Source: a virus
IMG/VR virus record: IMGVR_UViG_3300042884_001120
Span: 90,361 to 154,360 of that record
Direction: 5' to 3' (one strand)
DNA: 64,000 bases
The notes under the pieces were generated by a model, which saw only the letters and a program-made list of their open reading frames with translations, was not told the DNA's origin and made no database searches. Shown here one piece after another: positions 1 through 64,000 of the stretch (its first letter is position 1; every line of letters begins with the position of its first letter). Position numbers and translations under genes: made by a program.

Positions 1-553
1 CGTTGTATTTATTTCCAACAGTATTAATTAAATTATTATTGTTAAAGAAGTTTTCGGCCATTGTTTTGGCCGCTGTAACTGCGTCCAAAGAATACGGCCC
101 CTTTAAACTAAAATTAATCGACTGCGAATAATTATCTTTATTTAAGTTACGATCAAACGTACTAGATTCCGAGAAGTTCTCCAAGTACTTGGAATAAGTA
201 AATATTAGTCCACCATAATCAGTTCCCAATAAACTAGAAAAATCCCCTTCTTCTGGAATGTCTATATTGACAGTGTAAGTTTTTGTTCTTACGTCATTAC
301 CATTGGCAAAACTAATACTTGTTATTGTACCAAGTCCAAAATCATTACCATTAATTACTATTGGTTGCCAATTTTCAGAATCTAGTTCAAAAGATTTTAA
401 ATCAGTAATAATGCCAGTAACACCATCAGAATTTGTCAGGTCTAATAATAAACCTTCTATAGCTAATTTTTTAACTGTTCTATAACGAACTGTATCTGAA
501 AAAAACTCAGAAGTTCTGGAAACAGAAAGTAATGTAGCATTATTAAAGTTCAT
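1..553 (-). CDS. Tail-tip or baseplate protein, partial
   Basis: The reading frame starts at an ATG four bases after the tape measure stop codon and is open to the left edge, so only the first 184 residues are visible (N-terminus MNFNNATLLS). I do not recognise a domain. Its place immediately downstream of the tape measure gene, in the same orientation, is where siphophages encode distal tail or tail-tip proteins. That placement is the only basis for the role; the reading frame itself is secure. Confidence 0.6.
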   Translation of the reverse strand, partial: MNFNNATLLSVSRTSEFFSDTVRYRTVKKLAIEGLLLDLTNSDGVTGIITDLKSFELDSENWQPIVINGNDFGLGTITSISFANGNDVRTKTYTVNIDIPEEGDFSSLLGTDYGGLIFTYSKYLENFSESSTFDRNLNKDNYSQSINFSLKGPYSLDAVTAAKTMAENFFNNNNLINTVGNKYN

Positions 554-556
554 TTA

Positions 557-3500
557 TTAAGTGATGTTAAGACCAAGAACGTTGAAAAGAGGTTTTGGTT
601 TTTTGGGCGGCGGATTTAAACTTGGATCCTTAGTTACGGTTGCGGCTGCTATTGCCTCTACTTTGGCTAATCTTCCCTGTATAACATCAATAATTTCCTG
701 ATCAACACCTTGAAGCTCTTGTTGAATTTGTTGCCCCTGAGCTTGTGATGCGGCATTTATTGCGATTGTAATTGGAGAATTAAAACTAAGAGATGATTCG
801 CCCGCTTGTGCTTGAGTCATATTTCTTTGAGTTTCTTCTTTTTGTCTTTGTATAACATCCATTTCCCCCTGAGTACTTAGCATCATACCCTGATATGGAT
901 TTGCTAGAGGGGAACCCGGTAAGGTCTGAGCCCTTTGTGATTCAAGTGCGGCATCTGGCATTGTGAACCTTTCTCTATACATTTGGTTAGGTGCTGATTC
1001 TAGTAAATTACGCCCACCCATTAAAGCCGCACTATTCATGCCAACAGCTGGATTAAATATTGTTGACAAGTCTCCCCCTTTTTGTACTTCTTGTGCCGCC
1101 ATGCCCGGAAGCTGCGCACCTTGTCCAGCTAACCCTCCCAAAATACTTACCATATTAGAAAGATAGCCATTTGACATTCCTATCTGCGTTGTAAAAACAT
1201 CTCCTAGACTTCTTATTCCGTCTGGAATTTTATTGACCTCTTCTGTAGCCGCGCCGTATGTTGCCGATAAAGCAGCGCCTTCCGGACCTAGTTTGCTTAT
1301 TATATCAGATTGCTTGCCCCTAAGTTGTTCAACTCGCGCGCTTTGTATATTAGCATCAGTTGGCTTAAATGCTATACCAGCCTTAACCTTTGCCGCCTCC
1401 ATCAAGCCCTGTTCTGAAGTAAGCGCACCAGTGGTTTGCCTAACGGTTCTTGCAGCCATTGCTGGATCCAAACCAACTTTCGCTAAATTAGCCTCAATTG
1501 ACGCCTGTTGTTTTTGACCAATTTTAGCCATAGATTCTACCGCCATTTGATACATTGGATTGCTTGTGTCTATAGTGCCTCCTGTGGCTTGATAGGCTTT
1601 TATCCAATCGCTAGCGGCCTGTCCCCTTTGTTCGTCCGTAGCTGTCGTGTCTTTTTGTACGGCAATAAAATTATCTGTGGCCTCTGTAAATTTATCTGAC
1701 ACTGAATTGTCTCCCATTCCGCCATCGTTAAACATCTGATCCATCGTTCCACCCAATTTATCCATTTCCTGAATAGTTACTTTAATTAACTCGTCCAGAC
1801 GCTGAACAGTTTTGGTAGCAGCATCTTTTTGCGCAGCGAATAGTAATTTATTATTACTATTGAATGTTTCTCTAAGTTTATTAAGCTGCTCCTCATCTTT
1901 AACCCCATTTTCTTTTAATGCAGAAATCATTCCCTCAGTATCATATTGCTCTAATGGGCCCAAGGGCCCTTGTATTGTATTAGTTTTAACTGACCCAATT
2001 TTAGCAGATATATCTTGAATTTTTTTTGAAAAATCTTGATTGCCAGTCACTCCAGATAAGTCACCTAACTGACCTCTTATATCATTATACTGACTAAAAT
2101 CTTTAACTCCAGTGGCTGTTGGTATTGCTTTTTCGAACGCTGTATTCAAAGACTGTTTAATGGCCTCATCTATGTCTGCCGCAGATTTAGTTTGCTGTGC
2201 GCCAATAGTATCTTGATATATATTTTTTGTTTTAAGGTTTGATGCAGCTTTTTCAAACCCAAGTGCCTCTAAAATATCAACCTGTCCAGTTGATTTTGTT
2301 CTTTTAAAATCCGAAGCAAATTCTGCACCTGAAGTTGCAATGCTTGTTCTCGTTGCAATATCCATACTTGATATTACTTTTTTCAACTTGTTTTCAAAAT
2401 CTTGCAAGGCTTTTACGGCCGCCTGATTACGATCCACAAAACCCTTGGCCGTATTCCTAGCCCCATCTAGTCTTATTCTTTTTTCTTCTGAAATTGCCTT
2501 GGCTAAATCTTGTGCAAAACTCTGCCAAGAATTTCCAAACTGTTGTTCTAATTTTCCAGCTTGCTCCTCAGTAAGTCCTAGCGCACCTCTCAATTTACTT
2601 AAATCAATAGTTGCAGATGATAATTCATCACCCATTGCCTTAAGTTCAGCGTCAGTCTTTCCGCTAATAGCTTGCTTTGATATTTGCGCACCAAATTGTT
2701 CTTTATTAATTTTTCCGCCAATAGCGGCTTCAGCAATAGAAGTTGACTGAACTGCCGCTCCTTGTTTTGCTAGTCTATCACTTAAAGTTTTTAATACATC
2801 AGTTAGATTTTTTTGAGTTTTTGCGAAATCAAGACCACCAGCACTTATAGCCTTTTGTGCTTCTGGACTTGCATTACTTGCGATAGCTCTAATTTCTTTT
2901 TCTAACGCTACGGCCTCTCTAGAACCAGCATTACCACCTTGTCTTAATTCTTGCAGTTGTTCTAATTTTGGAAGTACAGCTTGAGTAACTTCGGCAAGCC
3001 TTGATTGCTCTTCCGATGTTTTTTTGGTGGATGCCTGCAATTCTGGAAGGTTTGTCCTCGACTCATTTAACGCTTTAGTCCAAGCAGTTAATCCGCCGAC
3101 AGCCAAACCAAGCGCCCCACCAATAGCGGTTCCGACAGGCCCTAAGGCGCTACCAACTAAAGCCCCAGTACCAGCGGCAGATAGGGCGGTTCCAATGCCA
3201 GTAACTGCGGCAGATTTAACTCTACCTTCTTTATTTGTGGTATCTATAGATGAGGCAACGGTTTCAGCTATAATCGGTGCAAAAGCCAACGCTGTTCCAG
3301 CAGCGCCAGCACCAGCCTGTAGCCTTGATGCGTTACGGGCGCCACGACTCAGTGTTTCGGCACCACCAGCTTGAATTGTTTTTAGTTTTGCGCGCCTGTC
3401 TTTAATTTCTTGGGCAAGCTGATTTCTTTCCTGCGTCTGTGTTGCGCTTAATTGTTTTGCCGCCTCACGCCTCTGGGAAATTTCTTCGGTAGTAACCTGT

Positions 3501-6346
3501 ATTAAAGCCGCTTTTCTTGTGGCAATTTCTTCTTGATACGAGCGCTTGACATTTGGAATTTGAAAAGCTAGTAGTGTTGCAAAACTTGTAAGTTGCGCGC
3601 CAACAGCTGTAACAGTTGAACTAATACTAGTACCATCTCCCTCTGCAAAATTTGGTATATATCCCTTTGCATAACCACGATTTGACATCGCGCGTTTATC
3701 GGCTGAGGTAGAGCCCTCGTCTCGCTTGTTAAACACGCCAACACCCATTGGATTACTAGAATTTACTAGCTCTGGATATTGTCTGGTATATATGCCGCTC
3801 TTCGGTACTCCAGCGCCAATTTCGCGTGATATTGATTCGTTTAAGGCATTTGCAAAGTTAGGAATATAGCCACTTGCAAATCCGGGCTTTCTTCTTGCTG
3901 GCTTACCGGGTGCTTTTCTTTTCGTTCGCTGTTCGGCACTGCTTCCAAGTATGGCATCTCTACCACCCCTTTCTTTAATAACTTTATCAGCAAAACTTAA
4001 AAGATTACCAGAAGATGCGGATACTTTAAAATCAGCAAGATTTCCAGCATAACCAAATAATTGTTTTAATTTATCAGCGTTTTGTCCACCCCTTACGTCA
4101 AAATCTCCCATATTTGCTGTAGATTTTGCCGCTATATAATCTAACGATTTAGATATAGCAACTTCAAACGCAGACCCAACAAAACCCTGTAAAGCGCCAT
4201 AAGCACCCCTAGACCCACCATCTTTTTCACTTAAAAAACTCTGACTCAGAACTGATTCATCAACACCCTGACCAAGTGGTTGTAAAGTTTTTATATAATC
4301 AGCAACTGTCTGTAATCCTTGTTTTTTTATCAACTCATTTAAATTACCAGCTGGTTTTACTGCGCCCTTTTTATATCCACGGACTGGTATATCCGTTACT
4401 AATATATCTCTATTATTTTTTCCAACTGAACTTGCGTTCGGAAATGTTCCATATTCTGGAACTAACACGCTTGCATTAGAGTTTATACTAGTTTTTGCAT
4501 TAGATTCTGCAAAATTAGGAATATATCCACGACCATACATTGGAATAACAGCAGAATCACCATTTTTACCAAATCTTGGTATTTCCACTTCTTCACTATT
4601 CTTAATAAATTTCTTACCACCAATAGTTCCTCTACTTAATTGCGCCCTTGGGTTTTTAGCACCTAATGCTTTAGCTTGCGCTTCTTCCATTGCGTACTGA
4701 TCAGCAAAATTTGGAATATAACCAGCGGCTTTCGTAGTTACTGGGACTTGACTGCCCTTTGGAACTCTAACACCAGCGCCAAATAAATTTTTTGATATTT
4801 GGGAAGTTAATGCGGCCTGTTGCTGCATTTGTGTAGTTTGTTGCTGAAGAACTGTTAATAAAACCTGAGAAGCCTGATTGACACTCATTGCCCCACTCGC
4901 CATTTGTTGATACAGCTGTGGATTTTTTGCTAATATTGCAGAAATACTAGCTTGAATACCTTGCTGTTGAGATGCCGTTGCGTTTAAACCTAGCAACTCC
5001 TTCACACTTCCTGCTGAAAATTTTGCGAAGTCTCCAAAAAGTTTTAACAAAACACCACCAACAAGTGCCAAACCGGGACCAGCGATAATATCTCCTAGCC
5101 CCTTTAAGATGCCATTTCCAATTTTGCCGCCAACACTTTCGCTATCTACATTATTTAAAGACTCTAATAAACTATTTCCTCCACCAACTAAATTTTCTAG
5201 CGCTGGGCCAAAAAGAGACTCTCCAGATTTTGCGGCAAACTGGGTTGCATTTTGCTTTAGGGCGTTAACTTGCGCAGCTAAAGTTTTGTTTAATTGATCA
5301 TTTCTTGTAATCGCCTCGTTTGTCGCAGTAGAAGATATTTGAACTGCGTTATTATAAACAGAATACTCTTTACCCAAATCAGATAGGGCAGCTTTTAAAA
5401 TGTTAATCTGGAAAACACCACCGACAGCTTCAGCAACCGAAGCCTGTTGTTGAGAGCCAAGAGTATCATAAACCTTTCCAAGATCTTTTAATAAATCAAT
5501 AGTTGATCTTAGTTGTCCACTAGCATCCGTAGTTTCGATACCGAGACTACCAAGTAAGTCAACAACCTTACCACGCTGAAGCCTTGTAAAAATTGTCTTA
5601 AACGAGTTACCAATAACTGCACCACCACGGGCAGTTGTCTGCTGTGCAGAGGTAACCAAACCAATAAGTTCATCTAACTGAACACCAGATTGAGAAGCAC
5701 TGCTACCAACACGACTAATTGCTTCTGCCAAGTCAGCGGAACTAACCGCGAACGCCGCATCAACTGTTGCAAACTTATTAACTATTTGCGTTGCAGTTAC
5801 AGACTGAGAGGCGAAACTGTTAACAGCTGCCGTTAATGCCTCAACGCTCTTTACTGTATCTAAACCGCTTAATCTTGCTAAAATCAGGGCCTCGCTTGTA
5901 CGTTTTAGCGTCTCCTCTACACCAAGGCCCTGACGTGAAAATTCTGTAGCGGCCTTTGCGACTTCCGCAAACGACTGGCCGGTATTTTTTGCAACATTAA
6001 AAAGAGAATCGCCAAATTTAGCTATTTGTTTATCAGATACATTTAAAATTACATTAATATCTGCAAGAGATTTCTCTACTTCAATCGTAGATGTTATTAA
6101 TGATTCGAAAGCCTTATTTAAACCATATAAAATAGTTGCACTAGCACCGAAAGCAACAACACGCGCGTTTGCCGCATCCAAGGATTTATTAAATTCAGAA
6201 AGCTGTCCAGTAATTCTACCTAATGGCTGGTTGCCCTTAGTGCTTAAATTTAAATTAAGATTATACTGTTGATTAACTAGTTTTTGTATCGCAGCATATG
6301 CTGGAGATACATTAGCATTAATATTAACTGTTGCTTGTGCGGGCAT
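557..6346 (-). CDS. Tail tape measure protein with embedded nuclease-like domain
   Basis: 1,929 residues, the largest gene here. The N-terminal 400 residues resemble the tape-measure minor-tail region, with the stretch around VEKSLADINVILN and long Ala/Ser/Gln-rich helices. Two Gly/Ala-rich hydrophobic stretches lie in the middle third. At about 0.15 nm per residue it would specify a tail near 290 nm if all of it is extended. The heptapeptide GYIPNFA occurs at residues 542, 607, 826 and 895. Between the second and third copies lies a globular segment with E728, GDFD (D748) and DFK (D772, K774), the order expected of a PD-(D/E)XK nuclease. Family knowledge supports the tape measure role; the nuclease call is inference from motif order. 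A GTGTAAA late-type motif sits about 35 bases upstream. Confidence 0.9.
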   Translation of the reverse strand: MPAQATVNINANVSPAYAAIQKLVNQQYNLNLNLSTKGNQPLGRITGQLSEFNKSLDAANARVVAFGASATILYGLNKAFESLITSTIEVEKSLADINVILNVSDKQIAKFGDSLFNVAKNTGQSFAEVAKAATEFSRQGLGVEETLKRTSEALILARLSGLDTVKSVEALTAAVNSFASQSVTATQIVNKFATVDAAFAVSSADLAEAISRVGSSASQSGVQLDELIGLVTSAQQTTARGGAVIGNSFKTIFTRLQRGKVVDLLGSLGIETTDASGQLRSTIDLLKDLGKVYDTLGSQQQASVAEAVGGVFQINILKAALSDLGKEYSVYNNAVQISSTATNEAITRNDQLNKTLAAQVNALKQNATQFAAKSGESLFGPALENLVGGGNSLLESLNNVDSESVGGKIGNGILKGLGDIIAGPGLALVGGVLLKLFGDFAKFSAGSVKELLGLNATASQQQGIQASISAILAKNPQLYQQMASGAMSVNQASQVLLTVLQQQTTQMQQQAALTSQISKNLFGAGVRVPKGSQVPVTTKAAGYIPNFADQYAMEEAQAKALGAKNPRAQLSRGTIGGKKFIKNSEEVEIPRFGKNGDSAVIPMYGRGYIPNFAESNAKTSINSNASVLVPEYGTFPNASSVGKNNRDILVTDIPVRGYKKGAVKPAGNLNELIKKQGLQTVADYIKTLQPLGQGVDESVLSQSFLSEKDGGSRGAYGALQGFVGSAFEVAISKSLDYIAAKSTANMGDFDVRGGQNADKLKQLFGYAGNLADFKVSASSGNLLSFADKVIKERGGRDAILGSSAEQRTKRKAPGKPARRKPGFASGYIPNFANALNESISREIGAGVPKSGIYTRQYPELVNSSNPMGVGVFNKRDEGSTSADKRAMSNRGYAKGYIPNFAEGDGTSISSTVTAVGAQLTSFATLLAFQIPNVKRSYQEEIATRKAALIQVTTEEISQRREAAKQLSATQTQERNQLAQEIKDRRAKLKTIQAGGAETLSRGARNASRLQAGAGAAGTALAFAPIIAETVASSIDTTNKEGRVKSAAVTGIGTALSAAGTGALVGSALGPVGTAIGGALGLAVGGLTAWTKALNESRTNLPELQASTKKTSEEQSRLAEVTQAVLPKLEQLQELRQGGNAGSREAVALEKEIRAIASNASPEAQKAISAGGLDFAKTQKNLTDVLKTLSDRLAKQGAAVQSTSIAEAAIGGKINKEQFGAQISKQAISGKTDAELKAMGDELSSATIDLSKLRGALGLTEEQAGKLEQQFGNSWQSFAQDLAKAISEEKRIRLDGARNTAKGFVDRNQAAVKALQDFENKLKKVISSMDIATRTSIATSGAEFASDFKRTKSTGQVDILEALGFEKAASNLKTKNIYQDTIGAQQTKSAADIDEAIKQSLNTAFEKAIPTATGVKDFSQYNDIRGQLGDLSGVTGNQDFSKKIQDISAKIGSVKTNTIQGPLGPLEQYDTEGMISALKENGVKDEEQLNKLRETFNSNNKLLFAAQKDAATKTVQRLDELIKVTIQEMDKLGGTMDQMFNDGGMGDNSVSDKFTEATDNFIAVQKDTTATDEQRGQAASDWIKAYQATGGTIDTSNPMYQMAVESMAKIGQKQQASIEANLAKVGLDPAMAARTVRQTTGALTSEQGLMEAAKVKAGIAFKPTDANIQSARVEQLRGKQSDIISKLGPEGAALSATYGAATEEVNKIPDGIRSLGDVFTTQIGMSNGYLSNMVSILGGLAGQGAQLPGMAAQEVQKGGDLSTIFNPAVGMNSAALMGGRNLLESAPNQMYRERFTMPDAALESQRAQTLPGSPLANPYQGMMLSTQGEMDVIQRQKEETQRNMTQAQAGESSLSFNSPITIAINAASQAQGQQIQQELQGVDQEIIDVIQGRLAKVEAIAAATVTKDPSLNPPPKKPKPLFNVLGLNIT

Positions 6347-6385
6347 ACCTTGTTCCGAGTATTTTTACTCACACTTATTTACACT

Positions 6386-7405
6386 TTACAACTTATCGCG
6401 CGCATTAAGATATTCGGATTTTTCGAGTGTACCGCCACTTTCTTCGGCCAACTGTAATAAACTTTTGCCGCCAATTTTTTCAACCTTTACTCCCAAGTCC
6501 TTTAAATCTGATTGCGTGGCGCCAACATGACCAGTTACTCTGGTAGAACTATTTTTTAAGTTTTGTTTACTTTTTGCGCTAGAACCACTAGATTGTGAAT
6601 CCACCCAAGACACAAGCCTTTCTGGATCAGACAGTATTTCATCATTGATCGGTTTGCCACCCTCAGCAGAATTTTGTATTATATTTTTAAACATTTTACC
6701 ATAAATAAGTAAATCTATTTGATACTTTGTACAAAGAGCCGTCGCCTTACCCCAAAAATTCATGGGAATACAGTCTGTAATATAAATTAAATTTTGAAAA
6801 AACATACAAGCAGATACTAACCTGATATTTTCTAGACTTAATCTTGATATATGTCCATTAAAACCCGTCCGTATATCCTCCACAACGTCTTCAGATAAAT
6901 AATAATAATCATTCTCTGACTCGAACACCCTTTCTGTCAAACCTTCGTTTTTATAGGTTAATTTCAAGATTGTTTCATCATAAAATTTATCGTTAGCATA
7001 CTTCTCCAAAGTATAGCCCACAACCTCATTTCTTTGCTTATGATAAGTAAGTAAGACCCTCTCATTTCTAACTATCTGTTTTTGAATATCTTCTTTTTGC
7101 GATTTATATAATAACTTTTCTTTTGTTTTATGTAGGTTTTTAACAGTCTTTTTTAAGAAATCTATGGTAACTTCGTTTTGTGACGACCACCACCCTTCAG
7201 CAATAGCTCTTTCTAACTTCTCCGCTTCTGTCTCTAGGCCACGATTTTTTGCATCTTGATATATTATATCATACCTATCATATATACTAAAGTGCTCGGC
7301 TTGACTTGGGTGTTTAAAGAAATAGTCTATACCATTTATCGTTTTCTTGGAAAACCCACAGGCTATTTCATTATAAATCCTGCCGTACTCTGTAGATTTA
7401 TCCAC
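6386..7405 (-). CDS. Tail assembly protein (putative chaperone partner)
   Basis: 339 residues, starting at a GTG (MDKSTEYGRI) five bases after the stop of the 253-residue gene upstream. No domain is recognised. It is rich in charged helices, with a short Ser/Lys linker near residue 280. Genes directly before the tape measure commonly encode the tail assembly chaperones, sometimes as a frameshift fusion. Here the two frames are separated by stop codons and no slippery heptamer is evident, so they are called as separate proteins. Confidence 0.6.
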   Translation of the reverse strand: MDKSTEYGRIYNEIACGFSKKTINGIDYFFKHPSQAEHFSIYDRYDIIYQDAKNRGLETEAEKLERAIAEGWWSSQNEVTIDFLKKTVKNLHKTKEKLLYKSQKEDIQKQIVRNERVLLTYHKQRNEVVGYTLEKYANDKFYDETILKLTYKNEGLTERVFESENDYYYLSEDVVEDIRTGFNGHISRLSLENIRLVSACMFFQNLIYITDCIPMNFWGKATALCTKYQIDLLIYGKMFKNIIQNSAEGGKPINDEILSDPERLVSWVDSQSSGSSAKSKQNLKNSSTRVTGHVGATQSDLKDLGVKVEKIGGKSLLQLAEESGGTLEKSEYLNARDKL

Positions 7406-7410
7406 ATCGC

Positions 7411-8172
7411 TTAAGAGTTACCTTCAGGGGTGGTATTTTCCAACTCCTTAGTTTCGGTTTTATCTGGCTGTTTATTAGCGGCCTCATCTAGTTGCTTGAA
7501 GTCTTCTTCGGTTTCTGCGCGGCCTAGGAACCATAAAGTAATTAGGTAAGAAACACGTCTAATTGATGATTGTAATGCCTCGTCGTCGGACTCTTCAATC
7601 TCATCATATCTATCAAGATTTTCATCTAACGTATTCTTGTCAAAGAATTTAGCAAAATCAGTGCCCTTTTCTTGATAAAGTAGATTTGTAATCCACCATA
7701 GGATAGTGCGATTTCTAGCCTTTGCTTCGGCAGTGTTTTCAAAAATATTAATCTGCGCGCTTTCAAAAGATTGAATTTGCCTTCTAACCTCATCTAATTC
7801 TGTTGTTAGTTTATTTAATAATTGCTTGTCTTCTTCCGTACGAACACCATCGGTCTTAATCAAAAGAGACTGAATGTCAAAAGTCTTATCACGAAATGCG
7901 GTTAATAGTTCTCCATATACTTCCCTATCTTGCTCGCTTATGCTTCCACCACCATTTGACAAAATTGTATTCCAAGCGGCCTTTGGTAAAACGCCAGCTT
8001 TTGCAAACCTAGAAACTTCACTAGCAAAAAATAATTCGCCATCCTCACGCAGTCTCCTATTTGGTTTAAGTAGAGCAAAATTTAAAACTTCCTTATTAGA
8101 GGTTCCGTCCGAGTTTTTTACTTCTTTTTCGGTACTAAATTTATAATACCATTTCTTGTTATTTTGTTGCAT
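7411..8172 (-). CDS. Tail assembly chaperone candidate
   Basis: 253 residues (MQQNNKKWYY...). A compact N-terminal region (NFALLKPNRR, GELFFASEVSRFAKAG) is followed by helices and an acidic tail ending TTPEGNS. Size and position between the tail tube and tape measure genes fit the phage tail assembly chaperone group. I see no diagnostic motif, so the function is inferred from synteny. Confidence 0.6.
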   Translation of the reverse strand: MQQNNKKWYYKFSTEKEVKNSDGTSNKEVLNFALLKPNRRLREDGELFFASEVSRFAKAGVLPKAAWNTILSNGGGSISEQDREVYGELLTAFRDKTFDIQSLLIKTDGVRTEEDKQLLNKLTTELDEVRRQIQSFESAQINIFENTAEAKARNRTILWWITNLLYQEKGTDFAKFFDKNTLDENLDRYDEIEESDDEALQSSIRRVSYLITLWFLGRAETEEDFKQLDEAANKQPDKTETKELENTTPEGNS

Positions 8173-8180
8173 ATAATATA

Positions 8181-8405
8181 TTATTTCTGCTTGAATGTGA
8201 AATCAAAATTATCTAACTGTTCTTCCATATTACGAATGCAGTTATTTCCATAATCTAATATACGCTTTCTGGTATATTGAAAATCTTCTTCACTTATCTT
8301 ATCTTTATTTTTTAAATCTTCTATTGTGTATAGAAGTGACAAGTAAAGTTTCTTAACCTCACGTGAGGTCGCGCCAATGACAAAATTATTAATATCAAAA
8401 CTCAT
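8181..8405 (-). CDS. Small hypothetical virion-region protein
   Basis: 74 residues (MSFDINNFVIG...), a largely helical charged protein of unknown function. It is the first gene after the strong terminator that follows the tail tube gene, and it has its own GTGTAAT motif 36 bases upstream. It is therefore probably the promoter-proximal gene of the chaperone and tape measure transcript. Confidence 0.6.
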   Translation of the reverse strand: MSFDINNFVIGATSREVKKLYLSLLYTIEDLKNKDKISEEDFQYTRKRILDYGNNCIRNMEEQLDNFDFTFKQK

Positions 8406-8440
8406 CCTTTTACCTTTGTTACCTTATTATACCAAATATA

Positions 8441-8447
8441 ATTACAC
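8441..8447 (-). promoter_or_regulatory. Late-type motif GTGTAAT
   Basis: On the minus strand GTGTAAT lies upstream of the 74-residue gene and just past the tail-tube terminator. The same heptamer, or GTGTAAA, precedes at least ten other late genes. Its proposed role as a -10-like late promoter is inferred from recurrence. Confidence 0.45.
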
Positions 8448-8456
8448 CTATAAAAA

Positions 8457-8486
8457 AATAATGGGCACCTTTTACGGTGCCCATTA
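8457..8486 (-). terminator. Rho-independent terminator after tail tube gene
   Basis: A perfect stem (AATGGGCACC paired with GGTGCCCATT around a TTTTAC loop) is followed on the minus strand by a T-rich run. It sits 25 bases after the tail tube stop codon, where a highly expressed virion gene would be insulated from the minor genes downstream. Confidence 0.85.
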
Positions 8487-8510
8487 TAATTATAGTTTAA
8501 TTTTTATTAA

Positions 8511-9602
8511 TTAAAGGTAACTTCCAGAGATGAAAACGCCCCTATTTAAGTCTTGAGGACCACCAATCTGCACCTGATACTCTGCACTAAATGTGGCATT
8601 ATCACCAATCGAAGTGGAAATTGATTGAGAATTTACTTTAGCTCCCTTTAGGGTATAAGCTAGAGAAGGTGTCCCCAAAGCTCCACATGCTGGCTTTCTC
8701 ATAATAACAGATAAGTCAAAAGTTCCAGTCTGACAGATCATATCTGCTAAATTACCATCCTGTAAATCTCCAAGAATTGCTTCTACAGAAAGAGTAGCCT
8801 GTACTGGGAAATCAATTTCACGAGAGAAGGCGAATCTATTACCCAGTTTCTGTAATGGAGTTCTACCTAGGTCAAAGGCTAATGAAAAACTCTGAACCTT
8901 TAAGTCGTCGATATTAACACCAGTTAAACCATCAATATTTAAAGTAATATCTCCGGGCTGTAGTGCTGTTACTTGTGAGGCATTATCATTAGTGCTTGCA
9001 ACTGGCAACTTGAAAAACGATCCTGTAACTGGCTGACCATTAGCTGCATTAATAGCTGGAATTACAGTTGATGCAGTAATATCTGAATAAACTCTAATAT
9101 TTAGGGCCTCTAAGTCAACACTGGTAGTTGGGATATCACCCACGGCACCTTCTACGGAATAGGAGGTAATGAAAGCATTTCCAACACCTATAACTCCACT
9201 GCGTGTTCCAGCATACCCAACGGCATCATTTCCTTCGTCAGCAATCAAGAGGAAGTAATTCTTTTCGTCACTTGTCTTGTTCAAGATACCCGATAAGCAA
9301 GAAACTGCTGTCTGCGAACCGGTTGTTACAGTTAATCCAAGATATTTTTCATTACTGCCATCTGTAGGATAGTAACTGAAACTAGAACTTACGGTTGGTG
9401 CTTCAACTTCAACACGGTCTATAGCAGCAAGATTTCCATATTGGTTAACATCAGTGAAGTTTCTTGAAAAGTCTTCATCAAAAGATTGAACACGAGTTAG
9501 TTGCTTGATAGTACCAACTCCAGTATGTTGACCTGTAGCGCTACCAGTAACTTGCCCCGCAAAGAGTGATAACACATTATATATTGTACGATTTCTTGGC
9601 AT
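8511..9602 (-). CDS. Major tail (tube) protein
   Basis: 363 residues (MPRNRTIYNV...), beta-rich, with Gly/Ser/Thr-rich turns and paired segments such as VQSFSLAFDLGRTPLQKLG. It lies between the neck genes and the chaperone/tape measure block and is followed at once by a strong terminator, as expected for an abundant tube subunit. No sheath gene accompanies it, which favours a siphovirus. The call rests on position, composition and terminator rather than on a catalytic motif. Confidence 0.7.
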   Translation of the reverse strand: MPRNRTIYNVLSLFAGQVTGSATGQHTGVGTIKQLTRVQSFDEDFSRNFTDVNQYGNLAAIDRVEVEAPTVSSSFSYYPTDGSNEKYLGLTVTTGSQTAVSCLSGILNKTSDEKNYFLLIADEGNDAVGYAGTRSGVIGVGNAFITSYSVEGAVGDIPTTSVDLEALNIRVYSDITASTVIPAINAANGQPVTGSFFKLPVASTNDNASQVTALQPGDITLNIDGLTGVNIDDLKVQSFSLAFDLGRTPLQKLGNRFAFSREIDFPVQATLSVEAILGDLQDGNLADMICQTGTFDLSVIMRKPACGALGTPSLAYTLKGAKVNSQSISTSIGDNATFSAEYQVQIGGPQDLNRGVFISGSYL

Positions 9603-9660
9603 AAAGTTTTAAAAGGTTACTATTAATTACATTCATCTACCTAAAATAGACACTATAGAA

Positions 9661-10515
9661 TTAATTAAATCTTGGGGTTCTTACGTCAGATAGCTCGAAG
9701 TCAACGATTGCCGCCACTAACTTGCTATTCATTTTTTTATTTTCTGTTTCAGACAATCTAGAAACAGTCACCCTATCCACGTAAACCCAATCATTTTGTC
9801 CAGTACATAAATCAAAATAATTATAACTAGATAATCCAGATTTTAAATCTCCATATATATTATATGGTAATTTTTGCGGTGATACTAGTGGGAATGTTTT
9901 TCTAGCACTATCCGCCATAATAGAAATTGCACCATCTAGCGAATATATGTTCTCCGCCAAAATAACACACCTCATAGAACTCATCGTATTATCCTGCCCA
10001 CCAAAAGCAAATGGTTTATTTTGAATACTTGTATTCTTAAAGAATATACAGGGATATGGATCATCATTCCAAGCTAATGCACCAGTAACTCTAGTTACTT
10101 TTGGCATTGGATCATATCTTTTTTCAAATAGTAAGTTTTCTTCTTTTTCATCTGTATAGTACAGATTGAATTCCTTAAAAGAATAGGCAATAGATAAGTT
10201 TTGTAAATTTTGAGATACCGTATTATTAAATAACACTCTTCCTCTATTAAAATCTAAAGCAGTTCCACTTATCCCCCTAGGAATAAAAGTGCCATTTGAA
10301 AAAACGCCGCTAGGAATCAATGCGTTCTGTACACTAGTGTCTAGAACCCACTGCTTAAAAGGTGAGCCATAAATTGTATTTTGTGAAAAAGTTGGGTCTT
10401 GAGATAAATATAACTTACCACTAAAATTCTGAAAGGCCTCTCCCTTATAAAGCATTTCATGGTCTAACCATAAATAAAAACTAGATGTTAAACTATTTAA
10501 ATAAGTAGGTTTCAT
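9661..10515 (-). CDS. Neck or tail-terminator region virion protein
   Basis: 284 residues (MKPTYLNSLT...), aromatic- and beta-rich with no recognised domain. Its start overlaps the stop of the preceding gene by four bases (ATGA), indicating translational coupling. It belongs to the four-gene block between capsid and tail tube that usually encodes connector, stopper and tail-completion proteins. Confidence 0.55.
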   Translation of the reverse strand: MKPTYLNSLTSSFYLWLDHEMLYKGEAFQNFSGKLYLSQDPTFSQNTIYGSPFKQWVLDTSVQNALIPSGVFSNGTFIPRGISGTALDFNRGRVLFNNTVSQNLQNLSIAYSFKEFNLYYTDEKEENLLFEKRYDPMPKVTRVTGALAWNDDPYPCIFFKNTSIQNKPFAFGGQDNTMSSMRCVILAENIYSLDGAISIMADSARKTFPLVSPQKLPYNIYGDLKSGLSSYNYFDLCTGQNDWVYVDRVTVSRLSETENKKMNSKLVAAIVDFELSDVRTPRFN

Positions 10516-11090
10516 TTTAGTCTTTTTACGAAGTTTTCAAGCATACTAGAAAAGTATGGCACGGGCTTAAAACCCGTACTCCTTACACTTTTTTCGGATT
10601 GTGCTCCAGAGCCAGATCTTGATTTATTATATTTACCATAAAGATACTGACCCAAGCCAGATATTGATCTTTCTACATCATACAACCAACTCCTACCAGC
10701 CTCCCAAGGCATTTTAGTAACCGCTTCAAACTCTGACTTTGCAGGAATTTTAACGGCAAAAGTAAATATACCACTATCACTCGCCTTGAGGAATTTGCCC
10801 AATGTTATTTGACTTATTAGTTCACGAACTGGTTGTACGGGATTTGATTCTCTATTAAAACCTATAAATGAAAATAAATTTCCTATCCCACCCAAAGTGC
10901 CCGAAGAATTTGAAGTATCTGGGCCAGCCTGAATTTCCTTTGTAACTGGATGATCATTAAAGTCTTTTTGTAAATTGTTTTTATTTTCTGCAACAATTTT
11001 CTCTGCTTGTGTCTGTATATATGCCCTAAGTTCCTTATCGGAAAAAATTTCCCTATTAAGTTGCTTGAGATTTATCGTACCCTTTGCCAT
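10512..11090 (-). CDS. Neck/tail completion protein candidate
   Basis: 192 residues (MAKGTINLKQ...). A basic helical N-terminus is followed by a compact region around PWEAGRSWLYDVERSISG and a basic C-terminus. It abuts the next upstream gene with a one-base overlap. The length and the motif-poor mixed fold suit tail-completion proteins, but this is inferred from synteny. Confidence 0.5.
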   Translation of the reverse strand: MAKGTINLKQLNREIFSDKELRAYIQTQAEKIVAENKNNLQKDFNDHPVTKEIQAGPDTSNSSGTLGGIGNLFSFIGFNRESNPVQPVRELISQITLGKFLKASDSGIFTFAVKIPAKSEFEAVTKMPWEAGRSWLYDVERSISGLGQYLYGKYNKSRSGSGAQSEKSVRSTGFKPVPYFSSMLENFVKRLK

Positions 11091-11527
11091 TATAGTGACT
11101 CCTCTAAATATAAAGTATAGAAATCACCAGTAAATAGACCATGTGATTTACCTATTTTATTTGCACTAACTAAACTAAATGCCCTGCCATCTATTTCTAT
11201 TTTTTCCGCACCACTTATATAGGCAACAGCATCGGCCTGAACTTTGATTCTGCAAGTATTTCCAAGTATGTTTTCTCTTATATCTTTTTGGTCGTGTGTA
11301 ATAGCTTGGTCACTCCACTTTATGCGCGCATTAAAGATGCCACTTGATGGAACAAAAGACTGGTCAATATCTGGCTGTTCTTGATATAAAAAATTATAGT
11401 TTTGAGTTGTGGATATAATTGTCCTATTTGGTATTTTCCATACGATAATAGGCCTAGAAAAAGTATCATGTATATTAACAAATACTTGACTATATGCATT
11501 TTTTTCGCCCAGTGTTAATAAATCCAT
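11090..11527 (-). CDS. Head-tail connector (stopper) candidate
   Basis: 145 residues (MDLLTLGEKN...), a small beta-rich protein with phrases such as FNARIKWSDQ and IKVQADAVAYISG. Size, fold impression and position match head-closure or stopper proteins. No specific signature is visible. Confidence 0.5.
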   Translation of the reverse strand: MDLLTLGEKNAYSQVFVNIHDTFSRPIIVWKIPNRTIISTTQNYNFLYQEQPDIDQSFVPSSGIFNARIKWSDQAITHDQKDIRENILGNTCRIKVQADAVAYISGAEKIEIDGRAFSLVSANKIGKSHGLFTGDFYTLYLEESL

Positions 11528-11528
11528 A

Positions 11529-12068
11529 CTAATATAATTCCCTATAATAATTTCTATTATATTCTACAATAACATAATTATTTAAAGCCACTGTATCGTC
11601 CCCAACCACCTGATTTGGAGTAGCTTCATACTTTAGATACATTTTTACAGATTTATCTAAATTCTGCTTGGTGTCGGACGCAATACCCCTGAGAGTTTTA
11701 CTGACTTCATTTTTATTTACGCGACTTATTCTACTATCTCCCTCCGCAAGCGATGTCCAGTCTCCAGCCGCTGTGCTAGCGCTAATTGCCGTGTCTCTAG
11801 CCAGTTGTGAATAATAATTATATTCAAATACTAAAGAATAAATTGCTAACTCATTATTGCCCGGCTGTGGGGTTATTGCATATCCAGTTACCCCAGTTAC
11901 TCCAGTTATATATTCTGAAATATAATTTGTCCCAATTAGGTTATTTAGTTTACCTAAATTTGAATTATCCAACACCCATCCACTTACTCTACTTAAAGAA
12001 TAAGCGGTAGGTTCCCCAATCTGCCCATAAATACTATTTACAAAGTTGTCTAAATAATTATTGCTCAC
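11529..12068 (-). CDS. Head-tail adaptor candidate
   Basis: 179 residues with a GTG start (MSNNYLDNFV). Mostly helical, with a central segment NYYSQLARDTAISASTAAG and a VIVEYNRNYYREL terminus. It is the first gene of the neck block after the capsid-side genes, the usual site of the adaptor protein. A GTGTAAA motif lies 7 bases before the start codon. Confidence 0.5.
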   Translation of the reverse strand: MSNNYLDNFVNSIYGQIGEPTAYSLSRVSGWVLDNSNLGKLNNLIGTNYISEYITGVTGVTGYAITPQPGNNELAIYSLVFEYNYYSQLARDTAISASTAAGDWTSLAEGDSRISRVNKNEVSKTLRGIASDTKQNLDKSVKMYLKYEATPNQVVGDDTVALNNYVIVEYNRNYYRELY

Positions 12069-12075
12069 ATACTAT

Positions 12076-12082
12076 TTTACAC
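12076..12082 (-). promoter_or_regulatory. Late-type motif GTGTAAA
   Basis: Minus-strand GTGTAAA followed by AATAGTAT and then the GTG start of the neck adaptor gene. Spacing is so short that the transcript would be leaderless or nearly so. Confidence 0.45.
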
Positions 12083-12097
12083 ATAATATCGTTGCAA

Positions 12098-12472
12098 TCA
12101 CGCACCTTCTCTAAGTATCTTTTGCGCTCTTTGGTTAATATCGTTAATTGTCTTAGATAGCCCACCAATATCGTGTGGAGTCATACGAGTATTCCAGCGT
12201 TCAAATTCCGTACATAGCCTTGAAATTAAAACCCTGCGATCTTCTATTGGAACTAATCCAATTTTATAGGCATGAGTCTGCAAATCTGTTTGATTCATTT
12301 CGGAAATCTGATTTTTATAATCTTCTATATTTGTAACTGAATACAAGGACAAGCACTCACCCATAATCGAATCTAAAGAACCAGCAATCTGAACTTGTGG
12401 TTTCTCATCGCACTTTCCATCTAGTTGTGCCTGTTTATCTAGTTTTACGGAGTTCTTTTTAGTTTTGCTCAT
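12098..12472 (-). CDS. Small head-region protein, unknown
   Basis: 124 residues if translation starts at MSKTKKNSVK; an ATG 11 codons further upstream is possible but would add an odd Ile/Asn-rich stretch. The protein has a basic N-terminus and a helical C-terminal half (YKIGLVPIEDRRVLISRLC). It sits between the capsid terminator and the neck block. Function unknown. Confidence 0.55.
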   Translation of the reverse strand: MSKTKKNSVKLDKQAQLDGKCDEKPQVQIAGSLDSIMGECLSLYSVTNIEDYKNQISEMNQTDLQTHAYKIGLVPIEDRRVLISRLCTEFERWNTRMTPHDIGGLSKTINDINQRAQKILREGA

Positions 12473-12520
12473 ATATATTATTAACTGATTAATATTAATT
12501 ATCAATTTTAATTACAAAAG

Positions 12521-12548
12521 AAAAAGCCGCCATTTCTGGCGGCTTTTC
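12521..12548 (-). terminator. Rho-independent terminator after major capsid gene
   Basis: GCCGCC and GGCGGC form a stem around ATTTCT, flanked by an A-run on one side and a T-run on the other, so it could act on both strands. It lies 23 bases past the capsid stop codon. Confidence 0.85.
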
Positions 12549-12570
12549 TTTGATAGTTGTTTAAGTCTTA

Positions 12571-13680
12571 TTAGACGATTAAACCGCAAACTGCACGAGC
12601 GTCAGTTACTACACGGCCCTCTTCAACATAACTGTAGAAGCCAACCTTCTGACTGCGAGCTAGGAACTGGTCATCAGGAAGAACCTTAACCTGTCCACGT
12701 GTCTCACTCTGGATGGAAACTGGGCGTAAGAAAGCGTTACGTGTGGAATCCACACCAACGATTACCTGACTTGTGGATCCATTGAAAGTACTTCCACCGT
12801 AGGAAGTTCCACCAGCGAAGGCGGCGAATAGATCGTTGTACTTACGTCCAACACCTAGTTCTAGTAACTCATGGATTGTAACACCAAAGATCTCACTTGT
12901 TCCAGCACTGCGATAGATTTCCTCACGGATACTATCAGGTAGTGCAATGGCTGTGTTACTCTGTGTGGATCCAGTAGAACCAGTACGAGTATTCATTGGC
13001 TGATAAGCAAACCCACGGATCTGCTCCTTGACCTCTGGACTTACGAATAAGTCTGTTAGACCACGACTCTGTAGTGCGGAAGGTGTTCCACCAGTGTAGG
13101 CGGCATTCAATCTACGAACTAGTGTCCATAGCTTGTTCATGTCGTCTAGCTGATATGTACCAGCTGTTCCAGTGCGGATGATGTGCTTCTGGGACTGAGT
13201 AGAAGCCTCGGCAAGAGCCTTAAGGACAACTGCCCACGCATTACGCTCCTGCTTAACAAGAAGCTCGTTGGCCATACGCTCTAATCCAGCTGCAACAACG
13301 TCTAAACGTGCTCTGCGGACATAACGCTTCTCCATGGAGATTGCGCTATCTAAGCGATATGTACTAACCTTCATCTCCTGAGTGCCCTGTACGAAGTTAG
13401 TTGGTAGGCCACCACCGACTGTCTGACTCCAGACACTAATGGTTCCTTCCTGTGCTCCATAGTATAGATCTAGAGGGATTGATGGAGAATCATCTTCATC
13501 AAACTCAATATCACGATAAATAGCGCTAGCAGTACCAGTCTGTAGTAGCACTTGCTGAACTACCTGACTAATGAAAGCTGCGAAAGCTTCCTGAGCCTCT
13601 AGGGCTGTTGATTTATTGTCCGAGGCAAGAGCCTTGATTAGCTCAACCTGTTCTGGATTTTTTTCGAATTGGATTTTCAT
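12571..13680 (-). CDS. Major capsid protein
   Basis: 369 residues (MKIQFEKNPE...). The organisation is that of an HK97-fold capsid subunit: a helical N-arm to about residue 60, a region with DLYYGAQEGTISVW, a long spine-helix region (VVAAGLERMANELLVKQERNAW), and a C-terminal domain ending RAVCGLIV. It lies downstream of the protease/scaffold and decoration genes and is isolated by a strong terminator, as expected for the most abundant virion protein. No Shine-Dalgarno is visible; the leader is A/T only. Confidence 0.85.
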   Translation of the reverse strand: MKIQFEKNPEQVELIKALASDNKSTALEAQEAFAAFISQVVQQVLLQTGTASAIYRDIEFDEDDSPSIPLDLYYGAQEGTISVWSQTVGGGLPTNFVQGTQEMKVSTYRLDSAISMEKRYVRRARLDVVAAGLERMANELLVKQERNAWAVVLKALAEASTQSQKHIIRTGTAGTYQLDDMNKLWTLVRRLNAAYTGGTPSALQSRGLTDLFVSPEVKEQIRGFAYQPMNTRTGSTGSTQSNTAIALPDSIREEIYRSAGTSEIFGVTIHELLELGVGRKYNDLFAAFAGGTSYGGSTFNGSTSQVIVGVDSTRNAFLRPVSIQSETRGQVKVLPDDQFLARSQKVGFYSYVEEGRVVTDARAVCGLIV

Positions 13681-13699
13681 ATTTTTAAATTTTTAGATA

Positions 13700-14236
13700 T
13701 TATAGCTCGATTTTTAGAAGAGCGAAACCTTCGTCATTCTTAGGGCCAAGGAACTTACCTACAGTTGCATTACCATAAGTAACAACCTTGATCTCGCCAT
13801 TTCCGGAATCGGAAACTGCTGCTCCACTGCCGAAAGCTGGTGTTCCAACGACGGGGCCAACTAGTACAACACCCTTTGTTAGAATTGGGGCTGCCTGTCC
13901 ACTAATAATTACGTCCATTTCAGCGGCCTTACGGGGCTTAAATAGAAGTTTTTCGCCATTTTCATCAACGCTACGAACGTCCTTTAGAAGAAGACCAACA
14001 ATCTGGCCCTTTGCTGCGCCAGATGGTGCTGGAGAAACTGTCCAAGGAACTCCTAGGTGGGATGAAACGCTATTTCCAAATACGGAAATGTTATCAACTA
14101 AAGTTGAATCTTTGAGGTTAATACCCTGTCCATCGGCTACGACGACAGTGCCCTTATCGACACTTGCGCCAGAGACAGCGAATAGGTTAATAACATCGTG
14201 TTCACTATAATCACGGAATGGTTTTAAGTTACTCAT
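13700..14236 (-). CDS. Capsid decoration/stabilisation protein
   Basis: 178 residues (MSNLKPFRDY...), Gly/Val/Ala-rich and beta-dominated, with HDVINLFAVSG near the N-terminus and repeated short loops. It lies 19 bases upstream of the capsid gene in the same transcript. Genes of this size between scaffold and capsid genes normally encode head decoration proteins. The call is moderately supported. Confidence 0.65.
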   Translation of the reverse strand: MSNLKPFRDYSEHDVINLFAVSGASVDKGTVVVADGQGINLKDSTLVDNISVFGNSVSSHLGVPWTVSPAPSGAAKGQIVGLLLKDVRSVDENGEKLLFKPRKAAEMDVIISGQAAPILTKGVVLVGPVVGTPAFGSGAAVSDSGNGEIKVVTYGNATVGKFLGPKNDEGFALLKIEL

Positions 14237-14267
14237 ATGTTTTTGTTTAAATTTTTGTTAGATATAA

Positions 14268-15980
14268 TTATCTATTGATCTTTACACTATTTTTATTGAA
14301 AGCGGCACTTATTTTTTCAACTAAGCTAATTTCTTGTGTGCTAGATGTGTTTGGGATGATTTGTTTCTCTTCTTTTACCGAAGAAACAATCTCTTCAACA
14401 GACTTCTCTTCTGATGGAGACTCTTCGGTTTCTACAACAACAGCTTCTTCAGCGACCTCTTTGGCGGGAGCTTCAACAGCAGCTTCTTCCTCAACGGTAC
14501 TAGCAACTACTTCTACTGTTTTATTTGTTTTTTTCTTAGCGGAAGCGATTGTGCTGAATTTGTTATACCACTTCTCGAAAGCCTCGTCATTCTCGATAGC
14601 ATGTAAATCTTCTGCAATAATTTCACGATCCTCGTTGGATAGATTAAACTCTTCATCAACAAGCGACATACGACGCTGGAAAGTTGCTTCAATTTCCTGA
14701 GCCTTGATAGCGTCCTGCATGGAATTGAATTCTTCTTTAAGCTTTTCGCTCTCAGTCTTCATCGCTTCTATCTCGCCCTTAAGCATGTTAACTTTTTCTT
14801 CGGCATTAACTAGTGCGTTATCTTTTTCTTCTACTTTGGATTGCCAATCTTTTGAAAGGTCAGCAATACTATTAGAAATAAATTCACGAACTGCGCTTGC
14901 AGAAACTTCCTTAATGGAATCTTCTGTGATGTCTTCAATCTTATTAATTTGCATAGTACTTTTTACATCATAATTATCACAAGGGACACTTTTTTTATTA
15001 ATTTCATTCTCTTGATTTTCATTTTTATTATTAGCGTCTTCTTCTACTATCTCAATTTCTTGCTTATCATAGGAAATAACTACACCCTTAACTTCCGCTG
15101 CCGGGTTGTTAGTGAAGCCTATTCCTAATGGCAATACTGTTCCTTGTAGATTCAGTAAAAGTAAATTACCGTCCTCATCTGAACCCTTTCCACCAAAGAC
15201 TCTTAAAGAATCTTTTATTTTTAAAATTTCTTCCTCATCGTCTATTATATAGGCTTCAGCCAAATTCTTGCTTCCTTTAGCTATATTAAACTCGTTAAAA
15301 CCAAGCTCCCAACTAGCACTAACCGATAGATAGTCTGTAGAGCTTGGGTCACTGCTCTTAACAAGTTCTTCCGCAAACTCTGGATTAACAATTTTCCATA
15401 CATAGCCAGAAAGAACTACGTTGAAAGGTTCTTTACTTGCAGATACCTGTTCAAGAGTTAATGGATTGCTAGTACCAAATTCACTAAAACCATAACCAGT
15501 ACAAAAACCTACAACAGTTTTTCTATTATGTTCAATATTAAAAGGCTTATTAACAAAATTTTCAACCATAGCTAGTGCTACTTCTGTACTAATTATATGA
15601 CCATTTTTGTTACCACGATTTACAACAAATGCGTCAAAAGCTACGCCCATTAAGTCTTTATTTATATCCAAATCAACTTTTTGTGGCAGATATGATTTTA
15701 ATTGATCAATAGATGCTACAGCTAAATACTTATCTTCCTCAAATGGAACCATTGCCTGTACTATAATGCCATCAAACTTTACTTGGTATTTAAATTTATC
15801 CATGTTAAAATTTACACTGTCTGCCTGAATATGCGCAATATTTTTTAATTTACGATTTACTAATAATTCATTATTTGCATTATTTGCAAATTCAAATGCA
15901 CATAAATTAGTTTTACTACCGGGCCTGTATTCTAGATCAGAATAATCGAAACCTGTTTGCGCTTTTTCTTCTATTATCAT
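14268..15980 (-). CDS. Prohead protease fused to scaffold
   Basis: 570 residues. The first 300 resemble a phage capsid-maturation serine protease: FNIEHNRKTVVGF (candidate catalytic His) followed about 60 residues later by DYLSVSASWELGF (candidate Ser). Residues from about 360 form a scaffold-like part: a charged coiled coil (ALVNAEEKVNMLKGEIE), a Glu/Ala/Val low-complexity stretch, and a C-terminal helix LVEKISAAFNKN suited to capsid binding. No separate scaffold gene is seen, so fusion of both activities is likely. Catalytic assignments are inference. Confidence 0.75.
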   Translation of the reverse strand: MIIEEKAQTGFDYSDLEYRPGSKTNLCAFEFANNANNELLVNRKLKNIAHIQADSVNFNMDKFKYQVKFDGIIVQAMVPFEEDKYLAVASIDQLKSYLPQKVDLDINKDLMGVAFDAFVVNRGNKNGHIISTEVALAMVENFVNKPFNIEHNRKTVVGFCTGYGFSEFGTSNPLTLEQVSASKEPFNVVLSGYVWKIVNPEFAEELVKSSDPSSTDYLSVSASWELGFNEFNIAKGSKNLAEAYIIDDEEEILKIKDSLRVFGGKGSDEDGNLLLLNLQGTVLPLGIGFTNNPAAEVKGVVISYDKQEIEIVEEDANNKNENQENEINKKSVPCDNYDVKSTMQINKIEDITEDSIKEVSASAVREFISNSIADLSKDWQSKVEEKDNALVNAEEKVNMLKGEIEAMKTESEKLKEEFNSMQDAIKAQEIEATFQRRMSLVDEEFNLSNEDREIIAEDLHAIENDEAFEKWYNKFSTIASAKKKTNKTVEVVASTVEEEAAVEAPAKEVAEEAVVVETEESPSEEKSVEEIVSSVKEEKQIIPNTSSTQEISLVEKISAAFNKNSVKINR

Positions 15981-16016
15981 ATATTTATATTATAAATTTT
16001 TACAAATAAAAACAAA

Positions 16017-16631
16017 TTAATTTATACAGGAAAGGATTAAATTTGACTCTGCATCGCGTCTTTCCAATAGGCCATCTAGCCCCCTGTCCTTCCATATACG
16101 TTTCATTTTTTGAAACTCAAGGGCAATACTTCTATAATCCTTTTTCGGCACAAGGATTTTTATTTCCCTCATTTCCCTACGACTATCACCAGTTAAGCTA
16201 GACCCACGGTTAAAAACTAATGAGACAATTGCACCATACGCATTATCACATAGCTTATCTAGTTCTGGGAAAGCTCTTTCGGCAAGCTTGGCAAACTTAG
16301 GCCAAATAAGATCATTAAAAATATCTACAGCTTGATCCCAAGTTATAATTATACCACTATTTTTATATTGATTTGTATACTCCTTACCGGCTAGCCCCTT
16401 TTTGCCAGACGCGCCTTTAACAATGTCTAATTGCTTTTTAGGTAAAAAATTAAATATCTTTTCTAGCTCTGCGGGAGTATAGTAACCACAATCCACTCCT
16501 ATACCAAGCGTCATGCCGCTTGCGCCACCGGGCCACGTTGGCTTGGCTAAAAACCTATCGTAATACGACTTACCACCCCCTACTTCGTACTTCAATATTA
16601 AATCTAGTGCTTTTGGTGAAGGTTTTTTCAT
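16017..16631 (-). CDS. Endolysin, lysozyme-like muramidase
   Basis: 204 residues. LILKYEVGGGKSYYD carries the candidate catalytic Glu (residue 16), and SGMTLGIGVDCGYY matches the glycine-rich motif of phage lysozymes (Thr/Gly/Asp region). A helical C-terminal lobe follows. No signal peptide is present, so release should need the holin encoded directly upstream. Its ATG overlaps the holin stop by four bases, indicating coupled translation. The role is degradation of the peptidoglycan glycan backbone at lysis. Confidence 0.8.
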   Translation of the reverse strand: MKKPSPKALDLILKYEVGGGKSYYDRFLAKPTWPGGASGMTLGIGVDCGYYTPAELEKIFNFLPKKQLDIVKGASGKKGLAGKEYTNQYKNSGIIITWDQAVDIFNDLIWPKFAKLAERAFPELDKLCDNAYGAIVSLVFNRGSSLTGDSRREMREIKILVPKKDYRSIALEFQKMKRIWKDRGLDGLLERRDAESNLILSCIN

Positions 16632-17065
16632 ATTAATATCTCAGAAATATCGTAATCATCTTCTTTTGTATTATGCGTCAGAATAACTTCTTTCTTTTCA
16701 ACCACAATCTCTCCCCTTACCTCTGCATTAGAAGCACTGTTATATTTTAAATCAACAACAGCTTCAACACCAAGGTACGAAGCAATGATAATGGCAAATA
16801 TTTCTATAGTTTTAGAAAATAAGGTAACAAAGGCCGCCACATGTTCAGGCATTCTTATTGCAAGAAGTATTGCAACACTAGAATAATATAAAGCAGCTAA
16901 CATTAATATTGAGGTAAATATAACAAAGAATTTTTTTGAAGAAAGATGGTTAGTCTCTTCCATTTTTTGTTTTAAATAATCAGGAGTATTTGGGGGCACC
17001 TTACCATTTTGTAGAAAAGCGCTAGCCGACCTTGCAATACCCGTAATATTTTCAAATAAGCGCAT
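16628..17065 (-). CDS. Holin candidate
   Basis: 145 residues with two hydrophobic helices, about 46-70 (FFVIFTSILMLAALYYSSVA) and 84-104 (TIEIFAIIIASYLGVEAVV). A soluble N-terminus and an acidic C-terminus flank them. Position between the spanin candidate and the endolysin makes holin the best reading; the primary sequence itself is not diagnostic. Confidence 0.65.
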   Translation of the reverse strand: MRLFENITGIARSASAFLQNGKVPPNTPDYLKQKMEETNHLSSKKFFVIFTSILMLAALYYSSVAILLAIRMPEHVAAFVTLFSKTIEIFAIIIASYLGVEAVVDLKYNSASNAEVRGEIVVEKKEVILTHNTKEDDYDISEILI

Positions 17066-17066
17066 A

Positions 17067-17651
17067 TTAAAATAATCTAAATCCGCTATTCATTCTAATA
17101 TAGATATATCCACCAATTGCTGCAATAAGAACTGCAATAATAATATTTCTCCAAAGTATAGCTAAGTCTTTCTCTAGCAATTTCTTTTGCATAACATTAA
17201 GATCCCTTACCATCTTATTTTGCATTTCCTGTTGCTTTGTACGTTCAGCATCAAACTCACTTCTAGCCCTTGTTAAAATTTCATTATCTTTCTTTAATTG
17301 AACAGCAATATCTTTATCCTTTAACAGGTTATCATATTCTGTGGAGTTAACTACTACTACTTTATCACTTTTATACTGCTCTGGAACAATTACAATTCTC
17401 TGTTTTGAATCATTTACCTGTATAGGATTTTGATAAATAGCACTAATTCCAATTCTTTTTTTAGGTGGATTAATTAACTTTACAGTTTCGTTAATATAAC
17501 TTTCAGCTAAATCAATTCTAGCCAAATCAATAGAATCTTTGGTAGCATAAACAGATTGGCTTACTGCCTCTGTTTGCTTTTCGGTATAAACTGTACAGCC
17601 ACTTAGTACAAATATACTTAATATAATTAATATATTAAATGCTATTCTCAT
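17067..17651 (-). CDS. Unimolecular spanin (u-spanin) candidate
   Basis: 194 residues with both ends membrane-targeted. A lipoprotein signal peptide ends in the lipobox LSGC (Cys19), and a C-terminal transmembrane helix covers about 168-188 (IIIAVLIAAIGGYIYI). Between them lie a beta-like segment and a charged coiled coil (about 105-165). This is the known layout of u-spanins such as T1 gp11, which bridge the outer and inner membranes. The next genes downstream are holin and endolysin, completing a lysis cassette. The host is therefore expected to be diderm. Confidence 0.7.
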   Translation of the reverse strand: MRIAFNILIILSIFVLSGCTVYTEKQTEAVSQSVYATKDSIDLARIDLAESYINETVKLINPPKKRIGISAIYQNPIQVNDSKQRIVIVPEQYKSDKVVVVNSTEYDNLLKDKDIAVQLKKDNEILTRARSEFDAERTKQQEMQNKMVRDLNVMQKKLLEKDLAILWRNIIIAVLIAAIGGYIYIRMNSGFRLF

Positions 17652-17658
17652 ATTATGA

Positions 17659-17665
17659 TTTACAC
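17659..17665 (-). promoter_or_regulatory. Late-type motif GTGTAAA
   Basis: GTGTAAA lies 7 bases before the spanin start codon (GTGTAAATCATAATATG on the minus strand), which could give the lysis genes their own late promoter. Confidence 0.45.
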
Positions 17666-17684
17666 ATAATATTAATAACTTTAA

Positions 17685-19634
17685 CTATTCTATTTCGCTG
17701 TGTAGTAAAAGTATAGCTGTTTTACGATCAACCGAATGTTTTTGAGATATCTCATCAACCTTAGTCATATTATCCGTAACCTTGACTGGGTTATTGATAT
17801 AAGACGCGATGCTCTCATTCCATTTATCTGGAGTTTCATTTGTTGCAATGGTCTCAGCAACTTCTTTAATTATATTTTTTTGCTCTTTAGATAACTTATT
17901 TTTCTTATAAGACTTCTTGAGGGAGTCTTCGATACTGGAAATAAGTGAATCAAATTTAACTAGATTCTCTGCTAATTTTTTTGCACTTAATTTTGACTGC
18001 TGTTTTTCTTCACTGCTTCCGCCAATTTTACCTATTCTGTTTGTAATTTTAGGCGTACCTGTACCCGCTGGTCTACCGGGCATATTATTGGCTACCTTAG
18101 ATTTTTTTTCTTCTGGCTTACCACTAGAGCCAGTCTGTTGCACCTTATTTAGTAGTGGCTGATACAAGCCCTGATCTTGAAGTTCTACAAATTTTTTCTG
18201 AGACTCAATGCTCTCTTCGGGTAACGGAAGCCTACCAGTTTCAATTGCAGTTATTCCTTCCTCTGGAGTTAATGCCCCCAACTCAACAAGTCTTGTATAT
18301 ATACGAGTAAGATTTGCGTCATCTCTAAAATCCGAATCTGTAAATCTAGCAGTAGGTATAGATTTAAACCCTAATTTTTTACCAATATCTTTCATTTCTG
18401 GTACAAGAAATTGATTTAAAAACGCCTCTCTAGCATGTTTTAATCTGGACAAAAATACTTCTACCTTTGTGCTAGTATTCGAATATTTTTCATCACCAAC
18501 TAGTACGTTATTTAGTCCGTATCTAATATCTCTATCAACAACTTCATATTTTTTAGGATCTAGTATTTGACCAATTTCTGGTATGACAAATTTTATATTA
18601 GTAGTATAATCAGTTACTAAAATACGACCCACACTTTCATTTTCGAAAATTTTTCTTAAATTTACTATCTGCTCTTTACTTGGCATTCCAACCTCGTCGT
18701 TACCCATTGTAACCAATAAGATGGCCTGTTGTACGGTTCGGCTAATTGCCATGTCAATATTTTTTAATTCCTGTTTCCAGTTAATATCCTCAAGAACGGG
18801 GAAACCCATTGGCACACTGAATGGCTCGTAGTCTTGTTTTTTATAAAAAACCGCCTTCACGCGACTAGGATCTAAATTAAACATTAGAAACTGATTTCCC
18901 TGATTCATTTTTCCACCCTGACGTATTTCTCCGAATTCTTTTATTTTTTGAGCTAATTCCTTATCCTCATCCGTTTGTGGATTAGTCATTACCTGTATTT
19001 CAAAATCATTTAATACTTTTACGTAACGCGGACTCACAAAAGATGCCGAACCAATAGATTGAATATCAGCTGGGTTTAATACTATATATCTTATAGGAAT
19101 ATCCTGATTTTGGGCAGCTAGAATTTCACTGATCTGCATCATATCATCTTTACTGAACTCTGCATTTAATTTATACAAAAATACGTTTCCACTACGGAAA
19201 AACTCCCTGAAAAACATATCCTGTAATTTCCATAGGTTAACTCTTTCACCCCAAGCTTTAAAAAATTTGAGTGATTGCGAGTTTCCACCAGTAAAATATA
19301 TTGACGAACATGTAAAATCCGTCATTAAGTCAATTGTATTTCTAAAAATTGAAAAATTATAATAAGCCTTTTGACAAAGAATAATAGCATCACGAATACT
19401 TACTGTAGAAGTGTACTTGCCGAGACCACCACCATAAGCGAATGGTATAACACCACCTTCTATATTTGCATACTTATCAGTACGGGCAATAGTAGATGCC
19501 GCGTTTCTGCGAACGGTGGAACCCACTTCACCACGAGAAGAGGCCGCAATTTCTATATTTTTTTTATTACCATTACTGGAACCCTCGATTATCTGTGGTT
19601 CTGGAAAAGATAAATTTTTCGCCTTATTGCTCAT
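17685..19634 (-). CDS. Portal protein
   Basis: 649 residues (MSNKAKNLSF...). Long mixed alpha/beta body with segments typical of phage portals (YYNFSIFRNTIDLMTDF, FFREFFRSGNVFLYKL, NTSTKVEVFLSRLKHAREAFLNQFLVP), followed by a charged, low-complexity C-terminal tail. It lies directly downstream of the large terminase gene, the classic order. It should form the dodecameric DNA gate at the capsid vertex. GTGTAAT lies 18 bases before the start. Confidence 0.9.
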   Translation of the reverse strand: MSNKAKNLSFPEPQIIEGSSNGNKKNIEIAASSRGEVGSTVRRNAASTIARTDKYANIEGGVIPFAYGGGLGKYTSTVSIRDAIILCQKAYYNFSIFRNTIDLMTDFTCSSIYFTGGNSQSLKFFKAWGERVNLWKLQDMFFREFFRSGNVFLYKLNAEFSKDDMMQISEILAAQNQDIPIRYIVLNPADIQSIGSASFVSPRYVKVLNDFEIQVMTNPQTDEDKELAQKIKEFGEIRQGGKMNQGNQFLMFNLDPSRVKAVFYKKQDYEPFSVPMGFPVLEDINWKQELKNIDMAISRTVQQAILLVTMGNDEVGMPSKEQIVNLRKIFENESVGRILVTDYTTNIKFVIPEIGQILDPKKYEVVDRDIRYGLNNVLVGDEKYSNTSTKVEVFLSRLKHAREAFLNQFLVPEMKDIGKKLGFKSIPTARFTDSDFRDDANLTRIYTRLVELGALTPEEGITAIETGRLPLPEESIESQKKFVELQDQGLYQPLLNKVQQTGSSGKPEEKKSKVANNMPGRPAGTGTPKITNRIGKIGGSSEEKQQSKLSAKKLAENLVKFDSLISSIEDSLKKSYKKNKLSKEQKNIIKEVAETIATNETPDKWNESIASYINNPVKVTDNMTKVDEISQKHSVDRKTAILLLHSEIE

Positions 19635-19652
19635 ATTTTATTATAAAGATTA

Positions 19653-19659
19653 ATTACAC
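19653..19659 (-). promoter_or_regulatory. Late-type motif GTGTAAT
   Basis: Minus-strand GTGTAAT in the gap between terminase and portal genes (it overlaps no other signal), followed by an A/T-only leader. Confidence 0.45.
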
Positions 19660-19670
19660 CAAAATCTGTT

Positions 19671-21572
19671 TTAAATCAGCACGGCTACAAATTCAGTGTT
19701 CTTTTTCTTATTATTTTCTGGAGATATCATATCAAAATAACATTTTACAGCCCAATTACCTAACATTAGTGTTGTATAATTATCCTTTCTCGCACGATTA
19801 ACGCTAGTTGACTTTCTTAAGTGCGAAGGTAGGTCAAAGCTTTGTGTTCCCCTAGAAGTGGTCGTAACTTCAACATTGGCACACTGGTCTTTTGTATCCT
19901 TAACAATAAAGTCTTGCTGTTCTATAAATTCTCTAACTGTTAATTTTTTTGTTTCATATTCATTATCAGCACGATCTCCAATACCCCTTGGATAAACATA
20001 ATCCATTGGCAAATTCATAGTAAACATATTTTCTAAAATTTCAGGGTGATTACTAGCTCTAGATGCAAACCATATTTTTTTATGATCAATACAAGTCTGC
20101 AAATAAGAGTTGGCTCTACCTAAAAACGCTGACGTGAAATACTGCTTTACGCAAATCGCCCCAATATCTTTATTATATTGCCTAGCTGCCTCTTTTAACA
20201 TTTTACTATAATCTTCATTTTCCGCATCGGAATCAAAATCTATAAACTTAATAGACCTGTTCATGTCTTTAAAATATTGAGAATTATTTACAGCATCAAT
20301 AAAGGTATCTGCACCAGCATGGTCAATAATCATGAATGTTATATTAAAATTCTTAAATATATAATATAAATACTTAATATGATCCTGTAAAGAACTGCCA
20401 GCCGCTTGATACCCATGAACAAGTATTCCCTGTTTCTTTTCCTCGTCTAGCTCAATAACGCTCATTGCAAAATAGTCAGAGCTTCTAGAAGAAGAGAAGT
20501 TAGGATCTATAGCAAGTATATACTTTTTATCAGCATCTCCAATAATTTTTGTAGTTGGATATTCACCATCTGGTATTGTACAGACATGCATTTTCTTTGG
20601 CGAAAAATAACTATCACCACCATCAATAAATCTTGCACAATATTCTCGAAGGAATGAGTTGTGTGAACTGCCTCCATTTTTGGCTAATTGAATTGCAGCC
20701 TGATCTACCATGTGATTAGGTAATGCCTCATAACCTAACTGTGATATAAAGTACGTACCGGGTAATTCCCCTTCTTTTGCCTCTTGCTCTTCTGGATTTT
20801 CAATTAAATTCGCCCATTGCTCGTGTACCCTAAACAAATGCTCGAAAGTATAGCTAGCAGAACTAAGTGCTAGCATTTGAGAAGTGTTTTCAAAAATTTG
20901 TTTATTATCTGGATGCAATAAACCCTTTTTAATAAGTTCTTCTTCTAACTTTCTAGTTCTAATTCTATCACTAACATCTCTTGGTGAACTCAAGAACGGC
21001 ATTAGCACGTTATCAATAATATCTGGAGGCAACAATAGAAACTCGTCAAGAATAAGAACGTTTGCACGAATACCACGAATCTTTTCGCCAGTAAGCGGGA
21101 TAGCAGTAATGCTACCACCATTGATTAGCCATTCGTATTGATCATTACGTTTCATTTTGTCACCAAAACATTGTCTTGCCAACGATGCCTCTGGACTTGC
21201 TAAAAATTTCTCAATTTCATTAAACAGTCTTCTACTTGTACGAAAGTTAATTGACGCGATTAATATTTTAGTACCGGGCTCGAAAATGCATTTTAGTACG
21301 CAGTAAACAGCTGCACTAAAACTTTTTGCGCAACCACGACCCCAAACCAACATGCAATAATTACGATTAAAAAATGATTTTATCGTTAATTCCTGATAGG
21401 ACTCTAAAGTAATGCCAAGTGCTAACTCAGTGGTAAAGCCCAAGTTATGGCGCATGAATTTAGCCAGTGACCGTCTAGCGTCTTCATCACTAAGCTCACC
21501 AGTAAGTTTTAATAACTCCTCGTTAACGTTAGTGGGATTTTTACTGCGTTGACTTCCTACTATTAAGCTCAT
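19671..21572 (-). CDS. Terminase large subunit
   Basis: 633 residues. N-terminal packaging ATPase: MLVWGRGCAKSFSAA is the Walker A region and ANVLILDEFLLLP the Walker B with the catalytic Glu. C-terminal RNase H-like nuclease: ILAIDPNFSSSRSSDYFAM with candidate metal-binding Asp, and FMIIDHAGADTFIDAV. The start overlaps the ERCC4 nuclease stop by four bases. It powers DNA packaging into the prohead through the portal. Confidence 0.95.
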   Translation of the reverse strand: MSLIVGSQRSKNPTNVNEELLKLTGELSDEDARRSLAKFMRHNLGFTTELALGITLESYQELTIKSFFNRNYCMLVWGRGCAKSFSAAVYCVLKCIFEPGTKILIASINFRTSRRLFNEIEKFLASPEASLARQCFGDKMKRNDQYEWLINGGSITAIPLTGEKIRGIRANVLILDEFLLLPPDIIDNVLMPFLSSPRDVSDRIRTRKLEEELIKKGLLHPDNKQIFENTSQMLALSSASYTFEHLFRVHEQWANLIENPEEQEAKEGELPGTYFISQLGYEALPNHMVDQAAIQLAKNGGSSHNSFLREYCARFIDGGDSYFSPKKMHVCTIPDGEYPTTKIIGDADKKYILAIDPNFSSSRSSDYFAMSVIELDEEKKQGILVHGYQAAGSSLQDHIKYLYYIFKNFNITFMIIDHAGADTFIDAVNNSQYFKDMNRSIKFIDFDSDAENEDYSKMLKEAARQYNKDIGAICVKQYFTSAFLGRANSYLQTCIDHKKIWFASRASNHPEILENMFTMNLPMDYVYPRGIGDRADNEYETKKLTVREFIEQQDFIVKDTKDQCANVEVTTTSRGTQSFDLPSHLRKSTSVNRARKDNYTTLMLGNWAVKCYFDMISPENNKKKNTEFVAVLI

Positions 21573-22507
21573 AGCTTTACCTCGTTATCAAATAGATATT
21601 GTAAATCAGTAGTTTTAGCTTTTTCTTTCATATCTAAAATGTATAATACTTTTTTTGTTAAATCTGCCCTGCCATCACAAAAGACAAACTGAACATTATC
21701 AAATTGTCTACATATTTTTCTCATATGGTGCATTATATAGTCACCACTGCACATTCCGAAAGTTCTTTTGCAATAAAGCGCAGTATTTAGAGGTGATTCA
21801 ATTAAAACTACTATATAAATCCCAAGTTTTTTAGCTCTTTCTATTTCCCTAACAAACCTATCAAACCCACCACTTAATGTAGAGAAGAAGTCACTTATAC
21901 TTTTTCTCTCTATAACTAAACTATCATCTTTATGTACAGCGTAATCCCCACATTCTAATTTGGAAGAAATTATTTTTAAATCATTAAACTGTAAGGGTTT
22001 TTGCTCTCTAGTATCTACAACCATTTGATCTAATGATATGTTATTTAAGTCTTTTATAGTATGTTTTTCTTTATAATTAAAATTACATTTTAATTTCAAT
22101 GAACTAGCTATGTCACAAAAAGATTTTCCACAAAACTCATGAAATGTTTCAATAGATGGCAAACAAGCTATTGTTTTTATTTGCGACTGACTTGGAATAC
22201 AGTCTAATCCCTTAACTAAACAATAATCAGTAAGTTTAGATATTAAATAATTGCACGAAGATTCTAAATCAGACTCTTTTAGCCATTTTTTTAAATTTCT
22301 TTTATTGATAAAATCATTTAAATAGTATTGTTCAAAGGATTTATATTCTATTTTTTGCGCATCAAGGAAATCTGATTTTGGGTAGTACTGTGTAAAGTAT
22401 TTTTTTGCAGTAATTTTGTGTATTTTTACGTGCTTTACAATTTCATCCCCATTTTCAAAATTCTTATTGCAAATTTTGCACTGTAAGTATATAGAATATT
22501 TATTCAT
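21569..22507 (-). CDS. ERCC4-type nuclease with N-terminal zinc finger
   Basis: 312 residues. The first 30 residues form a C2H2-like finger (CKICNKNFENGDEIVKHVKIH) of the kind seen in phage DNA-binding proteins. From about residue 160 there is an ERCC4 nuclease core: VVDTREQKP, GDYAV, then VIERKSISDF, which supply the Asp and ERK catalytic residues. It is translationally coupled to the terminase, suggesting branch resolution before or during packaging. That role is inferred from neighbourhood. Confidence 0.8.
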   Translation of the reverse strand: MNKYSIYLQCKICNKNFENGDEIVKHVKIHKITAKKYFTQYYPKSDFLDAQKIEYKSFEQYYLNDFINKRNLKKWLKESDLESSCNYLISKLTDYCLVKGLDCIPSQSQIKTIACLPSIETFHEFCGKSFCDIASSLKLKCNFNYKEKHTIKDLNNISLDQMVVDTREQKPLQFNDLKIISSKLECGDYAVHKDDSLVIERKSISDFFSTLSGGFDRFVREIERAKKLGIYIVVLIESPLNTALYCKRTFGMCSGDYIMHHMRKICRQFDNVQFVFCDGRADLTKKVLYILDMKEKAKTTDLQYLFDNEVKL

Positions 22508-22512
22508 AATTG

Positions 22513-23631
22513 TTATCCATTAACCATGTCATTTATATCTATTCCACGAATAACCGCCTTTAATTCGTCCATGGAAGATAATCTCGCAGCCTCCTGCTTT
22601 AAGTTTTCTTTTTGGGCTTCAGCTAGTAATATAATACCCTTTCTTCTTTCCTCGTCTTTCCATGCTTGTACTAAATTTAAAATACTCGCATTCTCATCTT
22701 TACGCTGCTGTAGGCGTTTAGACCTATCATCAACAAGGGATTTATACAATTTTTGCTGTCGAGATCTACATTGGTTATATTCTGTATGTAGATTATTTAT
22801 AGCGTCATTAAGTTGCATTTTAATATTTCTACCCTCGCCATCTCCACTACTATTTCTTAACATCTCTCTCAACTCTTCTACTTGCTGTAAAACACTTGCG
22901 GCAGTAACTACTTCAGTACATAGAACAATAAACTGATCCAACTCTTCCTGACTAAGCGCTTCCTTGTCATACGTATATCTTATGAAAGCATCTTCAAATA
23001 ACTGCCGATCTCCAGAAGTTTTATATGTATTTATCTGATAACAAAAACTAAAAGTATTTAAATATCTTTGTAGTACGTCAATTTGTTTTAACTGCGATGC
23101 TTTTAAAACGTCGAGTGACCAACCTAAATTTAAATATTTATTTATTCTAAATAGAACCTGATCTTGCCTTCTGGGTGGGAAATAAGCACCCACTGGGGTT
23201 TGCGCATCCCTATCGGGGTTATAATTAATAGTTTCCAGATGTTCTGGATCTTGCTTTTGTAAAGACTGTATATAAGCATTGACCTCCCTACATTCAAGAG
23301 TTACATGTGTTAACCTGTCATTAGTAAATAGTGTTTTTGCTAATTCAACATAATGCTGATCTTTATAATTATTTTTAATAAATTCCTTTTGCTCGTCCGT
23401 TAATTCAACCCTCTCTCTTTGGGTAACTGACTTGTTTTTATAAGTAATTTTATTATCAAGTAAAAATTTCTTTACATTCCGCCCTTCCTTACTTCTACTA
23501 TCAATAGAATCGTCCTGATATGCATATGCAGTTAACTCAGTAATTGTTGCATCTGGGTTTTTGGCCACCAATTCTCTTATCCTCTGTTTTTGCTCTGGCA
23601 GTAAATCTGCATCAGTTATCTCTTCGCTCAT
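22513..23631 (-). CDS. HTH-containing protein, candidate small terminase
   Basis: 372 residues. The N-terminal 110 residues contain two helix-turn-helix-like segments (QRIRELVAKNPDATITELTA and LTDEQKEFIKNNYKDQHYVE). The remainder is helical, with a coiled-coil zone (about 250-345). It is encoded in the packaging operon just before the ERCC4 nuclease and large terminase. A DNA-recognising small terminase would fit, but it is longer than most and no family motif is certain. Confidence 0.45.
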   Translation of the reverse strand: MSEEITDADLLPEQKQRIRELVAKNPDATITELTAYAYQDDSIDSRSKEGRNVKKFLLDNKITYKNKSVTQRERVELTDEQKEFIKNNYKDQHYVELAKTLFTNDRLTHVTLECREVNAYIQSLQKQDPEHLETINYNPDRDAQTPVGAYFPPRRQDQVLFRINKYLNLGWSLDVLKASQLKQIDVLQRYLNTFSFCYQINTYKTSGDRQLFEDAFIRYTYDKEALSQEELDQFIVLCTEVVTAASVLQQVEELREMLRNSSGDGEGRNIKMQLNDAINNLHTEYNQCRSRQQKLYKSLVDDRSKRLQQRKDENASILNLVQAWKDEERRKGIILLAEAQKENLKQEAARLSSMDELKAVIRGIDINDMVNG

Positions 23632-24320
23632 AGTATTTCCTTTGCAAGTTCTCTAGCTTTTTGTAAAACTTTAGATTTAATTTTACTTATTTGTCTATAA
23701 GCTGGCCTGCCATCTTTATAACTTAATTTATATCCCATTTTTTTTGCTATAGCGGCCTCCTCTAAGTGCTGTAAAAACATTAAATCATATAATTTCCATT
23801 CAATATTCGACAAGTTTTTTTTCATTATATCGTTAAATGATGGAATCATTCCTTCGATATCTATATAAGATTCCTTGCTTTCTATAAGAGACTCTAAATT
23901 TGTTTCTGGATTTTGTGTGTTTGGAGTATGTATGCTTACTGGAAATTTTATATCATAAGCATTCTTTTTTGTTTTTTCCCATTTAGAATAAGATTTACAA
24001 GAATTGTTCTGTGTGCCGTATACCGAGCAATTATGGTCTCCGGTATTGTATGGACATTTTAAACATGGTCGTGAAAAATTTGAATAATGATTTCTTAACA
24101 TGTTCGTAATCTGATGGTTAATTACTTGATTTAACCAAGGTCTTAATGGCCTTACGTCATCCCATTTATCCCATTTATTATAAATATGAATCCTAAGCCT
24201 CTGTGATACATCTTGAAAATCCATCCAAGCAATAGCAGTTAAGTGCCAGCGATTTTTACGTTTACTAATTTCTTCGTCAATAATATCAATACTATCTTCA
24301 AATGAAGGCTTTATTGTCAT
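23628..24320 (-). CDS. ECF-like sigma factor, putative late sigma
   Basis: 230 residues. The N-terminal part matches sigma region 2: DFQDVSQRLRIHIYNKW followed by RPWLNQVINHQITNMLRN. The C-terminal part has a region-4-like HTH (LEEAAIAKKMGYKL ... YRQISKIKSKVLQKAREL). Between them is a Cys cluster (CLKCPYNTGDHNC plus a further Cys) that could bind zinc. Phages such as T4 use an own sigma-like protein for late genes. That this one recognises the GTGTAA motif is inference. Confidence 0.65.
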   Translation of the reverse strand: MTIKPSFEDSIDIIDEEISKRKNRWHLTAIAWMDFQDVSQRLRIHIYNKWDKWDDVRPLRPWLNQVINHQITNMLRNHYSNFSRPCLKCPYNTGDHNCSVYGTQNNSCKSYSKWEKTKKNAYDIKFPVSIHTPNTQNPETNLESLIESKESYIDIEGMIPSFNDIMKKNLSNIEWKLYDLMFLQHLEEAAIAKKMGYKLSYKDGRPAYRQISKIKSKVLQKARELAKEIL

Positions 24321-24331
24321 AATAAATTATT

Positions 24332-24871
24332 TTAAGCCTGTCCGTTATTACCACGAAGTGAACCCGCCTCTTTTTGAAAATCACTCAGAACATCATCAGC
24401 TGTCCTATTATGAATCGGGGCATTATCATTAAATGAGTCACTTGATGGTTTATAATTATTTACGTAACCATTTGTTAATAAATTCTCGAAAGAAATTCCC
24501 TCGGCCCTTCGTGCTTCAACTTTAAATTGTGGCTTTATGTATTTAAATTTACTAGTATCAAAATCTTCAGAATCTATATATTCAATATCATCACTAGCGA
24601 ACTGTTGCTCACTTGAAGTATCTTCGGATAAAATGTTTACCCTATATTGTGGTGGCATGATCTTTTCAAGAGTAGCATTTATACGCTCATTCTGCTCTTG
24701 GCTCAATGGCTTGGCTTCTGCTAGGGACGCAGAGTTAGACGGGAAGAGTTTTTTTAAATTATCGGACACATTTGGTTTGGTCGCAAAGCTAACACCACAT
24801 TCCGAACAAAATTTTGGCATGTTTAAATTATATATAGTGGGCTTACCACACGAGGAGCAGAAATATTTCAT
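24332..24871 (-). CDS. Zinc-ribbon protein of the packaging operon
   Basis: 179 residues with an N-terminal double CxxC ribbon (YFCSSCGKPT and FCSECGVSF) and a disordered, acidic remainder. It is the first gene of the minus-strand packaging operon, upstream of the sigma-like gene. The function is unknown; nucleic acid or RNA polymerase binding is plausible for such ribbons. Confidence 0.6.
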   Translation of the reverse strand: MKYFCSSCGKPTIYNLNMPKFCSECGVSFATKPNVSDNLKKLFPSNSASLAEAKPLSQEQNERINATLEKIMPPQYRVNILSEDTSSEQQFASDDIEYIDSEDFDTSKFKYIKPQFKVEARRAEGISFENLLTNGYVNNYKPSSDSFNDNAPIHNRTADDVLSDFQKEAGSLRGNNGQA

Positions 24872-24888
24872 ACACTTATTATCAAATA

Positions 24889-24895
24889 ATTACAC
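24889..24895 (-). promoter_or_regulatory. Late-type motif GTGTAAT
   Basis: GTGTAAT 17 bases before the zinc-ribbon gene, in the short divergent gap it shares with the plus-strand zincin gene. Confidence 0.45.
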
Positions 24896-24942
24896 ATAAA
24901 ATTCTAAATTCTCTTTTGAATGGCCTTTTGGTAATATTCACA

Positions 24943-24949
24943 GTGTAAT
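24943..24949 (+). promoter_or_regulatory. Late-type motif GTGTAAT, plus strand
   Basis: GTGTAAT nine bases before the zincin start. It faces the minus-strand copy at 24889, making a compact divergent late control region of about 90 bases. Confidence 0.45.
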
Positions 24950-24958
24950 ATTATATTA

Positions 24959-25549
24959 ATGCTTTCGTTAACTAGTTCGGATATTTTTAAAACAATACAA
25001 AACGATTTGGCTGAAAATGATGGTAAAATTTTTATACAAAAAGGCAAGTATTGCGCTGGTCATAGCAAGTGCGAAGGAATCTTTTACTTTAATAGTAAAG
25101 AACAACCTATAATAAAAGTAGCAACTGGCGGCAAAACACAAGAAGAATGGGTTGGCGTATTAATTCATGAGTACTGTCATTTTTTACAATGGCATGAGAA
25201 TAGTAAAATTTGGGAAGAGTTTGATAACCAAGACTTTACGTTTGAAAATGTTATAAGTAATCCCAAAAAATTTAAGAAAGAGATTTTAGTTTTATTGAAA
25301 TTAGAATTAGACTGTGAAAAACGTGCGGTTAAAATAATAAAAAATAATAAACTATTTTGTACTAAAGAGTACGCCAAATTTGCTAACGCGATTCTCTATA
25401 AATATGGTTATTTATATGTAAATAACATTTGGCCGAATTCTGGCGCTAAATATAGAGCAATAGCAGATCACTGCCCAAATGTTCTATTAAAATCGCATCT
25501 TAACTATATAGAAATACCTAATTCTATAAGTACACTATACTCAAGTTAA
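24959..25549 (+). CDS. Zincin-type metallopeptidase candidate
   Basis: 196 residues. VLIHEYCHFLQW contains the HExxH zinc motif (His-Glu-x-x-His), and LELDCEKRAVKI about 45 residues later offers the third zinc ligand Glu. It is a lone plus-strand gene between minus-strand operons and converges on phoH with no room for a separate terminator. Proteins like this occur in many large phages with unknown substrates; virion maturation or host-protein cleavage are possibilities. Confidence 0.65.
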   Translation: MLSLTSSDIFKTIQNDLAENDGKIFIQKGKYCAGHSKCEGIFYFNSKEQPIIKVATGGKTQEEWVGVLIHEYCHFLQWHENSKIWEEFDNQDFTFENVISNPKKFKKEILVLLKLELDCEKRAVKIIKNNKLFCTKEYAKFANAILYKYGYLYVNNIWPNSGAKYRAIADHCPNVLLKSHLNYIEIPNSISTLYSS

Positions 25550-25550
25550 C

Positions 25551-26285
25551 TTATCCGCCCCGTCTAAGGCTCTCAAAGCTTTCAATAACATAGGAAAGAA
25601 TTTCAGATCTTACAATATCTTCTTTTCCAAATTGGAAAGTATGTATACCATGTTGTTTTGATACATCATTATCAAACAGATTATAAACACGGTTAAAACC
25701 GCTGTTTTTAATATCTGATTGTTGATCATCACCAAGGATGTATAGATTTGAAAAATTAGCCATACGGCTCATTACGAGTAGGAAGTCTTCCACGCGGCAG
25801 TTCTGGGCTTCGTCCATGATAAATGCGGCGTTTGCAATATTTAAACCACGTAGGAACCCTAGTGGTAAACCTATAAAACGATTGTCATTACTTAATGCCC
25901 TGACTTGTGGTTCTGGTAATAGCTCATTTAATTTGTCCATTAATGGCTGTATGTATGGACTCATTTTTTCATCTGTTGTTCCCTTTATATATCCGATACC
26001 ATGAATTGAACTCTCAACAGGTACTCTGCTATAATAAATTTCTGATATCTTTTTTTCCTTTATTTTTTTCAGGGCCATGTATGTGGCAAGTAATGTTTTG
26101 GATGTTCCAGCGACACCCTTGATTATGATAACCCTTGTATTTTTATCATTTGCTAGTTCAAAAAACTGCTTTTGTTTATCAGTCCAAGGTAATTCTCTTA
26201 AACTTAAATCAATACTTACTTTTGTTCTTTTCTTGTCAACATAGGGAGAAGTATCTTTTTTGCTTTTATCTGTTTTATTTTTCAT
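25551..26285 (-). CDS. phoH: PhoH-like ATPase
   Basis: 244 residues with the PhoH P-loop fold: IIIKGVAGTSKTLLATYMAL is Walker A and AAFIMDEAQN is Walker B. GDDQQSDIK matches the conserved PhoH/helicase-like motif downstream. PhoH-like genes are common in marine and freshwater phages; their role is unsettled (RNA metabolism or nucleotide-dependent remodelling). It has a 138-base leader containing an inverted repeat at 26304-26325. Confidence 0.85.
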   Translation of the reverse strand: MKNKTDKSKKDTSPYVDKKRTKVSIDLSLRELPWTDKQKQFFELANDKNTRVIIIKGVAGTSKTLLATYMALKKIKEKKISEIYYSRVPVESSIHGIGYIKGTTDEKMSPYIQPLMDKLNELLPEPQVRALSNDNRFIGLPLGFLRGLNIANAAFIMDEAQNCRVEDFLLVMSRMANFSNLYILGDDQQSDIKNSGFNRVYNLFDNDVSKQHGIHTFQFGKEDIVRSEILSYVIESFESLRRGG

Positions 26286-26303
26286 AAAAATTTTTGTAGG
26301 AAC

Positions 26304-26325
26304 AAATTCTCGAACGTGAGAATTT
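26304..26325 (-). promoter_or_regulatory. Leader hairpin upstream of phoH
   Basis: AAATTCTC and GAGAATTT form a perfect 8-bp inverted repeat with a 6-base spacer, 19 bases before the phoH start. It could be an mRNA hairpin near the ribosome entry site or an operator; the sequence cannot tell which. Confidence 0.4.
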
Positions 26326-26422
26326 ATGGGGCGAAGTTTTGAAAAAGTGTCTGAAGACAGTTTGGGCCACTTGAAAATCTATTCCCGAACTATGGGAGGC
26401 CAATATATTCACTACTATATAT

Positions 26423-26429
26423 ATTACAC
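26423..26429 (-). promoter_or_regulatory. Late-type motif GTGTAAT upstream of phoH
   Basis: GTGTAAT overlaps the end of the phosphoesterase gene and would start a phoH transcript with a leader of roughly 130 bases, unlike the near-leaderless spacing seen at other copies. Confidence 0.4.
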
Positions 26430-27101
26430 TTTATGTAATGTAATTTTACCTAAATTATCTATTGTAATGTAAGAACATTCCGCATAGGTAAAACATCCGG
26501 TATTGGCATATGTAATATCTTCAACATTTGTGTGTTCGTGCTGATGAACATGTGAACAAATAATTGAATTATAATTTTGATTTTTTGCCCACTTAATTGC
26601 ATTTTGCCGCACTCTACTTGCGGCGTGTATCCAATTCTTGCTACGCTTTTTGAAAAAACCCGGCACACGCTGTTCTTTTGGGTCTATTGCCTGTAACCAG
26701 TAATATATTCCGCCCGCTATGTGTGTTAATATAGGATGATCTCCTATGAAACTATCAAATTGATCGCCATGAGTTACAATAATTTTATTATTATTAACAT
26801 TAATTCTAACTTCTCTTGAGTGCTCGTATCCTATGAATTCAGACAGTATCTTTGAAACATCTTCATCGTGATTACCGGCATTCCAGTAACACTTGCTATT
26901 TTTAGTTAGTTTTCGTAAACTCGATAACAGGTGCCAATCTTTTTTGCCTAATCTTTTTGTATGGTTTACATCTATTATATCACCATTTAGTATAATATTT
27001 TTAGCCGGAATATTTTTTATAACCCATTCGAACTTATCATGTTGACAAACCAAACTCGTAAGGTGTAAATCTGAAACAATTAAATACTCATATTCTTTCA
27101 C
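26424..27101 (-). CDS. Calcineurin-like metallophosphoesterase
   Basis: About 225 residues. Motifs in order: YLIVSDLHL (DxH), NGDIIDV (GD), GNHDED (GNHD), THGDQFD and CSHVHQHEH (final His cluster). These are the five metal-binding motifs of the calcineurin-like phosphoesterase fold. I prefer the GTG start at 27101 (VKEYEYLIVSDLHL), because the longer form back to 27152 adds an unrelated stretch that overlaps the Hsp20 leader. The substrate is unknown. Confidence 0.8.
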   Translation of the reverse strand: MKEYEYLIVSDLHLTSLVCQHDKFEWVIKNIPAKNIILNGDIIDVNHTKRLGKKDWHLLSSLRKLTKNSKCYWNAGNHDEDVSKILSEFIGYEHSREVRINVNNNKIIVTHGDQFDSFIGDHPILTHIAGGIYYWLQAIDPKEQRVPGFFKKRSKNWIHAASRVRQNAIKWAKNQNYNSIICSHVHQHEHTNVEDITYANTGCFTYAECSYITIDNLGKITLHKV

Positions 27102-27176
27102 ACTATATATTACAAAGTTTTTTTGAACATTCCAACAAAAGTTTTGTCTCAATATTGTAACAAAAATTACAACAAT

Positions 27177-27626
27177 ATGAATATAACACTAGTACCTAAA
27201 AAAATAGTAAACATACCCAATTATACAGTTGGAAGTATTAATTCGTCTTATGATCCATTTCAAATACTTGACACTTGGTCTAGTAAATGGTCTGGAATTT
27301 GGGACGACTTCGACGCGGTCACCAGCCCATCATTCAACTCTAAGCTATTGAATAAGTGGAAGCAAGACGAGACCAATCAGGATAAATTCAAACTTGAAAT
27401 TGAACTTCCAAGGTTTAAATCTGAGAATATTAATGTATCCATAGATAATGGCGTACTACATGTGTCCGCCGAACAGGATAGTTTAAAATTCTATTCTTCG
27501 GAAAGTTTTCCTGACTTTTTAGATGCGAAAACCATTGCGGCCAAACTTGACCACGGCGTTCTTTACGTGTCGGCAAGCAAATTAGAAGCGGCGAAACCAA
27601 GAAAAATTAAAGTACAGGTTGGGTAA
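27177..27626 (+). CDS. Hsp20/alpha-crystallin small heat-shock protein
   Basis: 149 residues from MNITLVPKKI. The alpha-crystallin domain spans about 60-145: FKLEIELPRFKSENINVSI, a strand ending VLHVSA, then KLDHGVLYVSAS. Such Hsp20 proteins are frequent in T4-like cyanophages and may assist virion assembly or protect proteins in infected cells. Starts further upstream (27123) overlap the divergent phosphoesterase promoter and are less likely. A convergent terminator follows. Confidence 0.8.
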   Translation: MNITLVPKKIVNIPNYTVGSINSSYDPFQILDTWSSKWSGIWDDFDAVTSPSFNSKLLNKWKQDETNQDKFKLEIELPRFKSENINVSIDNGVLHVSAEQDSLKFYSSESFPDFLDAKTIAAKLDHGVLYVSASKLEAAKPRKIKVQVG

Positions 27627-27632
27627 GTAATA

Positions 27633-27905
27633 CTAAACCGAATCTTTGGTTGGCGAGTCAGGCTCTTGTTTGGCTCGCCAATTTTTTTTGTACTCACTAA
27701 CCTTGTTTAAATTATTCTTTTGCCACTCGCGAACCTCGGCAATACGATCCTTTTTTATTATTTCGTATCTTTCGCGCTCTACCTTGCGACAGCAGGTTTT
27801 GCACCAAGCGTGAAAACCGTCCCTGCTCTTGCGGTTAATACTAAAGCAAATTAAGGGTATTTCAGTTCGACAAAGGCCGCAGATTTTAGTGACTTCTGCT
27901 TGCAT
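27633..27905 (-). CDS. Small zinc-finger protein (HNH-associated type)
   Basis: 90 residues. CGLCRTEIPLICFSINRKS followed by CKTCCRKVERERYE gives a treble-clef-like CxxC...CxxC arrangement with a basic helix. It resembles the zinc-binding N-terminus of endonuclease VII/HNH-type phage proteins, but no nuclease part remains. It follows the fibre block on the minus strand. Possibly a DNA-binding remnant. Confidence 0.6.
   Translation of the reverse strand: MQAEVTKICGLCRTEIPLICFSINRKSRDGFHAWCKTCCRKVERERYEIIKKDRIAEVREWQKNNLNKVSEYKKNWRAKQEPDSPTKDSV
27650..27689 (+). terminator. Rho-independent terminator after hsp20
   Basis: TTGGCGAG pairs with CTCGCCAA and is followed by eight T residues. It lies within the 3' coding end of the convergent minus-strand gene, so coding sequence doubles as a terminator. 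Confidence 0.75.
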
Positions 27906-27915
27906 TCGGAAAGTT

Positions 27916-28248
27916 TTAATTTATATCCTCTTCAGTTGTGCCTGATTCGGTTGCGTCCTCTTCAGTTGTGACTGGTTCGGTAATATCCCATTGTATTGGA
28001 GGCGCGTCCTCTATCACTTGAGGAACAGGTACTTCCTCAATCACGGGAGGGCGAACCAGATTGTTGTCAATTATATACTGCTCACACTCCTCTAGTGTTC
28101 CGACGAAAAGATTCGCCTGTGTTGATGTATATAAGGGTTCCAGATTATAAGAAATAATATTTTTACTGTCATCAAAAACTAAATGCCAAAGGTTTTCATG
28201 CTCTTCGGCACTAAATGACCATCCTTGTGAATTTTTTTCTATAATCAT
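27916..28248 (-). CDS. Small protein following fibre gene
   Basis: 110 residues. The first 65 form a compact domain (MIIEKNSQGWSFSAEEHENLWHLV...), then a Pro/Glu/Thr-rich tail. It lies 8 bases after the 643-residue adhesin gene, a place where fibre-assembly chaperones or small virion proteins are often found. No homolog recognised. Confidence 0.5.
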   Translation of the reverse strand: MIIEKNSQGWSFSAEEHENLWHLVFDDSKNIISYNLEPLYTSTQANLFVGTLEECEQYIIDNNLVRPPVIEEVPVPQVIEDAPPIQWDITEPVTTEEDATESGTTEEDIN

Positions 28249-28255
28249 ATTATTT

Positions 28256-30187
28256 TTAGTTAGTTAGTGTTAGTGTGGAACTGGCGCTATCATACGTGGC
28301 AGTTCTTCCGGCAGCTGAACCCTGTAGGGTTATTACGGAATAATTATTAACTGTAGGTCCGGCGAATAGTTGAAAAGACTCTCCGAGTGCGGGGACAGAA
28401 TTGAACACCACAATTAAACTAGTGCCTGCGCTGAACGATGCAGAAGTTATTCTTGCGTACGGGTCACTAAATGGCAGACGATTTACTAATGTACCACCTG
28501 TTATGGTTGTGGAGCCAGTATATGTCGGACCAATATTTAAAGCAGGGACACCTGAAAGAGTTAATGTACTAAATGGATTTGTTTTAATTAAATTAATATT
28601 ACCAGAAATACTTCCATTGTATATTGAGTTATGGGCATTTTGAGGATTGATTGTTAAATTAGCAACGGTTGAAGAGTTATTAAATATCTTACATCCCGTC
28701 CCTCCGTTGTTAATACTTCTAAAGATTTGACCGTTTCCATTTAAATTAATGGTTTCTGTGCCTCCAAAAGTTATATTATCATTATTAATTGCAAGTGGAA
28801 CATCGCATCTAACATTACTGCCACCAATAATTCTTAAGGTTTGAAACCTATTCCCACTAACAGCTATAATTGCTGTTGTCACGCCTATAAAACCAAAATT
28901 AACAGCTGTACTATTAAAAATTACAGGAGAGCCAGTTAAAATAGCAGTTGTATTAGTGTTTCCAAAAATATTTACAAGAACTGCTCCCCAAGTTGGTGTT
29001 CCTGAAATACCACCATTAAATGTTAAAGTAATGGATGGAGCACCGAAAGCAAACTGAACATTTTGATTAACGGGACCGCCAGTAACAAAGGTAATCGGAC
29101 CATTAAATGTTGTAGACTTTCCTACATTGATTAATGACAGAGTGCCTACACCGGAAACATAAGATGAATAAATAGGATTGTTGATAACAACAGTTGCTGG
29201 TATGGCAGTTGGTTGTATTAGAATAGGAAATGACGCAGTTGTTTGTAAATAAACACTTCCAGTTCCAAATGGGTTGCTATTAAAAACGCTCACAAAACCA
29301 CTATTAATAAATGTATCTCCTGTATAGGTATTATTACCACTCAATGATAATACTCCTGATCCAAGTTTTGTTAAATTTCCAGAGCCGCCAATATTTCCAC
29401 CAAGAACAATTGGGCCACTATTACAATTTACACCCCTACGCGTTCCAGATAGTAGAATATCATTACGAATTGTCTGGGTTCTGCTGGTATTATTTACGAT
29501 TCCACTATAGGTTAGAATAAATCTATTACCAGTAATAGTAATTGCTCTGGAACCCGCATCAAATATTATACCATTGAATTGCGTGTCCGTTGGGAGATCG
29601 TTAAAAGCACGGTTAGGACCGATGGGGTCGCTGAAGTAAATTGCGTCATAATTAACGGGAACCAGACCATTCGCCCAGTTTACTCCGCTGCTAAACACAG
29701 GGTTCTGCGTAGGTGTACCTGGCGCGCCATTAATCCATGCTTGATCTGCGTACCCATTTACCAAATAATCAACATTAAAATCCAACTTATCTATTTCCGC
29801 CTGATATTTATTAACATTATTTATTCTAATGGTTCTGTCTATTGTGCCCATTTGTGCCCCGGTTAGATTAAAATTAACAGTCTTATTGGCGGCGCCGGTT
29901 ATAGAATTACGATTGGCATAAATACCAGTTGCCACATCCTCCAAACTCTCTTTTGTTAGGTAGTTGTTTTCAAAACGCAGCGTTTGCAAAAGCGGGGCGC
30001 CAGATGTAGATATACCAGTGAGTACTGTTATACCATTACCAGATGCGGTAATGCCGGTAAGGTTAGGAAATATTGATAAATCAACAGTACCGCCCAGTGG
30101 CGTACCACCAACGCCAGTTGGGGAAGTTAACTCTAACCCGAGTTCCCTGATAAATGTTCCACCTAAAATTCCAATTTGTTCTGGCAT
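28256..30187 (-). CDS. Tail fibre/adhesin with autotransporter-type repeats
   Basis: 643 residues. Residues 25-120 look leucine-rich-repeat-like (FPNLTGITASGNGITVLTGI). The long remainder is beta-solenoid-like, with the autotransporter-associated beta-strand signature around GSGVLSLSGNNTYTGDTF and a later copy near FSTLTLSGVPALN. Such repeats are typical of bacterial surface proteins. In a phage structural region a host-binding fibre is likely. GTGTAAT precedes the gene by 10 bases. Confidence 0.65.
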   Translation of the reverse strand: MPEQIGILGGTFIRELGLELTSPTGVGGTPLGGTVDLSIFPNLTGITASGNGITVLTGISTSGAPLLQTLRFENNYLTKESLEDVATGIYANRNSITGAANKTVNFNLTGAQMGTIDRTIRINNVNKYQAEIDKLDFNVDYLVNGYADQAWINGAPGTPTQNPVFSSGVNWANGLVPVNYDAIYFSDPIGPNRAFNDLPTDTQFNGIIFDAGSRAITITGNRFILTYSGIVNNTSRTQTIRNDILLSGTRRGVNCNSGPIVLGGNIGGSGNLTKLGSGVLSLSGNNTYTGDTFINSGFVSVFNSNPFGTGSVYLQTTASFPILIQPTAIPATVVINNPIYSSYVSGVGTLSLINVGKSTTFNGPITFVTGGPVNQNVQFAFGAPSITLTFNGGISGTPTWGAVLVNIFGNTNTTAILTGSPVIFNSTAVNFGFIGVTTAIIAVSGNRFQTLRIIGGSNVRCDVPLAINNDNITFGGTETINLNGNGQIFRSINNGGTGCKIFNNSSTVANLTINPQNAHNSIYNGSISGNINLIKTNPFSTLTLSGVPALNIGPTYTGSTTITGGTLVNRLPFSDPYARITSASFSAGTSLIVVFNSVPALGESFQLFAGPTVNNYSVITLQGSAAGRTATYDSASSTLTLTN

Positions 30188-30197
30188 ATTAATTTAT

Positions 30198-30204
30198 ATT
30201 ACAC
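30198..30204 (-). promoter_or_regulatory. Late-type motif GTGTAAT before adhesin gene
   Basis: Minus-strand GTGTAAT (in GCAGTGTAATATAAATTAAT) ten bases ahead of the 643-residue adhesin start. Confidence 0.45.
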
Positions 30205-30288
30205 TGCGAGAAAATACCTGACACCTTGTATTGTATTATACAAGATGTATTATATTATATAAAATATATTATATAAATTATAATTAGT

Positions 30289-30480
30289 ATGAAAAGTACA
30301 TTAAATAAATTTAAACTAAATGATAATATTGAGTTTTTAGAGAAAAGTACTAGAAACTGGCGTTATGGCAAGATTGTCGAAATAATTAATGAGAATAAAT
30401 ATAAAATATATAGCGGAATGGATATTTTTTGGGCCAAACAAGTTAAAAACGGCGAAAAGTTTCAGCTTGAGACATTCTAA
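30289..30480 (+). CDS. Small Tudor/SH3-like protein
   Basis: 63 residues (MKSTLNKFKL...). The pattern WRYGKIVEI ... KYKIYSGMDIFW suggests a short beta-barrel of SH3 or Tudor type. It is a lone plus-strand gene between two minus-strand fibre genes, preceded by a very A/T-rich stretch with TATAAT-like sequences. Function unknown. Confidence 0.5.
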   Translation: MKSTLNKFKLNDNIEFLEKSTRNWRYGKIVEIINENKYKIYSGMDIFWAKQVKNGEKFQLETF

Positions 30481-30486
30481 TACTGT

Positions 30487-31917
30487 TTATATATAAATTA
30501 ACGGACTGACTATATTAACGCCATTTTGTATTATCGCCTGTGCAATACGTTCGTCGCAAGTTGATACTATCTTGCGCTTGCCGCCAACAAGTAATCCGTT
30601 GAGTAGTGGTGCTGGTGCGCCTGATGCTAGCTGTAAATTCACCAAACCTGTTAGGAATCCAGTCCATGGAACCTCTTTTGGGTTCTCGCCAAGGTGGTTT
30701 TCCCAGTTTAGTAATGTTGCCCACAGGCCGTCACCACCAGTGTTTGTGAAATATAGCGTTGCGGTGGCTTGTCCACCTATGTAATACGTGCCATTAATGT
30801 ATAGGTCTCCATTAACTGTGCCCGTGTTGTAACTTGAGTCGAAAAACGCTGCGTTTCCATTAGTAACCGTGCCACTGTTGTAGCTAGTATCGTTAAAGGT
30901 GGCGTTTCCTATTACTATTCCTCCGCTAGCGTTATAGCTAAAGTCGTTAAACGTGGCATTTCCTGAGACTGTGCCAGCAGGAAAGGAGTTAAAGCTAGTA
31001 TCGTTAAACGTGGCGTTGCCTGTTACTGTGTCGAAGTTGCGGCTAAGGCCGTTAAACGTGGCGTCTCCTGTTACTGTGCCGTTGTTACCGCTTTCTGAAT
31101 CAAATGTGGCATTTCCTGAGACTGTGCCGCCGTTGTAACTATATTCATTAAAGGTAGCGTTCCCTGAGACTGTGCCGTTGTTGTCGCCAGATTCGTTAAA
31201 TGTGGCGTCTCCTGTTACTGTGCCGCTGTTGTAGCTATCCCCGTTAAACGTGGCGTCTCCTGTTACTGTGCCGCCGTTGGCGCTATAGTCGTTAAACGTG
31301 GCATCTCCCAAGACTGTGACGTAGTTGCGGCTAAGGCCGTTAAACGTGGCGTCTCCTGTTACTGTGCCTTGGTTGAAGGCACCCCCGTTAAACGTGGCGT
31401 CTCCTGTTACTGTGCCGAGGTTGTAACCACCACTAAACGTCCATGTTGGGTTGGCGGTTGTAAATATCCAACTGGAAGGGTCATAAGTCCAACTAAGATT
31501 ACCATATGTAAATGTGACTGGAGTTTCGGAAGTAAAATTGTAAGAACCAGCACTACCAAACCTAATATCTACAAATGAACTTGCCGTAAACGTGGCATCT
31601 CCCGTTACTGTTCCATCGTTCTGGCTAAAGTCGTTAAACGTAGCGTCTCCTGAGACTGTGCCGTAGTTGCCGCTATAGTTGTTAAACGTGGCGTTTCCTA
31701 CTGCTCCAGTAAAGTTCACAGGAACGGGATTATCAACATAAATATGAGCAAGAGTTACTGACGTAGATGGGCCGCTAAACATAGGACTCGACAGATACAC
31801 AGTATCCCCATTAGCAGGGAGGGCTAACGCAGGAGTGATAAACGAGGCATCAGACCACCAGTTGCCTAGCGTGTCCCATGCATAATCTACTGCGTTGTTG
31901 TAGTAGAGGTTAGCCAT
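30487..31917 (-). CDS. Repeat adhesin, 15 copies of a 16-residue repeat
   Basis: 476 residues. The core is about 15 copies of a 16-residue unit with consensus DATFNxxSxNxGTVTG (48-bp DNA repeats across roughly 30.8-31.7 kb), interrupted once by a non-repeat insertion after copy 3. A regular beta-solenoid is expected. The N-terminus (YYNNAVDYAWDTLGNWWSDA) and the later WATLLNWENHLG resemble surface-protein W...W modules. A late fibre or receptor-binding role is inferred. Confidence 0.65.
   Translation of the reverse strand: MANLYYNNAVDYAWDTLGNWWSDASFITPALALPANGDTVYLSSPMFSGPSTSVTLAHIYVDNPVPVNFTGAVGNATFNNYSGNYGTVSGDATFNDFSQNDGTVTGDATFTASSFVDIRFGSAGSYNFTSETPVTFTYGNLSWTYDPSSWIFTTANPTWTFSGGYNLGTVTGDATFNGGAFNQGTVTGDATFNGLSRNYVTVLGDATFNDYSANGGTVTGDATFNGDSYNSGTVTGDATFNESGDNNGTVSGNATFNEYSYNGGTVSGNATFDSESGNNGTVTGDATFNGLSRNFDTVTGNATFNDTSFNSFPAGTVSGNATFNDFSYNASGGIVIGNATFNDTSYNSGTVTNGNAAFFDSSYNTGTVNGDLYINGTYYIGGQATATLYFTNTGGDGLWATLLNWENHLGENPKEVPWTGFLTGLVNLQLASGAPAPLLNGLLVGGKRKIVSTCDERIAQAIIQNGVNIVSPLIYI
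30850..31720 (-). repeat. 48-bp tandem repeats inside adhesin gene
   Basis: In-frame degenerate tandem repeats; forward-strand copies share segments like TTAAACGTGGCGTCTCCTGT. They could expand or contract by recombination and vary adhesin length. Confidence 0.8.
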
Positions 31918-32225
31918 TAGCGTCTGGTTGCGGGAAGGAATAGGTCAGATATTGCTTTAGCAGGATCCGTTCCCAGAATTTCGGATATACGAGCGTCTAC
32001 ATCCTGATCGGTAAATTGTCCGATAGCACTATATGCTTCCCCCGTCCAAAGAGTGATAGGACGATTAACCCCCTTAATAATCGCCATGGCAACCCTTGCT
32101 GTGTTATCATAAGTAACAATATAATCAATACTATCGAGGACAACTGGCGCGAAGTGTTTTATTGTTCCATCAGACTTTTTGATGGAAGGTATGCTAATCG
32201 TGATGGGTGATTCTAGAGTTATCAT
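31917..32225 (-). CDS. Small virion-region protein upstream of adhesin
   Basis: 102 residues (MITLESPITI...), beta-rich, no recognised domain. Its stop codon abuts the adhesin ATG (one-base overlap), so the two are coupled. GTGTAAA lies 24 bases before the start. It may be a fibre connector. Confidence 0.55.
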   Translation of the reverse strand: MITLESPITISIPSIKKSDGTIKHFAPVVLDSIDYIVTYDNTARVAMAIIKGVNRPITLWTGEAYSAIGQFTDQDVDARISEILGTDPAKAISDLFLPATRR

Positions 32226-32249
32226 TATTATTATATATTATAATATAAA

Positions 32250-32256
32250 TTTACAC
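32250..32256 (-). promoter_or_regulatory. Late-type motif GTGTAAA
   Basis: GTGTAAA on the minus strand at the left edge of the large divergent control region, driving the repeat-adhesin operon. Confidence 0.45.
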
Positions 32257-32635
32257 TAATACAGTGGACACCTCCTCATTCATCCTTGTTTTTTGTTTTT
32301 TTACCATTGAGTTAGGGTTAATATAATATTTTTATTCATATTTGGCACACGAGCGCGTAGCATTCGCGCGCGCATTTATTCGTAGCGGCGGATACTTTAG
32401 TATTTAGCCACTGAACTATTAGTTTAAACTGGTTTAAACTTTTAAACCGGTAGAAGTGGCGGTGATTTCTGAATAATGTATGTATTTTGTTGATGGAGAT
32501 TGAAATTTGACCCTACCGGCATCTTACCCGGTCTTACAAGGTCAATTTTTCGGAAAAAGGGGGGGTATGCCTATGTGTGCGTGTTGTCATACATACTCAC
32601 ACTCAAAATAAAAATGAATTAAAATAAAAAAGTTC
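32257..32635. other. Divergent intergenic control region with palindromes
   Basis: No gene is visible. It holds the palindrome AGTTTAAACT (32421-32430), immediately followed by an inverted repeat GGTTTAAA/TTTAAACC (32431-32448), and a wider inverted pair TTGACC (32507-32512) and GGTCAA (32540-32545) enclosing two CCGG boxes. A CG-alternating stretch lies near 32350-32380 and a G-run near 32560. Late genes leave leftward and accessory genes rightward. It could be an operator cluster or an origin. Confidence 0.5.
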
Positions 32636-32664
32636 TTGTGTTTCTACATGAATGATCCTAGTAT
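32636..32664 (+). promoter_or_regulatory. Module promoter TTGTGT-17-TAGTAT
   Basis: The -35 TTGTGT and -10 TAGTAT are 17 bases apart; the -10 ends 6 bases before the ATG at 32671, predicting a leaderless transcript. Confidence 0.65.
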
Positions 32665-32670
32665 AGACAC

Positions 32671-32778
32671 ATGAACAATAAGAACACGCAGACGCTCGAC
32701 GAGAGGATTGCTGAAGCTAATCGCAAGGCCGCACAGATCGCCCTTGCCAACCTCAAGGCTGATCCCTTGAATCAGTAA
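32671..32778 (+). CDS. 35-residue peptide, first accessory module
   Basis: MNNKNTQTLDERIAEANRKA... is a short amphipathic helical peptide. It is supported by the promoter placed exactly as in the other modules and by codon use like its neighbours. Too short for homology; function unknown. Confidence 0.5.
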   Translation: MNNKNTQTLDERIAEANRKAAQIALANLKADPLNQ

Positions 32779-32821
32779 TAAAAAACTTTACAACACACCA
32801 CAAAACAACAACACTACATCA

Positions 32822-33013
32822 ATGAAAACATACAAAATCGTGAGAGGTTTCTTTGAGGGAAGAAGCAAGACAATCAAGCGCGGCCTTACTCTTGAAGAGG
32901 CTCGTGAACACTGCCGGAACCAAGAGACATCTTCGCGCACTTGTTCGGAAGCTACCGCTAAGCGGCTCGGGCTAGTCGGTCGCGTGTGGTTTGATGGTTA
33001 TGAAGAGGAATAA
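32822..33013 (+). CDS. Small phage protein, unknown
   Basis: 63 residues (MKTYKIVRGF...). The pattern KTIKRGLTLEEAREHCRNQETSSRTC resembles a widespread family of tiny phage proteins with an EEA.xHC...T.S motif. It has a C/A-rich leader nearly duplicated in front of the next gene. Function unknown. Confidence 0.65.
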   Translation: MKTYKIVRGFFEGRSKTIKRGLTLEEAREHCRNQETSSRTCSEATAKRLGLVGRVWFDGYEEE

Positions 33014-33054
33014 AAAACTTTACAGCACACAACAAAACAATCACACTAGAACAA

Positions 33055-33168
33055 ATGAAACACCACCTCACAACGCTCCTAATCCTCATCGACTTTATCG
33101 CCTTTGGTCTTGTCGCGCTGTTTGCGGTCGGCTCGCTTGTCCTTGCAATGGAGACTTTCTCACGCTAA
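33055..33168 (+). CDS. 37-residue single-pass membrane peptide
   Basis: MKHHLTTLLILIDFIAFGLV... has one hydrophobic helix spanning most of the peptide. The leader at 33010-33054 repeats the leader of the preceding gene, supporting expression. Confidence 0.5.
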   Translation: MKHHLTTLLILIDFIAFGLVALFAVGSLVLAMETFSR

Positions 33169-33178
33169 TCTCGCTACC

Positions 33179-33274
33179 ATGAAACGCATCGCCTTCCTTG
33201 TCTTACTTACCATAATCACCATGCTTCCCTTCGCTGCTATCTTCTACTACGCTGACCAACTCTGTAACCACTAA
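33179..33274 (+). CDS. 31-residue membrane peptide
   Basis: MKRIAFLVLLTIITMLPFAA... is a signal-peptide-like or single-pass sequence. It is followed at once by another tiny frame whose ATG overlaps its stop (TAATG). Confidence 0.4.
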   Translation: MKRIAFLVLLTIITMLPFAAIFYYADQLCNH

Positions 33275-33333
33275 TGGAACTTCTCTTGATTTCTTTTGTG
33301 ATTGCTGTTGCAATCTATCACAACAACGCATAG
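33274..33333 (+). CDS. 19-residue hydrophobic micropeptide (MELLLI type)
   Basis: MELLLISFVIAVAIYHNNA. Weak on its own, but a similar peptide (MELLLICFLVATIIHINLNR) is encoded at 40917-40979, so the pair may be real micropeptides. Low confidence. Confidence 0.3.
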   Translation: MELLLISFVIAVAIYHNNA

Positions 33334-33342
33334 AATAAACGC

Positions 33343-33489
33343 ATGATCCTCGCCATCTACAAACTATCACAACACTTCTTCCATCGCTCTGCATACCATG
33401 GTCGCAGGGGAAACCCTGTCAGGATGTGGGTTAGCTACTACATCAGTCAGGCATTGCTTGAGACAAAGACATTCATCCAATCACGATGA
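33343..33489 (+). CDS. 48-residue basic peptide
   Basis: MILAIYKLSQHFFHRSAYHG... is basic with aromatic residues. Its stop overlaps the next ATG (ATGA), consistent with a coupled small operon. Function unknown. Confidence 0.4.
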   Translation: MILAIYKLSQHFFHRSAYHGRRGNPVRMWVSYYISQALLETKTFIQSR

Positions 33490-33635
33490 GCATTGTCACA
33501 CAACTGCAATGCAAGAAGGCGTTTGCCGAATGGTGCGCCCTGCATCGCATACCCATTAAGAAGTATCCTGCTTACGGCTTGCGCCTGTATGGTATATGGG
33601 AACGCAAATGGAATAGAAGGTATGACACTGTATAA
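33486..33635 (+). CDS. 49-residue basic peptide
   Basis: MSIVTQLQCKKAFAEWCALH... is basic and has two Cys. Coupled to the preceding frame by a four-base overlap and followed two bases later by the next ATG. Confidence 0.4.
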   Translation: MSIVTQLQCKKAFAEWCALHRIPIKKYPAYGLRLYGIWERKWNRRYDTV

Positions 33636-33636
33636 C

Positions 33637-33807
33637 ATGAAGAAGATCATAGTAGAATCAAGATGGAAGGGTGACACCAAGTGGAGCTATCGTGCCGAGC
33701 TAGTAGGTAGCACAGAGACCAAGGCCCTGCTACAATACTATAAGCTTGTCGCACAAGATGAGCGGCTCAAGTGCAAGAATGAATATAGGGTAAGGCTAGT
33801 GGAATAG
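33637..33807 (+). CDS. 56-residue protein, last gene of module 1
   Basis: MKKIIVESRWKGDTKWSYRA ends in RVRLVE; a small alpha/beta protein with EtKALLQYYKLVA helix. I chose ATG 33637 over an in-frame ATG at 33493 because the longer form would lie over the preceding coupled gene. A GC-rich boundary element follows directly. Confidence 0.55.
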   Translation: MKKIIVESRWKGDTKWSYRAELVGSTETKALLQYYKLVAQDERLKCKNEYRVRLVE

Positions 33808-33808
33808 C

Positions 33809-33893
33809 TAAAGCCCTGAAGATCAACGACTTACGACGCCGGGCCCCGCCGGGCATACGATGCAAGACAACTGTAAGACAGTGCATATGTCAA
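33809..33893 (+). repeat. GC-rich boundary element, copy a
   Basis: Core GCCGGGCCCCGCCGGGC at 33838-33854, preceded by GATCAACGACTTACGACGCC and followed by a CTGTaagACAG hairpin. It sits directly after the last stop codon of module 1. Confidence 0.8.
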
Positions 33894-33946
33894 GAGAAAA
33901 GATATTGTCATACACAAATAAAAATGTAAAAAAATAAAAGTTTTTG

Positions 33947-33975
33947 TTGCGTTCTGATCCGTTCTGCCCTATCTT
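33947..33975 (+). promoter_or_regulatory. Module promoter TTGCGT-17-TATCTT
   Basis: -10 TATCTT ends 6 bases before the ATG at 33982; 17-base spacer. Confidence 0.6.
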
Positions 33976-33981
33976 AAAACC

Positions 33982-34191
33982 ATGAAGAACAAGACCGCCC
34001 CTCTAAACTTTGACAACGTGTGCAACATCCGCACTTACCTCGCCCTTTCGATCAAGGGGGAAATCAAGTTACGACGCGAAACTGTGACTTACTGGGGCGC
34101 ATCTAGCGCAATGGCTAAACTGCACAATCAGCGAGTGCGTGACATGGTCAGGGCATACAGGGCCGCGAAAGGAATCGAAATAAAGTTTTGA
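33982..34191 (+). CDS. Conserved small protein, paralog 1
   Basis: 69 residues (MKNKTAPLNFDNVCNIRTYL...). About half its residues match the protein at 38317-38523: shared NFxNVCNIRT, RRExVxYWGA and RxRDMxxAYRA. The fold is probably helical with a basic face. Two copies in different modules suggest duplication. Its TGA stop is part of the next promoter's TTGACA box. Confidence 0.6.
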   Translation: MKNKTAPLNFDNVCNIRTYLALSIKGEIKLRRETVTYWGASSAMAKLHNQRVRDMVRAYRAAKGIEIKF

Positions 34192-34216
34192 CACGGCAAT
34201 ACCAAAAGACGATACT
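34188..34216 (+). promoter_or_regulatory. Promoter TTGACA-17-GATACT overlapping a stop codon
   Basis: TTGACA contains the TGA stop of the upstream gene. The -10 GATACT ends directly before a first ATG and exactly 6 bases before a second in-frame ATG, which favours the second as the true start. Confidence 0.6.
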
Positions 34217-34222
34217 ATGAAT

Positions 34223-34453
34223 ATGAAAACCGACATCACACACAACACCACCTCCGAACTCATGCTCCGCGCCGTTAACGACCGCGAGCTTTCCACCCTC
34301 GTTGAGAGGAGCTTTGAGGAGTGCGACTTGGGGATCATCAAGCGTCAACTGATGAGGGCCTTTGTTTACACAGGGGCGCAGATGACGGCCTTTGAGCAGG
34401 AATGGGCGTTGTCATACAATGACTGGTATTCGGAACATTGCCCGAACGAATAA
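34223..34453 (+). CDS. 76-residue protein, unknown
   Basis: MKTDITHNTTSELMLRAVND... an acidic helical protein. ATG 34223 is preferred over 34217 because it restores the 6-base -10 to ATG spacing seen at other modules. Function unknown. Confidence 0.5.
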   Translation: MKTDITHNTTSELMLRAVNDRELSTLVERSFEECDLGIIKRQLMRAFVYTGAQMTAFEQEWALSYNDWYSEHCPNE

Positions 34454-34457
34454 TCAC

Positions 34458-34589
34458 ATGAACACCGAACGCTTTGTCATACAAGTGAAAGACATCCGCA
34501 AGCGCCAACGCTTTGCGCCCTTGCAGAAGTTAATTGCTTCAAAAAAGCTCTATAAAAGGAGAGCTAAACATCGGGCCGAACGGGATTAA
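34458..34589 (+). CDS. 43-residue basic protein
   Basis: MNTERFVIQVKDIRKRQRFA... strongly basic, Lys/Arg-rich C-terminus (KLYKRRAKHRAERD), suggesting nucleic acid contact. It is the last gene before boundary element b. Confidence 0.45.
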   Translation: MNTERFVIQVKDIRKRQRFAPLQKLIASKKLYKRRAKHRAERD

Positions 34590-34591
34590 CA

Positions 34592-34654
34592 CAAAGCCCT
34601 GATAATCAACGACTTACGAAGCCGGGCCCCGCCGGGCGCGCGTTGTCTTACAAT
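34592..34654 (+). repeat. GC-rich boundary element, copy b
   Basis: Core GCCGGGCCCCGCCGGGC at 34621-34637 with upstream CTGATAATCAACGACTTACG and downstream TTGTCTTACAA. Follows the stop at 34589. Confidence 0.8.
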
Positions 34655-34736
34655 CTCTCACTTGTTATATCATAGTTGCTCAGCCAGTGTCAAGCATTTT
34701 CTGCAAAAAAAATTTAAAAAAACAAAAAAATACCTA

Positions 34737-34765
34737 TTGCTTTTCTCATGGGCGCATGATACATT
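34737..34765 (+). promoter_or_regulatory. Module promoter TTGCTT-17-TACATT
   Basis: -10 ends 6 bases before ATG 34772 (TACATT TTAATC ATG). Confidence 0.6.
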
Positions 34766-34771
34766 TTAATC

Positions 34772-34990
34772 ATGAAAACGAAACTAGCACTAAACGGAAG
34801 GGAAGTTGATTCCCAGTCAATCAACATTGAAGGCGTGAATCGCGCTGACTATCCAGACTTTGCAGATGCCTTCATCGGTGAAGCGGTTTGGATGAACGAT
34901 GGAACAGCCTTGAATGACGAGGAGTTAGAGCAACTCACCGAGGAAAATGGCGAACTGGTAAACCAGTTGGCGCATGAAAACTTTTTTTAA
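34772..34990 (+). CDS. 72-residue acidic protein
   Basis: MKTKLALNGREVDSQSINIE... acidic, with a beta start (GREVDSQSINIEGVNRADYPDF) and a Glu-rich helix (LNDEELEQLTEENGELV). The opening resembles a small family of phage proteins whose N-terminus reads like a side-chain-rich strand pair; function unknown. Confidence 0.55.
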   Translation: MKTKLALNGREVDSQSINIEGVNRADYPDFADAFIGEAVWMNDGTALNDEELEQLTEENGELVNQLAHENFF

Positions 34991-35031
34991 TCTCCTGTTG
35001 ACAAAATCGCAAAAACTGAAATAATCAAATC

Positions 35032-35343
35032 ATGAACAACACGAACACCAAGGAAGCAATCAGGGAACAGGCAAAGCAGAAACTCGCCGCGCTTGTGATT
35101 GGCAAGGTCTACTCTCACGAAAACGAAACTTTCGTTTACGAGGGTGACGACCGCGCAACTCTTCGCAACATGTCGGTTTCTAGCGGTGATGTTCCGTTGC
35201 TTCGGCATGACGGAAATCTGGTGAACATGTCTGTCCTCCTTGGTCTCAAGGAGTCTTACATGAGCAGGGAGGAGTTTGATGCGTCTTACAACAACACCTC
35301 TAACGCCATGACTGAATGGTGCCACAAAAACAATCAATACTAA
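35032..35343 (+). CDS. 103-residue protein, unknown
   Basis: MNNTNTKEAIREQAKQKLAA... helical start, then a beta-rich middle (GKVYSHENETFVYEGDDRAT). A TTGACA box lies at 34998-35003 with an A/T-rich -10 near 35021, so it probably has its own promoter. Function unknown. Confidence 0.6.
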   Translation: MNNTNTKEAIREQAKQKLAALVIGKVYSHENETFVYEGDDRATLRNMSVSSGDVPLLRHDGNLVNMSVLLGLKESYMSREEFDASYNNTSNAMTEWCHKNNQY

Positions 35344-35354
35344 TATAATATAAC

Positions 35355-35456
35355 ATGAGCCTACATAGAATCTCACTACATATAAATTGCTTGATTAATA
35401 GGCCAAAAAATTGGCGTTTCTACATGTTAGGTATTCTCAGAGAGCTGTCTCTATAA
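35355..35456 (+). CDS. 33-residue peptide before element c
   Basis: MSLHRISLHINCLINRPKNW... a small basic peptide preceded by an A/T-only stretch. Only position and an intact frame support it. Confidence 0.3.
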   Translation: MSLHRISLHINCLINRPKNWRFYMLGILRELSL

Positions 35457-35517
35457 AGTGTTGAGGATCAGGGACTTACAGTGCCCGGCCCCGCCCGGCC
35501 CGCGTTGTCATACATTC
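35456..35517 (+). repeat. GC-rich boundary element, copy c
   Basis: Core GCCCGGCCCCGCCCGGC at 35483-35499, a variant in which the arms have changed together relative to copies a and b. Followed by TTGTCATACA. Confidence 0.8.
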
Positions 35518-35577
35518 TCGCACCACGTGTTGTCAAGCGTTTTCTCCCATCCGGTCGAAATTTTTTTATAAATAATT

Positions 35578-35606
35578 ATTGCACACAGATCCCTTTGTGG
35601 TATTCT
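35578..35606 (+). promoter_or_regulatory. Module promoter TTGCAC-16-TATTCT
   Basis: TATTCT CTAATC ATG: the -10 ends 6 bases before the start at 35613. Confidence 0.6.
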
Positions 35607-35612
35607 CTAATC

Positions 35613-35750
35613 ATGGAAAACGAAATGAACCCGAAGGAACTAGCAACGGATGATCTCGCCGCCTATGCCGCCGAATATGAGGCATGGATTGACGAGATGG
35701 AAAAACTCGTCGCAGAGCATGGCAACCCTAACGCTTGGAGCTGGAAATAA
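35613..35750 (+). CDS. 45-residue acidic peptide
   Basis: MENEMNPKELATDDLAAYAA... acidic helix ending NPNAWSWK. The start is fixed by the promoter spacing rather than by upstream in-frame codons, which run through boundary element c. Confidence 0.5.
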   Translation: MENEMNPKELATDDLAAYAAEYEAWIDEMEKLVAEHGNPNAWSWK

Positions 35751-35751
35751 G

Positions 35752-35780
35752 TTGACACGATAATAAAAATCCTTTTTAAT
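35752..35780 (+). promoter_or_regulatory. Promoter TTGACA-17-TTTAAT
   Basis: TTTAAT TACTTT ATG: -10 ends 6 bases before 35787. Confidence 0.65.
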
Positions 35781-35786
35781 TACTTT

Positions 35787-36152
35787 ATGAACCCAGACAC
35801 CAACAACGAGGTCGCCGCGACCCCTGCAACTATGACACCGCAAGAAATCAACCGACGAATCGCCATCGCCTGCGGGTGGAAGTTGCTTCCTAATAGCTTT
35901 CCCCCGAATAGCCGTTTATGGGAGCATCCTAGCGGGAAGAGAGCCTATGAGCCTGATGATCTCCCCAACTACCACGGCGACCTAAACGCGATGCATGAGG
36001 CGGAAAAGGTACTGTCACGCCAACAGACTGAGTGGTATGTCACAACACTATGCCTTGAGGTACAGCCAGAGCCATCGTTACACAACGCAACAGCCAGCCA
36101 ACGAGCCGAGGCTTTCCTCCGCACAATCGGACAATGGGAGGAGGTAAAATGA
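35787..36152 (+). CDS. Phage ABA-sandwich-like protein
   Basis: 121 residues. The pattern NRRIAIACGWK ... DDLPNYHGDLNAMHEAEKVL ... ATASQRAEAFLRTIGQWEE matches the phage ABA-sandwich family common in accessory regions (LPxYxxDLNAMHExE core). Biochemical role unknown. Its C-terminus contains the GGAGG that serves as ribosome site for the next gene, so the two are coupled. Confidence 0.7.
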   Translation: MNPDTNNEVAATPATMTPQEINRRIAIACGWKLLPNSFPPNSRLWEHPSGKRAYEPDDLPNYHGDLNAMHEAEKVLSRQQTEWYVTTLCLEVQPEPSLHNATASQRAEAFLRTIGQWEEVK

Positions 36153-36448
36153 ACCACGAAACCGACACACCGCGAACGGATACCGCTATCTGGAGGCTAA
36201 CTAAATTTGATTCCGCCCTACTTGAGCACGAAGGGGAGACTCTAAATGAGATTCACTGCGCCTCACATGATGAGGCCGAATGTCTCGTTGATCTCCTAAA
36301 CGAGAAGGAACGCGAACTCGCCGCATCCGAGGCCGAGGTTGAGAGGCTCCGTGAGGATAACCAAAAGCTACGCGCCCGCCTCAATTATGTTCAGGGGTGC
36401 GAATGCGACAACTACCTTCATCCCTACTGCAACAAACTAACAAAATGA
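36149..36448 (+). CDS. Coiled-coil protein of Ea22/TPRTD type
   Basis: 99 residues from MNHETDTPRTDTAIWR. The DTPRTD start followed by a long coiled coil (LNEKERELAASEAEVERLRE) is a recurring phage accessory protein type. A strong Shine-Dalgarno (GGGAGGAGG) lies 7 bases upstream, one of few in this window. Confidence 0.65.
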   Translation: MNHETDTPRTDTAIWRLTKFDSALLEHEGETLNEIHCASHDEAECLVDLLNEKERELAASEAEVERLREDNQKLRARLNYVQGCECDNYLHPYCNKLTK

Positions 36449-36714
36449 ACACCAACACCACAAAGCAAATCGGTATCATCGCAATCGTCGCCCTCTCCTT
36501 TGGACTGGTTGACTCACTAGCAACCTCTCTTTACTGGCGGCATCTCGCCATTAAGCACGGCGCGGCATTCTATGAAACAAATAGCTGGGGCATTCCTAGC
36601 TTCAAATGGAATGATGTCTCGTTCGCACAAGCTCCGTTTCAAGACGGCACTTACTATTCAAAGAAAATGGAAGAGGCTGAAAGCAAGCGCATCCGTTCCC
36701 TTGGTATCAAATAA
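36445..36714 (+). CDS. Single-pass membrane protein
   Basis: 89 residues; hydrophobic helix about 8-28 (IGIIAIVALSFGLVDSLATS), then a soluble domain with aromatic residues (SWGIPSFKWNDVSF). The start overlaps the previous stop by four bases. Function unknown. Confidence 0.6.
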   Translation: MNTNTTKQIGIIAIVALSFGLVDSLATSLYWRHLAIKHGAAFYETNSWGIPSFKWNDVSFAQAPFQDGTYYSKKMEEAESKRIRSLGIK

Positions 36715-36723
36715 GAAAACAAT

Positions 36724-36951
36724 ATGATTAAAAACAATTTTAATAAAATGGATTTTGATCTTATGCTTGATGCCTTTGAAGAGGCAACGGCAAATGTTCC
36801 TCGCCGTGAGATGGTAAAGAAACTTCTGCAAATACAGGTTGAGCGTGATGCGGCAATTACCTTTGGCCTTGCGTTCTGTGAGACTACAGGCAATGTCTCT
36901 GGACTGATTAACGACTTCCGCGCATTCACAAGGGCAATCGGAGAGGCTTGA
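36724..36951 (+). CDS. 75-residue protein, unknown
   Basis: MIKNNFNKMDFDLMLDAFEE... fully helical. The TGA stop lies inside the TTGACA box of the next promoter. Function unknown. Confidence 0.55.
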   Translation: MIKNNFNKMDFDLMLDAFEEATANVPRREMVKKLLQIQVERDAAITFGLAFCETTGNVSGLINDFRAFTRAIGEA

Positions 36952-36976
36952 CACTATAACCAAAAAATATTTTAAT
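36948..36976 (+). promoter_or_regulatory. Promoter TTGACA-17-TTTAAT overlapping a stop codon
   Basis: TTTAAT AACTAT ATG; the spacer carries CTATAACCAAAAAATA, shared with the promoters near 37255, 37476 and 44051. Confidence 0.7.
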
Positions 36977-36982
36977 AACTAT

Positions 36983-37249
36983 ATGGAAAAAATTACCTAC
37001 CGCATTGAAATGAAAATCTCTGCTCCTCATAAGGGATGGGGGAAATGGAATCTGCTTCATGTGTCCAGAACTGAACGTGCGGCATATAATTGGTTACGCA
37101 AAAATTCAACCAATGAAGATATATGGAAGCATAATAAAGTTTTTCGTATTGAAAAGATTGAGCCTCCATTCTCTATAACCATGCACACACTTTCCAAGAA
37201 AGCGTTGCACGATGCGGTTAACAAGATTGCGCCAATATTGACCACCTAA
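36983..37249 (+). CDS. 88-residue protein, unknown
   Basis: MEKITYRIEMKISAPHKGWG... basic alpha/beta protein with RAAYNWLRKNS. The start is set by the 6-base promoter spacing. Function unknown. Confidence 0.6.
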   Translation: MEKITYRIEMKISAPHKGWGKWNLLHVSRTERAAYNWLRKNSTNEDIWKHNKVFRIEKIEPPFSITMHTLSKKALHDAVNKIAPILTT

Positions 37250-37346
37250 AGGGCTTGACGCACTAACCAAAAAATATATTCATCATAATATGAAAAACAA
37301 GAAAGTCCTTGACACCTCCTCCTAAAGCATATAGAATATACAAATT

Positions 37347-37436
37347 ATGAACATTATAGACATCATTGCAATCAGTTTTCTTATCCCACCTTTTCTTGGC
37401 TTGGCTGTAGTTGTTCTTGATAAACTAGGCTTTTAA
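37347..37436 (+). CDS. 29-residue membrane micropeptide
   Basis: MNIIDIIAISFLIPPFLGLA... one hydrophobic segment. TTGACA at 37309 and TAGAAT at 37332 (17-base spacer) supply a promoter, which supports expression despite the size. Confidence 0.4.
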   Translation: MNIIDIIAISFLIPPFLGLAVVVLDKLGF

Positions 37437-37510
37437 TAATATGACCAATAGACCCAATTTAACAGAAGAAGAGAAGGAGCACTATAACCAAAAAATACTT
37501 TAATAAGATT

Positions 37511-37729
37511 ATGAAGAAAGAACTATCTGAAAAAATTGTATTACTCATGGGTGCAGTTTGTCTTGGTGGATTAATTGTATTCCTTAACGCTGTTCTGGTA
37601 GCCTTTCTCTGGAACTGGCTAATGCCCGCAATTTTCGGAATCAAGACGATTACCTATCTCCAAGCGATAGGCATTACTTGGCTTGCTCAAATACTTTTTA
37701 AGTCTAGCAATTCAAATAAAAATAGCTAA
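37511..37729 (+). CDS. Two-helix membrane protein
   Basis: 72 residues with hydrophobic segments about 9-34 (IVLLMGAVCLGGLIVFLNAV) and 47-62. The -10 TTTAAT lies 6 bases upstream although the -35 position reads GGAGCA, a degraded TTGACA. The family is common in phages and unnamed. Confidence 0.6.
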   Translation: MKKELSEKIVLLMGAVCLGGLIVFLNAVLVAFLWNWLMPAIFGIKTITYLQAIGITWLAQILFKSSNSNKNS

Positions 37730-37733
37730 TACT

Positions 37734-37907
37734 ATGACTATGACAGACCCCAACCACGACGAAAACGAACCCGAAATCTACAACGATGAGCATGAGCTTG
37801 GTCATACGCCGAGAGACACGGACGAACCACGGGAGCGTGAGCCAGACGATTATCTGGACGCATCCTATGAAGATCGTTTTGATATAGGAGGCGCATATGA
37901 ATTCTAA
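37734..37907 (+). CDS. 57-residue highly acidic protein
   Basis: MTMTDPNHDENEPEIYNDEH... Asp/Glu-rich throughout, a possible DNA-mimic type peptide, though nothing proves that. Overlaps the next gene by 11 bases and supplies its AGGAGG. Confidence 0.5.
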   Translation: MTMTDPNHDENEPEIYNDEHELGHTPRDTDEPREREPDDYLDASYEDRFDIGGAYEF

Positions 37908-38148
37908 TCTTGACGAAATTCTTGAGCGATTAGATCCAGATGTTCTAAAAGCAGACGGCTTTGATGATGCGGTAATCGGCGTTGCTTATCGTTGCGGTTC
38001 CGGTGATGTTCTGGCATACGATGCCGAGAAAATAATTCTCAAACTAATGTTGGACGGAATGAGTCGCGAAGAGGCTGAAGAATACTTTGAATTTAACATC
38101 CTTGGCGCATATGTCGGAGAGTATACGCCAGTATTCATAAGTCGCTGA
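37897..38148 (+). CDS. Widespread conserved phage/bacterial small protein
   Basis: 83 residues. The signature DDAVIGVAYRCG ... VLAYDAEKIILKLMLDGMSREEAEEYFEFNI.GAYVGEYTPVF is familiar from many phage genomes as an uncharacterised family. AGGAGG lies 5 bases before the ATG. Last gene of its module; element d follows. Confidence 0.7.
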   Translation: MNSNLDEILERLDPDVLKADGFDDAVIGVAYRCGSGDVLAYDAEKIILKLMLDGMSREEAEEYFEFNILGAYVGEYTPVFISR

Positions 38149-38210
38149 TAATCAAAGGGTTACAGCGCCCGGCCCCGCCCGGCTAACAATGCAAGACAAT
38201 TGTCATACAT
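38142..38210 (+). repeat. GC-rich boundary element, copy d
   Basis: Core GCCCGGCCCCGCCCGGC at 38167-38183 with CTGATAATCAAAGGGTTACA before and GACAATTGTCATACA after. Confidence 0.8.
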
Positions 38211-38316
38211 CTTATATCATAGTGCGCGAATCTTGTCAAGCCTTTTCGCAAAAAAAAGTTTCGCCTAGCCGCATTTTTTTCTGGGTTTTTTTGTGAGCCC
38301 GTAGTATTCTTTAATC

Positions 38317-38523
38317 ATGAAAAAGAAAGCATCCCTCAACTTCAACAATGTCTGCAACATTCGCACCTTCCTCGCGATTTCAATTCAGAACGAAATCAAG
38401 AGCCGTCGCGAAGCGGTGAAATACTGGGGCGCGACTAGCGGACTGGTGAAGCTACAGAACAACCGCATCCGCGACATGATCGGCGCATACAGGGCATCAC
38501 AAAGCATCGAAATCGTCTCTTGA
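38317..38523 (+). CDS. Conserved small protein, paralog 2
   Basis: 68 residues (MKKKASLNFNNVCNIRTFLA...), paralog of the 33982-34191 product. TATTCT lies 6 bases before the ATG; the -35 is weak. Its TGA stop is part of a TTGACA box at 38520-38525. Confidence 0.6.
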   Translation: MKKKASLNFNNVCNIRTFLAISIQNEIKSRREAVKYWGATSGLVKLQNNRIRDMIGAYRASQSIEIVS

Positions 38524-38594
38524 CACCACGCACAAAAATTGTAAAAATAGAATCACACTAAACCAACACAACACAAACCCCAAAAAAAACAACA

Positions 38595-38864
38595 ATGAAA
38601 ACTGCAACCCGTATCAGCCTCATGTTCACCAAAATCGCTTACAAGCTCGGCCTTGCCAAGTCTTACAAGATTGTCTATGCCGCAGAGAAGAATGGTTTCG
38701 AGCCTCGCGAGTATATGATCTCGCGCCCGTTCGGTAAGTTCTTCTACAAGGAGGACACCAAGGACAAACCCGCTGGCGAGGGAATCACCTGCTATGTCCC
38801 TGCTGTGGATGACATCCGTAGGTTCCGCTTGGATCGTATCGTTAGGTTTGAACTGATCGCCTAG
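38595..38864 (+). CDS. 89-residue protein, unknown
   Basis: MKTATRISLMFTKIAYKLGL... basic; a helix, then beta strands (YKIVYAAEKNGFEPREYMIS). It has a C/A-rich leader like those before 32822, 33055 and 45272, instead of the leaderless arrangement. Function unknown. Confidence 0.6.
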   Translation: MKTATRISLMFTKIAYKLGLAKSYKIVYAAEKNGFEPREYMISRPFGKFFYKEDTKDKPAGEGITCYVPAVDDIRRFRLDRIVRFELIA

Positions 38865-38875
38865 AAGGTTTTGCT

Positions 38876-38979
38876 CGACTAGGGGACAAAGGGCTTCATG
38901 CCCTGTTTCCAAACTCCAATGACAATCAAGAAATTGGTTGCAATCTGTAAATATATGGAGCTAGGAACTACCCTAGTCG
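38876..38979 (+). ncRNA. Candidate switching leader RNA
   Basis: CGACTAGGG at 38876-38884 is a perfect complement of CCCTAGTCG at 38971-38979, while CTAGG (38961) can instead pair locally with CCTAG (38972). The two pairings exclude each other. This lies in the 139-base gap before the 141-residue gene. A 24-codon frame (38919-38993) fits inside and could be a leader peptide. Confidence 0.35.
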
Positions 38980-39003
38980 GGCTTCCATCATAACAAAATA
39001 AAA

Positions 39004-39429
39004 ATGCAATTAAAAACAAATGCAACAGACGGAGGCCGCTCTAGTTCTGGAATCGAAGAGAAAGGAGATTGCACAATCCGAGCTTTGGCGATTAGTGCAG
39101 GCATCCCATACAAATTTGCGCACAAGATCGGAGCGGAAGCAGGGCGCAAGAATAAAAAAGGATTTAGTCCCGAAAAACTTTTGAAGTATGCTAAACGAGA
39201 GTATGGCATAACATATAAGAAAAAGCATTACAAAAGCGTCACGATTGGGAGGTTCATTAAAGAGAACCCAACTGGTCGCTACTATGTCGCAACTAATGTT
39301 CACGCTTTTGCTATCATAAACGGAACAATTTACGACACGGGATTAAATCGTCCACTTCAGCGTCTAGAAGAGGCTTACTTAATATCTAATCATCGCCTAA
39401 CATACCTCCGAGAGACGCAATCTTTCTAA
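39004..39429 (+). CDS. Papain-like cysteine peptidase family protein
   Basis: 141 residues. EKGDCTIRALAISAGIPY carries the candidate nucleophile Cys; TNVHAFAIINGTIYDTG supplies His and Asp in the order of papain-like/C39-like phage proteins. No prosequence is present. The substrate is unknown. It is the last gene before element e. Confidence 0.6.
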   Translation: MQLKTNATDGGRSSSGIEEKGDCTIRALAISAGIPYKFAHKIGAEAGRKNKKGFSPEKLLKYAKREYGITYKKKHYKSVTIGRFIKENPTGRYYVATNVHAFAIINGTIYDTGLNRPLQRLEEAYLISNHRLTYLRETQSF

Positions 39430-39487
39430 GTCGCTGATCTTCAACTACTTACAACGCCGGGCCCCGCCGGGCGAGTTGTCTTACAAT
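39428..39487 (+). repeat. GC-rich boundary element, copy e
   Basis: Core GCCGGGCCCCGCCGGGC at 39456-39472, followed by GTTGTCTTACAATGTCG and directly by the three-hairpin element at 39491. Confidence 0.8.
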
Positions 39488-39490
39488 GTC

Positions 39491-39573
39491 GAAGCCGCAT
39501 AAACACAGGCTCTAGAAGCAGGGCATGGGCTGGGGATTGAATAGCCCACGGAGCCGCATAAACACAGGCTCTG
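39491..39573 (+). ncRNA. Three-hairpin repeat element, copy 1
   Basis: AGCCGCATAAACACAGGCT occurs at both ends as two hairpins (AGCC/GGCT stems, same 11-base loop). Between them GGGCT (39527-39531) pairs with AGCCC (39543-39547). Copy 2 at 41094-41176 keeps all three hairpins while the middle stem sequence changes, which indicates a conserved structure. Confidence 0.6.
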
Positions 39574-39627
39574 CAGGCTGTCAACAAGTTTCGCACAAAA
39601 AAAGTTTCAGAAAAAGTGAAAAAGGTT

Positions 39628-39656
39628 TTGCAATCCGTCGCGCCTGATCGTAGTCT
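39628..39656 (+). promoter_or_regulatory. Module promoter TTGCAA-17-TAGTCT
   Basis: TAGTCT TTACCT ATG, 6-base spacing to 39663. Confidence 0.6.
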
Positions 39657-39662
39657 TTACCT

Positions 39663-40169
39663 ATGACAACCAACACAACGCAAAACCCACACTCAACTCT
39701 TCACGCCTTCGCTAACGAGATGATTTCATGTTATGGAAACGGCTTGGCACTTGGCCTTTCTGGAACCAAGGCACAGATCGAACGCTCTTTCAATCGTTTT
39801 TTCAATCTCGGAATTGCAGGGGCAAATGTCACAAGCAACATAGACGAGGAGGGAGGATGGGCAAGCAAGGGGGAAACGCTGGGAGATGGTTTCCTGCACT
39901 ACATCGGCGAGAGATTCGCCTACTTCCTGACAACTGAAGCCGACATCGTGCGCGGTCTTACATGGGAAAACATTAGGCTTTGGCAAGATTCTCCAATCTC
40001 CGCGCAATACAAGGGCAACGCCGAAAAGTTCAAAGCGGATGCACTACAAGCGGCAACGGATACTTTCAAGGCACTACCAAGGGAAAACTTCATGGGCTGG
40101 TCAACTGATCGTATGCCAGAGGGCCACCTAATCCGCGAGGGTCAAAGTGACTGGTGTGATAATGAATAA
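39663..40169 (+). CDS. 168-residue protein, unknown
   Basis: MTTNTTQNPHSTLHAFANEM... helical. The repeated aromatic pattern (FNRFFNLGIAG, LHYIGERFAYFL) gives no family. It overlaps the GP88-type gene region and lies in the same module. Function unknown. Confidence 0.6.
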   Translation: MTTNTTQNPHSTLHAFANEMISCYGNGLALGLSGTKAQIERSFNRFFNLGIAGANVTSNIDEEGGWASKGETLGDGFLHYIGERFAYFLTTEADIVRGLTWENIRLWQDSPISAQYKGNAEKFKADALQAATDTFKALPRENFMGWSTDRMPEGHLIREGQSDWCDNE

Positions 40170-40221
40170 AATTGTAAAAAATATCTTTACTGAAAAACGA
40201 AACTCTGCCAACATACAAACC

Positions 40222-40902
40222 ATGAAACTCCTATCACCAAACAACACGAAAATCAAAAAGGGCGAAAAACTCGGTTGGCTTACGCTTGGCCTGTCCCTGT
40301 CACCTTACAATCTTTCCGGCAAAAACTTTTGTTCTCATGCTTCGGCAGGATGCGCGGCGGCTTGCCTCAACACTTCGGGCATGGGTGTTTTTTCTAATGT
40401 GCAAGCGGCACGACTGAAAAAGTCGCGTTACTTCATCGAACAAAAGGAAACTTTCCTTGGACAACTGAACAAGGAAATCCGTTCGGCAATTAAAACCTCA
40501 AAGCGGAAGGGCATGAAGCTCGCGGTGCGTCTCAATGTGCTTTCTGATCTTCCATGGGAAAATCTGATCGACATGAAAGAGTTCCAAGATGTCACCTTTT
40601 ACGACTACACGCCGAACCCTAAACGCATGATCGCACACTTACGCGGTGAGTTGCCGAAAAATTATCACCTTACCTTTTCAAGAAAGGAAAATAATCAGGC
40701 AATGGTTGAATTGATTGCAAGCATGGGCGGAAACATCGCGGCGGTGTTTGCTGGTTCACTCCCTGAAACCTACCTTGGAAAAAAGGTTGTGAACGGCGAC
40801 GACACCGATCTCCGCTTTCTGGATGATAAGGGTGTGATCGTCGGCCTAGTCGCCAAGGGCAAGGGCAAGAAAGACGCTTCGGGCTTTGTCCTTCAGCCCT
40901 AA
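40222..40902 (+). CDS. GP88-family phage protein
   Basis: 226 residues from MKLLSPNNTKIKKGEKLGWL. The motif LSPYNLSGKNFCSHASAGCA with further AACLNTSGMG is the Cys-rich hallmark of the phage gene-88 family, followed by a TIM-barrel-like series of strands (KLAVRLNVLSD, VTFYDYTPNPKR, AAVFAGSLPE). Cys clustering suggests metal or Fe-S binding; activity is unknown. An in-frame ATG at 40159 is possible but adds a non-conserved extension. Confidence 0.75.
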   Translation: MKLLSPNNTKIKKGEKLGWLTLGLSLSPYNLSGKNFCSHASAGCAAACLNTSGMGVFSNVQAARLKKSRYFIEQKETFLGQLNKEIRSAIKTSKRKGMKLAVRLNVLSDLPWENLIDMKEFQDVTFYDYTPNPKRMIAHLRGELPKNYHLTFSRKENNQAMVELIASMGGNIAAVFAGSLPETYLGKKVVNGDDTDLRFLDDKGVIVGLVAKGKGKKDASGFVLQP

Positions 40903-40916
40903 CCGGATGTCATACA

Positions 40917-40979
40917 ATGGAACTTTTACTAATATGCTTTTTAGTGGCCACAATAATTCACATAAATCTAAACAGATAA
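40917..40979 (+). CDS. 20-residue hydrophobic micropeptide (MELLLI type)
   Basis: MELLLICFLVATIIHINLNR, similar to the 33274-33333 peptide. The ATG is embedded in a TCATACAATG operator-like motif. Low confidence. Confidence 0.3.
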   Translation: MELLLICFLVATIIHINLNR

Positions 40980-41029
40980 AAAAGGAGAAGGAAATGCGCT
41001 AATATAACATCGCCAGAACCGGATCGCCG

Positions 41030-41092
41030 TAAGTTGCTGAATATCAACGACTTGCGGCGCCGGGCCCCGCCGGGCCGGTTGTCATACAATGT
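41030..41092 (+). repeat. GC-rich boundary element, copy f
   Basis: Core GCCGGGCCCCGCCGGGC at 41059-41075, then GGTTGTCATACAATGTCG, directly joined to the second three-hairpin element. Confidence 0.8.
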
Positions 41093-41093
41093 C

Positions 41094-41176
41094 GAAGCCG
41101 CATAGATACAGGCTGTAGGGATGGGGTACCGGCTGCGGATCAAATAGCCAGCCGAGCCGCATAAACACAGGCTCTA
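41094..41176 (+). ncRNA. Three-hairpin repeat element, copy 2
   Basis: AAGCCGCATAGATACAGGCT, a central GGCT...AGCC hairpin, then GAGCCGCATAAACACAGGCT. Same order and spacing as copy 1, and again between boundary element and module promoter. Confidence 0.6.
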
Positions 41177-41268
41177 TAGCTGTCAACAGAAATCGTGAAA
41201 ATGAAATCGCACAAAATTGTAAAAAAGGTATTGTGCCGCACCGAAAAAAGTAGGATGATTAGATCCTA

Positions 41269-42075
41269 ATGAAAGCACTAAACCTCACACTACACTGCGG
41301 CGGTCACGAAGTCTCCACGGAGCAGGTCGCAAACTCCATCACCCCCAACGCCACCGAGTCGTGGCATCCAATCCCGCACTCTCGCATTATCGAGGGACTG
41401 CGCGAGACGGTCGCAACCGCTGGCCTTGAAATCGTGCAGGAGCGTCATGCTCTCGCTCGTGACGGTCAACGCTACTTCGGCCTTTTCCAAGTGTCGGGCA
41501 TTCCTAACTTTTCCCTAGCGGAAACCGTGGGGACTGTTATCGGCTTGCGTAACTCTCACGACAAGTCATTCCCTGCTGGCATCAACGCTGGTTCCGCGCC
41601 TTTCGTGTGCGACAACCTCGCGTTTCACAACGAAATCAAGATCGCTCGTCGTCATACAAAGTTCATCTTGCGTGACCTTCCCATGCTTCTTGCTGGAGCG
41701 TTCGGCAAGCTCACCTCTGCATGGGGCAACCACGCGAAGCGTGTGGAGGCTTACCAGTCCTGCACTATCAACGACAAGGACGCTCACGATACCATCGTCA
41801 AGGCGTATCGTTGCGGCGCGGTCTCCAAGACTGCCCTTGCGGACGTGGTCGCACAATGGCACGAACCCGAACACGCGGTGTGGGGTTCCGAGCGCAATCT
41901 GTGGGGTCTTCACAACGCCTTCACCAATGTCCTGCGAGGTAACGCAATGGCCTTGCCTCGTCGCTCGGATGCGCTTCACGCCTTGCTCGACCCTCTTGCA
42001 GGGATCGCGGCCCAACAGGTCGTGGAGGCTCAGGACTTGCCGCCAGCACCTCTCGAACTCGCGCCGATCGTCTAA
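41269..42075 (+). CDS. DUF932 phage/plasmid-like protein
   Basis: 268 residues with DUF932 features: an N-terminal SWHPIPHSRIIEGLRE, then YFGLFQVSG, GLRNSHDKSF, and the FVCDNLAFHNEIKI.RRHT core. The family is common in phages and plasmids, sometimes near single-strand DNA or anti-defence genes; the activity is not settled. TTGTGC at 41231 supplies a -35. It makes up its own module. Confidence 0.8.
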   Translation: MKALNLTLHCGGHEVSTEQVANSITPNATESWHPIPHSRIIEGLRETVATAGLEIVQERHALARDGQRYFGLFQVSGIPNFSLAETVGTVIGLRNSHDKSFPAGINAGSAPFVCDNLAFHNEIKIARRHTKFILRDLPMLLAGAFGKLTSAWGNHAKRVEAYQSCTINDKDAHDTIVKAYRCGAVSKTALADVVAQWHEPEHAVWGSERNLWGLHNAFTNVLRGNAMALPRRSDALHALLDPLAGIAAQQVVEAQDLPPAPLELAPIV

Positions 42076-42118
42076 CATCGGCACTAACATCGCGGGGGTG
42101 GCGATCGCCACCTCCGCA

Positions 42119-42189
42119 AAGGGTTGAGGATCAACGGTTTGCGCAGCCGGACCCCGCCGGGCATTCTATCGTAAGACAAGCGGTATGTC
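42119..42189 (+). repeat. GC-rich boundary element, copy g
   Basis: Core GCCGGACCCCGCCGGGC at 42146-42162 (one base changed), then GTAAGACAAGCGGTATGTCAA. Confidence 0.75.
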
Positions 42190-42232
42190 AAGCTTTTTTT
42201 ATAAATTAATTTTTATTCTTTGAAGATTTTTA

Positions 42233-42261
42233 TTGTGGTTTTTGTAATATGGCGATATACT
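42233..42261 (+). promoter_or_regulatory. Promoter TTGTGG-17-TATACT
   Basis: TATACT AATAGT ATG, first of three near-identical promoters spaced about 225 bases apart. Confidence 0.7.
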
Positions 42262-42267
42262 AATAGT

Positions 42268-42462
42268 ATGAAAATAAGCTATATGAATCTTGACAGAATA
42301 ATTGGCAATTGCACTGAAGAAGATGTAGTAGATAACATCTTCGGTAGTGTATCAGAATTCGCACGTCAGGTAGAAGAGAATGGAGACGAATTTCTATATC
42401 AAAACGACATCGTTGTCAAATATGATGAAGACAACGACGTTCATTACTTCTATCAACTCTAA
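42268..42462 (+). CDS. 64-residue acidic protein
   Basis: MKISYMNLDRIIGNCTEEDV... acidic, alpha/beta. The start is set by the 6-base promoter spacing; upstream in-frame ATG codons lie inside the promoter. Function unknown. Confidence 0.55.
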   Translation: MKISYMNLDRIIGNCTEEDVVDNIFGSVSEFARQVEENGDEFLYQNDIVVKYDEDNDVHYFYQL

Positions 42463-42464
42463 GC

Positions 42465-42493
42465 TTGAAAGTTCCACCCAACCCCATTATACT
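42465..42493 (+). promoter_or_regulatory. Promoter TTGAAA-17-TATACT
   Basis: TATACT GATAGT ATG; begins two bases after the previous stop codon. Confidence 0.7.
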
Positions 42494-42499
42494 GATAGT

Positions 42500-42685
42500 A
42501 TGAAAATAAGCGAACTAATCATGGCTCTGGAAGACGCGAAACAACAGTATGGAGACATTCATGTAGGTTTTGATCGCGAAGATGGAAGTTTTGACTGGGT
42601 GGAATATCTACAGCCGTTGTATCCTAAGAATGAGTCATGTATTGAGCAGAAGGATAAGCCTGTATGGTGCATCGAATTACGTTGA
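42500..42685 (+). CDS. 61-residue phage protein
   Basis: MKISELIMALEDAKQQYGDI.HVGF is the familiar small phage motif (helix, then GDixV...) of an uncharacterised family that usually begins with a strand-forming 'LI..L...K..GD..V'. Function unknown. Confidence 0.6.
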   Translation: MKISELIMALEDAKQQYGDIHVGFDREDGSFDWVEYLQPLYPKNESCIEQKDKPVWCIELR

Positions 42686-42710
42686 ATGTTCCTTGAATAG
42701 CTCTTATACT
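42682..42710 (+). promoter_or_regulatory. Promoter TTGAAT-17-TATACT
   Basis: TATACT AATCGT ATG; the -35 overlaps the preceding stop codon. Confidence 0.7.
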
Positions 42711-42716
42711 AATCGT

Positions 42717-42917
42717 ATGAAAGTAACACGCACCTCGCCCTTCACGGGTATCACCCGCACCCTCAACCTCAACATCACCGCCGTACAGGTGGCGAGGTAT
42801 AACAACGGGTGGCTGTTGCAAGACGCCTTCCCTCAACTCTCGGCTGGCGAGCGCGAGTTCTACAAGACGGGCATCACCGACGAGGAGTGGGAAAAGTTCA
42901 TAGGAGGCGACGAGTAA
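42717..42917 (+). CDS. Conserved small aquatic-phage protein
   Basis: 66 residues. RTSPFTGITRTLNLNITAVQ then LLQDAFPQLSAGEREF and TGITDEEWEKF match a recurring uncharacterised small protein of marine and freshwater phages. Function unknown. Confidence 0.65.
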   Translation: MKVTRTSPFTGITRTLNLNITAVQVARYNNGWLLQDAFPQLSAGEREFYKTGITDEEWEKFIGGDE

Positions 42918-42928
42918 CGCCGCAAGCG

Positions 42929-42990
42929 CCTGTCTTACAAGGCAGGCCGGGCGGGGCCGGGTGCTGTAAGTCTCTGATACTGAACAACTT
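42929..42990 (-). repeat. GC-rich boundary element, copy h (inverted)
   Basis: The only complete copy in reverse orientation: TGTCTTACAA precedes GCCGGGCGGGGCCGGG, then CTGTAAGTCTCTGATACTGA. Confidence 0.75.
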
Positions 42991-42998
42991 AACTGGGC

Positions 42999-43027
42999 TT
43001 GACAAGCTATCCAAGTTGTGTTATACT
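42999..43027 (+). promoter_or_regulatory. Consensus-like promoter TTGACA-17-TATACT without an ATG
   Basis: The best sigma70-like promoter in the arm, but no start codon follows. The predicted transcript begins near 43034 with an AACTAAT/ATTAGTT hairpin, so it probably makes noncoding RNA. Confidence 0.65.
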
Positions 43028-43205
43028 TATATAAGTGAGAAACTAATAAATCCCACAAATTAGTTATATAGTTTTTGGGTTAGTTTTTCAGATATGAGGG
43101 ATGGGTATAAGTGCATCGGAAACTATTTAAGGGGATATCGCTCGTAAATCTCGCCCCTATTTGAAATAAACGGCATTCGTAAATTGGATTTTTTTGAAAA
43201 AGTGT
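43028..43205 (+). other. Gene-free leader before the ornate RNA
   Basis: Nothing coding. A 7-bp inverted repeat AACTAAT (43041) / ATTAGTT (43059) lies at the start and the rest is A/T-rich. Confidence 0.4.
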
Positions 43206-43234
43206 TTGACGCTATGGGAAAATAAGTTTATAGT
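43206..43234 (+). promoter_or_regulatory. Promoter TTGACG-17-TATAGT of the ornate RNA
   Basis: Sits about 65 bases before tRNA-Met with no intervening ATG used by a gene; predicted start near 43241. Confidence 0.65.
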
Positions 43235-43240
43235 AATAAT

Positions 43241-43965
43241 ACGCACTGACCTAGCAGTGTCTAACACAATCTAGGACGATCTTTAACAGAACATTTCGAC
43301 GCAGAGTAGAGAACTGGTATCTCGTCACGCTCATAACGTGAAGGTAGTGGGTTCGATTCCCGCCTCTGCCAGACTTGACTAGGCGCAAGTTCCGAAAGCT
43401 AAAGGAACTCCCGCGATAGGTGATAGCGAAGCCCAGTGCACAGGGAACGTGTAGCCTATAAGATAAATCTCCGCGAAAGTGAATGAGATTTTCTAGTCAT
43501 AACAATTTAACACTCTCATGTTGTAGGCCATAGTCCATGAGAGGGGTAAGACCGAGTTGCTTGTTGGTGTGTTTGTAGGTCTTATTCAAGCTAGGTTAGC
43601 CAAATGCCTTGGTAAGCTACGATCCTAGCAGTTTTGTAAAACACAAGCTAGACGGTTTATACGGGCTCCATGCCCGAGGATCGTTGATACGAAGGAACAA
43701 ATTCTAGAACAAAATCCTTCTTACCATTAATTTTTGTAATGCTACCAAACGCACGTCTCAAGTCGTGGGAGGTCGGATACCGAAGCCGATGTGAATGCAG
43801 AGAGCAAAGCCGTGTATGTGAGGGGCCACATATCCTCTATCTATGGGGGGAACATAGAAACTTGTAGGTCGGAGCAGGGAACCCAAATCCGACAAACCCT
43901 GTGCGATTGCAACGCCGAATCCTTTAGCGAGGATAGCGCTCGACGGAGCGGCAGGGTCAATTTTT
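43241..43965 (+). ncRNA. Large ornate structured RNA (GOLLD/ROOL-like candidate)
   Basis: About 700 noncoding bases between two tRNAs (including tRNA-Met) are packed with perfect stems. An outer stem GACTAG (43377) / CTAGTC (43493) closes a four-way junction whose arms are AGTTCC/GGAACT, ATAGG/CCTAT and AAATCTC/GAGATTT capped by a GAAA tetraloop. Next come CTCTCATG/CATGAGAG (43513/43536), TAAGACC/GGTCTTA (43547/43578), ACGATCC/GGATCGT (43619/43678) and GAAGGA/TCCTTC. GTCGGA (43868)/TCCGAC (43888) crosses CAGGG (43875)/CCCTG (43897), a pseudoknot. GOLLD and ROOL RNAs are known as large phage RNAs adjacent to or containing tRNAs. Class assignment is inference. Confidence 0.65.
43300..43371 (+). 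tRNA. tRNA-Met or tRNA-Ile2 (CAT), with 1:72 mismatch
   Basis: All arms fold: D stem GAGA/TCTC, anticodon stem TCACG/CGTGA with loop CTCATAA (anticodon CAT), T arm GTGGG/CCCGC. The acceptor has six pairs (GCAGAG/CTCTGC) and a C-C mismatch at position 1:72. No CCA is encoded. A 1:72 mismatch recalls initiator tRNA, but the anticodon stem lacks the three G-C pairs of initiators. Confidence 0.85.
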
Positions 43966-44041
43966 ATACGGCAATGTTCCAAGGCTGGCGAGTTGGTCTC
44001 CAAAACCGACTGGGAAAGTTCGATTCTTTCGCCGTGTGCCA
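43966..44041 (+). tRNA. tRNA-Trp (CCA), CCA end encoded
   Basis: Acceptor ATACGGC/GCCGTGT, anticodon stem TTGGT/ACCGA with loop CTCCAAA, T arm GAAAG/CTTTC, discriminator G and encoded CCA. The D stem is weak (mostly G-U). It ends the ornate RNA transcript. Confidence 0.8.
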
Positions 44042-44050
44042 TTGTAGTAT

Positions 44051-44080
44051 TTGACACCCTAACCAAAAAACTATTATCAT
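44051..44080 (+). promoter_or_regulatory. Promoter TTGACA-18-TATCAT
   Basis: TATCAT ACAGTA ATG; the spacer has the CTAACCAAAAAA shared promoter text. It begins ten bases after tRNA-Trp. Confidence 0.6.
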
Positions 44081-44086
44081 ACAGTA

Positions 44087-44323
44087 ATGAAATACTTCCC
44101 ATTCTTTGCCGTTCTATCTGTAACAATAGTTTCCTTCCTTGTTTATCAGGATCACAAGCCACACAAGACGCCGATGTTCCGTTACTCTCCAAAACTTGCC
44201 ACTTCGGAGGAACAGGTAGCCGCACAAGAAAAACAATTGGTTAAACATATTGTTTGGCGCAAAATGCAAAATAAGGTAAAACAAATCAATTCCACTCAAG
44301 GAAAAGATTTCATAGGTTTCTAG
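44087..44323 (+). CDS. Small secreted or membrane-anchored protein
   Basis: 78 residues; hydrophobic N-terminus (FPFFAVLSVTIVSFLVY), then a charged region. No lipobox. Function unknown. Confidence 0.55.
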   Translation: MKYFPFFAVLSVTIVSFLVYQDHKPHKTPMFRYSPKLATSEEQVAAQEKQLVKHIVWRKMQNKVKQINSTQGKDFIGF

Positions 44324-44359
44324 TTGACACGGCAGTAATCTTATTATAATATAAAAGTC

Positions 44360-44521
44360 ATGAGAGACCCCATCACACTACTGATTAACCTACTTGGTTA
44401 CGAGAAGCGCAAGCCATCACTGCTACTCATGCATATGATAGAGTTTACGCACTCTAATTGGCGGCAGGACTTGTTCGCGCAGAATCGTATTAGTGATTAC
44501 GAGTATAAATTATATAGTTAA
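44360..44521 (+). CDS. 53-residue protein
   Basis: MRDPITLLINLLGYEKRKPS... helical and basic. TTGACA (44324) and TATAAT-like sequence (44345) precede it. It is followed directly by boundary element i. Confidence 0.5.
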   Translation: MRDPITLLINLLGYEKRKPSLLLMHMIEFTHSNWRQDLFAQNRISDYEYKLYS

Positions 44522-44591
44522 TTGTTGATAATCAATGGGTTACGTGGACCAAGGGGGCCCGGCGCTGTAAGTTGCTGATAACCAATGAGTT
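44522..44591. repeat. GC-rich boundary element, copy i (composite)
   Basis: A forward left flank (TTGATAATCAATGGGTTACG) is joined to an inverted right flank (GCGCTGTAAGTTGCTGATAA) around a shortened GC core, as if two opposite copies recombined. Confidence 0.65.
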
Positions 44592-44611
44592 ATTAAATTG
44601 TAAAATTGTTC

Positions 44612-44640
44612 TTGTGCTAGTAGGCAAGAAGGTCTAGTAT
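44612..44640 (+). promoter_or_regulatory. Module promoter TTGTGC-17-TAGTAT
   Basis: TAGTAT AGGTGA ATG; the upstream text GTTCTTGTGC is shared with the 32636 and rIIA promoters. Confidence 0.65.
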
Positions 44641-44646
44641 AGGTGA

Positions 44647-45222
44647 ATGATCACCCCTACCGAAATCACCAATTACAATCGCACCGAGGCTGAACTTGAG
44701 GAGTTCCTTATGTTTGCAATCCTCGTTGCTGGCAAGACGGCAAAGATGCAAGCACAAAAGCTGGAGAACTTTCTTAATCCCATGATGTCCACTATGGGCT
44801 TGACTCCCTTCGGTGTGCTAGAGCAGATGATCAAGACTGCCTCCCTAGGCACTCAGATGAAATTCGCTAGGTTGGGTCAATACAAAAGAATTGAAACTGC
44901 ATTCCGGCAAATCCTCACCTTCAAGGGGGATCTGAAAAAGATTAGCGTACAGGATCTAGAAAGTGTTAAGGGAATCGGAAGTAAGACGGCGCGATTCTTC
45001 GTGCTTCATTCGCGCAAGGATGTGCGTCATGCGGTTCTTGATGTTCATATTTTAAAATGGATGAGGGGGCAGGGATATAGCGCGCCCAAGCAAACGCCCA
45101 CAAAAAAGAAGTATGCTATCCTTGAATCTCAGTTCTTGACTGAAGCATGGGAGCGTGAAATGACTCCTGCTGATCTAGATCTTATGATCTGGAAAAGTTT
45201 CTCGCAGAAAGCCCTTGCGTGA
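44647..45222 (+). CDS. HhH-GPD DNA glycosylase-like protein 1
   Basis: 191 residues. The C-terminal half has a helix-hairpin-helix (LESVKGIGSKTARFFVLHS) followed by AVLDVHILKWMRGQG, with Asp in the position of the catalytic Asp of HhH-GPD glycosylases. No C-terminal Fe-S Cys cluster is present. It is shorter than EndoIII/MutY and may act on modified or mispaired bases; the substrate is unknown. It forms a tandem pair with the next gene. Confidence 0.7.
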   Translation: MITPTEITNYNRTEAELEEFLMFAILVAGKTAKMQAQKLENFLNPMMSTMGLTPFGVLEQMIKTASLGTQMKFARLGQYKRIETAFRQILTFKGDLKKISVQDLESVKGIGSKTARFFVLHSRKDVRHAVLDVHILKWMRGQGYSAPKQTPTKKKYAILESQFLTEAWEREMTPADLDLMIWKSFSQKALA

Positions 45223-45271
45223 TGGGTCAATTTTAATTATTATAAATACTCACCTCTAACACCACAACACC

Positions 45272-46030
45272 ATGCAACTCGACTTCATCGGAAACTCAAT
45301 CTCAACTACTAATACTAATGCAATCGAACAATCAAGATTCTGGGATAATGATTTTAATCGGATCACTATTAACCGCCCTCGCCTTGATACTACGAAAGTA
45401 GATAAGTTTTTTAATTCAATTTTAGACGAGGAGATCGCCGAGTATTCAAAATACTGGGATAGTGTCACGCCTCGCAACGCTTCCGAAGTTTTTCAGCGTT
45501 GGTTGTTCGCATTCATGAGCGTCCATACATCATGGCGTTCAAACATTAACGGATACCTAATGATCCGTAACTGGTGGGAGTGGATGAACAAGCCAGAGGA
45601 GCTTGAGCGTAGGATCGTAGAGAGTGGTGCTGGCCTCCATAAAAACCGCACAAAATTCATTACAGCTTTTGCTGAACACTATTGGGCTAATATTGATTTC
45701 TACAAGAAAGCAGAGGACGAGTCATGGGTAGAGTTTCGTGATCGTCTGGTAGACCAAGTGCTTGGCCTTGGCATGGCGAAAGTTAGCTTTAGCCTTGAGA
45801 TGGTTTATCCCTCTATTGCCGAGGTGACTTGCATGGACACTCACTTGTTCCAGTTGTTCGGATTGGATCAGACCAAAGACAGCAAGCAGTATCACGCGAT
45901 GGAGCGTCATTGGATTGAAATGTGCAAAATGTGGAATGTTAGCTCGTATGTCGCCCGTTGTATCTGGTGGGACAGAAACCAAGGCTACGGAGACAGCCGA
46001 TATTGGAGCTTTGTTTTAGAGAAGGAGTAG
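45272..46030 (+). CDS. HhH-GPD-like protein 2
   Basis: 252 residues. VDQVLGLGMAKVSFSLEMVY resembles the hairpin, then CMDTHLFQLFGL matches the Asp-containing post-hairpin helix. The N-terminal part is Trp-rich (WRSNINGYLMIRNWWEWM). Less canonical than the preceding gene. A C/A-rich leader precedes it. The pair could act together or represent diverged duplicates. Confidence 0.55.
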   Translation: MQLDFIGNSISTTNTNAIEQSRFWDNDFNRITINRPRLDTTKVDKFFNSILDEEIAEYSKYWDSVTPRNASEVFQRWLFAFMSVHTSWRSNINGYLMIRNWWEWMNKPEELERRIVESGAGLHKNRTKFITAFAEHYWANIDFYKKAEDESWVEFRDRLVDQVLGLGMAKVSFSLEMVYPSIAEVTCMDTHLFQLFGLDQTKDSKQYHAMERHWIEMCKMWNVSSYVARCIWWDRNQGYGDSRYWSFVLEKE

Positions 46031-46060
46031 TCAGCAGGAAGGGGAAAAGCTGTAACTCGT

Positions 46061-46107
46061 TTGTGGTGAGCGGGTTACAGCGCCCGGCCCCGCCCGGATG
46101 TTATACC
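46061..46107 (+). repeat. GC-rich boundary element, copy j
   Basis: GGGTTACAGCGCCCGGCCCC then GCCCGGATGTTATAC. Last copy of the plus-strand arm, just before the convergent tRNA array. Confidence 0.75.
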
Positions 46108-46139
46108 TGAATATATACCGGATTATACCAGAAAAATGG

Positions 46140-46214
46140 AGCGTCAGGTAGGATTTGCACCTACGGCTTTAGGGTTTTGCAGACCCTTCCTTTGGGCTAC
46201 TCAGGCACTGACGC
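46140..46214 (-). tRNA. tRNA-Cys (GCA)
   Basis: Acceptor GCGTCAG/CTGACGC, anticodon stem AGGGT/ACCCT with loop CTGCAAA, T stem GTAGG/CCTAC. The T loop is TGCAAAT rather than TTCRANT. Discriminator U, as usual for Cys. Confidence 0.85.
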
Positions 46215-46223
46215 GTTATTTGG

Positions 46224-46295
46224 CATTCTCGACGGGATTCGAACCCGTGCTAAACCCGTGAAAGGGGCTGGTGCTAACCGCTACACTACGAGAAC
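46224..46295 (-). tRNA. tRNA-Glu (TTC)
   Basis: Acceptor GTTCTCG/CGAGAAT, loop CTTTCAC, T arm ACGGG/CCCGT with TTCGAAT. Confidence 0.9.
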
Positions 46296-46306
46296 ATAAA
46301 ATTTTG

Positions 46307-46380
46307 GTGGGATCGGAGGGATTTGAACCCTCAACCAATTCGTTAAAAGCGAACTGCTCTACCATTGAGCTACAATCCCA
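46307..46380 (-). tRNA. tRNA-Lys (TTT)
   Basis: Acceptor TGGGATT/GATCCCA, loop CTTTTAA, T arm GAGGG/CCCTC. Discriminator appears to be C, unusual. Confidence 0.9.
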
Positions 46381-46384
46381 TATT

Positions 46385-46461
46385 TGGCGGAACCAAGGGG
46401 ACTTGAACCCCTGACCCCCTGCGTGACAGGCAGGTGCTCTAACCAACTGAGCTATGATTCC
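46385..46461 (-). tRNA. tRNA-Asp (GTC), CCA encoded
   Basis: Anticodon stem CCTGC/GCAGG with loop CTGTCAC, T arm AGGGG/CCCCT, discriminator G and encoded CCA. Confidence 0.92.
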
Positions 46462-46502
46462 ATTTTATAAGTTTGGAATATTTGGAAGGTGTTGTCAAGT
46501 GG

Positions 46503-46574
46503 TGTCTCGTGTTGGAATCGAACCAACATTAGATCTTTAGAAGAGATCTGTCCTATCCGTTGAACGAACGAGAC
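46503..46574 (-). tRNA. tRNA-Arg (TCT)
   Basis: Acceptor GTCTCGT/ACGAGAC, anticodon stem GATCT/AGATC with loop CTTCTAA, T arm GTTGG/CCAAC. Confidence 0.9.
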
Positions 46575-46604
46575 GAAATTTTTTAGATACATATGTAGCT
46601 TAGA

Positions 46605-46611
46605 GTGTAAT
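46605..46611 (+). promoter_or_regulatory. Late-type motif GTGTAAT before HNH gene
   Basis: GTGTAATATATAGTAT then ATG; spacing matches the copies ahead of structural genes. Confidence 0.45.
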
Positions 46612-46620
46612 ATATAGTAT

Positions 46621-47142
46621 ATGAAAACGTGTGAGCTATGTCAATCTGAATTCCCAAATTGGATAAAAATAGATGGTAAGAATAAAAATCTAAAAAATAG
46701 AAAGTATTGTTTAGAATGCTCACCTTGGGGCCAGCACAATACCATTAATAGAAAAAAGAGGGAACATACTCATTGTATTATTTGTAATAGTAAATTAAAA
46801 GAAAGTCAATTAAAGTTTTGCTCTAAAGCCTGTAAGGGTGCTAATGCTTACCAGAATAATCCTAATTGGTATCCAGCTCAGAAACAAAGAGGCATAGATA
46901 GAAAAAAAGAATTGGCATTGCTTAAAGGTGGGAAATGTGAATCTTGTGGATACGATAAAAACTTAGCTGCGCTAGAGTTTCATCATAGGGATCCAAAGGA
47001 TAAAGTGTCTGAATTAGATTCTCGTGTTCTTTCTAATAGAAAATGGGATTTTATTTTAGGAGAGGCCGAAAAATGTTTATTGTTATGTTCTAATTGTCAT
47101 CGCGAACATCATTGCGATGATTTTAATAATTGGAAAGAATAG
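46621..47142 (+). CDS. HNH endonuclease inside tRNA array
   Basis: 173 residues. Two Cys pairs near the N-terminus (CELCQSEF, CIICNSKL, FCSKACKG) precede a C-terminal HNH core: KCESCGYDK, LEFHHRDP, then LLLCSNCHREHH. It is on the opposite strand to the tRNAs and its stop codon touches the 3' end of the intron-bearing tRNA. A free-standing homing endonuclease is the natural reading. Its A/T-rich composition fits the late genes. Confidence 0.85.
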   Translation: MKTCELCQSEFPNWIKIDGKNKNLKNRKYCLECSPWGQHNTINRKKREHTHCIICNSKLKESQLKFCSKACKGANAYQNNPNWYPAQKQRGIDRKKELALLKGGKCESCGYDKNLAALEFHHRDPKDKVSELDSRVLSNRKWDFILGEAEKCLLLCSNCHREHHCDDFNNWKE

Positions 47143-47416
47143 TGCGCCCGGAGGGATTCGAACCCCCAACCAATCAGTTATGCTTTACCACTTCGGTTTT
47201 CACCGCCCTTTCGGTTTGTGGTCTGGACTTTACCTTCATCCTTTAGGATGCCCCCCGTCAAGTCTCTACACCTTCATCTTTCGATGCTTGGCTCGGTATT
47301 AGGATTTTACACCCTTCACCGACTTTGAGGAGTTATCATCCAAGAGTTTCCCCTTGGTGAGCCCAACCTGCTTTCACAGGTTTAGCCGACTGCTCTGACC
47401 ATTGAGCTACAAGCGC
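47143..47416 (-). tRNA. tRNA-Ile2 or tRNA-Met (CAT) split by group I intron
   Basis: Exons 47384-47416 and 47143-47182. Spliced, the tRNA has acceptor GCGCTTG/CGGGCGC, D stem GCTC/GAGC, anticodon stem GTCGG/CTGAT with loop CTCATAA, and T loop TTCGAAT. The intron lies between U33 and C34, so the anticodon is CAT. Ile2 (lysidine-modified) and elongator Met cannot be separated by eye. Confidence 0.85.
47183..47383 (-). ncRNA. Group I intron, 201 nt, Azoarcus-like
   Basis: The 5' exon ends in U and the intron ends in G, as required. Internal landmarks in order: P1/P2 hairpin AACCTG/CAGGTT, then GAGCCAAGC, GTGTAGAGACT, GACGG and AAAGTCCAGAC, the P3/P7 text typical of compact bacterial tRNA introns. 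No ORF is inside. Size is close to the Azoarcus tRNA-Ile intron (known to be about 205 nt). Confidence 0.85.
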
Positions 47417-47440
47417 GTTAAATTATATTTTTATATTTGG

Positions 47441-47513
47441 TAGCTGTGGTCGGATTCGAACCGACACTTGAGCGATTTTAAGTCGCTTGTCTCTGCCGTT
47501 GGACTACACAGCC
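47441..47513 (-). tRNA. tRNA with Leu anticodon (TAA) but class I shape
   Basis: Acceptor GGCTGTG/CACAGCT, anticodon stem AGCGA/TCGCT with loop CTTAAAA (anticodon TAA), T arm GTCGG/CCGAC, discriminator A. The variable loop is only five bases (CAAGT), whereas bacterial tRNA-Leu is class II. Confidence 0.85.
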
Positions 47514-47559
47514 ATAGATGAATAATAAAGATTTTTTATTTGAGTGTCAAACAAATTAC

Positions 47560-47630
47560 TGCCAAGGTAGGGATCGAACCTACGACCTAGAAGTTAACAG
47601 CTTCCCGCTACTACCGCTGAGCTACTTGGC
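47560..47630 (-). tRNA. tRNA-Asn (GTT)
   Basis: Acceptor GCCAAGT with CTTGGC, anticodon stem GGAAG/CTTCT with loop CTGTTAA, T stem GTAGG/CCTAC. Confidence 0.9.
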
Positions 47631-47637
47631 ATTAAAA

Positions 47638-47817
47638 TTATTTGGTTTCCTTACGGGAAAGTTTGGGGACAGTATTTGTCATCAACTGCCTATTTAGGCG
47701 ATACTCCGCAATCATCGCCTGCCATTCCTCGTCCTTTAAACCCTTTGGGCGATTAGCGGTGAACTTGCGTGTTTTATTATTTGCTTTGAATATAGATAGA
47801 TTAGGCCAAACGTGCAT
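47638..47817 (-). CDS. 59-residue basic protein between tRNAs
   Basis: MHVWPNLSIFKANNKTRKFT... basic; start chosen at the ATG after the neighbouring tRNA. Possibly nucleic-acid binding; unknown. Confidence 0.45.
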   Translation of the reverse strand: MHVWPNLSIFKANNKTRKFTANRPKGLKDEEWQAMIAEYRLNRQLMTNTVPKLSRKETK

Positions 47818-47840
47818 ATTTTTATTTTGTTTTAATTTGG

Positions 47841-47932
47841 AAGTGGGTATGGGAATCGAACCCATGCTCGTCCCTCATCTAGGGAACACAGATTATAAGT
47901 CTGTCGGTGCTATCCAATTACACTAACCCACC
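47841..47932 (-). tRNA. tRNA with Ile anticodon (TAT) but class II shape
   Basis: Acceptor GGTGGGT/ACCCACT, anticodon stem ACAGA/TCTGT with loop CTTATAA (TAT), T stem ATGGG/CCCAT. A long variable arm folds as TCCC/GGGA, a class II feature never expected for Ile. Confidence 0.8.
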
Positions 47933-47942
47933 ACTATAATCA

Positions 47943-48437
47943 TTATACAGAAACTTTATTATCCTGTCTAGCTTCTTCTTTCCTAATTGCGGTTTGGGAT
48001 TCAGCGAGGGCACACAATATACGATCTGCATGCTCGTCATTCCATTCCTTGTAGGATACAGCAGTAGCTTCTAGCTCCTCGTATATATAAGCGTCATCTG
48101 CAAGAGCAACCATAATTTTATAAGAAATATTTTCAAACGTTCCTTTACTGCATTTACCGTATAGATTTTCATTGTCGTCTAGTTCGCCACGGTCTCCAAT
48201 CTCTGCATAGTCACCAGCGACAACAATCCTATCTCCTGCCCAGCTTCCGACGATAGGGTTTTCAGAATGTAGATCTCCACCACCACGTCCGTTGCTATTA
48301 GCAAGCAGGCATGCTAAGGCGGTATTGGCTCCACCCTGAGAACAGCTGAACTCAAGAAGCTTCGTCCCGTGCCCGAAAGCATGAGGGTCTAGGTATTGTT
48401 TCTTGTCTAGGTTGACGATGTAGTAGTATTGGCCCAT
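47943..48437 (-). CDS. Conserved phage/bacterial protein (MGQYY family)
   Basis: 164 residues. MGQYYYIVNLDKKQYLDPHA ... GTKLLEFSCS ... WAGDRIVVAGDYAE is a recurring uncharacterised family found in phages and bacteria. Function unknown. Confidence 0.7.
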   Translation of the reverse strand: MGQYYYIVNLDKKQYLDPHAFGHGTKLLEFSCSQGGANTALACLLANSNGRGGGDLHSENPIVGSWAGDRIVVAGDYAEIGDRGELDDNENLYGKCSKGTFENISYKIMVALADDAYIYEELEATAVSYKEWNDEHADRILCALAESQTAIRKEEARQDNKVSV

Positions 48438-48452
48438 AGTTTTAGTTTATAA

Positions 48453-48668
48453 TTAATTGTAGTAATCGTCAACATCTTCTTGGCAAAGATGGCAGCGAAA
48501 TTTAGAATTCATTGGGTTAGCCTTGTCTTCTGATATGATAAACAAGTCCAAACTTCCATCCAGTACTTGATCACCACAATAGGTGTGATCGCAATCCTTG
48601 CAATAGAAACGCATGTCTTCAGTTACGCCCTTTAGTGATAATATGGATGGCCTCCTTGTCATTTCCAA
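48453..48668 (-). CDS. Zinc-ribbon small protein
   Basis: 71 residues (53 if it starts at MRFYCKDCDH). CKDCDHTYC and CHLCQEDV are two CxxC halves of a rubredoxin-like knuckle separated by about 30 residues. Start uncertain; overlaps the next gene's 3' end. Confidence 0.5.
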   Translation of the reverse strand: MEMTRRPSILSLKGVTEDMRFYCKDCDHTYCGDQVLDGSLDLFIISEDKANPMNSKFRCHLCQEDVDDYYN

Positions 48669-48853
48669 GTGAATTTGGTTGTGGTTTGTTCGGTGGTATT
48701 AGTGCTTCTATATTCAGCATATCCTCTCTTGATTGCCTCTTTCTTCAAGGGATCGACTTGATACGATTGCATGAGTTGGCAAGCACTAAAGAATGCGACG
48801 ATTAATGTAATTACCATTGCACACAGGACTTCTTCAAGGTCGTATTGTTTCAT
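48659..48853 (-). CDS. Small lipoprotein or membrane protein
   Basis: 64 residues from MKQYDLEEVL; hydrophobic helix AMVITLIVAFFSAC ends in a lipobox-like FSAC. The start lies just after the preceding stop. Function unknown. Confidence 0.5.
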   Translation of the reverse strand: MKQYDLEEVLCAMVITLIVAFFSACQLMQSYQVDPLKKEAIKRGYAEYRSTNTTEQTTTKFTWK

Positions 48854-48857
48854 ATGA

Positions 48858-49106
48858 TTAAGAAATGATTCCGGTTTTCGTTCCGTCTTCGTTGTGCGCA
48901 AAGATTACGCTGGTTGCGTGGCCTCGCATAATGCATCGTGGCTGCCGCTTCTGGTCATGGCTCTCGACATCAATTCCAATTGTTTTAATTTTATTAACAA
49001 GATGGCAAGCGCCTTCCCAATGAATAGTGATGACATTTTTACCCAGCGCGCGCGACGCTGGTTTATTATAGTGGTAGAAGAAACGCTTGGGTTTGGGAGT
49101 TTTCAT
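48858..49106 (-). CDS. 82-residue protein, unknown
   Basis: MKTPKPKRFFYHYNKPASRA... basic, with a C-terminal strand pair (RGHATSVIFAHNEDG). Start at 49106 avoids an extension with no clear conservation. Function unknown. Confidence 0.45.
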   Translation of the reverse strand: MKTPKPKRFFYHYNKPASRALGKNVITIHWEGACHLVNKIKTIGIDVESHDQKRQPRCIMRGHATSVIFAHNEDGTKTGIIS

Positions 49107-49241
49107 GACCTTCACTATATGACTAGTTGGGCAGAGTGGCAAGAAGTATTTTTACAATTTGTTCATGTACACGTTTTGGCGTTTTATCGACACGTTCCGA
49201 GAACATGTCTACGGCATCGACATATTCTTTATATGTATAAA

Positions 49242-49292
49242 TGATTGATAATGAACGACTTACGGTGCCGGGCTCCGCCGGGCTGTTGTAAC
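49242..49292 (+). repeat. GC-rich boundary element, copy k
   Basis: Core GCCGGGCTCCGCCGGGC at 49267-49283, between tRNA-Pro and the small minus-strand genes. Confidence 0.75.
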
Positions 49293-49311
49293 CTATTGAT
49301 ATTGAAGGGTT

Positions 49312-49385
49312 TCGGAGTGACAGGATTCGAACCTGCGACTTCTTGCTCCCAAAGCAAGCGCACTACCAAGCTGTGCTACACTCCG
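49312..49385 (-). tRNA. tRNA-Pro (TGG)
   Basis: Acceptor CGGAGTG/CACTCCG (C1-G72 is typical of Pro), anticodon stem CTTGC/GCAAG with loop TTTGGGA, T arm GCAGG/CCTGT. Confidence 0.9.
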
Positions 49386-49453
49386 TGAAATCTTTCAAAA
49401 GAAAATCGCCCCTAGCTTTTACACTAGGGACGACTTCTGTTTCCCCCTACCTC

Positions 49454-50371
49454 TTAAGCCCTCTTCGCAACAAACCTTCCCTTGGAGTCGCGCACATTGT
49501 GAAAGCGATCACCATTAGGCTTGCGTCCGTAGACCTCGCCATCGTAGTCGCTGTATTCCTCTTCGTAACCATCGTCCTCGTCTTCGTCCTCGTAGCCATC
49601 GTAGTAGCCGTTAGGAAGCGGAGCGTCAAACACTCCGACAACCTCATAACGAGAAGTCCTCATCTTCTGGAAGTCGCAGTCGTGAGGAACCGAAACAACA
49701 TCGGCAGGGTCAACCTTAACGATCACAACCTTGCGGTCGCTACCTCCAAAGGTGGTCGCATACTCAAGCGAACCAACATGGAAGCCATAACTGCAACCAA
49801 GATTAGCGTCATCGCAAACCGAGTTACGGGACATCTCAAGAATCTCTCCGACCTTGTTAGAGAACTTGCCCGTGTGATGGTCAGTCCAATCCGAGCGAAC
49901 GCTCTTATAGCCGAGGAAGTAACCATCGGGAGTGATAGGCATATTGCCATGCTCAAGGAACGAATAGAGTTCCGTTACGCTACGCCGACTAGGATTCTGC
50001 ATCAAGCGAGTGAGGAACTTCACAAGGGGAGTAGGAGAGATTCCTTCCTTGATAAAGGCCAAAATCTTGTCCACAATAGTTCCATGCACGACTTCACCAT
50101 TGAAGTAGACATGACCATCTACGACTTCGACACTACCCTCCGACCAATCGGAGACTACGCTTGCGGTGTCGATGAGATCAAGGAGTTCATCTTCGCTGAC
50201 TCCCTGCTTGACTGCCTCGATAACATTTGCCCAATTCTCGTGGGAACTTTGAATCGTGTAAGGAGTTCCGTTGAGGATTGCGGTTAGTGAGTTATCGGTT
50301 AGGATGTATGGGATGTTCATAACTCCTTCATCATACATTTTCTTGTATAGCCCCACAAGCATTTTTTTCAA
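49454..50371 (-). CDS. rIIB: rIIB-like protein
   Basis: 305 residues, following the rIIA-like gene. Characteristic parts: N-terminal alternating domain, GYFLGYKSVRSDWTDHHTGKF, and CSYGFHVGSLEYATTFGG, which are conserved in T4 rIIB homologs. The C-terminus is an Asp/Glu/Tyr-rich tail ending in a basic patch. In T4, rIIA/rIIB counter lambda Rex exclusion and affect membrane physiology and lysis timing. Confidence 0.85.
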   Translation of the reverse strand: MKKMLVGLYKKMYDEGVMNIPYILTDNSLTAILNGTPYTIQSSHENWANVIEAVKQGVSEDELLDLIDTASVVSDWSEGSVEVVDGHVYFNGEVVHGTIVDKILAFIKEGISPTPLVKFLTRLMQNPSRRSVTELYSFLEHGNMPITPDGYFLGYKSVRSDWTDHHTGKFSNKVGEILEMSRNSVCDDANLGCSYGFHVGSLEYATTFGGSDRKVVIVKVDPADVVSVPHDCDFQKMRTSRYEVVGVFDAPLPNGYYDGYEDEDEDDGYEEEYSDYDGEVYGRKPNGDRFHNVRDSKGRFVAKRA

Positions 50372-50395
50372 TAAAAATACAGATAGTCACAAACC

Positions 50396-50441
50396 ACTGG
50401 TTATCAGGCACTTGCAGCGCCGGGCCCCGCCCGGATGTTAG
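50396..50441 (+). repeat. GC-rich boundary element, copy l
   Basis: Core GCCGGGCCCCGCCCGG at 50419-50434, between rIIA and rIIB. Confidence 0.75.
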
Positions 50442-50538
50442 TTACTAAAAATCGTGGCGTTTCTGTCTGGTATTAAAAAGGTTAGGAGCGAGGCCACACC
50501 ACATAGCCTCGCCCCCGTTTCCCTCACCACAACAATCT

Positions 50539-52779
50539 TTATGCGTTCATGTAGTCCGAAAGCACCTTGGCAAAATCTGCACTAAAGCCCCAGCGCATAT
50601 TGCGTTCCTCAATATAGGAGAGGAGAGGAAACTTTTTCTGCAAGGCTTTCGCACGATTCACAACTTCCTCTGCAATCTTAACTGCCTTCTCGTTTTTACC
50701 CGAAGCGTTTCCTGCGGCGATGTCAAGCCTTTCGATCTTACTGGTAAGCATAATGGCAATTTGCTCTTTCGACTTTGAGTTTGCATCGGTGTTGTGAGAA
50801 TTAACACAAGCAAACAGGTCACGAAGAGTTGCACGATCATTGTCGCTCTTGATAAGTGACATCAGCAAGTCTTGATGCTTCTTGTCTTGGAGACGATAGA
50901 AGAAAGAGTCGCGCAACATGGTATTGCCTAAACGATTTGCAAGCAAAAGATCAATGTCGATTTTGTTTGCAGAGATAAAAGCGTCAAACTCTTCTTGCAT
51001 CTTGTCCTCAAGGCGAACCCATCCGCTACCCATCTTTTTCTTGAGTTGTGTGCTAGTAAAGCCAACGATGTTTGCAGGGTCAATGTTCTTGAAAGGCTGA
51101 ACTAGATCAAGAAGTGAACTACCTACCATCTTATCGCCGCCATTTATGACCGCATGGAAATTATTGATCTGGACATAGATTCCGTTGCCGTTCTTCTCAT
51201 CCACAACACAATCCTTCCAAGCGTTACGATTCCTCCAAGAATTAACATTTTTAGGATCAAGAACCAAAGCACCGACACGCTTTGATTTGGAGGTGGTTGT
51301 TCCAACTGCGTTGACGGGAATGTTGATCTGCGAGGCGAAGATAAAATCCTCATCACAGAAACCATTTGCCTCTTTTAGTTCCGCAATCTGTTGTGCGTAG
51401 GTCGCATACTGCTCTGGCTTGAGAGCCTTCAGCACTTCCGCGCCATTGACAACTTCCATACGCTGAATCGTGAACAGATAAATAGTCTCACGATCACCAG
51501 ACTGCGAAGCAAGGTAACGACCATACTTTGCACCAGCGTTGTAATGTCCAAGGTCATTAAAAACTAATTGAATATCATGCCTAGCCCCAAACTCGTTAAG
51601 GTTGGTAGTCTGAACATTGCCGTTCCAATTCTTGCGATAGCGCATGACATGAAAGCGCAAGCTACGATCCGCACTCTTTCGGGTAGTATCGACATTATCA
51701 GAGGTAACAATCTTGCCGTTAAAGGTAATCCTTTTAACGATCTGTCGGATATAATGGAAACCGCTAACAAGGTTATCCATCTCGGACATAAACTTTTTCG
51801 CCGCATACTCGCTCTTTGCGTTTTGCGTGATCTGCTTTTGAATATCAGTAACAAGCGTCTTGATAATCTCTCCTGCCTTGCTCTTGATGTTCGCAATCGT
51901 CCTATCGGTGTATTGCAGACCCTCGCGGCTTGCCGCAACATCCAAGTCACCGATATTAAAATCAATAACGATAGCACTATTGAACAGATAACTAATCTGC
52001 GTATCTGCATCGTTACCAGAAATGAACTTCAATGCACTTCTGTCAATCGGATAGGCGATGTTGCCCATAACTGCCATCGGGCGATGATCTTCACGATTAT
52101 CATAGAAAGCCCAGCCAGCACCTACGGAAATCGGCTTGGCAAAAACCTTATCATATTCACCCTTGTCCATGCCTACAATGTTCGGGCGAACCTTGAAGAA
52201 ACGGAGGTAACGCTTGACAGCACCCGTGAAGTAATTTGCATCCTCACCCTTGACTGGAATAACGATCTCTACACCATTCTCCTCGGTGGTGTCCTGCGTG
52301 GACAAAAGGGCAATCTGCCCGATTCCGCTAGGATCAATAAACGCATTGTAGGAACGAATCTTGCCATCCGTAAAGGAATTGATAACAAAATTGTCACCAT
52401 AGGCGAACGCACTCTTTGAACCTAGTCCAAGTTGACCGATAAATGCGTTGCTCTGGCGTTTCGTGCTTTCACCATAGAAGCAGTAGATTTCTTGAATGTC
52501 CTGCTCTGAAAGGCCACGACCAAAATCCCTGATCTTGAAAACCTTGGACAGCTTGCTAGGCATGGTGATAGTAATAGGGCAATTAGGCTTGCCAGCTTCA
52601 ACATTGGCATCGTAAGCGTTGGCAGAGTATTCGCGCACGACAGCACCGATCTTGTCGGTGTAGAGTTGGTTCCGAAGAACATTGAAGATATGCGCCAGAC
52701 CAGTATCTTTGATGCCGAAGCTAACGGCAGACTTGATTCCAGCAGAGTTGAGCGAGTTGTATGAGGTGTTTTGTATCAT
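50539..52779 (-). CDS. rIIA: rIIA-like GHKL ATPase
   Basis: 746 residues from MIQNTSYNSL. GHKL ATPase motifs: VVREYSANAYDANVEAG (N box), IRDFGRGLSEQDI (G1 box) and FIGQLGLGSKSAFAYG (G2 box). These are typical of rIIA and related Hsp90/MutL-fold ATPases. Longer starts at 52806 and above are rejected because the promoter -10 (TATTAT, 52805-52810) overlaps that ATG. The leader is C/A-rich like several accessory genes. Confidence 0.85.
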   Translation of the reverse strand: MIQNTSYNSLNSAGIKSAVSFGIKDTGLAHIFNVLRNQLYTDKIGAVVREYSANAYDANVEAGKPNCPITITMPSKLSKVFKIRDFGRGLSEQDIQEIYCFYGESTKRQSNAFIGQLGLGSKSAFAYGDNFVINSFTDGKIRSYNAFIDPSGIGQIALLSTQDTTEENGVEIVIPVKGEDANYFTGAVKRYLRFFKVRPNIVGMDKGEYDKVFAKPISVGAGWAFYDNREDHRPMAVMGNIAYPIDRSALKFISGNDADTQISYLFNSAIVIDFNIGDLDVAASREGLQYTDRTIANIKSKAGEIIKTLVTDIQKQITQNAKSEYAAKKFMSEMDNLVSGFHYIRQIVKRITFNGKIVTSDNVDTTRKSADRSLRFHVMRYRKNWNGNVQTTNLNEFGARHDIQLVFNDLGHYNAGAKYGRYLASQSGDRETIYLFTIQRMEVVNGAEVLKALKPEQYATYAQQIAELKEANGFCDEDFIFASQINIPVNAVGTTTSKSKRVGALVLDPKNVNSWRNRNAWKDCVVDEKNGNGIYVQINNFHAVINGGDKMVGSSLLDLVQPFKNIDPANIVGFTSTQLKKKMGSGWVRLEDKMQEEFDAFISANKIDIDLLLANRLGNTMLRDSFFYRLQDKKHQDLLMSLIKSDNDRATLRDLFACVNSHNTDANSKSKEQIAIMLTSKIERLDIAAGNASGKNEKAVKIAEEVVNRAKALQKKFPLLSYIEERNMRWGFSADFAKVLSDYMNA

Positions 52780-52804
52780 GGTGTTTGGTGTTGTGTGAGC
52801 CTTC

Positions 52805-52833
52805 ATAATAGACTTTCTTGATTCCATGCACAA
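52805..52833 (-). promoter_or_regulatory. rIIA promoter TTGTGC-17-TATTAT
   Basis: Matches the GTTCTTGTGC box of the 32636 and 44612 promoters, on the minus strand. Confidence 0.6.
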
Positions 52834-53161
52834 GAACTTTCTGCGGATTTTTACAATTTACCTAAACCCCTCGCCCATAGCAACTTATGACACCGGGCCC
52901 AGCCCGGCTCGCGCAAGTTTTTAATACCCAGTTACTTACAACTATCTGTCTCTTGGGTCATCCACTAATCCCTTATATAATAAGTATAAAGCAAAAATAA
53001 AGATGGTAAATACGAATATTTTTTCCAGTAAGTAGTATATAATGTCGATCATTTATTTATTACAACTAGAATCCTATATTTACAATACTTACCATCATAT
53101 TTTATTATAGCATACAACCGACCTAGGTTTTATTTAGATCGGTGTATTTCGCTATTTCGGA
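52834..53161. other. Gene-free stretch upstream of rIIA
   Basis: Holds boundary element m (52875-52915) and A/T-rich DNA. No plausible gene seen. Confidence 0.5.
52875..52915 (+). repeat. GC-rich boundary element, copy m
   Basis: AGCAACTTATGACACCGGGC then CCAGCCCGGCTCGCGCAAG; a diverged copy with a six-pair CCGGGC/GCCCGG stem. Confidence 0.6.
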
Positions 53162-53422
53162 CTAGCTGTTTCGCCTTTGCAGGTGAAAGATATAGTTGCC
53201 CAATAAGATTTTTATTTCGCTCTCGCCTATTACTAAATCAGCAAACTCTAAATCATCAGAAGTAATTTTCTTACCATTACTCAGAAGAATAATGTTATTT
53301 GTTTCCTCTGGATAAGTATCTACTCCGATTATACCGATTTCCGTGTCGCCGCTGGTGCAAGCGATCAGGGTGTGTGACCTTAACGTGTCTAAGATTTCCT
53401 CTACGTGCTTAGAGTTTGCCAT
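53162..53422 (-). CDS. 86-residue protein, unknown
   Basis: MANSKHVEEILDTLRSHTLI... helix then beta-rich. The segment IACTSGDTEIGIIGVD recalls small phage regulators, but no family is clear. Confidence 0.5.
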   Translation of the reverse strand: MANSKHVEEILDTLRSHTLIACTSGDTEIGIIGVDTYPEETNNIILLSNGKKITSDDLEFADLVIGESEIKILLGNYIFHLQRRNS

Positions 53423-53430
53423 AGTTTATT

Positions 53431-53631
53431 TTAGGAACACTTGGCGACGAAACGCTCGACCTTGGTCTTACCAACGCGCTTCAGAAGGTCTGCCCGACCC
53501 AAGAAGATCGCGCCGTGAGGCTCACGAAGTGTAACGATTGCGCCAACACGCTGGCGGAGTCGGACGATCTTACCACAATAGTCGTAAATACCGCCGTTCT
53601 TTAGTTTGGTGTTTGTCTTGTTTTTCTTCAT
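53431..53631 (-). CDS. 66-residue basic protein
   Basis: MKKNKTNTKLKNGGIYDYCG... Lys/Arg-rich with a small beta-barrel-like core (KIVRLRQRVGAIVTLREPH). Possibly binds nucleic acid. Unknown. Confidence 0.5.
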   Translation of the reverse strand: MKKNKTNTKLKNGGIYDYCGKIVRLRQRVGAIVTLREPHGAIFLGRADLLKRVGKTKVERFVAKCS

Positions 53632-53679
53632 ATATCTATAATGTATAATTTTTATTTCTTAGTCAATAGTATTTTAATC

Positions 53680-54285
53680 TTATTCTTCCTCTTCATCCCT
53701 ACAATCTAGGAAATACTGAACGTCCAACTCTTCCTTAAGGTGTTCTGGACAATCGTCGATGTCTTGGTAGCAGTTGTCGGACTCGGAACCATCGGTATCG
53801 ACAATGTATTCGCCGCCGAACATCCACCCCTCGTCGTAATAGCTCATGCGTAGGGACTCTCCGGTGAGCTTGGCAAGCTGACGAACGACATTGATAGGTG
53901 GACTCCATGCAGTCTGGAAACCAATGTCATGAATATCTTGAAGGGCAAGGGTCTCGTCCTCAAAGATATAACAAGAGTAGGCATTCCATTTTGTATCCCA
54001 GTTGGCAATACTCCAATCATACCAGTTCTTGTATCCGTGATCTTTAAGGTTCTGTTCACAAAGTTCATCATGCTCCTTCTGTCTTGCTTCGATCTCCTCT
54101 GGTGTTCTAGGCTTAACGATCTCTTCAATGATAGATGAGTTGCAAGTCTTATAGATTCCCTCTGGCATAGGAATGATCTTGTTAAAGTCGATGCTCTTAC
54201 CATCATTAGTAAGATAGGGCTTGATGATCTCTCCGATAGTCTTTCCGCTGGTGCAGGAAAGTAGGTTGGTGCAATGGTTAGGCAT
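53680..54285 (-). CDS. Api92-like/DUF1281 protein
   Basis: 201 residues. MPNHCTNLLSC, IDFNKIIPMPEGIY and WSIANWDTKWNAYSC match the Api92-like family with a ferredoxin-like domain (PNHxxN start, P.PE..., NW.TKW). Function unknown; common in phages and plasmids. Confidence 0.75.
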   Translation of the reverse strand: MPNHCTNLLSCTSGKTIGEIIKPYLTNDGKSIDFNKIIPMPEGIYKTCNSSIIEEIVKPRTPEEIEARQKEHDELCEQNLKDHGYKNWYDWSIANWDTKWNAYSCYIFEDETLALQDIHDIGFQTAWSPPINVVRQLAKLTGESLRMSYYDEGWMFGGEYIVDTDGSESDNCYQDIDDCPEHLKEELDVQYFLDCRDEEEE

Positions 54286-54298
54286 TTGTTTTGTTGGT

Positions 54299-54622
54299 TT
54301 ATTTGAACTCTACTGAACTTGTTATTGATTTGCTGTTATAGTGGAAATTGAAATGACCCCACTTTATATTCTCCAAGGGATAATTAGAAAGCAGATGCTC
54401 TGCGATTGTTTCCATGTTTCCCTCTAGGGTGACGGACTGCTCGGTTCCGTGAAACGATTCCTGCTCGGTATCCTCTTCGTCAAGATCGTTATACTTGATG
54501 ATGGATATGACCCATTCTACGCTATCGTTATGGATAGTATGGAAGTGGGCGGTAGCAAAGTTTGCGCCAAGGGTTTCGAGGCTATGAAAAACCTCGTCAA
54601 GCAAGGGAGTGATTTGATTCAT
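54299..54622 (-). CDS. 107-residue protein, unknown
   Basis: MNQITPLLDEVFHSLETLGA... alpha/beta. Start at MNQITP preferred over six upstream codons (MYYYKS). Unknown. Confidence 0.5.
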   Translation of the reverse strand: MNQITPLLDEVFHSLETLGANFATAHFHTIHNDSVEWVISIIKYNDLDEEDTEQESFHGTEQSVTLEGNMETIAEHLLSNYPLENIKWGHFNFHYNSKSITSSVEFK

Positions 54623-54667
54623 TGATTTATAATAATACAATTATAGAACCCTAGTCAAGAACTTGTT

Positions 54668-54901
54668 TTAATTATTATTGCAGTATGCCTGTCTTTCGTT
54701 ATTCTCTTCCCAACCATTATCTTCCTCTTCATCCTCCGCTTCTTCCATATATTCCACTTCATATTCAGCGTTGCCAGATCCCCATGAAGCATTTTCAGCT
54801 AATTCAATAGCAATCTCATGGGCTTGGTTCTCATCCTTTGCTTCCACATCAAAAGACATGGAATCATAGGTGGTGCGAGTTACTTCAACAACGTATTTCA
54901 T
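54668..54901 (-). CDS. 77-residue acidic protein
   Basis: MKYVVEVTRTTYDSMSFDVE... the N-terminal 40 residues look like the small dsDNA-phage domain in which DVEAKDENQAHEIAIELA forms a helix after a strand; acidic tail. Overlaps the next gene by four bases. Confidence 0.55.
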   Translation of the reverse strand: MKYVVEVTRTTYDSMSFDVEAKDENQAHEIAIELAENASWGSGNAEYEVEYMEEAEDEEEDNGWEENNERQAYCNNN

Positions 54902-55113
54902 TGGAGTTCGTGTGTTTGGGTTTGTATTTTGGTTTCTTTTATTCTATAGCAAGTGTGGATAGGATCCGCATGGCCATTTGGATAGTATTGGTCTTCCTTG
55001 TGCAACTCTCTTGCCCTCTCTTCCGCCTCTTCGCGGGTGCTGTAGGTGCAGGAGTATTTGTCCGACCACTTCCTGCGATTGTAGACCTCGATTGTGTAGT
55101 AGGTTTGCTTCAT
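54898..55113 (-). CDS. 71-residue protein
   Basis: MKQTYYTIEVYNRRKWSDKY... strand-helix pattern with YSTREEAEERARELHKEDQ, like WGR-type or AP2-like small phage domains; uncertain. Translationally coupled to its neighbours. Confidence 0.5.
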   Translation of the reverse strand: MKQTYYTIEVYNRRKWSDKYSCTYSTREEAEERARELHKEDQYYPNGHADPIHTCYRIKETKIQTQTHELQ

Positions 55114-55114
55114 A

Positions 55115-55297
55115 CTAGACACATTCTGCATACTCTTCCTCGTCGATCTCTTCGATCATCTCGATGTCGTCGGTCTCGGCAGGAGATAGCGTTGCCTCTT
55201 CAAGCATCGCCTTGATAAGGTCTGGCTCATCAAGTGGCCGCTTGCTTTCATGATAATATTCCTCACCATTTTCCAGTATTACTTTATAGTATCTCAT
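55115..55297 (-). CDS. 60-residue acidic protein
   Basis: MRYYKVILENGEEYYHESKR... short strand then acidic helices. Upstream partner of the two coupled small genes. Confidence 0.5.
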   Translation of the reverse strand: MRYYKVILENGEEYYHESKRPLDEPDLIKAMLEEATLSPAETDDIEMIEEIDEEEYAECV

Positions 55298-55313
55298 TTT
55301 TGTTTTTGTTTAT

Positions 55314-55418
55314 TTAAGGATTTGATTTCTTCTTTAATGCAATATAGACTAGTATGCTATTTATTATCAACATAAAGAAATTGAATGTTATCGTGTCTGC
55401 GTTTTCATTTCTCAACAT
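55314..55418 (-). CDS. 34-residue membrane peptide
   Basis: MLRNENADTITFNFFMLIIN... single hydrophobic helix with a basic C-terminus. It begins five bases after the RuvB-like gene ends. Confidence 0.4.
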   Translation of the reverse strand: MLRNENADTITFNFFMLIINSILVYIALKKKSNP

Positions 55419-55422
55419 AATA

Positions 55423-56427
55423 TTACCCCAATATCGTAACACCATCTGCTAGCGCAGTCAACTCTTTCTGGTCGTTTTGTGGGCACAATCCGTCCAATTG
55501 CTTGAGATAGTTCAAGCCCTGCTGGGTAATCTTTCTGCCACCTTGTGCAACCTCCATTAGGCCATGCTTGAGAAGGTAAAGCTCAAACTCGCTACGGATA
55601 GCATTTGCTGAAAGCCCAGTAACCGCACTCAAATTTGTGAGCGAACAAGTGCCACGATCCTTGAGTATTCTCAATACCTGTAGTTCAGTATTCTCTAGTC
55701 CTAGCGGCAGGATACCGAGGACGCACTTTACGTCTTCCCACTCTTTACGACCAATGTCGTTCAAATTGTGCCGCTTGGCAAATTGAGTAAGATTATCTTT
55801 TGCCATTAGGGTTGCATTTCTGGCATTACCACGGCAAGTGGAACTAATCTCCTTGAGAACTTCTGGACTATAAGTAAGCTCATCCGAATTGTGCTCGACA
55901 ATCTTTGCCAAATCGTCGTAGTTATACTCTTCCATGTGGATCATCTTGCACCTATCCTTTAGCGGCGTAATGACTTTCTGTGGATCTGTAGTGGCAAATA
56001 TAAAACTCACCTTGGTAAAATCAAACTCTATATTATAGTCATCAAACCTAAGAGTATTTCTATTATACTTATTAGGATTAAGAACTGTTAGTAGGCAAGT
56101 CTGAACTGGTTCCGGCATCTCGTGCGCCTCGTCAAAGAAAACCGTGATGTGCTGGTCTCTGATGTAGGTCAGGGCAATGTCCTCGACAAACTGGCGAACG
56201 TTCTTGAGCGTAGAGCAGTTGATCGTGAGCATGGGTTTAACACGCCCTAGAGTCTTGCTACGTAGGTTCTTTGCCACCTGTGTAGCCAACATGGTTTTTC
56301 CCTGTCCACGCTGACCTACCACGAATAAATGAGGGAGTATTTCACTCTTCTCAAATGCATCTATATAGAAAGACAAGACGCGCTTGGTTTTGTCCTGACC
56401 GATCATCTCCTCGAAGTAATTTTCCAT
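55423..56427 (-). CDS. RuvB-like AAA+ ATPase
   Basis: 334 residues. FVVGQRGQGKTMLATQVAKN is Walker A, ITVFFDEAHEMP Walker B, then FIFATTDPQKV (sensor 1) and CRGNARNATL (sensor 2 Arg region). A C-terminal winged helix resembles RuvB (GLMEVAQGGRKITQQGLNYL). Phage RuvB-like proteins probably drive branch migration during recombination-dependent replication; RuvA is not visible here. Confidence 0.85.
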   Translation of the reverse strand: MENYFEEMIGQDKTKRVLSFYIDAFEKSEILPHLFVVGQRGQGKTMLATQVAKNLRSKTLGRVKPMLTINCSTLKNVRQFVEDIALTYIRDQHITVFFDEAHEMPEPVQTCLLTVLNPNKYNRNTLRFDDYNIEFDFTKVSFIFATTDPQKVITPLKDRCKMIHMEEYNYDDLAKIVEHNSDELTYSPEVLKEISSTCRGNARNATLMAKDNLTQFAKRHNLNDIGRKEWEDVKCVLGILPLGLENTELQVLRILKDRGTCSLTNLSAVTGLSANAIRSEFELYLLKHGLMEVAQGGRKITQQGLNYLKQLDGLCPQNDQKELTALADGVTILG

Positions 56428-56467
56428 ACCTTCTTTTAAACTAGTTTTGGGTGTGGGTCAATACTTT

Positions 56468-56788
56468 TTATTCGAAACTTTCAAGCTCGACCGAAACCTT
56501 CTGAACAAGTTCGGTCAATAGAGGCGCACCGGATTTCTCTGTCTTTTCCGTTGCCTCTACCTCATCTTCAAAGGTGTCCAATTCCACGTCGCTCTTGCCA
56601 CCAGCAACTGCAGCGATAAGTGCGTCTGGCTTGGCATCGATCTTCTTACCGGATAGTCCTAGCATCTGTGCATATCTACCCCACACAATTACTCGTGCGT
56701 TTGGTTTAAGATTTGCATTAAGCTCCGCGAGCGAAACACTCATGAAACTTCCACTGCCAGCTTTACGTCCTCGTTTGTTGTTTGTCAT
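56468..56788 (-). CDS. 106-residue protein next to RuvB-like gene
   Basis: MTNNKRGRKAGSGSFMSVSL... basic disordered start, compact core (NLKPNARVIVWGRYAQMLGL), acidic tail. Such short proteins next to DNA-processing genes are common; role unknown. Confidence 0.5.
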   Translation of the reverse strand: MTNNKRGRKAGSGSFMSVSLAELNANLKPNARVIVWGRYAQMLGLSGKKIDAKPDALIAAVAGGKSDVELDTFEDEVEATEKTEKSGAPLLTELVQKVSVELESFE

Positions 56789-56808
56789 TTTTAATTTGTT
56801 TTTAATTG

Positions 56809-56892
56809 TGGTGCTCTAGGAGGGACTCGAACCCCCATGTATTGCTACATCAGATCCTAAGTCTGACGCGTCTGCCAATTTCGCCACTAGAG
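56809..56892 (-). tRNA. tRNA-Leu (TAG), class II, CCA encoded
   Basis: Acceptor GCTCTAG/CTAGAGC, anticodon stem TCAGA/TCTGA with loop CTTAGGA, long variable arm (TGTA/TACA), encoded CCA. A regular Leu tRNA, in contrast to the 47441 gene. Confidence 0.92.
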
Positions 56893-57045
56893 CATGGTAT
56901 TATATTACAGGTAATTGTCCCCTGTGTCAACTTTTAATTCATTTTTATTCTAACCCCGAATTAATTGCCTGATATTAATTTTAATAAAAATACTATGATT
57001 GCTGATATGATTAAACATGTTTTTCCGTCCATGTTTATTATACGT

Positions 57046-57110
57046 ATTATTTGGCATTTTTCTATTCGTAAATAAGTATTATATTATTTGGCCGTTTCGC
57101 GTTCGTAAAT
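57046..57110 (-). repeat. 28-bp dispersed repeat, two copies
   Basis: Copies at 57046-57074 and 57083-57110 (minus strand TTTACGAA, 8-9 bases, then GCCAAATAAT). They follow the stop of the 43-residue gene. See also copies at 57219, 57735, 57876, 57919, 58084 and 58438. Confidence 0.75.
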
Positions 57111-57242
57111 TTACTTATCAGTCTTACGTTTCTTTTTCCAATCAATTAAATCATAGTTATCTTTATATTTTTTTGAATAGCTTGACCTATCCTTATCACC
57201 CTTCCCGGCGCCGGTACTCTTATTTGGCGTGTTTTCGTTCAT
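57111..57242 (-). CDS. 43-residue KGDKDRS-type small protein
   Basis: MNENTPNKSTGAGKGDKDRS... ends DLIDWKKKRKTDK. The GKGDKDRS...Y...YD.IDW pattern is a recurring tiny phage protein. Its ATG lies inside a copy of the 28-bp repeat (57219-57246), so the repeat supplies the first codons NENTPNK. Confidence 0.65.
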   Translation of the reverse strand: MNENTPNKSTGAGKGDKDRSSYSKKYKDNYDLIDWKKKRKTDK

Positions 57243-57246
57243 AAAT
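57219..57246 (-). repeat. 28-bp dispersed repeat containing a start codon
   Basis: ATTTATGAACG then ACACGCCAAATAAG; the changed base in TTTATGAAC (ATG for ACG) creates the start codon. Confidence 0.75.
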
Positions 57247-57254
57247 TATTTAAA

Positions 57255-57734
57255 TTAAATTTCTTCTAGTTCTGCTATTGGTAGGTTATGGCAATCCCCT
57301 TTGAATTTCCAACCAAGGTGGCTCTTCTCGTCAACGTCGCCCTTTTTGCAAAACCTAGCCTGTTTAAAATACTTTTTTGGCTTTTTCTTTCCTAGTATCC
57401 ATGCTTTTGAAAAATCATCCATAACACGTACAAATACATAATAATCACATTCTTGTCCTGTATTTGCTTCTGATATACTGCATTCGTATTCTGGCTTTGG
57501 CTTACTAGTACAACGCTTTGTCTTTACTTCATATCTAATCTCATCTTTTATTACATCATATTCATATGTATCGGCGTCCTCGGCTTTTAAATGTCTAGCC
57601 ACTAGACCCTGACCAATATAACCAGCAATATTTCCGGCACCTTTTGTAATACTATTATGTAAACGTCCTAATTTTTTACTACGTTTAATAGCATTTATTA
57701 AAATATATTGTGGTATATCAGTTATTTCGATCAT
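57255..57734 (-). CDS. PD-(D/E)XK nuclease-like protein
   Basis: 159 residues from MIEITDIPQYIL. YEYDVIKDEIRYEVKTKRCT gives the Asp and E-x-K of a PD-(D/E)XK site, preceded by a helix (IGQGLVARHL) and followed by CDYYVFVRV. A 28-bp repeat copy (57735-57763) directly abuts the ATG. Similar phage proteins are restriction-endonuclease-like; the target is unknown. Confidence 0.7.
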   Translation of the reverse strand: MIEITDIPQYILINAIKRSKKLGRLHNSITKGAGNIAGYIGQGLVARHLKAEDADTYEYDVIKDEIRYEVKTKRCTSKPKPEYECSISEANTGQECDYYVFVRVMDDFSKAWILGKKKPKKYFKQARFCKKGDVDEKSHLGWKFKGDCHNLPIAELEEI

Positions 57735-57763
57735 ATTATTTGGCAATTTCGTGTTCGTAAATA
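57735..57763 (-). repeat. 28-bp dispersed repeat upstream of nuclease gene
   Basis: TTTACGAACACG then AAATTGCCAAATAAT, immediately before the start codon and just after tRNA-Ser. Confidence 0.75.
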
Positions 57764-57772
57764 AGGAGGTGG

Positions 57773-57860
57773 AGGAGCGAGTGGGATTCGAACCCACGGA
57801 ACCGGTTAGGGTTCGGCTGTTTAGTAAACAGCTCCTTTATGACCGCTCAGGCACCGCTCC
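57773..57860 (-). tRNA. tRNA-Ser with rare ACT anticodon
   Basis: Class II: acceptor GGAGCGG/TCGCTCC, anticodon stem GCTGT/ACAGC with loop TTACTAA, a long variable arm (GAACC/GGTTC), T arm GTGGG/CCCAC. The anticodon reads ACT rather than the usual GCT. Confidence 0.8.
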
Positions 57861-57875
57861 CAGTATCAATTACTT

Positions 57876-57947
57876 ATTATTTAGCAACTTTTTGTTCACA
57901 AATTCAATATAATACATTACTTATTTGGCAATTTCTATTTCGCAAAT
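57876..57947 (-). repeat. 28-bp dispersed repeat, two copies at UvdE 3' end
   Basis: Copies 57876-57904 and 57919-57947; the second forms the last codons of the UvdE-like gene (HLRNRNCQISN). Confidence 0.75.
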
Positions 57948-58815
57948 GTGGTATTACACTCAATTCTTTTTTCTTTGCTTCTACTTCTATATCATATGGA
58001 GAATCCGGCATCTTGGATACGTAGTCACTGTGGGCCACATCCTTTTCATGGGCCCGGCCCTCTGACCAATGCTGTACGGGGTCATTATTTGGCCAACTTT
58101 CGCTCGTAAATTTAACTATTTCCTCCAGAGTATACTCATCTTCATGGTGTGGATTAATTAATAGATGATGAAAATCTAATGTAATAGGTACTTTAAAGTG
58201 TTTCTTTATATTGCCGGGCTTCCAATAGCCACTCTGCTCGTTCTCAAATACCAATCTTCTAGTAACACTTAAGGGTAGTAGTTCTAAACTCTCCTTAACA
58301 TTATCAACTACAGCTTCTCCTTTAGTACCATTACTTATATGTATATTTATAGGACAATCATAATTACAAGGTAGTTCTAATAAGTCTAAAAGTTCTCCAT
58401 GATACTCTAGATGGGCTATACTATTAACCCTTGTCTGCTTATTTGGCGAACCCAAGCTCACAAATTGGCCGGGGTGAATAGTTAGCCTGCCGCCTAGACT
58501 TCTATAAAGTCTTAGGACATGCCGGGCCGGTTCTACAAACTCCCTCATCCACTCACTGTCTAGACTATCCTTCCAAAGATACCCCCACTTCTCATGATCT
58601 GCAAAAGGAATAAGATCACTACTAATCCTATATAAGAATATATTATTTGCAATATTCCAATTAGTAATTTTTACCAATAAGTTTATATTATGTTCTACTA
58701 TACTCTTCCACTTTTCTTCTACTAGGTTCTCATTCTTGTTTGCCCAAGTGAGCTTCATAGTTTTAAAACTCTCCTCTAGGGTAAGATTTATACAGCAATA
58801 ACCAGTACGGTGCAT
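57904..58815 (-). CDS. UV-damage endonuclease (UvdE-like)
   Basis: 303 residues. MHRTGYCCINLTL, YRISSDLIPFADH, RLTIHPGQFVSLGSP, INIHISNGTKGEA, LVFENEQSGY and PITLDFHHLLINP follow the order of the UvdE TIM barrel with its metal-binding His/Glu/Asp residues. The enzyme nicks next to UV photoproducts, useful to a phage in sunlit water. Copies of a 28-bp repeat lie inside the gene at 58084 and 58438 and at its 3' end. Confidence 0.85.
   Translation of the reverse strand: MHRTGYCCINLTLEESFKTMKLTWANKNENLVEEKWKSIVEHNINLLVKITNWNIANNIFLYRISSDLIPFADHEKWGYLWKDSLDSEWMREFVEPARHVLRLYRSLGGRLTIHPGQFVSLGSPNKQTRVNSIAHLEYHGELLDLLELPCNYDCPINIHISNGTKGEAVVDNVKESLELLPLSVTRRLVFENEQSGYWKPGNIKKHFKVPITLDFHHLLINPHHEDEYTLEEIVKFTSESWPNNDPVQHWSEGRAHEKDVAHSDYVSKMPDSPYDIEVEAKKKELSVIPHLRNRNCQISNVLY
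58084..58111 (-). repeat. 28-bp dispersed repeat inside UvdE gene
   Basis: Encodes FTSESWPNND; TTTACGAGCG then TTGGCCAAATAATG. Confidence 0.65.
58438..58466 (-). repeat. 28-bp dispersed repeat inside UvdE gene
   Basis: Encodes FVSLGSPNK, in the same frame as the 58084 copy; TTTGTGAGC then TTCGCCAAATAAG. Confidence 0.6.
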
Positions 58816-59902
58816 GGTTTTATGATAGTTCTAAATGGGTACAAATGCAAGATAATTCTATATAATCCTTACAGATATGACTAAATGTATCTAAATTTGT
58901 TATTATTTTAATTGACTTTTAAATCAAAAATGGCCCCAATCAGCCGGGCCGATATGTCCAATTTACTCTGTAGTTATTAAGCCGGGCCTAGGGGTAAATA
59001 CAAAAAATTAATACATGCTATAAATGATCTTACTCAACCAAAAACTAATTGAATTATACTGCACTGTATCAACCACGTTCCTATATAATCTTATGTTTTT
59101 TATTTTTCTTCTAATTTTCTCCCTGCGCTTTTTCCTTTGCGGACAACTCAACACCGGAACACTCTCCCTTAACATTTTTAATATATGAATTGGCATTTTA
59201 CTCTGTTAATTAGGGGTTTTATAAGGAATTCATACTATAATGAGAATATGTTTATGTAAATTAATCTACACACGATTTATTTTTACAATTATTTTTTATT
59301 TTTGTAAATTTTTATAATTATATAAGTGGCAATGTTATTTTTACTTTATAACACTACTACTTCTATATACAATATATACAGTATATCTATTATATTCCTT
59401 TCATTACTACTTACTGTTTACTTTATACCTATTACTACTTATATTCTACTTATATATGAAACGTTTATTTACCCTATTAGAAGAAGTGTTTATTTCTCTT
59501 ATTTCTACAGTGTTATTTTGTGTTTTTAGGGTGTTTGGAAGGTAGGTTTTTGTGGGGGGTGTGGTAGGGGTATTATAGGGTGTATTTGGGGGTGCGATAG
59601 GGCGGGTGATTGGGTGTTTAAAACTGTACCCGATAGGGGCGGTACGGATTAGTAGTACAGGGAAATAGGGGGTAAGATGTTCCCGATAGGGTATAGTAAA
59701 ATTAAATGTAAATATATTTAAATCTTGTAAGTATATAAAAGGATAGGGTAAACTGTATTTAGGGTTTATTAAGGGTATATATGTGAGTATAAACAGTATA
59801 AGAATTGTATTTTAAAGTGCCCGGGGCTGTATTTTAATATATAATTGTGTAATTTATATGCGTTAGTGTAATATGTTATAAATAATTTAGCTTAAAGCAC
59901 TT
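58816..59902. other. 1.1-kb gene-free region with strong strand skew
   Basis: No credible gene. 59330-59520 is pyrimidine-rich on the plus strand; 59525-59700 switches abruptly to G/T with G-runs (GGGGGG, GGGG, GGG, GGGGG, GGG within about 70 bases). CCCGATAGGG-type sequences occur near 59634 and 59680, with a related TTCCCGATA at 60568. Two GTGTAAT motifs lie near the right end. Confidence 0.6.
59866..59872 (+). promoter_or_regulatory. Late-type motif GTGTAAT (second copy at 59847)
   Basis: Two tandem GTGTAAT motifs 19 bases apart precede the 214-residue gene by about 30 bases. Confidence 0.45.
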
Positions 59903-60547
59903 ATGAACATAACCCTTCTCCCTGCTGGAATTTATAGTACCCCATACCGTATAATAGTAAATCTCCAATGGGAAATGGATATGGTATACGGATGGAAAAG
60001 AAATCTTGTTAAAGATGGTCTAATTTGGTCTTATCAATGGGAACTATATGTGGATGTACCATTTTCTAGCGTTTTCCCGCGAGTGAACAATTGGTCGCCA
60101 CTAGATAACATTATACCACCATGTTGTGGTGGTAACAATCAAAACCTGTTACTTTTTAAGACTTGGGCGACGGATTGGGCAATGGGGAGTATTGTAAGAC
60201 AAACAAAAGCCAATATGTTGTATGACCTTCGAGGAAGGCCTAGTGAATGGCCACCTAGACCACAACAGAATGGAGTGCCAAATGAATTTGATCTTTGTAA
60301 TCGTAGAACACATAGGGATATTGGTAATACAAATATTGAAATACCAATTGTACTCATACGTAAGCAAAACTGTGATCAAACTTGTCAATGTACAATAAAA
60401 TCAGTTGGTGGCGATTGGCGATTAAATCTCCAACCATTCCAAATACAGCCTATAAATAACTGTCCAGGCCCAGTCGGGGTTCCATATCTACAACCCCTTG
60501 TTCCTCCACTTCCAACCGTCTTTAGCGTAGATTTAAATACAGCATAG
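59903..60547 (+). CDS. Unknown protein, probable late gene
   Basis: 214 residues (MNITLLPAGI...), beta- and Trp-rich (LQWEMDMVYGWKRNL), two Cys pairs (PPCCGG, CDQTCQC), Pro-rich end. Late-type motifs suggest a virion or lysis-stage protein. It converges on the Cys-rich tail gene. No family recognised. Confidence 0.6.
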   Translation: MNITLLPAGIYSTPYRIIVNLQWEMDMVYGWKRNLVKDGLIWSYQWELYVDVPFSSVFPRVNNWSPLDNIIPPCCGGNNQNLLLFKTWATDWAMGSIVRQTKANMLYDLRGRPSEWPPRPQQNGVPNEFDLCNRRTHRDIGNTNIEIPIVLIRKQNCDQTCQCTIKSVGGDWRLNLQPFQIQPINNCPGPVGVPYLQPLVPPLPTVFSVDLNTA

Positions 60548-60615
60548 GTAATTACTTATTAAAGGGAAGGGTTCCCGATACCTAACTGTTTACATTAGGT
60601 TATTATAATAATGTA

Positions 60616-62007
60616 TTAGGGACATGGACACCAAATACCACCGCACTGTAATGGTGCGTTCATAGTTAGAGACGCACCACTAATTACGAGCGAGGCGCCA
60701 GCTGCGGCCTCTTCGCCTTCTATTAGTTTGTTATTAGAATAAACTCTATTACCGCAGTTATCAATGGCCAGAGCTTCAACACTGGAACGGGTTACGGAAA
60801 ATGCTACGGGTTGGGCGGGCCAAGATACTGTAATAGTATCATCTGGCCCCTCTAAAGTACCAACGAGTACTGGATCGCATCCAGCAAACGTCGCTTGATA
60901 GCCCGGACTTCCTGCATATCCACCATTTCTATAAACGCTTACTGGATACGAGATTCCTGTTTTACATCCATTTGCTGATAAGTATTCTTCTTGCAATGGG
61001 GAGCATCCACTCAAGTCAGTACGCTCACGTCTCTGGGTGAAAGCTTCACCATAACATACCTGTTCACAAGAAGGTGTCCATTCAGTCCATTCGCTCCAGT
61101 TTTCTTGACAGCAGAATTGTCCCGAAGGTTCGGTACTAAATACCCTATCATAACAATCCGAATAATCAAATGTAACAAAAGCGTGTTCAAGTATTCCACC
61201 TATTCTTTGGGGTTCATCAATTGTACAGCGTTTGTAAGAAACTATCTGACCGTTTCTATCAACAGCGACCCCCTCTACGTGGGAAAATGTTTCTCCGCCG
61301 CCACAAGTTATTTTTGTGAACTCTTTTGAGCGCATCATTGGCTTGTCAAATTTAGGTAAGTTTGGAGTACTTGACATACTCAAAAAAGAATATGTTGTAT
61401 TCCAGAACTCCGGATAAGCTTGAACACCATTAATGTCGGGAGGTGGCGTATAATTTGCCGTTCCCAATGCTTCAAAACTGCCAATTAGCCCCTCATTTCC
61501 TACTGAAGTAATGGGAATAATTGGGTATTTGTTCCAACTAAATGCTATTTGTGGCTTTGGGGGTTCACTGGGGTTGGCGGCAATTTGAGCATCATTTGCG
61601 CGCGATAGAATGTTAAGATCATAAAAATTATCAGAAAGAGAAAAATAACCGGGACCACTAAGCGTAACACCCTTACGAACTGGCTTTGTTATCTGTCCAA
61701 CCAACTCCCAATTACAGCCAGAGGCGTAATAAGTACGAATTCCGCTTACGCCAGTCGTATATGAAATGCTAGCTGTTTTATATATTGATATTGGACACAT
61801 TTCGTCTTGCTCATAACAAGGAGAGCCGTTAGATTCTAAACAGGTTAAACAGTTTTCGTCATTTTGACACGTGTCACATCCTGTTCCGCTAAATGGGGGA
61901 ATTGTTGTAAACTGTGCGCCATTATAAATTAATGCCGCCTCCTGATCATATTGTGCTACTTTTTCGCGCAAAAGGCTTATTAATGTAGCGGTATCAAGTA
62001 CACTCAT
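60616..62007 (-). CDS. Cys-rich tail protein with TSP1-like motif
   Basis: 463 residues. The N-terminus contains a Cys cluster (CDTCQNDENCLTCLESNGSP). Around residues 300-345, NWSEWTEWTPSCEQVC then GEAFTQRRERTDLSGC match the thrombospondin type 1 pattern W..W..W..C...C....R.R. Two beta-rich SVYRNGGY-type and SIYKTASI-type segments flank it. It follows the collar fibre gene by 10 bases. A receptor-binding or fibre role is inferred. Confidence 0.6.
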   Translation of the reverse strand: MSVLDTATLISLLREKVAQYDQEAALIYNGAQFTTIPPFSGTGCDTCQNDENCLTCLESNGSPCYEQDEMCPISIYKTASISYTTGVSGIRTYYASGCNWELVGQITKPVRKGVTLSGPGYFSLSDNFYDLNILSRANDAQIAANPSEPPKPQIAFSWNKYPIIPITSVGNEGLIGSFEALGTANYTPPPDINGVQAYPEFWNTTYSFLSMSSTPNLPKFDKPMMRSKEFTKITCGGGETFSHVEGVAVDRNGQIVSYKRCTIDEPQRIGGILEHAFVTFDYSDCYDRVFSTEPSGQFCCQENWSEWTEWTPSCEQVCYGEAFTQRRERTDLSGCSPLQEEYLSANGCKTGISYPVSVYRNGGYAGSPGYQATFAGCDPVLVGTLEGPDDTITVSWPAQPVAFSVTRSSVEALAIDNCGNRVYSNNKLIEGEEAAAGASLVISGASLTMNAPLQCGGIWCPCP

Positions 62008-62017
62008 TTTGATTAAA

Positions 62018-64000
62018 TTAGTTTGATGAAGAGGTCGCCATTAAAACATATACAGTTTCAGTTTGTCCACCTGTACATATCCTGAGTGGTCTAAATCTGG
62101 CCGTCTTACCCTGCAGAGCTGAGACATCCATTATAATTTCTCCCCCACCTCCGCCTGCTCCTGTCATATGTAATACACTAGGAGCTATTGATACATTACC
62201 ATCAGGATTTGTTATAGCTATAGCATCATCTACAATTTCTACTTTCTTATCTTGATACTTAATCCGTAAGCCAGTACTGCCCATTTCCCCCACGTAGTCG
62301 TTTGATTGGTTTGAGAATTTTAAACCTTCCGCCCCATATTCCCCCTTGAATTGAAAGGAATCTAATATTTTTATTCCTGTTTCTGCTATTAAAAGTTTTG
62401 CAGCTGTCGCTATGTCCTGTGCGTTTGATGGAGTAATACTATTTAAATTAGGTACTATAGCTATGGTATTTGAAAACAGTACGTTCGCTCTTAGCATAGG
62501 AATAACCGCTTCCATAACTACTTGTCCTAAAACTGCTAATGAGCCACCATTTATTGTACCGCCAGTATCGCTAGTGTAGAATACTTGATTTAAAAGCGCA
62601 GGGCCGTTTGCGCCCACAAACGCCTTGATAGAATTCTTGATCAAATTGCTAGTTGTACCAGCTTGGTCGATAAACTTTGCAAAAATTTCATCTCTTTTAG
62701 CCCCAATCTTCTGAAAAAGGGGAGGGTTTGGATTTGTAAGGCTAGTAGCAAACATTGGTGACAAAATTTGGTCTTGGTTGTCGTCAACGAATTCTACAAT
62801 TGAGTCCCTAATTTCGGGAGTTGTTGATCCTGTAGCAGAAATTATTTGATTGAATATACCATTCCTATTTTCTTTTATATACCTCTCTAAACGATCTTTT
62901 ATTTCTTGAGTAACATTACCATTTGCATCTATTATTTTATATACAATATCATTTTTATTTCTATCAATGAATTCTATAATTGAATCTTTGATTTCGGTTT
63001 TTGTATCGCCATTTGGTTCAATAATTTTAGCAAACAAGTCCTTATCATTTTTTTCTACGAATTCTATAATTGCATTCTTAATTTGGGTGGTTTTGGCATT
63101 GCCGTTTTCATCTATAAATTTATAAAAAAGATTATTTATAGTGCCATCAGTACAACCAGCGGAAATAATTTTATCTAAAACTAAACACCAGTCTATACAA
63201 CTTTGGGAAACAGTGGTACTATTTATAACGTCATTTATAACTGTACATAAATTAAAACCGCAAACATTAGCTGGACCATTAACTTGTATTTCTGCTGGTA
63301 TTAGGTTTAAAATATCGCAAGGATTGGGTATAAGCCCACTTACGTAACCACGTATTCCACTTCTTAATTGACCTAATTTGGTTTGGTCGGAAACACAGTT
63401 AGCTACCCCCTCAGAAATAGATGCCGCTATATATGCATTTATTTTATTTTCTACTTTTATAGAATATTCACAAGCTCCACCATTAGGGCTATTTGGGTTA
63501 TTTGGATCATAGCTAGGACAATCAAATGCGGCTAAAAGCTTTTGATTATAATTTTGCATACCATTATAACTTTGATCTAAGCCCGGATGATCACACAAAT
63601 CGCCAGTATAAACTGTTTGAGAGCCTGAGCTGACAGTACATGGGTCAAAACTATTAAATAACTCTACTAAGTGCTTTGAAACTCTAGTATCAATAGCAAG
63701 GGCCAAATCACAATCACAATCGCCGCTAATAACAGTGTCTATCCCAGAGAAATTACATAGGTCTAGGTTTATGCCGCTAATATCTGAAGCATTATGCCTA
63801 TGACCAACTAACGAATAATTACCCAACGCTTGTTTTCCACTCAGTGCCGACTGTAACCCTGTAACGTCTGAAATCGCATGAGTATGCGTAGCATTTGCGT
63901 AGTTACCCGTAACTTGCTTCGCATCTAGCGCAGACTGTAACCCTGTAACGTCTGAAATCGCATGAGTATGCGTAGCATTTGCGTAGTTACCCGTAACTTG
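62018..64000 (-). CDS. Tail collar-type fibre, partial at right edge
   Basis: The frame runs through the right edge, so the visible 660 residues are the C-terminal part. At its start are collar-fibre repeats: NYANATHTHAISDVTGLQSA repeated, then LGNYSLVGHRHNASDISG, with the HxH motif of trimeric fibres. The middle has about four 28-32-residue units (IKDSIIEFIDRNKNDIVYKI type), then a beta-rich tip near GGGGGEIIMDVSA. An ATG at 63826 exists but is internal to the repeats. Confidence 0.8.
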   Translation of the reverse strand, partial: QVTGNYANATHTHAISDVTGLQSALDAKQVTGNYANATHTHAISDVTGLQSALSGKQALGNYSLVGHRHNASDISGINLDLCNFSGIDTVISGDCDCDLALAIDTRVSKHLVELFNSFDPCTVSSGSQTVYTGDLCDHPGLDQSYNGMQNYNQKLLAAFDCPSYDPNNPNSPNGGACEYSIKVENKINAYIAASISEGVANCVSDQTKLGQLRSGIRGYVSGLIPNPCDILNLIPAEIQVNGPANVCGFNLCTVINDVINSTTVSQSCIDWCLVLDKIISAGCTDGTINNLFYKFIDENGNAKTTQIKNAIIEFVEKNDKDLFAKIIEPNGDTKTEIKDSIIEFIDRNKNDIVYKIIDANGNVTQEIKDRLERYIKENRNGIFNQIISATGSTTPEIRDSIVEFVDDNQDQILSPMFATSLTNPNPPLFQKIGAKRDEIFAKFIDQAGTTSNLIKNSIKAFVGANGPALLNQVFYTSDTGGTINGGSLAVLGQVVMEAVIPMLRANVLFSNTIAIVPNLNSITPSNAQDIATAAKLLIAETGIKILDSFQFKGEYGAEGLKFSNQSNDYVGEMGSTGLRIKYQDKKVEIVDDAIAITNPDGNVSIAPSVLHMTGAGGGGGEIIMDVSALQGKTARFRPLRICTGGQTETVYVLMATSSSN
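63849..64000 (-). repeat. 84-bp direct repeat in fibre gene
   Basis: Positions 63849-63916 recur exactly 84 bases later from 63933, in frame (28 residues). Additional copies may lie outside the window. Confidence 0.85.

Follow-up and report, generated by a model that had tools for sequence, protein, structure and literature searches.

The locus and its features

The window analysed here is a stretch of 64,000 nucleotides, bases 90361-154360 of a 154,360-base virus record, from a phage whose large terminase subunit has at most about 24% identity to the best cultured phages among the matches listed. Positions 43206-44041 of the window include a conserved promoter, a leader, a tRNA-Met gene, a long gene-free spacer and a tRNA-Trp gene. 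The features are as follows, all on the plus strand.

43206..43234, sigma-70-type promoter TTGACG-17-TATAGT, 10/12 consensus
43244..43275, 5' leader hairpin CACTG-ACCTAG-CAGTG, the loop of which can pair with CTAGG at 43271-43275
43278..43288, putative boxA-like leader motif GATCTTTAACA
43300..43371, embedded tRNA-Met (CAT), from ARAGORN; Rfam 56.7 bits
43375..43501, block A1, a four-way junction closed by UGACUAG/CUAGUCA, with one GAAA-tetraloop arm
43510..43726, block B, a multi-stem domain of about 215 nt, from covariation in alignment A1
43733..43808, putative twister-type self-cleaving ribozyme, from an Rfam twister-P1 match and covariation; stems P1 43733-43736/43805-43808, P2 43740-43742/43797-43799 and P4 43752-43755/43764-43767; pseudoknots T1 43757-43759/43802-43804 and T2 43744-43745/43762-43763
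43815-43832, 43840-43858 and 43868-43893, three hairpins, two with G-rich loops, read from the sequence
43897..43957, 3' domain closed by CCCUG/CAGGG, with the hairpin CGCUC-GACG-GAGCG and further hairpins
43966..44041, tRNA-Trp (CCA), directly 3' of the RNA, from ARAGORN

The spacer between the two tRNAs, put at about 590 gene-free bases in the preliminary description, is 594 nt long, both tRNAs being confirmed by ARAGORN, and contains no credible gene. The only ORFs that overlap it are short frames with GTG starts (43758-44225 on the minus strand and 43791-44054 on the plus strand), and both cross structured RNA and the tRNA-Trp gene. There are 13 perfect stems of at least 6 bp with loops of 3-60 nt, against 5.7 expected, a number reached in 1 of 200 dinucleotide shuffles, which bears out the earlier count of at least ten. 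The single-sequence folding energy is only mildly low for the whole spacer (z -1.6) and unremarkable for the whole RNA (z -1.0), and the case for an RNA thus rests on covariation in relatives.

The preliminary description proposed a large and structured non-coding RNA next to phage tRNAs, and named a lack of covariation across homologues as the finding that would speak against it. We ran that comparison and the proposal came through it, with compensatory base-pair changes present in blocks A1 and B, the twister and the 3' domain. These alignments indicate that the locus is a real, large, folded non-coding RNA, bigger than first described, and relatives in about 20 other phage contigs present it as a chain of discrete folded blocks. 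On that comparison the architecture can be written as promoter - leader - (tRNA-Met) - (A1 or A2 or D) - (C) - (B) - twister - (G-loop hairpins) - (3' domain 1, 3' domain 2 or terminator).

Promoter, leader and tRNAs

The promoter at 43206, also given in the preliminary description, is conserved: by best score a promoter with a 17-nt spacer is at the equivalent position in 19 of 20 loci, a count that includes loci closely related to each other. Transcription is expected to start near 43241-43244. With regard to the second promoter suggested at 42999, it is indeed consensus-like (11/12) and is conserved in L004-L006 and L024, but we have dropped it as a promoter of the RNA in particular. A gene of about 82-86 aa (MEVNIKYSLPKEEV...) with a long 5' leader (L004 1840-2095, L005 2610-2885, L006 8000-8260) follows it in L004-L006, ahead of the promoter of the RNA, and this gene is one that the window has lost.

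The leader hairpin is kept in L002, L004, L005 and L006, and its pairing is nearly invariant and hence gives no covariation evidence. The leader motif is always between promoter and RNA, in the variants GATCTTTAACA, GCTCTTTAATAATTT and GATCTTTGATAG, with the counterparts GCTCTTTAATAATTTG in L004/L005 and GATCTTTGATAGTACATTTT in the other clade. It appears to resemble boxA (GTTCTTTAAAA), which is found in rRNA and CRISPR leaders (PMC7862264).

The embedded tRNA-Met is at the equivalent place in the window, L002, L047/L055, L109/L111 and L118, and is missing from L004-L006, L050, L075, L077, L080, L086 and L088, and is thus an optional block. In the window, L047 and L109 the first acceptor pair of this tRNA-Met(CAU) is a C-C mismatch; the tRNA could be initiator-like, an elongator or a tRNA-Ile2. 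The tRNA-Trp follows the RNA in the window and L002. We looked for a plus strand terminator between the RNA and tRNA-Trp and found none that is recognisable, and a transcript of about 800 nt is therefore expected. The preliminary description had an RNA of 700-1,000 nt carrying both tRNAs. The two tRNAs are not fixed parts, as tRNA-Met is missing in many relatives and tRNA-Trp is behind the RNA in some only.

Relatives and the exchange of blocks

With a glycosylase-like neighbour protein (45272-46030) as query we obtained 31 related loci, and parts of the RNA are present in six of them (L002-L006 and L024). Further viral contigs were found by a pattern search with the twister motif, and others by way of block B and the leader. 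Five pattern matches (L034, L039, L108, L076 and L116) were judged to be due to chance, and a genome scan gave only four matches, which are lone copies of the twister motif or chance. Searches for similar DNA in 50,697 cultured-phage records and 72,556 plasmids gave only tRNA-sized or chance matches, and the RNA family is thus known here only from metagenome-derived contigs.

The most informative relative is L002, with flanks about 98% identical to the window. It lacks 43509-43731 (block B), a clean loss between two AAATT/AATTT joints, and has about 15 nt in place of 43805-43895 (the hairpins). L004-L006 have kept the leader, twister and 3' end, with blocks A and B and tRNA-Met missing and part of the hairpins present in L005. 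In L075, L077, L086 and L088 the twister is between block B and an intrinsic terminator, while L050, L077, L080, L086 and L088 have kept blocks and twister in a unit with no tRNA. L114 and L142 have block B with no adjoining twister, just 5' of an ORF. In place of A1 other phages have block A2 (UUGACCG...CGGUCA) or D (UUGCCAG...CUGGCUU), and block C (GAUUACUG...CAGUAAUC) comes next in some of the phages with A2 or D. The joints between blocks are short AAATT/AATTT stretches, and the comparison indicates that phages acquire, lose or swap blocks at these joints.

Two other elements were seen in these contigs. One is a dispersed intergenic repeat of about 45 nt (GGCCGGGCGGGGCCCGGCGCTGTAAGTGCNTGATA...), at 42946-42991 and 44551-44595 in the window and with many copies in L002-L006 and L024, up to about ten per 20 kb and on both strands. 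The other is a conserved RNA-like stretch (AACCCTCTC...AGGACGC...TTTTTAGGACAAA) in L044 (about 6090-6306), L075 (about 136-275, minus strand), L082 and L118 (about 9070-9205); in L044 it is 3' of a phage tmRNA and is followed directly by a twister of the UCUC type.

Conserved pairing in blocks A1 and B and in the 3' part

Block A1 corresponds to the closed four-way junction with a GAAA arm of the preliminary description, which is well supported. Its folding energy is low (z -4.19), and in alignment A5 (7 sequences) 99.6% of cells are paired and 5 pairs have changed on both sides, with covariation of 0.184 against 0.134 shuffled and at most 0.054 slid; this set and that of 8 sequences for the 3' domain are small, and relatedness inflates covariation counts.

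In the case of block B (alignment A1, 14 sequences) 98.8% of cells are paired, 13 pairs have changed on both sides, and covariation is 0.389 against 0.196 shuffled and at most 0.143 slid. The covariance model made from it, R1, matches the expected phage records with E down to 8e-65. It also matches a diverged block B at another place in the phage of L005 (71 bits, E 2e-18) and, in the phage of L096 (E 1e-7), a block B of reduced length just 5' of the twister. An 8-bp stem at 43619-43626/43677-43684 was dropped, as it clashes with 43590-43595/43624-43629, which is preserved by compensatory change (GCUAGG/CCUAGC against GUUAGG/CCUAAC). Scans of representative loci with Rfam 15 gave no family for blocks A1, A2, C, D or B or for the two 3' domains.

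The hairpins have counterparts with GGGG(G)AA loops in L005 and L024 and none in L002, and the energy support for this stretch is weak (z -0.47). For the 3' domain (alignment A4, 8 sequences) the two helices tested are 100% paired, 3 pairs have changed on both sides, covariation is 0.293 against 0.108 and the folding z is -2.66. Its closing helix, CCCUG at 43897-43901 with CAGGG at 43953-43957, can form in 8 of 8 aligned sequences; it is invariant, and hence consistent with the data rather than proven by them. This helix competes with a pairing of 43897-43901 to 43875-43879, which was to make a pseudoknot with the hairpin 43868-43873/43888-43893 in the preliminary description. That pseudoknot can be written down, but it lacks covariation support, its partner CCCUG has the alternative pairing with CAGGG, and we have dropped it; the hairpin itself is otherwise seen in L005 only. 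A pattern scan for the 3' domain gave mostly chance matches in coding sequence. L040 and L056 (CCCAG...CUGGG) are possible relatives of the domain. In several relatives there is an intrinsic terminator or a second 3' domain 3' of the twister.

The twister-type ribozyme

The twister is the single block common to nearly all relatives and was overlooked in the preliminary description. The cmscan match of the window to twister-P1 is weak (25.8 bits, E 0.0063), and those of the relatives L043, L056 and L048 are better at 45.4, 37.5 and 36.9 bits (E 2.3e-7, 4.2e-5 and 6.3e-5 respectively). Scores in the relatives span 27.5-45.4 bits and none reaches the Rfam gathering cut-off of 67.2, and with E-values that are significant and scores below the curated cut-off we file it as twister-type and not as a member of the Rfam family.

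Alignment A2 has 39 sequences fetched with an exact core pattern, which leaves only P1, P4 and one P2 pair free to vary, and the invariant core is thus not evidence, its letters being set by the search. The stems are in the twister order, with 79.5% (P1), 85.9% (P2) and 94.8% (P4) of cells paired and many changes on both sides in P1 and P4, and covariation is 0.387 against 0.100 shuffled and at most 0.108 slid. T1 (L1-L4) is paired in 100% and T2 (L2-L4) in 98.7% of cells, mostly fixed by the pattern. Where the Rfam consensus has CCC in the L4 loop with GGG, T1 has CUC/GAG, and for the GC/GC of the consensus T2 has AC/GU. Pairing is preserved in each case, and compensatory change has rebuilt both pseudoknots. 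By comparison with solved twisters (PMC6154101) the cleavage-site U-A, L4 and the P2-proximal guanine (below P2) are present, and the cut is predicted between U43737 and A43738. There is a P5-type hairpin in the optional position, UCGG...CCGA in the window and ACGG...CCGU in L047. The folding energy of the stretch is unremarkable (z +1.36), P1 is just 4 bp in the window, and L002 has a G-A mismatch adjoining the cut.

Plain twisters of the UCUC subtype are found just 5' of ORF-like starts in L035, L078, L089, L090, L091, L100, L104 and L105. Pistol, type-P5 twister and hammerhead ribozymes that score above their Rfam cut-offs are found in contigs with UCUC twisters (L107 1917-1983 and 3155-3221, L089 3097-3152, L091 8348-8412). 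In L096 and L098 a promoter-like sequence 5' of the twister is so near to it that the cut would fall about 10 nt from the transcript start, and would leave a 5'-OH RNA with 3' domain and terminator.

Searches for GOLLD and ROOL

The preliminary description called the RNA GOLLD/ROOL-like, and gave the GOLLD accession as RF01998, which is a group II intron family; GOLLD is RF02032. Neither covariance model matched above cut-off in 25 phage records. For GOLLD (a model of the conserved region, 416 positions, cut-off 150 bits) the phage of the window gave no match at all, the positive control being for ROOL only; for ROOL (RF03087, cut-off 99.1 bits) the 25 records likewise gave no match, and the same search matches the plasmid pMP118 at 130.4 bits. 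With Rfam at E up to 10, the region 42900-44150 gave no GOLLD, ROOL or HDV-like match; it gave the tRNAs and the sub-threshold twister, and some weak matches (snR3, ceN115 and similar) that we take as chance. Membership of GOLLD or ROOL is not supported by these searches, and the resemblance to GOLLD is one of setting. A weak GOLLD match far below cut-off was seen at L119 (G019:C1:177443-177685), in the phage of L042 (15.8 bits, E 0.005).

Proposed working of the RNA

We think it likely that this is a phage-encoded, modular, structured and self-trimming non-coding RNA, the body of which is probably an abundant structural RNA in infection. The proposal starts from the pairing of the folds, the conservation of the promoter and the exchange of blocks, all of which the compared sequences display. 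From these we infer transcription, cleavage and a role as follows. Host RNA polymerase would start at the promoter at 43206-43234, and the putative boxA-like leader would help read-through of tRNA-Met, A1, B, the twister, the hairpins, the 3' domain and tRNA-Trp, about 800 nt in all, with tRNA-Met and tRNA-Trp presumably excised by tRNA enzymes. The twister would fold and cut at U43737/A43738, a site predicted by homology, and the cut would free a folded body A1-B (43372-43737, about 366 nt) ending in a 2',3'-cyclic phosphate, while the 3' unit would be left with a 5'-OH at the head of a compact pseudoknotted fold. In loci with a terminator 3' of the twister, the cut would free the body from the terminator, and the position of the twister between block B and terminator in L075, L077, L086 and L088 is as expected for such 3' trimming. 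We take the body as the working part, which may be a scaffold, decoy or RNA particle, as thought for GOLLD and ROOL; a structural-RNA role like that suspected for those two is what one would guess first. However, L004-L006 keep leader, twister and 3' domain in the absence of blocks A and B, and the essential part may thus be something other than the body. The weak twister match of the window and the block B copies with no twister in L114 and L142 count against the self-trimming model.

A 14-mer RNA cage is a trait of GOLLD. A bolder and rather doubtful reading is that we have a new class of large phage RNA made by domain shuffling, in which the trimmed body assembles into an RNA-only particle or scaffold. 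The junction blocks A1, A2, C, D and B, each closed by its own stem, would be exchanged at A/T-rich joints within a constant frame of common promoter-leader and terminal twister.

Other explanations deserve consideration. The blocks could act in cis on the phage genes that follow them, as leader elements of a riboswitch-like or translation-controlling kind, as the position of block B in L114 and L142 and of the plain twisters of the same subtype before ORF-like starts would suggest; in most relatives, however, the unit ends in an intrinsic terminator or tRNA and not at a gene start, and we regard this as unlikely. We give still less credit to a unit for tRNA processing, in which the ribozyme would separate tRNA-Met from tRNA-Trp, theta-like, with the blocks as spacer. 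Self-cleaving ribozymes next to phage tRNAs have been reported (PMC10879173), several relatives have a tRNA-Met within the unit, and tRNA-Trp comes after it in the window and L002. However the twister is not at a tRNA end, the distance to tRNA-Met being about 360 nt and that to tRNA-Trp about 230 nt; the tRNA-free units have kept their blocks and twister, and the covariation of A1 and B suggests that these blocks have a function themselves.

It is similarly improbable that the twister fold is catalytically dead and now a rigid structural joint of the RNA. The sub-threshold Rfam score, the 4-bp P1 of the window, the mismatch by the cut in L002 and a window folding energy that does not favour a strong fold would fit such a joint, but the U-A cleavage site, L4 and P2-proximal guanine are retained, and twisters of this subtype are also present in contigs rich in ribozymes, together with pistol, hammerhead and type-P5 twister ribozymes. 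Least credible of all, and in our opinion very improbable, is a highly divergent GOLLD or ROOL RNA. The surroundings (phage, tRNA island), the size and a less conserved 5' part with an optional tRNA are the same, and GOLLD env-38 likewise follows a tRNA-Met (PMC12286853), but the covariance models failed to find either class, ROOL with a working control, nothing of the kind is matched in 42900-44150 at E up to 10, and the conserved GOLLD 3' region is missing.

Large phage RNAs of the GOLLD and ROOL type are abundant, elaborate and functionally unexplained. Blocks that come and go between near-identical phages are natural deletions and swaps that can be used to assign function to parts, and a built-in ribozyme is a possible way for large RNAs to define their own ends. 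The RNA would offer an unambiguous example of domain shuffling. Several of its structured domains (A1, A2, C, D, B and the two 3' domains) would be new additions, having no match in Rfam 15 in the representative loci scanned.

Comparison with known systems

GOLLD is a large ornate phage RNA in tRNA islands, with a conserved 3' part, a variable 5' part and tRNAs sometimes inside (PMC12286853). The window RNA differs from it in the absence of the conserved 3' region, in a built-in twister, in exchangeable blocks and in a body of only about 366 nt. With ROOL it shares being a large structured phage RNA near tRNA islands, but the 5' and 3' parts of ROOL are intertwined (PMC12286853) whereas the blocks of the window RNA are independent.

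With the twister family (RF03160, clan CL00120) it shares P1-P2-P4, the double pseudoknot T1/T2 and the U-A cleavage site. It is unlike that family in its subtype, with a UCUC loop and GAGAG partner and scores below the Rfam cut-off, and in that the twister is one block in a larger RNA.

Theta (HDV-like) ribozymes adjoin phage tRNAs and cut at tRNA 3' ends (PMC10879173). The window RNA does not belong with them, having no HDV-like Rfam match and a predicted cut far from both tRNAs, with the nearest tRNA end about 230 nt away, and its ribozyme is of another class. However, as self-cleaving ribozymes in phage tRNA transcripts, the theta ribozymes are the nearest precedent for it (PMC10879173).
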